The position numbers and the translations under genes are program-made. The notes below the pieces were generated by a model. It saw only the letters and a program-made list of their open reading frames with translations, did not search any database and was not told the DNA's origin. A stretch of 32,224 nt of DNA from Candidatus Krumholzibacteriota bacterium (GTDB lineage Bacteria; Krumholzibacteriota; Krumholzibacteriia; LZORAL124-64-63): contig JAJRZA010000058.1 of the NCBI GenBank assembly GCA_024275485.1, forward strand, positions 1-32,224, in the 5' to 3' direction. Shown piece after piece: positions 1 to 32,224 of the stretch; positions within the stretch are counted from its first letter, which is position 1; every line of letters begins with the position of its first letter.

Positions 1-110
1 GCTCACTACCGGCCTGCCGGGCTAGGCTTTGACCGGGCGGGGTTTGCACCCGCTGGATGACTAACATAATTTCAGGGGGTCCGCCGACCTCCTTCCCAAA
101 TGACACGGCC
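1..110. other. Left edge without an assigned gene
   Basis: The first 110 bases carry no recognisable gene. A plus-strand frame stays open from base 1 to a TGA at 58-60 and could be the end of a gene outside the window, but nothing supports it. The region downstream of the secreted-protein stop holds no T-run hairpin. Confidence 0.3.
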
Positions 111-923
111 TTACCTGGTCGCATCACGATACAGGGCCTTCAGCCCTTCCAGAGTGGTTTTTTCAGTAGCCACGGACCCTGGTTCCGCGAGACAGCCAAT
201 AATGTTGAGAAAGAAAAGCTCATTGTCTTCTTGCATGTAAGTGTTGTCCACGAAGTTGATATCTCCCACCACCACAAGACGGCAATCTTCAACCAGGCCA
301 ATCAACGGCTCGCCGGCACCAGCCCATCCAGCTTCAATGGCGGGCGATATGATGCCCAATTCACCAGCAGCCCTTAAATACAGGGACTCGATACCGTTGA
401 AAATAGGATGAGAGATGAAGTCGGCAAGAAAAAGGTCCAGCGGTTGGACCGTGCTTAGACCAGTGCTCACCCCAAAGGACGACAACAACAGATCCAGGTT
501 TTCATTTGGGCAACCATCGTTGTCACTCATGACCAGAATCCCGCCACCAGCACCTTCGAAATCGAGAAGGGCCGCCACTTCATCATAGGTGTATGCAGAT
601 TCCCAAGCAGATCCCAGACATATGACCACCACATCAAAAGTACTCAAGTCGATGTTGTCCACACCAGCGTCGGTGGTTGTGATGATGAATCCCGCATTTG
701 CCAGGATACTTGTTATGTTGCTAAATCGGCCTGAAGGAGAATAATTGCCCTCCACACCATGGGTCAGATCCCAGAGTACGTTCGCATCGTCCCGATCAAT
801 CAATGGTACGATGGTGGTCGGTACCCGTGGCTGGCCAGTAAAAGGGTCGCGTTCTGTGGCAACCGCGTCAATGGTTGAGACAAGAACCAACAACATTACA
901 AGTGTGAGACTAACTTTTTTCAT
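111..923 (-). CDS. Secreted protein with GATase-like (DUF4350-type) fold
   Basis: A 270-residue exported protein of unknown function. The ATG at 923 is chosen because GGGGGAAA lies just upstream; an in-frame start four codons earlier has no ribosome site. Residues 1-20 form a signal peptide (MKK, hydrophobic core, cleavage near IDA). The body alternates beta strands and helices: a VLWDLTHG start, an FDVVVICLG strand, a GGGILVMSDN strand and a later HPIFNG motif. This pattern resembles the class I glutamine-amidotransferase-like DUF4350/IFT52-type fold, but I see no catalytic Cys-His pair, so a binding role is more likely than catalysis. The C terminus ends GLKALYRDATR, which resembles a tail I recall on secreted proteins of uncultured FCB bacteria. 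It appears monocistronic. The fold assignment is tentative. Confidence 0.7.
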   Translation of the reverse strand: MKKVSLTLVMLLVLVSTIDAVATERDPFTGQPRVPTTIVPLIDRDDANVLWDLTHGVEGNYSPSGRFSNITSILANAGFIITTTDAGVDNIDLSTFDVVVICLGSAWESAYTYDEVAALLDFEGAGGGILVMSDNDGCPNENLDLLLSSFGVSTGLSTVQPLDLFLADFISHPIFNGIESLYLRAAGELGIISPAIEAGWAGAGEPLIGLVEDCRLVVVGDINFVDNTYMQEDNELFFLNIIGCLAEPGSVATEKTTLEGLKALYRDATR

Positions 924-1103
924 GATTTCCCCCATTCAAAAGAGTGGATCGACTTCTTGAGCTTGATACTTCAATCTTGAGTAATTCCAACCGCATAGCC
1001 TCCCCCCATTGGTCCGAATGATGACCACATCCTATCCCATTGAAGCCCGACAATCAATAGTCATTTTCAAACCCAAGTCGCATTCAATGCATTTGTTCGT
1101 GCC

Positions 1104-1128
1104 GACTCGCAAAGGATATTTGCGGGTC
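1104..1128 (-). other. Hairpin 3' of the oxidoreductase gene
   Basis: Ten-base arms GACTCGCAAA and TTTGCGGGTC, with one G-T wobble, enclose a five-base loop. The hairpin lies 33 bases past the stop of the minus-strand gene at 1161-2291. No T-run follows on either strand, so it is not a classical intrinsic terminator; it may mark or protect the mRNA 3' end. The rest of 924-1160 shows no gene. Confidence 0.4.
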
Positions 1129-1160
1129 ACCAATTCGAGCATTTCCCCCATCGCACACAC

Positions 1161-2291
1161 CTAGCTGATGGTCTCCACGTATTTGATACCGCGGGTTGCG
1201 AGGCCTTCCAGCAAGAAAGGCACGCAGCCCGGCACCCGGCCCATGTACTCCGGTGGGGAAATTCCTTTATGGTCATAAAGGCCGTCGACAACCATTCGAA
1301 GGGCCATGGTTGCTGTATAACCGGTGGTGCGGGCCATGCTGGTTGTGCCGGTTGTGGGGTCGAAGCGGTCCAGCAGGTCGTATCGGTAGTGGATAGGCTG
1401 ACCGTCCTTCAGGCCATCGATCTGGATTTGCATGATGGTGAACTCCCCTTCACCGGGCGCCAGGTGCCACATGGGGAACACGAGTTTGACCGTCAGGTCC
1501 AGTGGACGTACCATTTGGCCGTTCACTTCCACTGGTTCCTCACTGAAGAAACCGCTGTCTCGCAAGGCAGCCATCTTGGCGATGTGGCCGGGGAAGCGCA
1601 GGGTTTTTTCCTTCATGTTGGAGGCCTTGATTGTTTGCATCAGGGTGCGCAGACCGTCGGTGTTGAAGGCCTCAAGGGTGCCCACTTCGGGGAACTCCAG
1701 CAGTTCGGGATCCGACAGGGCAGGCATGATCACGAGCTCACCGTTTTCGATGTAGCGGGCGGGCCGGATGTACTCTTCGATCACATCGATGGGTGAAAAG
1801 ACGGCCTTGTACTCCCAGGGCTGCACCCGCTTTTCAGGCAGCCCGCCCACATAGGTGAGCACATTGTTAACCTGGTCCAGCCGCCGAGCCGCCCTGCCAA
1901 CCAGGGCACTGCCCATTCCGGGAAAAACGCCGCAGTCCATGATGGCAGTAACGCCCTGCTGTTTGGCGAGGTCGTCCAGCAGGAAAGGATCTTCCGGAAA
2001 AAACGCTATATCGATGACGTTACGCCCCGCCTTCAAGATGGCCTTCAGGGTGCGGAAGCCCATGAAGCCCGGCACCGCGTCGACCACAAAATCGTAATCA
2101 CCGACCAGGTTCTGCACCTGTTCGGGATCGGACAGGTCGCGTTTCAAAGGTGTGATGGGAGCTTTGGCAGCCAGACTGTCGAGGGCCCCCTGGTCCACAT
2201 CCGCGACGGTGACTTCAAAGCCTGAATCAGTCGCCAAGTCCATGGCCATGGGGGCGCCAACCAGCCCGGCACCCAGAACGATGATTTTCAT
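1161..2291 (-). CDS. Saccharopine dehydrogenase-like NAD(P)-dependent oxidoreductase
   Basis: A cytoplasmic 376-residue protein of the saccharopine dehydrogenase-like family. The N terminus is a Rossmann fold with VLGAGLVGAP (GxGxxG, about residues 5-13), and a second acidic strand end (VTVADVD) suggests NAD binding. The middle has the family features VVDAVPGFMG, NVIDIAFF and a DCGVFPGMG loop, followed by the mixed alpha/beta substrate domain. Relatives act on saccharopine, lysine, carboxynorspermidine or similar amino acids; the substrate cannot be told here. The start is supported by GAGGAGG four bases before the ATG. It is divergent from the methyltransferase operon at 2541, with which it shares a 249-base intergenic region, so joint use on an N-methylated amino acid is possible but unproven. 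Confidence 0.85.
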   Translation of the reverse strand: MKIIVLGAGLVGAPMAMDLATDSGFEVTVADVDQGALDSLAAKAPITPLKRDLSDPEQVQNLVGDYDFVVDAVPGFMGFRTLKAILKAGRNVIDIAFFPEDPFLLDDLAKQQGVTAIMDCGVFPGMGSALVGRAARRLDQVNNVLTYVGGLPEKRVQPWEYKAVFSPIDVIEEYIRPARYIENGELVIMPALSDPELLEFPEVGTLEAFNTDGLRTLMQTIKASNMKEKTLRFPGHIAKMAALRDSGFFSEEPVEVNGQMVRPLDLTVKLVFPMWHLAPGEGEFTIMQIQIDGLKDGQPIHYRYDLLDRFDPTTGTTSMARTTGYTATMALRMVVDGLYDHKGISPPEYMGRVPGCVPFLLEGLATRGIKYVETIS

Positions 2292-2461
2292 GAATCCTCC
2301 TCAAAAGTGGTGACGGAGCATCACCATGGGAACTGCGCTTCCTGGAGCAATGGGAAACTGCCGGTGGGGCCAGACGGATGGGGCTGTGGCTGCGCCAGTA
2401 TGATTTTTTCATTTTATGTCAGCAGGTACAGGCGGTCAATTGGACAAGGCCTTCTTCACTG

Positions 2462-2490
2462 GAGACAGGCCTGCCATTGCCGTATATAAT
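2462..2490 (+). promoter_or_regulatory. Sigma70-type promoter of the methyltransferase operon
   Basis: The -35 hexamer GAGACA (2462-2467, four of six consensus bases) is separated by exactly 17 bases from a perfect TATAAT -10 hexamer (2485-2490). Predicted transcription starts near 2497, leaving a leader of about 44 bases to the ATG at 2541. No riboswitch-sized leader is present, so no cobalamin riboswitch precedes this B12-type operon here. Confidence 0.55.
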
Positions 2491-2540
2491 CCAAGGGTTC
2501 CGCGCCCCGACCCAGACCAATGAAACCGAAGGCACTCACC

Positions 2541-4001
2541 ATGCGCCCTTCTTTGCGTTTCCTTACCAACGAACTCGCCGACCAAATCATCGACGAAGCG
2601 CGAGACCTGCTCGGCACCCTGGGCATGGAAATCCACAACCAGCAGGCGGTCAGCCTGCTGGCCGACCACGGCGCCGAGACCTCTCAGCCCGACGGCCGCG
2701 TCCGTTTCACCTCCGACCTCATTGACAAGGCCCTGGCCACCGCCCCATCGTCTTTCGCCCTATTCAACGGCCACGGCCAACAAACCCACGATCTGGGGGG
2801 CGACCGCGTTCATTTCACCCCCGGCTCGTCGGCCATCAACTTCCTGGATCCGGCTACGCAAAAAATGCGCCGGCCCCTGACCCCTGACTATGTTCGCTAC
2901 ACCAAGGTCGTCGCCCAGTTGGCTGGTATTGACGCCCAAAGCTCAGCCTTTATCCCAACCGACATACCTGGCGAAATACAGGACAGTTACCGCTTGTTTC
3001 TTTCCCTGCTCCATTGCTCAAAACCCGTCATCACGGGCGCCTTTTCCCTGGCCGGCTTTACCGTCATGAAGGACCTTCTGCTGGCCGTGCGCGGCTCCGA
3101 GACCGCCCTGCGCGACAAACCATTGGCCCTGTTTTCCTGCGCCCCGACCACGCCCCTCAGTTGGAGCGAAGTCACCTGTCAGCATTTGTTGGACTGCGCC
3201 GTGGCCGGTATTCCGGTGGAGATTCCCACCATGCCTTTGGCCGGGTTCACGTCGCCCGTTACTGTGGCCGGTACCCTGGCCCAACACGCGGCCGAAACCC
3301 TCAGCGGGGTGGTGCTGGCCCAACTGGCAGATCCCGGCGCAAAAGTGCTTTACGGCGGATCGCCTGCACCTTTCGACATCCGTTACGAAACGACTCCCAT
3401 GGGGGCGGCCGAGACCTGGCTGCTGGACGCCGGACTGAACGAGGTTGGCAAGCGATTGGGCTTGCCCACCCAGGCCTACATCGCCCTGAGCGACGCCAAG
3501 GCCCTGGACGCTCAGGCCGGTCTGGAAACAGGCATGGGCGCGGTGGTGGCCGTGTTGTCGGGAATCAACAATGTCTCGGGCCCGGGTATGCTGGATTTCG
3601 AGAACTGCCACAGTGTGGAAAAGCTGGTGGTGGATCATGAGATAGTGGAACTGGCCCGCAGACTGGGACGGGGTATTGCGCCACGGGACGATTTTCCTGT
3701 GCGGCCAAGGGTTGAGGAACTGCTTAATGAGGGTCACCTTCTGATCAGCGATCACTCCATGCAGCATCTGGCGGAGGAACATTATTTTCCAGACCCTGTC
3801 ATCGAACGGTCCAACCTCTCGCGTTGGCAAGAAGATGGTGCCCTCACCGTTGCCCAGAAAGCCAAGACCAGAGCCGACGCATTGGTGGTCTCCTGGCAAC
3901 CGCCAGGACTGTCTGCAGAAGCTGAAAACAACCTGATTGAGCGCATGACCGACGCCGCAGCCGAGCATGGCCTTGACGTTTTGCCGGATCGGGTAATATG
4001 A
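2541..4001 (+). CDS. MttB-family (non-pyrrolysine) methylamine:corrinoid methyltransferase
   Basis: A 486-residue protein of the trimethylamine methyltransferase (MttB, COG5598) family. Members move a methyl group from a quaternary or tertiary amine (trimethylamine, glycine betaine, proline betaine, carnitine) to Co(I) of a partner corrinoid protein. Family landmarks are RFLTNELADQI at the N terminus, FTPGSSAINFLDP (about 92-104) and SDAKALDAQAG (about 317-327) near where archaeal MttB carries pyrrolysine. There is no in-frame TAG, so it belongs to the Pyl-less group typified by MtgB. I chose the ATG at 2541 because GAAGG lies eight bases upstream; an in-frame ATG at 2520 has no ribosome site. 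The stop overlaps the next start (ATGA). The exact methyl donor cannot be read from sequence; a betaine is the leading guess. Confidence 0.9.
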   Translation: MRPSLRFLTNELADQIIDEARDLLGTLGMEIHNQQAVSLLADHGAETSQPDGRVRFTSDLIDKALATAPSSFALFNGHGQQTHDLGGDRVHFTPGSSAINFLDPATQKMRRPLTPDYVRYTKVVAQLAGIDAQSSAFIPTDIPGEIQDSYRLFLSLLHCSKPVITGAFSLAGFTVMKDLLLAVRGSETALRDKPLALFSCAPTTPLSWSEVTCQHLLDCAVAGIPVEIPTMPLAGFTSPVTVAGTLAQHAAETLSGVVLAQLADPGAKVLYGGSPAPFDIRYETTPMGAAETWLLDAGLNEVGKRLGLPTQAYIALSDAKALDAQAGLETGMGAVVAVLSGINNVSGPGMLDFENCHSVEKLVVDHEIVELARRLGRGIAPRDDFPVRPRVEELLNEGHLLISDHSMQHLAEEHYFPDPVIERSNLSRWQEDGALTVAQKAKTRADALVVSWQPPGLSAEAENNLIERMTDAAAEHGLDVLPDRVI

Positions 4002-4705
4002 GGGAAGTTCTGGATATTCCACTGGCCGAGATCCTGCCGGAGTCCCCTACCGTTTTGGTGCAACAAGGCGTGCCGGCAGGAACGGAACCGGAAACCATCG
4101 CAGATATCGCCCGCGAAGCTTGCCGATTGCTGACCTCTCTCACGGCACCCCGAGGACTCCTGGAAGATATCGACCTCGCCACTTTCGCTGCCATCTACCC
4201 CGGCCAAGGCGAAAACGCCCCACGATCCCCTTTGGCTGAGATCCATCCCCAGGCCGAGGCACTGGCCTTGTTTGCCGTGACGGTAGGGTCTGCCGTCAGC
4301 CAGCAGATCGATCAACTGTTCGACGACCACAACTATCCTCTGGCCGCCGCCCTGGACGCCGCCGCCTCCCTGGCCGCGGACAGCGGCGCCGCCTGGATGC
4401 AAAAACGTTTCGCCGGCCGCTGCACTTCAAACCAAGGTGTGCTACGCTACAGTCCGGGATATTGCGGTTGGCACGTGAGCGCGCAAATCAAACTCTTCGC
4501 CAAGCTGAATCCAGGTGAAATCGGCATCACCCTTGGCGAAAGCTGTCTGATGGATCCGCTCAAATCGGTGTCCGGAGTAATGGTGGCCGGCCCGCCCGTC
4601 ATTCATGAATTTACACCCGACTTCGACTTCTGCGCCGAGTGTGCCGATCACCAGTGCCGGGACCGCATTGACCACGTTTTGCACCCTGGCCACAAGGAGA
4701 CCTGA
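3998..4705 (+). CDS. MetH reactivation-domain-like protein
   Basis: A 235-residue soluble protein resembling the vitamin-B12-dependent methionine synthase activation domain, as a free-standing polypeptide. The segment RYSPGYCGW (150-158), followed by QIKLFAKLNPGEIGITLGESCLMDP, matches the SAM-binding and cap-contacting region of that domain (PGY motif, then a strand and a Ser/Cys-x-Met-x-Pro turn). In MetH this domain uses SAM to remethylate oxidised Co(II). The C terminus has CAECADHQC (212-220), three clustered cysteines not present in MetH, which could bind a metal or FeS centre. It begins inside the stop of the MttB-like gene and is followed after one base by the corrinoid-protein gene. 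Inferred role: reductive reactivation of that corrinoid protein. Confidence 0.8.
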   Translation: MREVLDIPLAEILPESPTVLVQQGVPAGTEPETIADIAREACRLLTSLTAPRGLLEDIDLATFAAIYPGQGENAPRSPLAEIHPQAEALALFAVTVGSAVSQQIDQLFDDHNYPLAAALDAAASLAADSGAAWMQKRFAGRCTSNQGVLRYSPGYCGWHVSAQIKLFAKLNPGEIGITLGESCLMDPLKSVSGVMVAGPPVIHEFTPDFDFCAECADHQCRDRIDHVLHPGHKET

Positions 4706-4706
4706 G

Positions 4707-5366
4707 ATGGAGCTTTTGCAACTCATCGCCGCCGAGTTGGAGCAGGGACACGCCCCGCAGGTAGCCGAGCTGACGGCCGAAGCCATCGCCCAGGATCTGG
4801 CGCCCGGCGACATCTTGCAGGACGGCCTCATCGCCGGCATGGACGTTGTGGGCGAGAAATTCCGCTCCCGCCTGATCTTCCTGCCCCACGTTCTGCTGGC
4901 CGCCCGGGCCATGCACGCAGGCATGGATCTGTTGAAGCCTCTACTGATACGCGATGCGGTGCCCACACTCGGGAAAGCCATCCTGGGCACTGTCAGTGGT
5001 GACCAGCACGACATCGGCAAGAACCTGGTGGGCATCATGCTTGAAGGGGCGGGCTTCGAGGTCATCGACCTGGGCACCAATGTGTCGCCGGACGCGTTTC
5101 TTGAGGCCGCTTGCGAGCACGACGCCAAGGTGGTCGGCATGTCCGCCCTGTTGACCACCACCATGCCGGTCATGGGACAGGTGATCGCGTTGTTGAAGGA
5201 AAATGATCGGGCCGGTGATGTGCGCACAGTAGTGGGCGGCGCCCCGGTGACCGAAGACTACGCCCGGGAAATCGGCGCCGATGCCTACGCTTTCGACGGT
5301 GTAAGCGCGGTGGATCGCATCCGCGCCCTCTTTGCCGGTGAGCCGGGCCTGCAGGAGGAATCATGA
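4707..5366 (+). CDS. Corrinoid (B12-binding) methyl-carrier protein
   Basis: A 219-residue MtbC/MttC/MtgC-type corrinoid protein. Residues 1-85 are the helical cap domain and 90-215 the cobalamin-binding Rossmann-like domain. The B12 signature is complete: D99-Q-H101-D-I-G104, with His101 the lower axial cobalt ligand, then the SALL region (146-149) and VVGGAP (175-180). The protein carries the methyl group between the MttB-like enzyme and an acceptor methyltransferase. The ATG at 4707 is preferred over longer frames because AAGGAG lies just upstream and the previous gene stops two bases before it. The next gene starts within its stop codon (ATGA), so translation is probably coupled. Confidence 0.95.
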   Translation: MELLQLIAAELEQGHAPQVAELTAEAIAQDLAPGDILQDGLIAGMDVVGEKFRSRLIFLPHVLLAARAMHAGMDLLKPLLIRDAVPTLGKAILGTVSGDQHDIGKNLVGIMLEGAGFEVIDLGTNVSPDAFLEAACEHDAKVVGMSALLTTTMPVMGQVIALLKENDRAGDVRTVVGGAPVTEDYAREIGADAYAFDGVSAVDRIRALFAGEPGLQEES

Positions 5367-6262
5367 ACCGCCCGCTGATGGACCGCCTGACCCAGGGCGA
5401 GGTGGTCCTCCTGGATGGTGCCATGGGCACGCGCCTGCAGGCGTTGGGTCTGAAGGGCGGTGAAGCCCCCGAGGCCTGGAATCTGGTGCGCACCGACGAT
5501 GTGGCCTCGGTGGCCGCAGCCTACGCCGCCGCAGGCTCCGACATTGTGCACACCAACTCTTTCGGTGCCTCTCCCCTGAAACTGGAGGCCCATGGCCTGG
5601 CCGATCAGGCCGTGTCCATCAATCAGGCCGCCGTCGCAGCCGCCCGCAAAGGTGCCGACGGACGTGCCCTTGTCAGCGGCTCCATGGGCCCCTGCGGCGG
5701 GCTGTTGCAACCCTATGGCGACCTGGATCCCGCCCAAGTGGCTGCTGGTTTTGCCCTGCAAGCAGAGGCCCTGGTCGCAGGCGGCGTGGACCTGCTCTGC
5801 GTCGAAACCATGATCGACCTGGCCGAGGCCGTGCTGGCGGTGACGGCGGCGCGCGCAGCCCTGCCCCATGGTGTGGTCATGGTCTCGCTCACCTTCGAGC
5901 CCACGCCCCGCGGTTGGTTCACCATCATGGGCAACGACGTGCCCACCGCCGCGGCCGAATTGTCCCACGCCGGAGCCAACGTGATCGGCAGCAATTGCGG
6001 TCAGGGCACCGCAGGCATGTTGGAGATCGCCCAGGAATTCGCTGCAGCCGGCGACTGCCCCATCCTCATTCAGCCTAACGCCGGCCTGCCGGTGCTCAAG
6101 GGAACCGACGTCCACTACCCCGAATCCCCAACGGACATGGCCGCCGCGGCACCCGCCCTGTTGGCTGCCGGGGTGCGCGTGATCGGCGGGTGCTGCGGAA
6201 CCACATCCTCCCACATTGTCGCTCTTCGACAGGCCATCGACCAATGCGCGGAGGGTGTGTGA
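5363..6262 (+). CDS. Homocysteine S-methyltransferase domain protein
   Basis: A 299-residue TIM-barrel enzyme of the homocysteine S-methyltransferase family (MetH N-terminal domain, BHMT, MmuM). The zinc site is intact: Cys212 in GSNCGQG and Cys277-Cys278 in GGCCGTT. Other conserved segments are LLDGAMGTRLQ (16-26), THTNSFG-like HTNSFGAS (63-70) and SGSMGP (105-110). It should accept the methyl group and form methionine. The pterin-binding domain of MetH is absent and no separate one is encoded in this operon, so the donor is probably the adjacent methyl-corrinoid protein. Length and domain ends match the isolated MetH homocysteine module. Translation is coupled on both sides (ATGA upstream, GTGA downstream). 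Confidence 0.92.
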   Translation: MNRPLMDRLTQGEVVLLDGAMGTRLQALGLKGGEAPEAWNLVRTDDVASVAAAYAAAGSDIVHTNSFGASPLKLEAHGLADQAVSINQAAVAAARKGADGRALVSGSMGPCGGLLQPYGDLDPAQVAAGFALQAEALVAGGVDLLCVETMIDLAEAVLAVTAARAALPHGVVMVSLTFEPTPRGWFTIMGNDVPTAAAELSHAGANVIGSNCGQGTAGMLEIAQEFAAAGDCPILIQPNAGLPVLKGTDVHYPESPTDMAAAAPALLAAGVRVIGGCCGTTSSHIVALRQAIDQCAEGV

Positions 6263-7662
6263 GTCAAAAATCGCCTATCCCCGATACCTCCACCGGACTC
6301 ATCCGTCAACTGGGTCTCTTCGATGCATCCATGATCCTGTGCGGTATCGTCATCGGCTCGGGAATTTTCACCAGCACCGGGCTGATGGCGGTCTATCTGC
6401 CCTCCCCGGGCTGGATTCTACTGGCCTGGTTGGGTGGCGGCCTGCTCACCCTGGCCGGCGCCCTGACCTTCGCCGAATTGGGCGCCGCCATGCCCCGGGC
6501 CGGCGGTCATTATGTTTATTTGAAGGAAGCCTATGGCCCGTTGTGGGGCTTTCTCTGCGGCTGGATTCTGTTTCTGGTTTACATGTCCGGCGGCATCGCG
6601 GCCTTGGCGGCGGCCTTCGCCGAATATCTGGGCGGTCTGTGGCCTGCGGTGTCCACGTCGCGGATGTTGTGGGAAATAGACCTGCTGCCCGGCGAGACCG
6701 AATTGTGGTGGCGCGTATCTGCGGGGCAACTGATGGCCGTGGCCTCCATCGTTATTCTGTCGTGGGTGAATTGGCTGGGCGTGCGTGAGGGCAAACTCGT
6801 CCAGAATACTTTGACGGTGATCAAGATATGCGTGCTGGCCGCCCTGGTGGTCCTGGGTCTGACTCTTGGCAAAGGGCAGGGCTTTGCCCCGCAGTGGCAA
6901 CCGGCGGGCATGGATTTTCGACAACTGGCCATGGGGTTTGGGGTGGCCTTGGTGGCAGTGTCGTGGGCCTTCGACGGCTGGAACAACGTTAATTTCGCGG
7001 CGGGTGAGATTCGGAACCCGTCGCGCAATTTGCCGCGGGCCCTGGTACTGGGAACCTTGCTGGTGACGGTGCTCTACCTGCTGGTGAATCTGGTTTACTT
7101 CCGGGCCTTGTCCATTGGCGAGATGGCCGGCCAAGTGCGGGTGGCCGAACTGGCGGTGGATGCGCTGTTTGGCGGAGCGGCTGGCCCGGTGCTGGGCGTG
7201 GCCATTATTATCTCCATCTTGGGATCGCTGAATGGATCGATTTTGACGGGGCCGCGGATATATTGGGCCATGGCCAGGGACGGGCTGTTTTTCAAGTCTG
7301 CGGCGCGGGTGCATCCTAGGAACAATACGCCGGATCGGGCCATCGTATTGCAGGCCATATGGGCAAGTTTGTTGGCAGTGACGGGAACGTTCACACAGCT
7401 CTTTACCTTTGTAATGTTTGTTTCGATCATGTTCTGGATTGCGGCCGCTGGGGCAGTGATCGTATTGCGAAGGAAGCAGCCTGATTTGCCGCGGCCTTAC
7501 CGGGTCTTGGGGTATCCTTGGGTACCGCTGGTGTTTATCGGGGCTTCCGCAGGAATTTTGGTTAGTAGCTTGATGGAGAGTCCCGGGGCGTCTTTGGCCG
7601 GAATTGGGCTAACCTTGTTGGGGGTGCCTGTTTATTGGGGGTGGAAAAGGAAGGGGCGGTAA
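6259..7662 (+). CDS. APC-superfamily amino acid permease
   Basis: An inner-membrane transporter of about 467 residues with roughly twelve hydrophobic segments. The APC signature GIVIGSGIF follows the first-helix start, and a WAFDGWNNVNFAAGEI segment near mid-protein with NPSRNLPRAL resembles the LAT/cationic amino acid branch. The GTG at 6259 overlaps the upstream stop (GTGA) and follows GGAGGG closely; an ATG at 6244 without a ribosome site is the alternative. As the last gene of the methyltransferase operon it probably imports the methylated amino acid or amine, or moves methionine; the substrate is inference. Synonymous GC content appears to fall toward the 3' end. A strong terminator follows. 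Confidence 0.88.
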   Translation: MSQKSPIPDTSTGLIRQLGLFDASMILCGIVIGSGIFTSTGLMAVYLPSPGWILLAWLGGGLLTLAGALTFAELGAAMPRAGGHYVYLKEAYGPLWGFLCGWILFLVYMSGGIAALAAAFAEYLGGLWPAVSTSRMLWEIDLLPGETELWWRVSAGQLMAVASIVILSWVNWLGVREGKLVQNTLTVIKICVLAALVVLGLTLGKGQGFAPQWQPAGMDFRQLAMGFGVALVAVSWAFDGWNNVNFAAGEIRNPSRNLPRALVLGTLLVTVLYLLVNLVYFRALSIGEMAGQVRVAELAVDALFGGAAGPVLGVAIIISILGSLNGSILTGPRIYWAMARDGLFFKSAARVHPRNNTPDRAIVLQAIWASLLAVTGTFTQLFTFVMFVSIMFWIAAAGAVIVLRRKQPDLPRPYRVLGYPWVPLVFIGASAGILVSSLMESPGASLAGIGLTLLGVPVYWGWKRKGR

Positions 7663-7677
7663 GGAACACCCACAGTT

Positions 7678-7724
7678 ACTCCCTTTCGGTCGATCCTCAA
7701 GCGGTTCACGAAAGGGAGTTTTTC
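7678..7724 (+). terminator. Intrinsic terminator of the methyltransferase operon
   Basis: Perfect 11-base arms ACTCCCTTTCG (7678-7688) and CGAAAGGGAGT (7709-7719) surround a 20-base loop and are followed at once by a T-run (TTTTTC). It begins 15 bases after the permease stop codon. Confidence 0.85.
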
Positions 7725-7756
7725 ATTGCATCCCGGAATTGTCAAACTTTGCGGGT

Positions 7757-7775
7757 CCCCCGGCAGAGCCGGGGG
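7757..7775. other. GC-rich hairpin between convergent genes
   Basis: Perfect eight-base arms CCCCCGGC and GCCGGGGG enclose a three-base loop. On the plus strand a short GTTT follows; on the minus strand there is no T-run. It lies 30 bases past the stop of the minus-strand PAP2 gene and may be its 3' end signal or a REP-like palindrome. Confidence 0.4.
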
Positions 7776-7805
7776 GTTTCATGTATGGACTAAAATTTTC
7801 AACAG

Positions 7806-8525
7806 TTAAAACTGTGCAACCAAAACTAGGCCATTGCCCGAAGGCACCAATTGCCAGGCGGATTGGTCGCCTGAGCCTTCTCGGGCCACCGTGCGACCAA
7901 TGATCCAGCCAATGGTTGCCCCCGCAACCACATCCGAAGCGAAATGTTTGTTATCTTCCAACCTGCCCAATCCAGTCAAAACACCCAAGCCGATGCCGAT
8001 GCCGCCGACCCAACCACCATAACGTCGGCTCAATACGCCCGCGGTGGAGAATGCGGAAGCGGTGTGGCCGGATGGAAAGGAATAATCTTCCCCATTGGGC
8101 CGAGTTCGCTGCACAGCTAATTTGGTCAGGCTGACCGTCCCGTAGGTTAAGAGGAGGGAGCGGCTCAAATCATATCCGAGACCCGCCATCTCGCTGTCAT
8201 CGCGCCAGCTTCCCACTGCCCAGCTACCCAAGGCCAGTGGGGCCTGGACCCGTATATCCCCCCAGATATTGCCGAAATCAACTATTGGATCAATAAGGTC
8301 TCCATCCAGCCCCCGCATGGCTCCCTCAGGGTCTTCAATTTCATGGACCAAGAGAGTCGCCGCAATGCCGCCAAGCAGCCACCAGGCATTTTCACTGGAG
8401 GGCAGGGCAGAAACATCGTCCAGGAGATCTCCTGGGAAACTGCCCAGGGATGCATCCTGTGCCAGGGCTGGAATAGAACTCTGAAAAAAATAAAAGACTA
8501 TGCTCCATCGGATAATCAGGGACAA
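7806..8525 (-). CDS. Secreted PAP2-family phosphatase
   Basis: A 239-residue phosphatidic-acid-phosphatase type 2 (acid phosphatase/vanadium haloperoxidase) protein. All three catalytic motifs are present: K135-x6-R142-P143, P151-S-G-H154 and R188-x5-H194-x3-D198, where the usual Ser before Arg188 is Gly. Residues 1-22 form a signal sequence ending at ALAQ, so the active site faces the periplasm or is membrane-attached; typical substrates are undecaprenyl pyrophosphate or lipid phosphates. The start is TTG at 8525, supported by AGGAAAGG upstream; no ATG lies near. It is convergent with the permease operon and divergent from the CYTH gene. Confidence 0.88.
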   Translation of the reverse strand: MSLIIRWSIVFYFFQSSIPALAQDASLGSFPGDLLDDVSALPSSENAWWLLGGIAATLLVHEIEDPEGAMRGLDGDLIDPIVDFGNIWGDIRVQAPLALGSWAVGSWRDDSEMAGLGYDLSRSLLLTYGTVSLTKLAVQRTRPNGEDYSFPSGHTASAFSTAGVLSRRYGGWVGGIGIGLGVLTGLGRLEDNKHFASDVVAGATIGWIIGRTVAREGSGDQSAWQLVPSGNGLVLVAQF

Positions 8526-8624
8526 GGGGATTACCTTTCCTGTGGGTTTCCTGCCAGGCTACTTTCTGGTATTGTAGGTTAAAATCGAAATAGGTCCATT
8601 TTATTCCCGAAAGAAATAATAAAA

Positions 8625-9149
8625 ATGCCGCACAATATTGAAATCAAGGCGCGAGTGAAAAATCCCGAATCGTTCCTGGTGTTTGCCGTGACCCTGGCCG
8701 ACAAACCCCAGGAACTGATCATTCAGAAAGATACTTTTTTCCAAGTTCCCAAGGGTCGTTTGAAGCTGCGCGATTTTGGTGACGGCACCGGCGAATTGAT
8801 TCGTTACCACCGTCCCGATCAACCTGGGCCCAAGATTTCGGACTATGCCATCAGCTCCACTGATGATCCGGCGGGTTTGGCCGAAGTTTTGGAAAACTCG
8901 CTCCCAGTGATTGGTGTGGTCAGCAAAAAACGCACGCTGCTGTGGTGTGGACGAACCCGGATACATCTGGATGATGTGGAAGATCTGGGTTGGTTCATGG
9001 AGTTGGAGGTAGTGTTGAAACAAGGGGAAGATCCGAATGCGGGTGAAACCGAAGCCAGACGATTGATGCAGGATCTGGGCATCGGAACGGAAGATCTTGT
9101 GGAAGGGGCTTACCTTGATTTGTTGCGACAAAAATCAACTCACGGCTAA
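8625..9149 (+). CDS. CYTH-domain protein (class IV adenylate cyclase / triphosphatase family)
   Basis: A 174-residue soluble protein with the CYTH triphosphate-tunnel fold. Seen features are the N-terminal NIEIKARV (4-11), the KLRDFGDG strand (51-58), a Y-x-R pair (RYHRP, 60-64), KKRTLLW and RIHLDDVEDLGWFMELEV, with acidic and basic residues alternating as expected for a metal-triphosphate tunnel. The family includes CyaB adenylate cyclases, thiamine triphosphatases and inorganic triphosphatases; sequence alone does not separate them. Length is normal. The ribosome site is weak (GAAAG). The 87-base gap to the CDF gene holds no visible terminator. Confidence 0.85.
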   Translation: MPHNIEIKARVKNPESFLVFAVTLADKPQELIIQKDTFFQVPKGRLKLRDFGDGTGELIRYHRPDQPGPKISDYAISSTDDPAGLAEVLENSLPVIGVVSKKRTLLWCGRTRIHLDDVEDLGWFMELEVVLKQGEDPNAGETEARRLMQDLGIGTEDLVEGAYLDLLRQKSTHG

Positions 9150-9236
9150 ATTGCATCGGGCTGGTTGACTAACATCCCAGCATGGCGGACTATCCTGTTG
9201 GCCATTTTTTGAATTCGTACCACCGAGGAGCAACCC

Positions 9237-10163
9237 GTGTCCCTTGCCGGTTCCAAAAAAGTGATTTATGCCGCCATGGCGGGAAATACCTTGATTTCCA
9301 TCACCAAATTGTTCGCCGCCAGCGTGACCGGCAGCAGCGCCATGCTCTCCGAAGGCATCCACTCCATTGTCGATACCGGCAACCAGGGGTTGTTGCTCCT
9401 GGGGTTGAAAAAAGCAGCCAAGCCGGCGGACGAGGCCCATCCATTCGGTTATGGCAAGGAAGTCTACTTCTGGTCCTTCGTGGTGGCCATCCTGATTTTC
9501 GCGGTGGGCGCCGGAGCCTCTCTCTACGAAGGCATCCACCGCCTTCAGCACCCCAAGCCCATTGAAAATGTAAACCTGACCTACATTGTTCTGGGCTTGT
9601 CGATGATATTCGAAGGTGCAGCCTGGTACCTGGCCCTGAAGGAAGTCAGCCGATTAAAGGGACGACGTTCTTTCTATCAGGAAGTGCGGCGCAGCAAAGA
9701 CCCATCGGCTTTTGTGGTTCTGTTTGAAGATTCTGCAGCCATGGCCGGTATTCTGGTGGCATTTCTGGGCATCTGGGTGGGTCAGCAAACAGGGTGGTTG
9801 TGGCTCGATGGAGCCGCCTCGGTGGTCATTGGCCTGATCCTGGCCCTGACCGCCTGGCTCCTGGCGGTTGAAACCAAGGACCTGCTCATTGGTGAAAGCG
9901 CGGTGCCCGAAGTCGTCGCCAGTGTGCGCGAATTGGCAGCCGAAGTGAACCAGGTGGAATACGTGAACGAAGTCCTGACCCTGCATATGGGGCCGCAATA
10001 CGTATTGGTGAACCTGAGTTTGGATTTCCGGAACGACTGCACTGCGGATGAAATTGAAGAAGCCATCGCAAAACTTGATCAGCGTATCAAGCTGAATTGG
10101 CCCCTGGTGAAAAAGGTTTTTGTGGAGGCTGAACGCCGGAAATCAAATCCCGACAAAATGTGA
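9237..10163 (+). CDS. Cation diffusion facilitator transporter (ZnT9-like)
   Basis: A 308-residue inner-membrane metal/proton antiporter of the CDF family. The first metal-site half is S38-E-G-I-H42-S-I-V-D46. The HPFGYGKEVYFWS loop (68-80) is the typical CDF signature. The helix-5 half reads F-E164-D165-S-A-A in place of the common HxxxD, which is characteristic of the SLC30A9/ZnT9 branch, so metal choice may differ from classical zinc exporters. Six hydrophobic segments precede a C-terminal ferredoxin-like cytoplasmic domain. The GTG start at 9237 follows CGAGGAG by six bases. It appears to be its own unit. Confidence 0.9.
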   Translation: MSLAGSKKVIYAAMAGNTLISITKLFAASVTGSSAMLSEGIHSIVDTGNQGLLLLGLKKAAKPADEAHPFGYGKEVYFWSFVVAILIFAVGAGASLYEGIHRLQHPKPIENVNLTYIVLGLSMIFEGAAWYLALKEVSRLKGRRSFYQEVRRSKDPSAFVVLFEDSAAMAGILVAFLGIWVGQQTGWLWLDGAASVVIGLILALTAWLLAVETKDLLIGESAVPEVVASVRELAAEVNQVEYVNEVLTLHMGPQYVLVNLSLDFRNDCTADEIEEAIAKLDQRIKLNWPLVKKVFVEAERRKSNPDKM

Positions 10164-10206
10164 CGAATATTCTTCGAGAAGTGGGAGTTTGTATTTTTCA
10201 AAAACT

Positions 10207-10269
10207 TATTTGGGAACGATGCAATAAATGCCAGGTACAGGGGGTCGACCAACCTCATTTGGAAACGAT
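10207..10269 (-). repeat. Short direct repeat spanning the DUF547 gene end
   Basis: ATTTGGGAACGATG (about 10209-10222) and ATTTGGAAACGATG (10257-10270) match at 13 of 14 bases in the same orientation, 48 bases apart. The second copy encodes the last codons and stop of the DUF547 protein, so the first looks like a partial duplicate of that gene end. The bases between include a GGTCGACC palindrome. Confidence 0.35.
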
Positions 10270-11055
10270 GTTCAGGGACCAGTCATAGGACATGAAATCG
10301 ATTTCCACATCCCCTTGGGGCATCGCTTCGGTCCGATATCGGCGGATAAACTGCAGCACCGATCCCCCACCCTTCTCAAAATCATCACCATACCAATCAA
10401 AAATCTTCGTCAGCTTCAATTTTTCGCCGTCCACCCGCACCCACTGATCACGATTCAGGGCCACCCGGCAAGCGGCATCAAGTTGCTCGGACAGGCGTTC
10501 GGCGGCAAAGGTTTCATCGCTCAAGGGAGGGCAACCGATAGAAGCGCAATTGAGGGCAAAGTGGATGCGAGCATCACCAAAATCCGGCCTGATGATGTCG
10601 TTTTCAATGTTGTTCAAAGTGAGCTTGCGGCCGGCCACTGTGACCAGCTCCCGCTTCCAGGGTGATTTTTTCATAAAACCACCGATATCCTTGATGCTGT
10701 CGAGGGGATAGTTGTCCAGGATGAGACGCAAGGTGACGGCGTTGTAGAGGTTGATCCAGTAGGCCAAAGCTGCATCCCGGGGCCAATCGGCAGGATCCAG
10801 GGCCGACAGCTGCTCCACATACCGGCCCATCGCCTTGGCATCGTCCTGGTTGGCGAACCATGCCTCGTAATCCACCAGGTGGTTGTGCACATAGTTACCC
10901 AGGAGACGGTTGAAATCAGCATCCAGTCCGGTGGTTTCACCAGCGGTGACCGTTACAGCTGCAGTGGCGGTGGCAGTAGTTGCATAAGCGGCACCGGCTG
11001 AAAGAACCAGGCCTGAAAGAGCCAACACCAAAGTAAGATTGCGGCAGGTATTCAT
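10255..11055 (-). CDS. Exported DUF547 protein
   Basis: A 266-residue secreted protein of the DUF547 family, function unknown. Residues 1-25 form a signal peptide (CRNLTLVLALSGLVLSAGAAYA). The DUF547 landmarks are DYEAWF (about 62-67), AYWINLYNAVTLRLIL and HFALNCASIGCPPL; the last carries two conserved cysteines that could form a disulphide or ligand pair. The family fold recalls papain/transglutaminase-like proteins, but activity is not established. The ATG at 11055 is chosen over a longer frame because AAGGAG lies eight bases upstream, inside the end of the preceding gene; the two genes are one base apart and surely co-transcribed. Confidence 0.85.
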   Translation of the reverse strand: MNTCRNLTLVLALSGLVLSAGAAYATTATATAAVTVTAGETTGLDADFNRLLGNYVHNHLVDYEAWFANQDDAKAMGRYVEQLSALDPADWPRDAALAYWINLYNAVTLRLILDNYPLDSIKDIGGFMKKSPWKRELVTVAGRKLTLNNIENDIIRPDFGDARIHFALNCASIGCPPLSDETFAAERLSEQLDAACRVALNRDQWVRVDGEKLKLTKIFDWYGDDFEKGGGSVLQFIRRYRTEAMPQGDVEIDFMSYDWSLNIVSK

Positions 11056-11056
11056 T

Positions 11057-12631
11057 TTATTGCTCCTTGTTGGCATCAGTTTGCCAAACCACGGCCGCTG
11101 CCTCCAGAAAGCCACCTGTAATCGGGTGTTTCACTGTAGGCAGGAAAGTCAGAATTTTGAAATCACCACCGGACAAATCGGGCCCGGCAGGAAGGGACAA
11201 CGCAAGCAACGGAGACGACGGTGCAGCCCGCAGAAAATCAGACCAGGTGCGATGAAAAATTCCATCGCCGAAAATGGCCACCCGCCCAGAGGGATCGCCC
11301 AGATACCAGTGCAATTGACAGGCAAAACCGTAGTCGCCGGCCACAATCCAATCCATGGGAGCCGTGTCCCCCTGGGTTGCGGACCAACTGGCTTTCACCT
11401 CCTGGGCAAAGGCGGTCACATCGTCGTATTCATGCAGGTGATCGGTCCAGGTCTTGCTTGTGGAAACAGACGTTTCGCGAACTCCGGCCTGGGTGGAGTA
11501 AGTGAGCCAGCCCAGGGATTTATTACGGGTGGCAACCTTTTTTTCCAGGTTAATCAGCAAATCCGGCCGCATCAGAATGGCCGTTTGGCCGAAACCGGTC
11601 ATGATAGTCAGGGCCAGACCTATGGTGGCAAAAGCCTTGACCGAAGATGATGTTTTCAGCCTCGGCAATCGGGTTGGCCAGAGCAACAACAAAGCCGGCA
11701 GCACCCAGTTGCCCTTAAATTGCCCGCGCAGCAAGGCGGCGGCAATAAAAACGGCCAACAAGATTCCCGCGGCGGCCAAACTGGCCCTGGCTTCGCGCCT
11801 GCGCTGATCATCCGGGCCGGTACGAAAATCGTGCCAGCGTTGCCGGAATCCGAAAATGGACCATCCTACCAGCAGGAAACCACCCAAAAAGAGAGCCGCC
11901 CCCGCAGCAGCCATACCCTTGCCAAACCAGGGCACCGTCGGTGCCATCAGGCCAAATTCAGCCATGCCGGCGAGCATCTCGGGTTTCATGGTGAAAGCCA
12001 CCACCAGAGCCGTCAGAACCAGGACCATTCTTGCAGCCCACAGCTGCCTTCGGTCGATAGTGGTCATGAATCCAAACAACCACCAGGCCACCGGCAAAAT
12101 CAAAACGCCTGTCGGCTTGGACATCACCGCAGCAATGGCGGCCAAAACAACCAACCAAAGACGGTTGTGCTGTGAGGCCAAAACCAAGGCCAGAAGAGAG
12201 GCCAGCAGAAAATTATCAGGATGCAAAATCGACCCCGCAAATCCTTGCCAGGGGCTGAAGGCAAGAACCATGGCCGCCAGCCAACGCAATGATGATGAGG
12301 TTCCGGCCCCTGCCAAACGTCGATCGTTGAGATACAAAACCAAAAAACCCAGAATGATTACCGGTGACCGCAAAGCCCACAGGGTGTGCCCGCCAAAACC
12401 CTCGGCCAGGCGTATGGCCATCTGCACCATAGGCGAATAGGACGGTTCCGGATGATGCGCCCAATAGTGGTAGGCCGCTTCGTCCCTTCCCGGACCCGGC
12501 AGCATCCACAGAGGCGCGCGGAGCACGGTCACTGCCAGGACAAAAATCCCAATCAAAGCAGTGGTCCTGGCTGGGGAGTCGTCGCCCGCGGGCAAATCAG
12601 AATTTGGTATTCCGGTTGGCAATTTGAACAT
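11057..12631 (-). CDS. ArnT/PMT-like GT-C membrane glycosyltransferase
   Basis: A 524-residue polytopic membrane protein of the GT-C superfamily (glycosyltransferase family 39/83-like). The first periplasmic loop has the key acidic pair in GPGRDEAAYHYW (D50, E51), and SPMVQMAIRL follows, as in enzymes that take sugar from undecaprenyl-phosphate carriers. About ten hydrophobic helices run to residue 350; a soluble periplasmic domain of about 150 residues closes the protein. The acceptor is unknown. It is transcribed with the DUF547 gene and divergently from arsM, 203 bases away. Whether it belongs with the nearby arsenosugar locus or only with DUF547 is uncertain. The ribosome site is weak. 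Confidence 0.82.
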   Translation of the reverse strand: MFKLPTGIPNSDLPAGDDSPARTTALIGIFVLAVTVLRAPLWMLPGPGRDEAAYHYWAHHPEPSYSPMVQMAIRLAEGFGGHTLWALRSPVIILGFLVLYLNDRRLAGAGTSSSLRWLAAMVLAFSPWQGFAGSILHPDNFLLASLLALVLASQHNRLWLVVLAAIAAVMSKPTGVLILPVAWWLFGFMTTIDRRQLWAARMVLVLTALVVAFTMKPEMLAGMAEFGLMAPTVPWFGKGMAAAGAALFLGGFLLVGWSIFGFRQRWHDFRTGPDDQRRREARASLAAAGILLAVFIAAALLRGQFKGNWVLPALLLLWPTRLPRLKTSSSVKAFATIGLALTIMTGFGQTAILMRPDLLINLEKKVATRNKSLGWLTYSTQAGVRETSVSTSKTWTDHLHEYDDVTAFAQEVKASWSATQGDTAPMDWIVAGDYGFACQLHWYLGDPSGRVAIFGDGIFHRTWSDFLRAAPSSPLLALSLPAGPDLSGGDFKILTFLPTVKHPITGGFLEAAAVVWQTDANKEQ

Positions 12632-12755
12632 CCTTACTCGATTGATCTTCTTGTGCAGATTGTAGGAAATGGTTTGAGGATGGCAACGTCAAAATTACCC
12701 AATCGGCATATGGCACCAACAAATTCGGGAGTGCGCCATCGTCGAGAGGTCCCAT

Positions 12756-12767
12756 CCAATTAATTGG
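12756..12767. promoter_or_regulatory. Perfect palindrome in the divergent region upstream of arsM
   Basis: CCAATTAATTGG is a 12-base perfect palindrome, extended by GGG-AGG on one side and CCCAT on the other. It lies 67 bases before the arsM start, just upstream of a TATTATAAAA stretch (about 12792-12801) that could hold a -10 box. It could be an operator; no regulator gene is seen in the window. Confidence 0.3.
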
Positions 12768-12834
12768 GAGGCAATTTCCCTGAATCCTCCTATTATAAAA
12801 TCAGACTCAATTCAAACCACCCACAGGAGAAACC

Positions 12835-13905
12835 ATGTCCGAATCCAAGGGAAGAACCTTCGACGCCAAAGAAAACGCTCGTGAGTACTACGGCAAGGAA
12901 TTGACCGCCACCAGCGATTTGAGGACCACGGCCTGCTGCACCACCGAGTCCATCCCGGCTTATGTGAAAGAAGTTCTGGTGGAAATCCACGCCGAGGTTT
13001 TGACCAAGTATTATGGCTGCGGCACCGCTTTTCCTCCAGATCTTCACGGTTTGCGGGTGCTGGATCTGGGTTGCGGCACCGGCCGGGATTCCTACGTCAT
13101 GTCAAAACTGGTGGGGCCCGAAGGGTTCGTCTTCGGGTTGGACATGACGACCGAGCAGATTGATGTGGCTCGGCGTCATCAACAACACATGGCCGAAAAA
13201 TTCGGTTATGACCGATCCAATGTAAAATTCGTGCAGGATGTCATTGAAAACATGGACCAGCACTTCGAAGCCGACTCCCTGGACATGGTGACTTCCAATT
13301 GCGTGATCAATCTGCTTGAGGACAAGGAGCCGGTTCTGGCCAAGGTCCACCGTCTACTGCGCCAGGGCGGGGAGTTTTATTTCTCGGATGTGTACGTGGA
13401 CCGTCGTTTGCCCGATGATGTCAAAATCCATCCCATGCTGCACGGCGAATGTCTTGGTGGGGCCTTGTACGATGGCGATTTTGAGCGTATGGCCCGTAAC
13501 GTGGGTTTCCCCGACCCCCGCCTGGTTTCCAGCAGGGTCATTGACCTTGAACCCGAGGTGGAGGCGCTGGTCAACAACGCTGTTTTCACGTCCCGCACTT
13601 ACCGGTTGTGGAAAATCGAAGGCATGGAAGAGACCTGCGAGGATTTCGGACAGGTGGCCATTTACAATGGTGGACACCCCGAAGGAAAAGACCGTTACAC
13701 CCTGGACAAGGAACACGTCTTTGACAGGGGCCGACCAGAACGAGTGTGCGGCAATACCGTAAAGGTGCTTACGGAATCCCGCCTGGCTCCGTTCTTCACC
13801 GTGCATGGAGATTTCAGCACGCATTATGGGCTTTTCACCGGCTGCGGCACCGAGGCCTTCAATCGTTTGGGATCAAATGACGACGATGCCGGATGCGGTT
13901 GCTGA
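12835..13905 (+). CDS. arsM: Arsenite S-adenosylmethionine methyltransferase ArsM
   Basis: A 356-residue cytoplasmic enzyme that methylates As(III) with SAM. The SAM fold carries VLDLGCGTGRD (75-85). The arsenic-binding cysteines are Cys34/35, Cys62, Cys156 (SNCVINL) and Cys206 (HGECLGGALY). The spacing 34-62 and 156-206 equals that of the four conserved cysteines of characterised algal ArsM (44-72 and 174-224, from memory). The C-terminal domain (from about 265) has CEDFGQVAIYNGG and GNTVKVL, usual for the long ArsM form found with arsenosugar genes. The tail ends GCGC. AGGAG lies before the ATG. Its end overlaps the convergent GT-C gene by 47 bases. With arsS downstream on the other strand, its likely product is dimethylarsenite for arsenosugar synthesis. 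Confidence 0.93.
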   Translation: MSESKGRTFDAKENAREYYGKELTATSDLRTTACCTTESIPAYVKEVLVEIHAEVLTKYYGCGTAFPPDLHGLRVLDLGCGTGRDSYVMSKLVGPEGFVFGLDMTTEQIDVARRHQQHMAEKFGYDRSNVKFVQDVIENMDQHFEADSLDMVTSNCVINLLEDKEPVLAKVHRLLRQGGEFYFSDVYVDRRLPDDVKIHPMLHGECLGGALYDGDFERMARNVGFPDPRLVSSRVIDLEPEVEALVNNAVFTSRTYRLWKIEGMEETCEDFGQVAIYNGGHPEGKDRYTLDKEHVFDRGRPERVCGNTVKVLTESRLAPFFTVHGDFSTHYGLFTGCGTEAFNRLGSNDDDAGCGC

Positions 13906-15163
13906 TTCCTGCCCAAAGCACGATCCCGTAAAAGGGCAGGTACTGCACCCAGCGCACCCAGGTCGTTTCGGACCATAGGTCCTGCAGTTGATGGTTGATG
14001 ACCACCAGGTCGGCCAGGGGAACCAGCACCACCAACGCGAGCAGGGCCGGTTGGGGACGCAGCACAAGCAAGGGCATCGCGCTGATCAAATACCAGGGAA
14101 ACAAGGTCGGCGTGAAGATGATGAATACCATCTGGGCCGCCAGGACCCTGGCTAAAAAATCACGCCCCCGCCAAGCCACTAGCAGGATCCCCAAACCCGT
14201 CAGGATTCCGGAGAGCAGATGAGCCCTGCCCATGGGAAATATGCTCTCAAAAATGGCCCCCACGCTGCCGTTGAAAGACCAGTCCGTGGCCATCAGCCAG
14301 GTAGAGCTGAACAGCAGCCAGCCTGCCTGCCGGAACGGGATGTAGGACACAACTGACACCAAGATAAACACTGCCAAAAGACGAACGGTCCGACGCCAAC
14401 CAAGCTCCAAGGCAATGGCGGGTAGAAACATAAGCGGCAAAGGTTTGACCAGGCAGGCCATGGCTAGCCAAAGACCCGAGCGGCCACCCTTCCCAGCCAA
14501 CACGGCACTGATCAGCAAAGCCACAAAGGGCAGGGTGAACATGTCCAGGTGACCTGGCAAATATCCCTGACAAACCAGCAGCGGCGACCAGACCATCAGC
14601 AACAACCAGTTGACCGATTGGTGGCGTCTTTTCAGCTCCCTGGCCAGAACAATCCAGGTCAGAATTTCGGCCAGCAGACTGAGCCATTGCAGGCCCTGCA
14701 AATTTCCCGGGCTGAGTTTGTATCCCACCGTAAAAATGCCCTGGGCCACTGGTGGGTAACAGGTGATGTTCCAGGGATGGTTGATGCGGTCATCCACGGG
14801 ATCGGTCCACAGGCGGGCCACCAGGGGATCGTTGGGGGAATGCATGAAAGGATTCACACCGTGGGCATTGGCCTTGCCATCCCAGTGGTAGCGGGCGGCA
14901 TCATCGCTCAACTCGCGGGTGGCGGGCATGATCAACAATCGCATGAATATGGCGAGCAGGGCGACCATGAAGAGCAAGCTGCGAGGCACGGTTTGTTCGT
15001 GCCACAGCCAGGCGGTCGCCAAAACCAGGACCCCACCTGCCACGGACAAGGTCATGGCCAGCCAGGTCCACTGGGAGAAATCCCCGACGTCTCGACCCAG
15101 GGCAGCGGTGCCTGCCAGCATAACCAGGGCCGTAGAAACCAGAAGCGTCCTGCGCAAGATCAT
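13859..15163 (-). CDS. GT-C membrane glycosyltransferase (GT87/mannosyltransferase-like)
   Basis: A 434-residue polytopic membrane protein with about eleven helices. The first outer loop holds the acidic SDDAARYHWDGKANAHG (86-102) and VNPFMHSP, a pattern (DD..RY.WDG......NP) shared by polyprenyl-phosphate-dependent mannosyl/glucosyltransferases of the GT-C class. It should transfer a sugar on the periplasmic side. The start overlaps the stop of the cellulose-synthase-like gene (ATGA), which couples them. It is the last gene of the minus-strand arsenosugar cluster, and its 3' end overlaps arsM. Donor and acceptor cannot be read. The short charged C terminus (RIRHRRH) fits a cytoplasmic end. 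Confidence 0.82.
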   Translation of the reverse strand: MILRRTLLVSTALVMLAGTAALGRDVGDFSQWTWLAMTLSVAGGVLVLATAWLWHEQTVPRSLLFMVALLAIFMRLLIMPATRELSDDAARYHWDGKANAHGVNPFMHSPNDPLVARLWTDPVDDRINHPWNITCYPPVAQGIFTVGYKLSPGNLQGLQWLSLLAEILTWIVLARELKRRHQSVNWLLLMVWSPLLVCQGYLPGHLDMFTLPFVALLISAVLAGKGGRSGLWLAMACLVKPLPLMFLPAIALELGWRRTVRLLAVFILVSVVSYIPFRQAGWLLFSSTWLMATDWSFNGSVGAIFESIFPMGRAHLLSGILTGLGILLVAWRGRDFLARVLAAQMVFIIFTPTLFPWYLISAMPLLVLRPQPALLALVVLVPLADLVVINHQLQDLWSETTWVRWVQYLPFYGIVLWAGISNRIRHRRHLIPND

Positions 15164-16710
15164 GAGGTATTCTGGGAAGGTGCCGGTCCATGGTGGCGAC
15201 GATCATGCATGATGGAAAGAATGCCCACCGCAGAAAACCCCCAGGCCTGCACCAGCAGCATGAAACCGCCGCCGGTGCCCACCTTGATCACGAATGAGGT
15301 GAAAGCCCCCAGGGCCCACACACCCATGAAGAGTTCAAATAGGACCATCCAATTCAAGGGTTGGCGATAGCCACCGTTGCCGATGGACGAGGCCTGCCCA
15401 ATCTTTCCGGTTTTGTCTTCGGCCTGGCTGCCCAGCTTGGGTGTTCTCACGAATTCGCCGCCTTTGAGGCCCAGCAGGGCCCTGGCAACGGCCAGGCTGT
15501 TGTTGACCGCCAACCCAATGCCGATGCCCACCAGCAACGGCATCAACATGATAGTGCGCACCCACCTTCCCCCGGTTACGGCCTGGGAAAGGACATAGAG
15601 AGTGCTCGGGCCAAAAAGTGCCGCCAGCATCACCACCACCAGGGGCAGGGTCAGGATATCGGCGAAAGCCACACCCCGCAGCAAGATCAACGGCAAAATC
15701 AACAGGGTCAGAATCAGGATCAAAGGATGAATCAGGTAATGAGTCAGATGCAGTGCCGCCTGGATCCTTTTGAAAATCCCCAAATCAGATCGCACCAAAA
15801 CCCTGGGCAGCATTTTCATGGCGCACTGGATGGAGCCCGTGGCCCAGCGTCTTTGCTGGGACTTCAGTGCGTTGATATCCGTTGGAACTTCAGCGGGAGT
15901 GACATAATTCATCAGGTAGCGCGGACGCCAGCCGCGCAGCAGGGCCCGGTAGCTGAGGTCCAGATCTTCGGTGAGGGTATCGGCTTTCCAACCACCTGCG
16001 TCGGAAATGGCGGCCGTACGCCAAATCCCCGCCGTACCGTTGAAATTGAAAAAGAGGCCGTGCCAGGCCCGGGCCGACTGCTCAATCACGAAGTGCCCGT
16101 CGATGCCGATGCTTTGCAGCTCAGTCAGCAATGCAAAATTCCGGTTTCGGTGGCCCCAACGGGTCTGCACAAAACAGCATCGGGTATCGGCCAGAAGGAA
16201 AGGTACGGTTTGCTGCAGAAAGTCCGGTGGTGGAACAAAATCAGCATCGAAAATGGCAACAAATTCGCCTTTGGCCACCTTCAATCCTTCGGCCAGGGCG
16301 CCGGCCTTGAAGCCTTGCCGATGCTCACGTCGAATATGATGAATGTCGTGCCCGAGAACCTGGAGTTCGTTTACCAATTCGGCTACCAGGAACGAGGTCT
16401 CGTCGGTAGAATCATCCAGCACCTGAATTTCATGACGGTCCCGGCGATAGTCAAAAGCACACACTGCCCGCAACAGGCGAGCCACCACATTTTTTTCGTT
16501 GTAAATGGGCAGTTGAGTGGTGACATGGGGCACCGATGATTCGGTCAGGGCGTGCTGCGCCAGAATCTCCTGATCCTTCACCGCTTGCCGTTTGCGCCTG
16601 GGAACCATCAAAAACACCATGATATAGGCATTCAGACCGTAAACAAGCAGCCCCACGGAAGCCGCGATGTATAGACCGAGCACCAGGTGCACAAATTGAT
16701 CCATGATCAT
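15160..16710 (-). CDS. Cellulose-synthase-like GT2 membrane glycosyltransferase
   Basis: A 516-residue inner-membrane family 2 glycosyltransferase of the BcsA/CslA type. One or two N-terminal helices (8-37) lead to a cytoplasmic GT-A domain with all four motifs: D99-D100, D155-A-D157, T247-E-D249 and Q285-x-x-R288-W289. The acceptor-loop FNFNGTAGIWR (221-231) is typical. Several C-terminal helices follow. Enzymes with these motifs are often processive beta-glycan synthases (cellulose, glucomannan) or make glycolipids. No PilZ domain is visible, so direct c-di-GMP control is not suggested. Start M1 at 16710 or M3 at 16704 is possible. It lies 33 bases after the polyferredoxin gene and overlaps the GT-C gene. 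Its role in an arsenosugar setting is unknown. Confidence 0.88.
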   Translation of the reverse strand: MIMDQFVHLVLGLYIAASVGLLVYGLNAYIMVFLMVPRRKRQAVKDQEILAQHALTESSVPHVTTQLPIYNEKNVVARLLRAVCAFDYRRDRHEIQVLDDSTDETSFLVAELVNELQVLGHDIHHIRREHRQGFKAGALAEGLKVAKGEFVAIFDADFVPPPDFLQQTVPFLLADTRCCFVQTRWGHRNRNFALLTELQSIGIDGHFVIEQSARAWHGLFFNFNGTAGIWRTAAISDAGGWKADTLTEDLDLSYRALLRGWRPRYLMNYVTPAEVPTDINALKSQQRRWATGSIQCAMKMLPRVLVRSDLGIFKRIQAALHLTHYLIHPLILILTLLILPLILLRGVAFADILTLPLVVVMLAALFGPSTLYVLSQAVTGGRWVRTIMLMPLLVGIGIGLAVNNSLAVARALLGLKGGEFVRTPKLGSQAEDKTGKIGQASSIGNGGYRQPLNWMVLFELFMGVWALGAFTSFVIKVGTGGGFMLLVQAWGFSAVGILSIMHDRRHHGPAPSQNTS

Positions 16711-16743
16711 GATCGATTCAATATCCTTGGCTTGATACGATAA

Positions 16744-18720
16744 TTACCGTCGTTTCACTTCCAACACATCCACTGGGCACACCGTCACGCAGATCCCGCA
16801 AAATACACACGAGGTGGTGCTGTTGGATAGTGCTTGTTCGCGCTGGGCGAAAGCCCGCACGTCGATGCCCATCTGGCAGTACTTGGTGCACTCGCCGCAG
16901 GAAATACATTCGTCGTTGGGAACGATGGCCAGTTTGCCACCGGTCCAGCGGGACCAAAGCTCCAGCCACTTGGCCAGCGGACAGGCAAACCGGCACCAGA
17001 AACGACTGCCGGCAAAAGGATACAAAGTGATGGCTACAATGGAAGCAAGGCTGATATCCACAATAATTTTGTAGGTGTTTTTGACTTGCCCAGGATCCAG
17101 AAAACTACGGTAACCGCTGATCAGAAAAACACTCACCAAAACCGTAGCCACCAGGATCACCGTCTGCAGGCTTTCCCAACGCCGGACACCACCCCCCCTG
17201 GGCGACTTGTGCCGCCACTGATCGCCCACCGTATCAGCCAAACCACCGCAGGGACAAATCCAGGAACAGAATCGTTTGCCGTGATAGATGCCGGAAAGAG
17301 GCATCACCAACATGAACGTAACGATGGCTGCGATGGCCCAGGGTAAAGCGGTGCCGCTGAACAGTTCACCGGCCGGCTGCCACAGACCGTAATACCCCAG
17401 GGGGAAAGGCAGACTCACGGTCCAGGTGCGCCACCATTCTGAATATCCCGCGTAAAAAAGTGCCCAGGGCAGCAGGAAATAGATCAGCCATTGGCTGGCA
17501 ATGAGGGTGGCAAACCGTCTGGTCTGCATGGAATCACCCTTGTATTTGTTCATGGCCTTCGCGCCAAAACCGGTTACCAGGACCGTGTAGGCAACGCCGT
17601 ACAGCATATCGGGGCGGGCACCGATATCGTTGAGATGATGGTATAAGGTTCCAAAGGGCCAGAGCCCGAATTTGGTACCGTAAATGGTATAGATCAGGGA
17701 AAAAACCCAGAGCAGTTTCGGCAGCAGGCGCCAATCCCACTGACCATCGAAAACCACGCCCATGCGTTTGAGAAAAGCCGTCGGCGGGTCGGAACCTATG
17801 AGCACAAAACTGGCATTGGCTGGTATGGAGATTTTTTCGCCCTCGCTTTCAACATCCACCGAATCGGCATGAAAAGCTACGGGTCGGGCGTTCAGCATCA
17901 CCTTCAGACCATGTTGTTCTTCTGCCTCACCCAACAACCGGCGATTGGCCTGGGAGACCCTCGGAAATGCATCATCCCGGTGTACGATGGTCACCCGATT
18001 GGTGGGCGCCAAACTTGTGGCCGCTTCAGCAGCCGAGTTTCCACCGCCAACCACAACCAAATCCATTTCCCTGTATTTCCCGGGATTCAACAGGGCGTTG
18101 AAGACGCACCCATCATCTTCGCCGGGTACGTCCAGACGGCGGGGATTGCCCATGCGGCCGGTGGCAATGATAACCCGACGTCCCCTGAATATCCTTCCAT
18201 CATCAGCTTCAACGTTGAAAACGCCATCCTGCAGTTTCACCTCGGTGACACTGACATCCCGAGTAATTGGAACCCTCTCAGCCAGGGGCTGCCATTGGTC
18301 CAGCAACTCCTCCTTGGTGGCGTCTTGCAGATCCAATTCACCCAATGTTCGCAAGGTAACGGGTTCGGCGTACACATGCTTGGCCGCTGGAAAATTCTGG
18401 ATGGTATTGAGGGGACGCCCCTGCTCCAGCAGAGTGAATCCAATACCCCGTTTCTGGGCTTCCAGGGCTGCGCTCAGGCCGGCCGGCCCGGCACCGATGA
18501 TGACCAGATCAACCAGATCCTTGTCCTGCTCCGTGGCAGGAGGCATCAACCGGGCAATGGACCGCACCACCTGGACGCCCTCGTTGATACAGGTTTTCAG
18601 AAGAGGCGAGCCATTGGCCGCCCCGACGATGTGCAACCCCTTGATATTACTTTGCAGATGCTTGTCCAGGGTTGGGAAACTTTCCACACCATTGGCATAC
18701 TGGGGATCCAGGGCGGCCAT
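16744..18720 (-). CDS. Flavoprotein-polyferredoxin membrane fusion
   Basis: A 658-residue fusion. Residues 70-315 are a two-dinucleotide-fold flavoprotein (GxGxxG at 76-81; second GGGNSAAEAA at 225-234) like thioredoxin-reductase/YpdA enzymes but without the CxxC disulphide. About six helices (335-570) follow, with NapH/CcoG-like C485-x3-C489-P and C576-x3-C580-P. Two 4Fe-4S motifs end the protein (605-615 and 638-648). It should pass electrons from NAD(P)H through FAD and FeS centres at the membrane. Oddly, residues 15-55 (NIKGLHIVGAANGSPLLKT) resemble the FAD-contact segment normally found at the C terminus of such flavoproteins. AGAGGTAG precedes the ATG; the TIGR04282 gene stops three bases upstream. 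Possible role: reductant for the rSAM enzyme or for arsenic. Confidence 0.85.
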   Translation of the reverse strand: MAALDPQYANGVESFPTLDKHLQSNIKGLHIVGAANGSPLLKTCINEGVQVVRSIARLMPPATEQDKDLVDLVIIGAGPAGLSAALEAQKRGIGFTLLEQGRPLNTIQNFPAAKHVYAEPVTLRTLGELDLQDATKEELLDQWQPLAERVPITRDVSVTEVKLQDGVFNVEADDGRIFRGRRVIIATGRMGNPRRLDVPGEDDGCVFNALLNPGKYREMDLVVVGGGNSAAEAATSLAPTNRVTIVHRDDAFPRVSQANRRLLGEAEEQHGLKVMLNARPVAFHADSVDVESEGEKISIPANASFVLIGSDPPTAFLKRMGVVFDGQWDWRLLPKLLWVFSLIYTIYGTKFGLWPFGTLYHHLNDIGARPDMLYGVAYTVLVTGFGAKAMNKYKGDSMQTRRFATLIASQWLIYFLLPWALFYAGYSEWWRTWTVSLPFPLGYYGLWQPAGELFSGTALPWAIAAIVTFMLVMPLSGIYHGKRFCSWICPCGGLADTVGDQWRHKSPRGGGVRRWESLQTVILVATVLVSVFLISGYRSFLDPGQVKNTYKIIVDISLASIVAITLYPFAGSRFWCRFACPLAKWLELWSRWTGGKLAIVPNDECISCGECTKYCQMGIDVRAFAQREQALSNSTTSCVFCGICVTVCPVDVLEVKRR

Positions 18721-18723
18721 GAT

Positions 18724-19338
18724 CTACCTCTTGTTCCTGCTTGGCATCAGATGCCCGGGAAGCCGTTCCAGGTCTTTCGGGCGATCAACATCATTTAGGG
18801 TTTCGAGTTCATTCCAGGAAATATTTGCTTCCAGCAGCCGATCACGAGTCAGGGCCAGAACTCGATCGGTACCCCAGGGAATTTCACGAAAGACTTCGCC
18901 CTGCGGTTGCTGCATTCCAATGAGATAATACCCGCCATCGGCAGCGGGACCCAGCACAACTTCCTTACTCTCCAGAACATCGAAGGCTTGGCCGATGGTA
19001 TCAGCAGACAAATCAGGACAATCTGTCCCCATCAGCACCGCCGGGGACGATACCTTTTCCAAGGACGCCAACATGCGAGCCCCCAGATCGCCGGCAGCCT
19101 GTGGGCGGTAATCAAGATTGCCTCCCAACCAACCACGCATGTCCGACTCCCCACCTGTGTGATGAATCTCCAAAGCAACATCCTGTCCCTTGATAGCGGC
19201 AGCGGCAGTAACCAAGGCATGCTCCACAAGCAACCGATGCAATTCGGCGGCACCCTTAGGACCGAGGCTTGGCTCCAACCTGGTTTTGGTCCGCCCGGGT
19301 TCCGGAAAACGCGTAAAGAGAATCAAGGTGCCCGACAT
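18724..19338 (-). CDS. TIGR04282-family (rSAM/arsenosugar-associated) glycosyltransferase
   Basis: A 204-residue soluble protein of the DUF2064/TIGR04282 family, a GT-A-like nucleotide-sugar transferase fold related to CofC/MobA enzymes. Recognisable motifs are LFTRFPEPGRTKTRL (7-21, phosphate-binding loop), MGTDCPDLSADTI (about 103-115) and LGPAADGGYYLIGM (about 128-141). In many genomes this family neighbours the rSAM/Cys-rich ArsS protein and is named for arsenosugar biosynthesis, as here. It may activate or transfer the sugar. AAGGAATGG lies upstream of the ATG. It is 24 bases after the GT2 gene and three bases before the flavoprotein gene. Confidence 0.9.
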   Translation of the reverse strand: MSGTLILFTRFPEPGRTKTRLEPSLGPKGAAELHRLLVEHALVTAAAAIKGQDVALEIHHTGGESDMRGWLGGNLDYRPQAAGDLGARMLASLEKVSSPAVLMGTDCPDLSADTIGQAFDVLESKEVVLGPAADGGYYLIGMQQPQGEVFREIPWGTDRVLALTRDRLLEANISWNELETLNDVDRPKDLERLPGHLMPSRNKR

Positions 19339-19362
19339 GCCGAATCCATTCCTTGCAAAAAT

Positions 19363-20082
19363 CTACCCCATCTTTTTCCTGGAAAACAACTCCTTGGCCT
19401 TAGCCTCGAACACATAACCAAGAATGCGTTTTCCTGCCCGCCACGAGCCGAGAATCGTGCCGCTGACCTTGCTTTGGCCGGCCAGCCTGTTCCGATACGT
19501 AACAGGAACTTCCAGCACGGAAAGCCCCGTCTGAGCCGCCTTGACTTGCATTTCAATGGTCCAGCCGTAGTCCGGATCCTGCATGCCCAGTTGGTCGAAG
19601 GTTGAGCGACGCAGAGTCCGGAAGGGCCCCAGATCGGTGTACCGCACACCCCACAGCCATCGCACCAGGGTGCAGGTCAATTGGTTGCCGAATTTTTGGA
19701 GAAATGTCAGCGATCCTGGCTCCGCCTTTTCACCAACCCGGCTGCCAATTACAACATCGGTATCACCGCTGAACAAAGCCTCAAGGAGGAGGGGAATTTC
19801 TGTGGGATCGTCACCACCATCGGCATCCAGGAAAACCAGGATTTCCACCTCGGGCACCGCAGTGATAGCCTTTAGACAGGCACTCCCATACCCCCGACGG
19901 TCTTCCCTGACTACCAGGGCGCCGGCTTGGATTGCGACCTTGGCGGTGCCATCGCGTGAACCATTGTCGCCGACGACGACCCAATCCACCAGGTCCCGAT
20001 CCACCTGCCGGATCACTCCTGCAATGGTATCTTCCTCATCCAGTGCTGGAATGATGACCGCAACCGTGTGTCCGCGAAACAC
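19363..20082 (-). CDS. GT2 polyprenyl-phosphate glycosyltransferase-like protein
   Basis: A 239-residue family 2 glycosyltransferase resembling dolichol/undecaprenyl-phosphate glucosyl- or mannosyltransferases. Motifs are VIIPALDEEDT (9-19), DNGSRDGT (39-46), a DAD metal site (86-88), GSRVGEKAEPGSLT and GWTIEMQVKAA. There is no clear transmembrane helix, so it probably works at the membrane surface and makes a lipid-linked sugar. The GTG at 20082 is chosen because GGCGGAG lies six bases upstream and the arsS stop is 15 bases before. It does not have the N-terminal pattern of TIGR04283, the GT2 usual at such loci. Inference: it supplies polyprenyl-phosphate sugar to one of the GT-C enzymes here. 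Confidence 0.87.
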   Translation of the reverse strand: MFRGHTVAVIIPALDEEDTIAGVIRQVDRDLVDWVVVGDNGSRDGTAKVAIQAGALVVREDRRGYGSACLKAITAVPEVEILVFLDADGGDDPTEIPLLLEALFSGDTDVVIGSRVGEKAEPGSLTFLQKFGNQLTCTLVRWLWGVRYTDLGPFRTLRRSTFDQLGMQDPDYGWTIEMQVKAAQTGLSVLEVPVTYRNRLAGQSKVSGTILGSWRAGKRILGYVFEAKAKELFSRKKMG

Positions 20083-20097
20083 GTTATCTCCGCCCTT

Positions 20098-21219
20098 TTA
20101 TTCCGACAGGGCGCCACCACAGGAGCTGCCTGCCCCGGCGGTACAACCGTAACAATGACGGGTGGTTACAATGCGCCGGTCGGCGAAATTTTTGGGATCA
20201 AATTCCCGGATGTTGGCAGTGCCCTGGCTGCCAAGGGCCAGCATCTGATTGAAATCACAGTCGTATACGCCGCCTTCCCAACCAATGGAAACGGTGTTGC
20301 GACACATGAGCCCGTCGATGGTGCCCGGATTGAAGGCCGACAACAGGGTTTCTGCGTAGTCCTGCAAGTTGTCCGAATCCTGGAGCCACTCCAGGTAACG
20401 GGCAATGGGCATGTTGTTCAAGGTGATCAGGGAGTCGAACCGGACGTTGTGCAAACGCTCCAACTCATGCCGCCACTCGCGTTCCATGGAGCACTGGTCG
20501 CCCGCCAAGAAAGATCCGGTGGGATTGGAAACCAGGGTCAATTTCTTGTGGGCATCGCCCTGACCGTAACCCGTCTCATTCAGACGCCGCAAAGCGCTGA
20601 TTGATTTTTCAAAGGTCCCGGCACCGCGCTGGGCATCGGTGTTTCGCATGCGGTAGTGCGGCAATGAGCATACAATTTCCACACCCCGCTCTGCCAGCCA
20701 CCAGGGCAAGTGGGTGTACCCGGATGCCAGCAAGATGGTCAAATTGCAGCGGTCCAGAATGTGTTTTCCCCGGGCCACCAATTCGTCCACCAGGTAGGCG
20801 AAATGGGGATTCATCTCCGGTGAACCACCAGTCAAATCAACCGTGTGGGCGCCAGTTTTGTCCAGGGCGAGCAGGCAGGCATCGATGGTCTCGCGGTCCA
20901 TAACTTCCTTTCGCCTGTCCGGACCGGCGTCCACGTGGCAATGGCGGCAGCTCATGTTGCAAAGCTTGCCCAGATTCATCTGAAAAATCTCCAGGTCGAC
21001 GGGACGCAATTCCCGGCAACCGTGTTGGGCAAGGGTGGCTGCGAATTGCGAACGACTGCCATCCGGCTCCAACAGGGGGATTTCGTTCAAGACCTGCAGT
21101 TGCATGGCCGGGTTTGCCAGGGGCACCCCACGCCGCACCAGACTGAGTATTTTTTTGGGTCCTTCAACCAGGTTTAAGCCATCGTTGTTGGGAAAAATTT
21201 CCGCGCGCAATACAGGCAC
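20098..21219 (-). CDS. arsS: Arsenosugar biosynthesis radical SAM protein ArsS
   Basis: A 373-residue radical SAM enzyme with a C-terminal Cys-rich domain (TIGR04167). The 4Fe-4S site is C87-N-M-S-C91-R-H-C94 and the GGSPEMNP segment (131-138) is the SAM-binding GGE-like motif. The Cys-rich end has YDCDFNQML (319-327) and CYGCTAGAGSSCGG (356-369), the family hallmark; some relatives carry selenocysteine here, but this one uses Cys throughout. Characterised ArsS adds a 5'-deoxyadenosyl group to dimethylarsenite, giving the precursor of arsenosugars. The start is GTG at 21219, with AAAGG upstream; an ATG at 21230 is in another frame. It follows the AhpD-like gene after a 30-base repeat. Confidence 0.93.
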   Translation of the reverse strand: MPVLRAEIFPNNDGLNLVEGPKKILSLVRRGVPLANPAMQLQVLNEIPLLEPDGSRSQFAATLAQHGCRELRPVDLEIFQMNLGKLCNMSCRHCHVDAGPDRRKEVMDRETIDACLLALDKTGAHTVDLTGGSPEMNPHFAYLVDELVARGKHILDRCNLTILLASGYTHLPWWLAERGVEIVCSLPHYRMRNTDAQRGAGTFEKSISALRRLNETGYGQGDAHKKLTLVSNPTGSFLAGDQCSMEREWRHELERLHNVRFDSLITLNNMPIARYLEWLQDSDNLQDYAETLLSAFNPGTIDGLMCRNTVSIGWEGGVYDCDFNQMLALGSQGTANIREFDPKNFADRRIVTTRHCYGCTAGAGSSCGGALSE

Positions 21220-21240
21220 CGACCTTTCATGAAATTAATT

Positions 21241-21270
21241 CTGCAGGTGATTGCAGGTGATTGCAGGAGA
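21241..21270 (-). repeat. Three tandem 10-base repeats between the AhpD-like gene and arsS
   Basis: On the plus strand the units read CTGCAGGTGA, TTGCAGGTGA and TTGCAGGAGA: three contiguous decamers differing at two positions. They fill the gap directly after the AhpD-like stop codon and end 21 bases before the arsS start. Spaced one helical turn apart, they could be a protein-binding or mRNA element, or simply slippage. Confidence 0.8.
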
Positions 21271-21603
21271 TCACATTCCGGTTTTTTTGACATGCTCCAG
21301 CATTTGCAATCCGTGCACCAGGGACGCTCCCCCGCGAATGGCACAAGCCACATGCACTGCTTCAGTCATCTGATCAAGATCCGCCCCGTGTTGTTGCGCA
21401 CCCGAGGTGTAGGCATCAATGCAATAGGGACACTGCACGGTGTGGGCCACCGCCAGGGCAATCAACGATTTTTCCCGTTTGGAAAGGGCGCCATCCTGAA
21501 AAACAGAGTCGTAGTATTCAAAAAACTTGTCGGCCATGGGCTGATTGCCTTCGGCGATGTCGGCAAACTTTTTGAGGTGTTTGGAATCGTAGTAGCTGGA
21601 CAC
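21271..21603 (-). CDS. Arsenosugar-associated AhpD/carboxymuconolactone decarboxylase-like protein
   Basis: A 110-residue helical protein of the carboxymuconolactone decarboxylase/AhpD family, matching the arsenosugar-biosynthesis-associated peroxidase-like group (TIGR04169). The redox motif is complete: E44, H54, C58-P-Y-C61 and H72, the AhpD-like charge relay and CxxC pair. It may be a thiol peroxidase or a reductant acting on arsenic intermediates; activity at such loci is unproven. It is the first gene of the minus-strand cluster and lies 51 bases before arsS. The GTG at 21603 has only a weak ribosome site, but a TATAAT -10 box 28 bases upstream supports it. Confidence 0.88.
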   Translation of the reverse strand: MSSYYDSKHLKKFADIAEGNQPMADKFFEYYDSVFQDGALSKREKSLIALAVAHTVQCPYCIDAYTSGAQQHGADLDQMTEAVHVACAIRGGASLVHGLQMLEHVKKTGM

Positions 21604-21630
21604 GGCAACTCGTTTGATTGGGGTACTGAA

Positions 21631-21636
21631 ATTATA
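21631..21636 (-). promoter_or_regulatory. Candidate -10 box of the arsenosugar cluster
   Basis: Read on the minus strand this is a perfect TATAAT. Transcription would start near 21624, about 20 bases before the GTG of the AhpD-like gene. No good -35 lies 16-18 bases upstream (GGCAAT at 17), so an activator or chance is possible. Confidence 0.35.
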
Positions 21637-21735
21637 TTTCCATTAAAGGAACGATTGCCTAACAAGTCAATAGGTTGATGGGCACAAAAACACCATCAGC
21701 ATTTCCGAATTCTGTTTGCCGCTTTTCTAGTCGGA

Positions 21736-21849
21736 ATGATGATGCTGACCATACTGGCCGCCGTCTACGTGGGGCAAACCATCAACCTGGCTTTTGATGC
21801 CGACCTATCCTTTTGTTTAGTCAGGATGGTACAGGTCGAAATCTTATGA
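21736..21849 (+). other. Possible small membrane ORF or gene remnant in the 300-base gap
   Basis: The gap 21604-21903 has no clear gene. It holds a 37-codon frame beginning ATGATGATG that encodes a hydrophobic segment (MMMLTILAAVYVG) and ends at TGA 21847. The frame stays open upstream with more hydrophobic codons (FRILFAAFLVG) but no start, and no ribosome site is seen. It could be a decayed membrane-protein fragment. Confidence 0.2.
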
Positions 21850-21903
21850 TCTAATAATTTTCCGTTTTACAAACAATGAAGAAATTCAACCGTCCTCACT
21901 ACC

Positions 21904-22899
21904 CTACCGGGGTGGGACCTGCTGGCTAAAATCAACCACCCACCGCAACAAGGCTATAAGCACCAGAATACCGCCTTCGATGCGCGAAATCTTCCACCCG
22001 GTCTTGATGAAATACAAAACCAGAAAAACCATAACGCATAGTGCATACAACGACATGCGCGCCTCGTGCTGAATTTCAAGGGGTTGCAGGATACCCGCCA
22101 CTCCAAGCACCCCCAGCAAATTGAAAATATCGCTGCCGATCAAATTCCCCGCGCTGATCTCGTATCGACCCTTCAATACTCCGGCAAGACTGGTGGCGAA
22201 CTCAGGGGCCGAGGTGCCGGCCGCCACAATGGTCACGGCAATAACCCAGTCGCTGATGCCCATGCTGCGAGCCAGGGCTGTGGCCGATTCGACCATGATG
22301 AAAGCCCCGACAACAATGCCTAACATGCCGACAACCAGGAAAATAACATCGTGAACGAGGGTTTTGTTCACTGCAGCGTCGCCACCGGCGCCGGATTCAG
22401 AGGCAATGGTTTGGGAATCGTATCGATTGCGGAAAAGATAAGCCAGGTAAACCACCAACAGAATAACAAGCAGAATTCCATCGTGACGATCGAGGCGCAG
22501 ATCCACCCCCACCAGGGCAAGAATAAGCAGTGTCGACCCACCCAAAACGGCACCATCGCGTTGCAGCATCTTGCGCGTGGTTGGTATGGCCCGCACCAGG
22601 GCGCAACCTCCCAAAATAAATCCCAGGTTGAAAATATTCGACCCCACGATGTTACCCACCGAGATGTCGCCCTTGCCTTCAAATGCCGAATACAGGGTCA
22701 CGGCAAATTCCGGTGCCGAAGTGCCGAAGGCCACCACCGTCAAGCCGATGATCAGCTCGGAAACGCCAAATCGCTTGGCGATGCGGGCAGCCCCCTCCAC
22801 CATGCCACTGGCCCCAAATCCCACAACCAAAATGGAGACCACCACAACTACGGCGTTAATTGCGGGAGAATAGTTTTCAAATGTCAACAGTTCCGGCAA
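21904..22899 (-). CDS. Calcium/sodium antiporter (CaCA family, YrbG-like)
   Basis: A polytopic inner-membrane exchanger of about 331 residues with some ten helices. Both internal alpha repeats are present: GLTVVAFGTSAPEF with GNIVGSNIFN in the first half, and AVTIVAAGTSAPEF with GNLIGSDIFN in the second. These supply the cation-binding glutamates and the asparagine/aspartate pair. It should exchange Ca2+ (or another cation) for Na+ or H+. I chose TTG at 22899 because AGGTCAGGA lies just upstream and the first helix starts soon after; a TTG 39 bases further upstream has no ribosome site. A charged loop (SESGAGGDA) joins the two halves. It is divergent from the exonuclease gene. Confidence 0.9.
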   Translation of the reverse strand: MPELLTFENYSPAINAVVVVVSILVVGFGASGMVEGAARIAKRFGVSELIIGLTVVAFGTSAPEFAVTLYSAFEGKGDISVGNIVGSNIFNLGFILGGCALVRAIPTTRKMLQRDGAVLGGSTLLILALVGVDLRLDRHDGILLVILLVVYLAYLFRNRYDSQTIASESGAGGDAAVNKTLVHDVIFLVVGMLGIVVGAFIMVESATALARSMGISDWVIAVTIVAAGTSAPEFATSLAGVLKGRYEISAGNLIGSDIFNLLGVLGVAGILQPLEIQHEARMSLYALCVMVFLVLYFIKTGWKISRIEGGILVLIALLRWVVDFSQQVPPR

Positions 22900-23029
22900 G
22901 ATTATCCTGACCTGGGCCGTTGGGCACCGATGTATCAATGTGACAAATCACCGCTTGGGGTGTTAGATTACACTGACTAGGAAAAATTGCACTACCCAAT
23001 TGGCTCCTGACGCCAACGACTGGAAGACC

Positions 23030-23614
23030 ATGCGCTACACAACCGACATCGTGGTGATCGATCTCGAGGCAACCTGTCCCACCGAAGATCAGGGGAACAA
23101 CTCCGTGGAGCGCAGCAGCATCATCGAGATTGGTGCAGTCAGGCTGGACCGTCGCAGCCTCGAGGTGGTCGATACCTTCAACGAATTGGTGCGCCCGGAG
23201 CAGTTTCCCATCGTGCCGTTCATCAGCGAGATAACCAACATCACACCGGAAATGGTGGCCGAAAAAGATACCTTCAAGCAGGTCGGAGGCCGGTTCCTGG
23301 AGTGGTACGGACCGCGCAACAAGGCCATTATCGCCGCCTTTGGCGCCTACTATGACATACCCCTGCTGCGCAAGGAATGCCGCCAGTACAATCTGGATTA
23401 TCGCAGCCATATCGCCGGCGGTGCTTTTGACCTGCGCGCCGTGGCCACCATTTGGCTGGCCACCAACGGGCATCGCACCAGTGGCATGAATCTCTCTTCC
23501 ATCCTGAAAAAAATGGAACTCGGCGACCGCTTCACCGCCCACCGCGCCATGCAGGACGCCCGGGCCGCCGCCGCCGTCCTGCAGGTCTTTCACTTGGGAC
23601 GGGCTTTGGACTAG
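23030..23614 (+). CDS. DEDD-family 3'-5' exonuclease (ERI-1/KapD-like)
   Basis: A 194-residue exonuclease of the RNase T/DnaQ superfamily. The four acidic metal ligands and the general base are visible: D11 and E13 in VVIDLEATC, D109 in FGAYYDIPLL, and H171-x4-D176 in HRAMQDARAA, giving the DEDDh class. The early EIGAV strand and the ITNITPEMV segment are typical of the ERI-1-like branch, which trims RNA ends. It has no extra domain. The ATG at 23030 is preferred because GGAAG lies four bases upstream; a TTG at 23000 would add ten residues. It is convergent with the small membrane protein at 23624, nine bases away. Confidence 0.88.
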   Translation: MRYTTDIVVIDLEATCPTEDQGNNSVERSSIIEIGAVRLDRRSLEVVDTFNELVRPEQFPIVPFISEITNITPEMVAEKDTFKQVGGRFLEWYGPRNKAIIAAFGAYYDIPLLRKECRQYNLDYRSHIAGGAFDLRAVATIWLATNGHRTSGMNLSSILKKMELGDRFTAHRAMQDARAAAAVLQVFHLGRALD

Positions 23615-23623
23615 CGATTTTAC

Positions 23624-24034
23624 CTAACCCTCTGCCAACCCGGCCAAAAGTGCGATTCCGCCAAAGAGGAACATCAAAACAAAAACCAAAATGTACATGC
23701 CGATGGTGATTAAAACCACGATTTTCAGAAGTCGGAAACAGCGTCCGAATTCATGAAAAGCCGTAGCCATATCCTCCTGGCGCCCGGTCAGACGGTACTC
23801 TTTCAGAATTTTTACTGCCTCCAGGAAGCGATTCGAGGCGATGACGATGGGAATCCCCATAATCGCACCGGCCAGGGACAGGCAGGTGATGACACCATAT
23901 ATCATGGCAGTCACTCCGACAAATTTCATGTCACCAAGAGTTCTGGCAAATCCCATCCCCATGCCGTGATTGCCGCTGGGTCCGCTCATATCATACTGAC
24001 CTTGAAATTGACTATCGCCATTCATTTCACTCAA
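23624..24034 (-). CDS. Small membrane protein (DUF5362-like)
   Basis: A 136-residue protein of unknown function. A polar, Gly/Met-rich N terminus (1-30) precedes two hydrophobic hairpins: about 38-68 (VGVTAMIYGVITCLSLAGA and on) and 103-133 (LLKIVVLITIGMYI and on). They are separated by an amphipathic cytoplasmic stretch containing SNRFLEAVKILKEYRLTG. The pattern recalls DUF5362 membrane proteins, but that name is tentative. The TTG start at 24034 has a textbook AGGAGG six bases upstream, better than the ATG nine bases later. It stands alone. Confidence 0.65.
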   Translation of the reverse strand: MSEMNGDSQFQGQYDMSGPSGNHGMGMGFARTLGDMKFVGVTAMIYGVITCLSLAGAIMGIPIVIASNRFLEAVKILKEYRLTGRQEDMATAFHEFGRCFRLLKIVVLITIGMYILVFVLMFLFGGIALLAGLAEG

Positions 24035-24216
24035 AACAATCCTCCTGGTTGATTTTTAAAACACATTTACCCGCACCATCGTGCTCAAGTCTGATTTCCG
24101 GCATTATTCTCTCTTGAAACCACTCCATTTATCTACCATTTTTTGATCGTCATTCGCGTTTGTCCGGAGTCAGGAAGTTTTTCCGCCCTTCGGTTCATGT
24201 TTGAGAGGAGCTGCCC

Positions 24217-26577
24217 GTGTCCGATTCCAGGAGCCTTTTCGAAGCCCAGAAGGCCAACTTCGCCAACTGGGAAATTCTCAAGGATATCATCGATCAGCAG
24301 ATCGATCTGATGCTCAATTATCGGCAAAGCGGGCACCCCGGCGGTAGCCGTTCCAAAGCCCATTACATGATCAGCCTGCTGCTCAGTGGTGCCATGCGCT
24401 GGGATATCCGGCATCCTGAAAAACGATTCGCCGATCGATTCGTGCTGGTGGCCGGTCACACTGTTCCGTTGGTTTACTCCATCCTGAGTACTTTCAACGA
24501 GGCCATGCGCCTGATGCACGAAAAAACCGGAGACGACAAATACCTCATTGCCGGTGGCGCGGACCGCACCCTGACCTGGAACGATCTGCTCGACTTCCGC
24601 AACGTGGGTGGCTTGCCCGGGCACGCCGAAATGGCCGAAAAAAATCTCTTCTGCAAGTTCAATACCGGCCCCAGCGGCCACGGCGCTCCCGTTTGCGCAG
24701 GCGAAGCCATCGCCCTGAAGCGCGCGGGCCTGGGTGAGGTGAAGGTTTTCGGCATCGAAGGTGAAGGCGGCCACACCGCCGGCTGCTGGCACGAGACCAA
24801 GAACTCCGCCTACGGCCTGGGCCTGGACAACCTGCACATGATCCTCGACTGGAACGACTTCGGAATAGACCCGCACAGCTATAGCAGCATCGTTCACGGC
24901 AGTCCGCGCGACTGGTTCGCCAGCTATGGCTGGGATATCCACGAAGCCAAAGACGGCAGTAAATGGGATGATGTCACCAGCGCCCTGCTGGAAATGACCC
25001 ACGGCGACAACACTCCCCTCAGCCCGGGCATGATGTTCGGCAAAACAGTCAAGGGCCGGGGTTACCACGTTACGGGCTATGCCAGCCATGGCTCACCCCA
25101 CGGCCGCAACAACGACCTGTTCTGGCAGTGTCGGGCCGACTTCACCGAGAAATACGGTGTCACCTGGGTCGGCACCGGCAAAGCCGCTCCAACCGATGCC
25201 ACTGAAATGCGTCAACAGTTCGCCGACAACCTGAACGTTGCCCTCGATGTTCTGCGCGGCAACGACGACCTGGTGGAATACCTGGCCAACCGCCTGGTTG
25301 AACTGGGTGACAGCGTGCCCGAAAACATCGACAGCTTCCTGCTCCCCGAAACCAAAAACCCTTTGAACGACAGCTCCCTCTTCGACGTGGACGGCTATCC
25401 AGAAGAGATGTGGGCGGCGCCCGGGACCAAGTCTCCCAACCGGGCAGGATTTGCCAAATGGGGCAGCTACATCAACAGCTATTGCATCAAGAATTTCGGC
25501 CGCCCCCTGTTCATGGTTTGCTCGGCCGATTTGGCCGGTTCAACCAACATCGCCGGCTTTGGCGCCGACTTCGGCGACATGAAAAACGGTGGCTGGTACG
25601 ACCGTGAAACCAACACCGACGGCGTGATTCTGCCGCAGGGCATCACCGAATTTGCCAACGCGGGCATCATGGTCGGGGCCGCCTCGGTTAATATGTCCGC
25701 CAATCCGGAAGAGGAATTCAACGGTTTCTACACCGCAAGCAGCACCTATGCCTCCTTCAGTTACCTGAAATACGGCGCCATGCGTTTGTACAGCCAGCTG
25801 GAACAGGACTGCGAACTGAAACTGGGCAAAACCATCTGGGTGGCCGGTCACAGCGGTCCCGAAACCGCAGAAGACAGTCGCACCCACTTTGGCATCTTCA
25901 GCCCCGCCAACACGCAGTTGTTCCCCGACGGCTCGGTCATCAACATCCATCCCTGGGAACACAATGAAGTTCCGGTGATGCTGGCCGCGGCCATGAAAAC
26001 CGACAAGGCCATCATCGCTATCCACCTGACGCGTCCCGGGGTTACCATTCCCGATCGTCAGGAGTTGGGTCTGGGCTCCCATTTTGAGGCGGCCAAGGGC
26101 GCCTACATTCTGCGGGACTATAAAGATGGGCTGCCCAAACAAGGTGTCATCATGGTTCAGGGTACCATGAGCACCTACAACCTGATCAACGCCTTGCCTG
26201 CCATCGACGAGGCTGGGATGAATATCAAGATTGTGGCTGTGCCTAGTCCGCAGTTGTTTGCGTTGCAGGATGAGAAATACCGCAACACCGTTTTGACGCC
26301 TGGCGATAAGCTGAACAGTACATATATCACCAACACTGCGCGCAGAACCATGAGTGACTGGAACTTCAATCCATTGGCGGATCGTTATGCCATGAGCAGC
26401 GATTGGGACGATCGGTGGCGTCCCGGTGGTTCGCTGGATGAAGTTTGTCAGAGCGCTGGTATTGACACTGATTCCATCACCAAGGGTGTGATCAGCTTTG
26501 CTGAGGATTTCGGCACCCGTATGGAGGAATTGGGATCAATGATGAAGGGTGCACTTGGGGATGTTTCCAACAGCTAG
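24217..26577 (+). CDS. Long transketolase-family thiamine-diphosphate enzyme
   Basis: A 786-residue ThDP enzyme, about 120 residues longer than ordinary transketolase. The N-terminal ThDP domain has SGHPGGS (His40), VAGHTV (His81), GPSGHGAP (151-158) and the metal/ThDP motif EGEGGHTAG with N213 (DWNDFG). The pyrimidine domain has MVCSADLAGS and QGITEFANAG with the catalytic Glu region, and the C-terminal domain has VPSPQLF and RPGGSLDEV. It should transfer two-carbon ketol units between sugar phosphates or oxidise a 2-keto acid; the true substrate is not certain. The phosphoketolase signatures are absent. The GTG at 24217 follows GAGAGGAG by six bases. It leads a five-gene operon. Confidence 0.8.
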   Translation: MSDSRSLFEAQKANFANWEILKDIIDQQIDLMLNYRQSGHPGGSRSKAHYMISLLLSGAMRWDIRHPEKRFADRFVLVAGHTVPLVYSILSTFNEAMRLMHEKTGDDKYLIAGGADRTLTWNDLLDFRNVGGLPGHAEMAEKNLFCKFNTGPSGHGAPVCAGEAIALKRAGLGEVKVFGIEGEGGHTAGCWHETKNSAYGLGLDNLHMILDWNDFGIDPHSYSSIVHGSPRDWFASYGWDIHEAKDGSKWDDVTSALLEMTHGDNTPLSPGMMFGKTVKGRGYHVTGYASHGSPHGRNNDLFWQCRADFTEKYGVTWVGTGKAAPTDATEMRQQFADNLNVALDVLRGNDDLVEYLANRLVELGDSVPENIDSFLLPETKNPLNDSSLFDVDGYPEEMWAAPGTKSPNRAGFAKWGSYINSYCIKNFGRPLFMVCSADLAGSTNIAGFGADFGDMKNGGWYDRETNTDGVILPQGITEFANAGIMVGAASVNMSANPEEEFNGFYTASSTYASFSYLKYGAMRLYSQLEQDCELKLGKTIWVAGHSGPETAEDSRTHFGIFSPANTQLFPDGSVINIHPWEHNEVPVMLAAAMKTDKAIIAIHLTRPGVTIPDRQELGLGSHFEAAKGAYILRDYKDGLPKQGVIMVQGTMSTYNLINALPAIDEAGMNIKIVAVPSPQLFALQDEKYRNTVLTPGDKLNSTYITNTARRTMSDWNFNPLADRYAMSSDWDDRWRPGGSLDEVCQSAGIDTDSITKGVISFAEDFGTRMEELGSMMKGALGDVSNS

Positions 26578-27406
26578 ATCAACCCGTTGGTGGGTCCCGG
26601 CTATTTCCCTTCTGCTGAACCTGGCCACAAGTTCGGCCGAGGCCCAGATTCCCGAGTACGACCTGGTCCGCATCCGGGCCGGCGTCTTCATGATGGGCAG
26701 CCCCGGGACCGAAGCCCTCAGTCGTGAGGACGAGGAGCTTCACCAGGTCACCTTGACCCGCGACTTCTTCATGGGACGTTACGAGGTGACCCAGGCCTTC
26801 TATCAGGAGATCATGGGCTACAACCCCAGCAACAACAACGTGTGCCCCGATTGTCCGGTGGAGATGATCAGCTGGCGGGATGCCGTCATGCTCTGCAATG
26901 TGGTGTCGCGCAAAGCCGGGCTGCAACCTGCTTATGGAATCCAGGGCAACTCCATCACCCTTGACCTGGACGCTCCGGGGTATCGCCTACCCACCGAGGC
27001 CGAATGGGAGTACGCCTGCCGTGCGGGCACCAGGACCATCTTAACCAACAGCGATTGCCTTTCATCGGATGACGCCAACATCAACGGATTGCGTCCGCAA
27101 CCCGGTTATGAATCCGGTATGAACCGGGCCCAGACCATTCCCGTCGGAAGTTTTGCTCCCAACGGCTGGGGTCTTTACGACATGACGGGCAACATCAACG
27201 AATTTTGCTGGGATTGGTACGCCTATTTCACCGACGATAACCAGGTTGATCCCCTGGGTGGTCCACCCGCCACCTACCGGGTTTTCCGCGGTGGTGCTTT
27301 CAACAACCTCCCCGCTCGCAGCCACAGCGCTTCACGGCAAAAACTGGAACCGGAGCGAGTTTTGGATATGGTAGGGTTGCGAATGGTTCGCACCGCTCAA
27401 CCATAA
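26561..27406 (+). CDS. Secreted SUMF1/FGE-sulfatase-domain protein
   Basis: A 281-residue exported protein of the formylglycine-generating-enzyme-like (C-type lectin fold) family. Residues 1-28 form a signal peptide ending at AEAQ. Family landmarks are FMMGSPG, MGRYEVTQAFY, YRLPTEAEWEYACRAGT, GLYDMTGNINEFCWDWY and FRGGAFNN, with a closing GLRMVRT. The catalytic cysteine pair of true FGE should fall after RGG; here that stretch reads AFNNLPARSHSASR with no Cys, so formylglycine formation is unlikely. The ATG at 26561 lies inside the transketolase gene (17-base overlap); a GTG at 26549 would lengthen the N terminus by four residues. The role is probably binding or structural in the periplasm. 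Confidence 0.85.
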   Translation: MFPTARSTRWWVPAISLLLNLATSSAEAQIPEYDLVRIRAGVFMMGSPGTEALSREDEELHQVTLTRDFFMGRYEVTQAFYQEIMGYNPSNNNVCPDCPVEMISWRDAVMLCNVVSRKAGLQPAYGIQGNSITLDLDAPGYRLPTEAEWEYACRAGTRTILTNSDCLSSDDANINGLRPQPGYESGMNRAQTIPVGSFAPNGWGLYDMTGNINEFCWDWYAYFTDDNQVDPLGGPPATYRVFRGGAFNNLPARSHSASRQKLEPERVLDMVGLRMVRTAQP

Positions 27407-27424
27407 AAAGGAAAAGGAAACTGT

Positions 27425-28741
27425 ATGATCAACAATAAAAAATCCCACTGGCTCACCATGTTCCTTTTGCTGGCAGCTGTTGGTTGTTCTTCAACCGCAG
27501 CCCAGGACCCAGGAGACGCTACCGAGCCCCTGGTTGGAACCCTGAAATTCCTGGAAAGCTATCCTGAAGAAACCGATCTTAACCTGCCGGATTTCCCCGA
27601 AGCAGCCATGGAGTGGCCCCTGGAATTGGGCAAGGCTCAAAAGAGCATCGACGTGGCCAGCTTTTATTTCAGTCGCATCGGTGACGGTAAGGATTCCCAG
27701 GCTCCAGAAGGTGTCGTCGATCACCTGATCTTGACCACCGAAACCATCGCCCGGTCGGCTGAAAATGGCGTGCAGGTCCGCATCCTGGGCGACTCCAAAT
27801 TCCAGAAAACCTACCCGGAATTGCTGGAGTGGTTTGACGATATCGAAGGCATAGAAAGCCGCACCATCGACGTGGGCAGCCAATGGGGCGGCGTCCTTCA
27901 CGCCAAATATTTTTTGGTGGATGACAAGACCCTCTTTGTCGGTTCCCAAAACTGGGATTGGCGAGCTTTGGGTCAAATCCGCGAATTGGGTGCCCTGATC
28001 ACTCACCCAAAACTTGCCGATGATCTGAAACGCATTTTCGATCTTGATTGGGCCTTGGCTGAAGGGCATCCTGAAAGTCATACTAAAACCCGTGAAATTT
28101 CCCCGGCCAGCGAACCTGAATTCATACCCTTCGGAAACCTTCCCCACGCCCGACTTGAAACCCAGGACGGAAGCCAGGTGGAAGCCGTGTTGGCAGCCAG
28201 CCCTGCGCCCGGTCTGCCTGCGGGTGTCCCCTGGGATCTGCCGCTGCTGGTTGAACTGATCGATTCAGCCACCGAGACGGTCCACCTGCAACTTCTGTCG
28301 TACAATGTTTCGGACCGTGAAGGACGCTACTTCGCCGATCTGGACACCGCCCTGCGCAGGGCCGCCGCCCGACAAGTAAAGGTGGAAATCCTGCTGGCGA
28401 ATTGGGCCAAGGTTCACTACAAACTGCACTGGATCCAAAGTCTGGCCGCGGTGCGCAGCATCGAAGTCAAGTTTTCCAACATCCCCAGTCACAGCGCCGG
28501 GTTCATTCCCTTTGCTCGGGTGGAACACGCAAAGTTTCTCACTGTGGACCAACGCGCCGCCTGGGTGGGCACGTCCAACTGGTCACGGGATTATTTTTAT
28601 TCTTCCCGCAACATCAGCCTGTTCTTTGACGGCGAAGGGGCCGCCCAGCCACTGGAGAAATTTTTTGCCCTGGGTTGGGACAGCCCCTTCGCCGAAACCG
28701 TCGATCCTTCCGGGCATTACGAACCACCCAAACGTCAATGA
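27425..28741 (+). CDS. Phospholipase-D-family lipoprotein
   Basis: A 438-residue exported protein with two PLD domains. The N terminus has a hydrophobic stretch ending LLLAAVGC21, a lipobox-like site, so it is probably lipid-anchored. The two HKD motifs are H159-A-K161-x4-D166 (then VGSQNWDWR) and H368-A-K370-x4-D375 (then VGTSNWSRDYF); both are intact, so one active site forms. The order and the SQNW/TSNW sequences resemble the PLD3/PLD4 group, whose characterised members act as 5' exonucleases, as well as bacterial PLD-like phosphodiesterases. Substrate is unknown. AAAAGGAAAAGG precedes the ATG, and the SUMF1-like gene stops 18 bases upstream. Confidence 0.88.
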   Translation: MINNKKSHWLTMFLLLAAVGCSSTAAQDPGDATEPLVGTLKFLESYPEETDLNLPDFPEAAMEWPLELGKAQKSIDVASFYFSRIGDGKDSQAPEGVVDHLILTTETIARSAENGVQVRILGDSKFQKTYPELLEWFDDIEGIESRTIDVGSQWGGVLHAKYFLVDDKTLFVGSQNWDWRALGQIRELGALITHPKLADDLKRIFDLDWALAEGHPESHTKTREISPASEPEFIPFGNLPHARLETQDGSQVEAVLAASPAPGLPAGVPWDLPLLVELIDSATETVHLQLLSYNVSDREGRYFADLDTALRRAAARQVKVEILLANWAKVHYKLHWIQSLAAVRSIEVKFSNIPSHSAGFIPFARVEHAKFLTVDQRAAWVGTSNWSRDYFYSSRNISLFFDGEGAAQPLEKFFALGWDSPFAETVDPSGHYEPPKRQ

Positions 28742-28757
28742 TTGAAAGGTCGCAGCA

Positions 28758-29285
28758 ATGGATTTGAAATACCCTTTCGAAGAGATGAGCAAGGATGAGC
28801 TCCTGGGCTGGATTCAGGACGCGGCCAAACTCTGGCTGGCTCATGACGGCTTGTGGTTTCAGGCCATTGAAAAAGAAGACGGCATGGAAAATGCCATTGC
28901 CCACGATACCACCGCCTGGGAGCGATTCAGTCCCATCGAAGCCAAACGCATCATGAAGAGATTGGGTATCGAACCCGGTGGAGGCATCGATGCTCTGGTG
29001 CGCTGCCTGCAACACCGACTCTACGCCCACCTGAACGAGCAGGAATTGGTGGAACAATCTGATACCCGTTGCATCTTTCGCATGAAGAAATGTCGGGTCC
29101 AATGTGCCCGCACCCGCCATGGCCTGCCCGAATTTCCCTGCAAGAGTGTGGGGATCGTGGAATACGAAACATTTGCCCGCACCATAGATCCACGCCTGCA
29201 AACCCGTTGCCTATCCTGCCCGCCGGATGCCCATCCCGACACATGGTTCTGTGCCTGGGAATTCACCCTTGAGAATGAGGAATAA
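28758..29285 (+). CDS. Cys-rich DUF6125-like protein
   Basis: A 175-residue soluble protein that I match, from memory, to DUF6125; function unknown. The N-terminal half is helical (DELLGWIQDAAKLWLAHDGLW, then an IEAKRIMKRLG helix). The C-terminal half holds seven cysteines: 105, 112, 116, 128, 151, 154 and 165, in the order C-x6-C-x3-C-x11-C-x22-C-x2-C-x10-C, with GLPEFPCKSVG and EYETFARTIDPR between them. This could bind zinc or an FeS cluster. AAAGG lies upstream of the ATG. It is 16 bases after the PLD gene and one base before the isochorismatase gene, firmly within the operon. Confidence 0.75.
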   Translation: MDLKYPFEEMSKDELLGWIQDAAKLWLAHDGLWFQAIEKEDGMENAIAHDTTAWERFSPIEAKRIMKRLGIEPGGGIDALVRCLQHRLYAHLNEQELVEQSDTRCIFRMKKCRVQCARTRHGLPEFPCKSVGIVEYETFARTIDPRLQTRCLSCPPDAHPDTWFCAWEFTLENEE

Positions 29286-29286
29286 A

Positions 29287-29859
29287 ATGTCCGCAAAATA
29301 CAATGTGCCCGACCGTTTGACGCCAGATCGCACCGCTCTGGTGGTTATCGATATTCAGGAACGCTTCAGGGATTTGATTTACAATGTCGAGGGTATTTTG
29401 GCCGCCACATCGCGGATCATCAAATTTTCCCAGGCGATGGAAATGCCTGTTCTGGTCACCGAACACTACTCCCGCGGCCTGGGTGTCACCGTCACCGAGC
29501 TGCGAAATCTGTTCAAACCCCTCCAACCCCTGGAGAAAATTCACTTCAGCTGCCAGGGCAATGAGGGCTTCCGCAAGGCCTTGGCCGACACCGGACGCGA
29601 TCAAATCATCCTGTGTGGGATCGAGACCCATGTTTGCGTCTACCAGACGGCAGCCGATCTTTTGCGGGAGGGCAAGCAGGTGGCCGTTGCCGTGGACGCA
29701 GTCAGTTCCTTGTCTGCGGTCAATCGGCAAATCGGGCTGCAGCGCATGTCAGAAATGGGTGTGCAGACCATGGGTGTACAGATGCTGATGTTCGAACTTT
29801 TGCGCAAGGCGGGCACCAGTGACTTCAAGGCTGTGTCGGGGTTGTTGAAGGAGAGTTGA
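29287..29859 (+). CDS. Isochorismatase-family cysteine hydrolase
   Basis: A 190-residue cytoplasmic hydrolase of the isochorismatase/nicotinamidase superfamily. The catalytic triad is D22 (VIDIQERF), K84 (EKIHFSC) and C117 (GIETHVCVYQTA), with the usual cis-peptide region before the Cys. It resembles the YcaC/ISOC1-like branch of short members, whose substrates are mostly unknown. The ATG at 29287 follows GAGGAA by about seven bases and lies one base after the DUF6125 gene; longer in-frame starts would overlap that gene. It ends the operon, with a hairpin terminator directly after it. Confidence 0.88.
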   Translation: MSAKYNVPDRLTPDRTALVVIDIQERFRDLIYNVEGILAATSRIIKFSQAMEMPVLVTEHYSRGLGVTVTELRNLFKPLQPLEKIHFSCQGNEGFRKALADTGRDQIILCGIETHVCVYQTAADLLREGKQVAVAVDAVSSLSAVNRQIGLQRMSEMGVQTMGVQMLMFELLRKAGTSDFKAVSGLLKES

Positions 29860-29868
29860 TTCAGTACG

Positions 29869-29910
29869 AAAAGGGCCATGCCTCCGCGAGAAAGCATGGC
29901 CCCTTTTTTT
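29869..29910. terminator. Bidirectional intrinsic terminator
   Basis: Nine-base arms GGGCCATGC (29873-29881) and GCATGGCCC (29894-29902) are flanked by AAAA on the left and TTTTTTT on the right. It can end the plus-strand operon at 29859 and the minus-strand barrel gene at 29938. Confidence 0.85.
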
Positions 29911-29937
29911 CGGCAATAAACCGATACGTATGGCGAC

Positions 29938-30987
29938 TTACATGAATTTATAAGTCAATCCCAAAGCCATGGTCTGCTTGAACTGCCCAGCTTTGCGGAT
30001 GGCGTTGCGCACATCCGATTCGTTGAGCAGTTTTCCGGTATCATCCACAGCAGGGGCCACGGTGTTGTCGTACTTGTCGTACACCCAGCGAACAAACAAT
30101 TTCACCGCGATCACCGAAGTGATGTTGGCGGTGAAAGTATTTTCCCAGTCCATGTCCAGGTTAGTTGAATATTCGGCGATATCTTCGGGCAAGGGTGCCA
30201 CCAGCAAGCCCCTGTCCATGTCGTCCTCAAAAGTACTCTTGCCGGAATAGATGAACGGCAGGGTAAGAGTCAGCTTGGACTCCCAATCCACACGTCCATC
30301 CAGGGCACCCACTTTATACTCGGTGATCAACTCGACTGCCAATTCATTGGAGTTTTCACTACTGGTCTCGGTTCCCACCCCGGTTGGATCCAGAAAGAAC
30401 GTGCGGTTGTTTTGAATGAGAGCAATACCGAGCCGACTCATCAGCTGACGATCCTCGGTGTTGATCCAGGGACGCGAAATACCAGCGCTTTCCTTTAAGG
30501 AAATGGGATTGAAAGTGATGGAGCGATCGTATTCATCAGTCAGATCTTCAAACAACGACTTGAAAGTGAAGGCCACATAGGGATCCCAACCGCTTGCGGG
30601 GGTCCATCGGAACAGTGATTCAAAGTCGATGATGTCATCGGTCTTGTCCGGCTTTTCCCAGAAGAGCTGGTTGTTGCCGTCCCGGTCCTGTTTGTGGGAC
30701 TGACCATAGGCCAGCTTCAGGATATTGCGCCAGTTGGTCAGTTCGGTGAACTGCTTCTCGAATTTTGCGTCGAGGTTGCCCGTCCAGTTGAGGCTGCCTT
30801 TTTCGCCGCCATTCCAGTTCTGACTGTATGAACTTTGCAGCATATTCAGGCTCACGCTGACATCATTCTGCCAGATGCCGATCTTCTTATCGACCTCGTC
30901 CTGAGCCAAAGCCGGTACAACCAGGCTGACCATCAGGATCATGATCAGGGCGCTTCCACCCCACCACTTCAAACTATTCATATCCAT
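29938..30987 (-). CDS. Outer-membrane beta-barrel protein (DUF3078-like)
   Basis: A 349-residue exported protein. The signal peptide (residues 1-29) has a hydrophobic core and ends PALAQ. After it comes WQNDVSVSLNMLQSSYSQNWNGG, matching the start of DUF3078 proteins, and then alternating amphipathic strands to a final GLTYKFM, as in outer-membrane barrels. The exact function is unknown; in this context it could be an outer-membrane pore or scaffold. AAAGGATACC precedes the ATG at 30987; M3 at 30981 is an alternative. It lies 12 bases after the MscS gene and is likely co-transcribed, ending at the bidirectional terminator. Confidence 0.8.
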   Translation of the reverse strand: MDMNSLKWWGGSALIMILMVSLVVPALAQDEVDKKIGIWQNDVSVSLNMLQSSYSQNWNGGEKGSLNWTGNLDAKFEKQFTELTNWRNILKLAYGQSHKQDRDGNNQLFWEKPDKTDDIIDFESLFRWTPASGWDPYVAFTFKSLFEDLTDEYDRSITFNPISLKESAGISRPWINTEDRQLMSRLGIALIQNNRTFFLDPTGVGTETSSENSNELAVELITEYKVGALDGRVDWESKLTLTLPFIYSGKSTFEDDMDRGLLVAPLPEDIAEYSTNLDMDWENTFTANITSVIAVKLFVRWVYDKYDNTVAPAVDDTGKLLNESDVRNAIRKAGQFKQTMALGLTYKFM

Positions 30988-30999
30988 GGTATCCTTTGT

Positions 31000-31881
31000 T
31001 TAGTCTTCCACTTTGTTCAAGTGAACAACAGTTTGCGGGAACGGAATATCAATGCCGGCGGCATCAAAAGCTTCTTTGCAGTTTTTGTAAAAATCGCCGT
31101 GAAGGCCCCAATAGTCGGAGGCTTTCACCCAGGGGCGAACCTTGATGTTCACACTGCTGTCGGCCAACTCTCCCACCGCAATGGTGAGGCCAAGATCCTT
31201 CAGTACGCGTTCATCCTTGGTCAACAGATCGCGGATAATTTCCATGGCCTTGTTGATGTCCGAACCGTAACCAATGCCCATGACCATGTCCACCCGACGG
31301 TTTTCATAGCCATTGAAGTTCTTAATGACCCCACCATACAACTGGCCGTTGGGCACCGTGACCCGAATATTGTCACCGGTGGCAATGGTTGTGCTGAAAA
31401 TCTGGATGTCCTTCACGGTGCCAACGACACCGCCGGCATCGATAAAGTCGCCTGTTGTGAAAGGACGGAACAACAGCAACATCACACCACTGGCAAAATT
31501 GGCCAGGGTGCCCTGCAGGGCCATGCCAATGGCGAAGCCGGCAGCACCCAAAATGGCAACAAAGCTGGCCGTCTGCACACCAAACCGGCCAATTACCGCG
31601 ATGACCGTAAAGGCCATGATCGAAAAGTAGACCAGGCTTCCGATAAAACCAGTCAGGCCGGCGTCTACACCACGGTTAACCATGACCTTTTCCAGACCTT
31701 TGCGCAGCGACGAGGCAGCCATGCGGCCAACCAACAGGATCACGATGGCTATGATAATCTCCAAAGCGTACTTGGGGCCATGTTCTTTCAGAAAGTCGCC
31801 CATGGTACCCATGAAGTTGGTGGCATCGGCCACGGATTGGGTTGCGGATTCAGCAACACCGGTTTGTCCAAGGAATGTCAT
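31000..31881 (-). CDS. MscS-family small-conductance mechanosensitive channel
   Basis: A 293-residue inner-membrane channel that releases solutes when membrane tension rises. Three helices are seen: about 38-58, 78-98 and the pore helix from 106, containing AAGFAIGMALQGTLANFASGVMLLLFRPFTTGDFI. The cytoplasmic beta domain follows with TVPNGQLYGGVIKNFN and the C-terminal alpha/beta part ends near PFPQTVVHL. Length and domain order match E. coli MscS. GGGGAG lies nine bases before the ATG at 31881. The next gene encodes a predicted outer-membrane barrel, so the pair may serve osmotic or envelope stress. No promoter with good spacing was found upstream. Confidence 0.93.
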   Translation of the reverse strand: MTFLGQTGVAESATQSVADATNFMGTMGDFLKEHGPKYALEIIIAIVILLVGRMAASSLRKGLEKVMVNRGVDAGLTGFIGSLVYFSIMAFTVIAVIGRFGVQTASFVAILGAAGFAIGMALQGTLANFASGVMLLLFRPFTTGDFIDAGGVVGTVKDIQIFSTTIATGDNIRVTVPNGQLYGGVIKNFNGYENRRVDMVMGIGYGSDINKAMEIIRDLLTKDERVLKDLGLTIAVGELADSSVNIKVRPWVKASDYWGLHGDFYKNCKEAFDAAGIDIPFPQTVVHLNKVED

Positions 31882-32127
31882 CTCTTTTTCTCCCCGAAAT
31901 TAGAATTACTTTGGCCCGGTAGTTCTGGTGGAATCAATTTGAAAGTGTTTCACATTACCCCGATACCCCGCAGGCCCATTTCACTAGATATTCTTGGGTC
32001 CCGAAGACAATAACAAGCATATTTTTAAAGTCAAACCAGATAAGAATGGCACTAAAGAACAAGTTGTGCCCCCGAAATTGTTTCTCCCTTCCATCGTTGG
32101 CCGGTTCCCCAACCATCCATTAACCCC
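31882..32127. other. Intergenic region without a recognised feature
   Basis: These 246 bases hold no convincing frame, RNA gene, hairpin terminator or paired -35/-10 boxes. They are richer in A and T than the genes and should contain the MscS promoter. Confidence 0.5.
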
Positions 32128-32224
32128 CTACCGTGCGTAACTCAACTCATGTTCACAGTTCCTCTCCAATGCCCGGGTCTTGACCTTGCCATCGTAGTAT
32201 TCCGACCAACGTTCCGGTAACTCA
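32128..32224 (-). CDS. 3' end of an unidentified gene, cut by the window edge
   Basis: Reading leftward from the edge, one frame encodes 31 residues and stops at TAG (32128-32130). The peptide includes ERWSEYYDGKVKTRALERN and ends ELSYAR. Charged and aromatic residues are mixed as in a real helical C terminus, and the other frames are interrupted. It is too short to name. If real, it is transcribed toward the MscS gene. Confidence 0.4.
   Translation of the reverse strand, partial: ELPERWSEYYDGKVKTRALERNCEHELSYAR

Follow-up and report, generated by a model that had tools for sequence, protein, structure and literature searches.

Several described corrinoid systems come close to the locus presented here. 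Six members of the MttB superfamily have known substrates; all are N-demethylases, and the pyrrolysine-less ones among them act on acidic quaternary amines (PMC12155760). In the D. hafniense MtgB-MtgC-MtgA system and with E. limosum MtpB, MtcB, MtyB and MthB, a non-pyrrolysine MttB methylates a corrinoid protein, and the acceptor is tetrahydrofolate via MtgA/MtqA. Ruegeria pomeroyi MtgBCDE already joins MttB, corrinoid and homocysteine modules: both methionine synthesis and growth on glycine betaine require the corrinoid protein MtgC and the pterin protein MtgD, MtgE is the homocysteine module, and reactivation is by RamA and DUF1638 (PMC12478193). The split MetH of P. inhibens and the S. meliloti bmt-mttB cluster similarly have MttB and a homocysteine enzyme sharing one corrinoid protein; in S. 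meliloti (L196) the corresponding genes lie in one region, a methyltetrahydrofolate-cobalamin enzyme included. MetH, including T. maritima TM0268/TM0269, comprises homocysteine, corrinoid and activation modules, TM0269 (1j6r) being a free-standing activation protein. Finally, the core methionine synthases MesA-MesD, which belong to the MetE family (PF01717), make methionine from methyl-corrinoid independently of folate (PMC7857596).

The window, that is, the whole 32,224-nucleotide stretch of Candidatus Krumholzibacteriota DNA that was analyzed, contains what is likely a self-contained, folate-independent corrinoid methyl-transfer operon running from a quaternary amine to homocysteine. The genes are as follows.

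1161-2291, minus strand: saccharopine-dehydrogenase-like gene, divergent, beside the operon
2541..4001, plus strand: MttB-superfamily methyltransferase, 486 aa (PF06253, 7e-70)
3998..4705, plus strand: free-standing MetH-type activation protein, 235 aa (PF02965, 4.7e-9)
4707..5366, plus strand: corrinoid protein, 219 aa (PF02607 and PF02310; 8e-19, 4e-28)
5363..6262, plus strand: zinc homocysteine S-methyltransferase, 299 aa (PF02574, 7e-63)
6259..7662, plus strand: APC-family amino-acid permease (PF13520, 7.6e-66)

The first-pass annotation had placed four overlapping or adjacent genes at 2541-6262, and both the Pfam domains and the junctions agree. ATGA overlaps join the MttB and activation genes (at 3998) and the corrinoid and homocysteine genes (at 5363), and a single base (4706) separates the activation gene from the corrinoid-gene ATG at 4707; an upstream ATG at 2520 is a possible alternative start of the MttB gene. 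A fifth gene, absent from that annotation, is coupled in the same manner: the GTG start of the permease overlaps the stop of the homocysteine gene (GTGA at 6259). The permease probably transports either the substrate or the product of the system, and an APC permease also adjoins the operon or the MttB gene in G061, L041 and L042. Unlike in MtgBCDE-type systems, all the genes of the set stand in one operon. The saccharopine-dehydrogenase-like gene was rejected as a partner, as blastp found none beside other copies of the operon. No riboswitch reached gathering score in the window and seven related loci; the sole match of the scan, which lies in L061, is to PYLIS_3 and overlaps that locus's own MttB gene, and a promoter and terminator scan gave results no better than shuffles. 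The NCBIfam scores of the four proteins all fall under the curated cut-offs of the named equivalogs, so each is to be regarded as a family member and not as a known ortholog.

The MttB protein, encoded by a single gene in the genome, is a predicted quaternary-amine:corrinoid methyltransferase. The first-pass annotation had called it pyrrolysine-less, and this holds: the frame is open without an in-frame TAG, which rules out pyrrolysine, and Leu316 occupies the pyrrolysine position (Pyl334) of MttB, as in MtgB. It aligns to M. barkeri MttB (7xcl/7xcm) and D. hafniense MtgB (9yce/2qne). We built a maximum-likelihood tree from 51 MttB sequences. The operon MttBs come out as a single clade (100/100, stem 1.37), at the base of which stands a Chloroflexota protein; MtgB lies outside this clade, in a group with MttBs of S. 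meliloti and Terrarubrum (also 100/100). The window's MttB therefore differs in clade from that of MtgBCDE, and its substrate is not implied by MtgB. Glycine betaine as the assigned substrate was rejected on the same ground and because the operon has neither a betaine transporter nor a demethylation gene as its neighbor; it is not specially favored as donor. A link to trigonelline and NAD through NadA near the f5 loci was also discarded, NadA being on the opposite strand and its proximity probably only synteny. By analogy with the known-substrate members, all of them N-demethylases, the donor is likely a quaternary amine, even though neither a riboswitch nor a betaine gene gives a sign of what it is, and this counts against our preferred explanation.

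The long stem of a clade that excludes both MtgB and MttB would also suit a non-quaternary donor (a methylated amine, sulfonium or ether), or a chain reversed so as to methylate such a compound. Reverse methyl flow, with methionine as donor and Co(I) as acceptor, is thermodynamically unfavorable. A SAM-driven corrinoid system directed toward product is on record in estrogen degraders (PMC7448270), but given also the uniform N-demethylase activity of the six superfamily members (PMC12155760), we hold this reading to be very unlikely.

The corrinoid and homocysteine proteins were assigned correctly from the outset. The corrinoid protein carries DxHxxG (DQHDIG, with His101 as the predicted ligand), SxL (S146-A-L148) and GG (G177-G178); DxHxxG, and with it His101, is invariant in 28 of 28 relatives. 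It resembles MtgC/TIGR02370, below the curated cut-offs, and matches 1y80 and 7xcn_M (MttC) in the PDB. In the homocysteine enzyme the proposed zinc ligands Cys212, Cys277 and Cys278 are invariant across all 26 relatives, and the best PDB match is T. maritima MetH (1q7m, 1e-42).

The second NCBIfam match of this fourth protein is a betaine--homocysteine methyltransferase (BHMT) model, and P. inhibens Bmt reportedly uses betaine and DMSP directly in vitro (PMC12366255). One could therefore picture a corrinoid-independent, BHMT-like enzyme using betaine or sulfobetaine, with MttB and the corrinoid protein serving another acceptor. We compared residues with a BHMT reference sequence checked against the PDB. 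Trp44 and Tyr77 of BHMT, which we take to be betaine-site residues, are replaced by Ala and Gly in the window's enzyme, the Gly being present in 26/26 relatives, and the BHMT C-terminal extension was not found. These losses suggest that the enzyme needs another donor. The closest solved structure, moreover, is the homocysteine module of MetH, and a gene for another acceptor is not present; we judge the BHMT-like reading highly improbable and return to transfer through the corrinoid protein.

The activation protein is the least obvious member of the set. The PF02965 match covers only residues 149-200, and a single-sequence phmmer comparison with 1j6r, the T. maritima MetH activation domain, is weak (0.038). 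A profile of the family reaches 1j6r at 1e-17, and the AlphaFold model (pLDDT 82) finds the same structure as its best fold match (E 1.8e-11, TM 0.67/0.79), the next-best being other MetH activation domains. The domain formerly described as 'reactivation-like' is thus confirmed as MetH-type for its fold, and it is a predicted SAM-binding module. RxSPGY (R150-x-S-P-G-Y155), Q163 and P187-x-K189 are kept in 26/26 activation proteins; the motif MxPxKS is also present, and a C-terminal CxxCx4C occurs in most of them, although most f6 members lack it. Searching plasmids with the activation protein gave no match. In MtgBCDE reactivation belongs to RamA and DUF1638, both absent from the window's operon, which has the MetH-type domain instead, as a free protein like TM0269.

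We examined 80 genomes of the phylum, of which 31 carry an operon-type MttB, at 32 loci. All four genes stand together at 24 of these loci, and most of the others stop at a contig edge. Two gene orders occur, MttB-Act-B12-Hcy in families f1 and f3 and B12-Hcy-Act-MttB in f5, f6 and f8. When loci are compared in pairs, the identities of the four proteins rise and fall together (r = 0.82-0.95 over 21 loci), a correlation to which species relatedness contributes; the four genes are an evolutionary unit. Within the window's family only two genomes have the operon, the window's and G061 (MttB 74% identical; its record L040, JAHOYV010000003.1, bears the label 'Gemmatimonadales bacterium'), so that it is patchy there and perhaps laterally acquired. 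Two MAGs (L041, L042) with 60-62% MttB identity have the set split over two loci, one with an MttB-corrinoid pair and a divergent APC permease and another with the activation-homocysteine pair, which indicates that the activation gene and the homocysteine gene move as a pair. Only in families f5 and f6 does the operon extend past MttB (L049 5100-7679, L064, L067 and others), with downstream genes for an isochorismatase-family hydrolase, a thioredoxin-reductase-like flavoprotein and a radical SAM protein.

Activation and MttB proteins of the same types are found outside the phylum, at six Chloroflexota loci (L181-L186), in clusters of the form Act-MttB-MeTr-MttB-B12. The encoded acceptor enzyme is of the folate type in these clusters and of the homocysteine type in the window's phylum. 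This swap of the acceptor gene points to homocysteine as the acceptor here, and among our comparisons it is the strongest argument to that effect. In the same Chloroflexota clusters the second MttB is divergent and there are one or two corrinoid proteins; among 13 Chloroflexota activation genes, two have one in-frame TAG and one has a TAA.

The methyl-tetrahydrofolate domain, already reported as missing, is indeed lacking from the operon, which has no pterin module; in contrast to MetH, it has an MttB in that place and its modules are on separate polypeptides. A separate pterin-binding partner would have undercut the proposed route. The window's genome is 96% complete, and PF00809 picks out just two proteins in it: FolP (TIGR01496, 292 bits) and a complete MetH (TIGR02082, 1609 bits), the latter through its pterin domain. 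MetF adjoins this MetH, and PF01717 (MetE, core-MetE) has no match in the genome. The operon is therefore not the housekeeping methionine synthase, and the idea of a 'methionine synthase in pieces', taken as a replacement for MetH, has to be dropped. We also built a profile (A2) of the free MeTHF:corrinoid methyltransferase from f5/f6 relatives, whose best PDB match is 4o0q/4o1e/4o1f. In the window's genome it finds the MetH domain and a non-credible FolP match, with no free enzyme; nor did it find one in G061, G003, G006, G074, G075 and G079, of which the G074 and G075 genomes are single contigs. Pfam likewise gave no free enzyme in G061, G003, G006, G074 and G075. The MtgD pterin methyltransferase of MtgBCDE thus has no counterpart in either the window's operon or its genome.

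These results bear directly on another explanation, a split methionine synthase with MtgBCDE-type betaine entry, in which a MeTHF:corrinoid methyltransferase elsewhere in the genome, or the pterin domain of MetH, is the partner and folate carries the methyl groups one way or both ways. R. pomeroyi MtgB, MtgC, MtgD and MtgE provide the precedent (PMC12478193), and f5/f6 relatives are without MetH but have an MtgA-like protein. The free enzyme is missing from the seven genomes just listed, and a pterin gene is never inside the operon, in either gene order; we consider this explanation unlikely. In the named f1, f3 and f8 genomes the operon cannot be a split MetH, unless MetH itself partners.

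With no pterin-binding methyltransferase partner in the window's genome, a route from an N-methyl donor through MttB and the corrinoid protein to homocysteine is the simplest reading, and for this genome the first-pass interpretation is probably correct at its core; MtgB is no guide to the donor, since MttB falls outside the D. hafniense MtgB clade, and the folate independence may not extend to f5/f6. The steps, their direction and the substrate we infer as follows. The donor is probably a carboxylated betaine or a trimethylated amino acid, which the permease may import. MttB would transfer a methyl group from the quaternary amine to Co(I) of the corrinoid protein, and the zinc homocysteine methyltransferase would pass it from methyl-corrinoid to homocysteine, yielding methionine. 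Corrinoid oxidized to Co(II) would be rescued by the activation protein through SAM-dependent reductive methylation, like that of the MetH C-terminal domain. Since MetH and MetF are present, this would be an accessory demethylation and methyl-salvage route in the window's organism alongside the complete MetH; with methionine already made by those enzymes, selection for the operon must come from the donor side.

The situation in f5 and f6 is different. There is no MetH-range match and MetE is absent; most of these genomes encode a free MtgA-like MeTHF:corrinoid enzyme located away from the operon, and they have a homocysteine methyltransferase-MTHFR fusion of roughly 620 residues. Folate independence can therefore not be generalized to them, and by analogy with R. 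pomeroyi MtgBCDE (PMC12478193) the operon may also serve there as a split MetH. In G079 (operon locus L060; 96% complete) MetH, MetE, core-MetE and free MeTr all went unmatched, and FolP and a homocysteine methyltransferase-MTHFR fusion were the only proteins of this kind. There is perhaps a small chance that in such lineages quaternary-amine methyls are the main or only methyl source for methionine; if so, the methyl supply of methionine and SAM would be folate-independent and come from an environmental osmolyte.

How new is the arrangement? The four-gene combination had been put forward as not known to be characterized. We found no report of a pterin-free MttB-corrinoid-homocysteine-activation operon in the open-access PMC literature, and R. 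pomeroyi MtgBCDE is closer than had been noted, as there too methionine synthesis is coupled to amine demethylation. A self-contained, folate-free version thus appears not to have been described previously, though close cousins are known. Its encoded acceptor, homocysteine, distinguishes it from the D. hafniense and E. limosum systems. If our reading is right, corrinoid modules are wired here from amine demethylation straight to methionine, folate-free and with their own MetH-type repair protein, which would make modular corrinoid chemistry cleanly testable, bring in an as yet unassigned MttB clade whose substrate is likely new, and give uncultured bacteria a cobalamin-dependent means of living on the methyl groups of osmolytes.

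The outcome would be like that of MesA-MesD, folate-independent methionine from methyl-corrinoid, although the window's genome encodes no protein of their family. Elsewhere in the phylum sample, L149 (G044, 1501-2622) and L152 (G006, 483-1559) contain MetE-family (PF01717) frames of ~360-375 aa. These frames, and those in further genomes, have exactly one in-frame TGA each, which in L149 and L152, from different families, lies in the same conserved context, RRTFM-U-ATLATRRDAG. Judged by sequence, they are candidate selenocysteine proteins of the core-MetE type.
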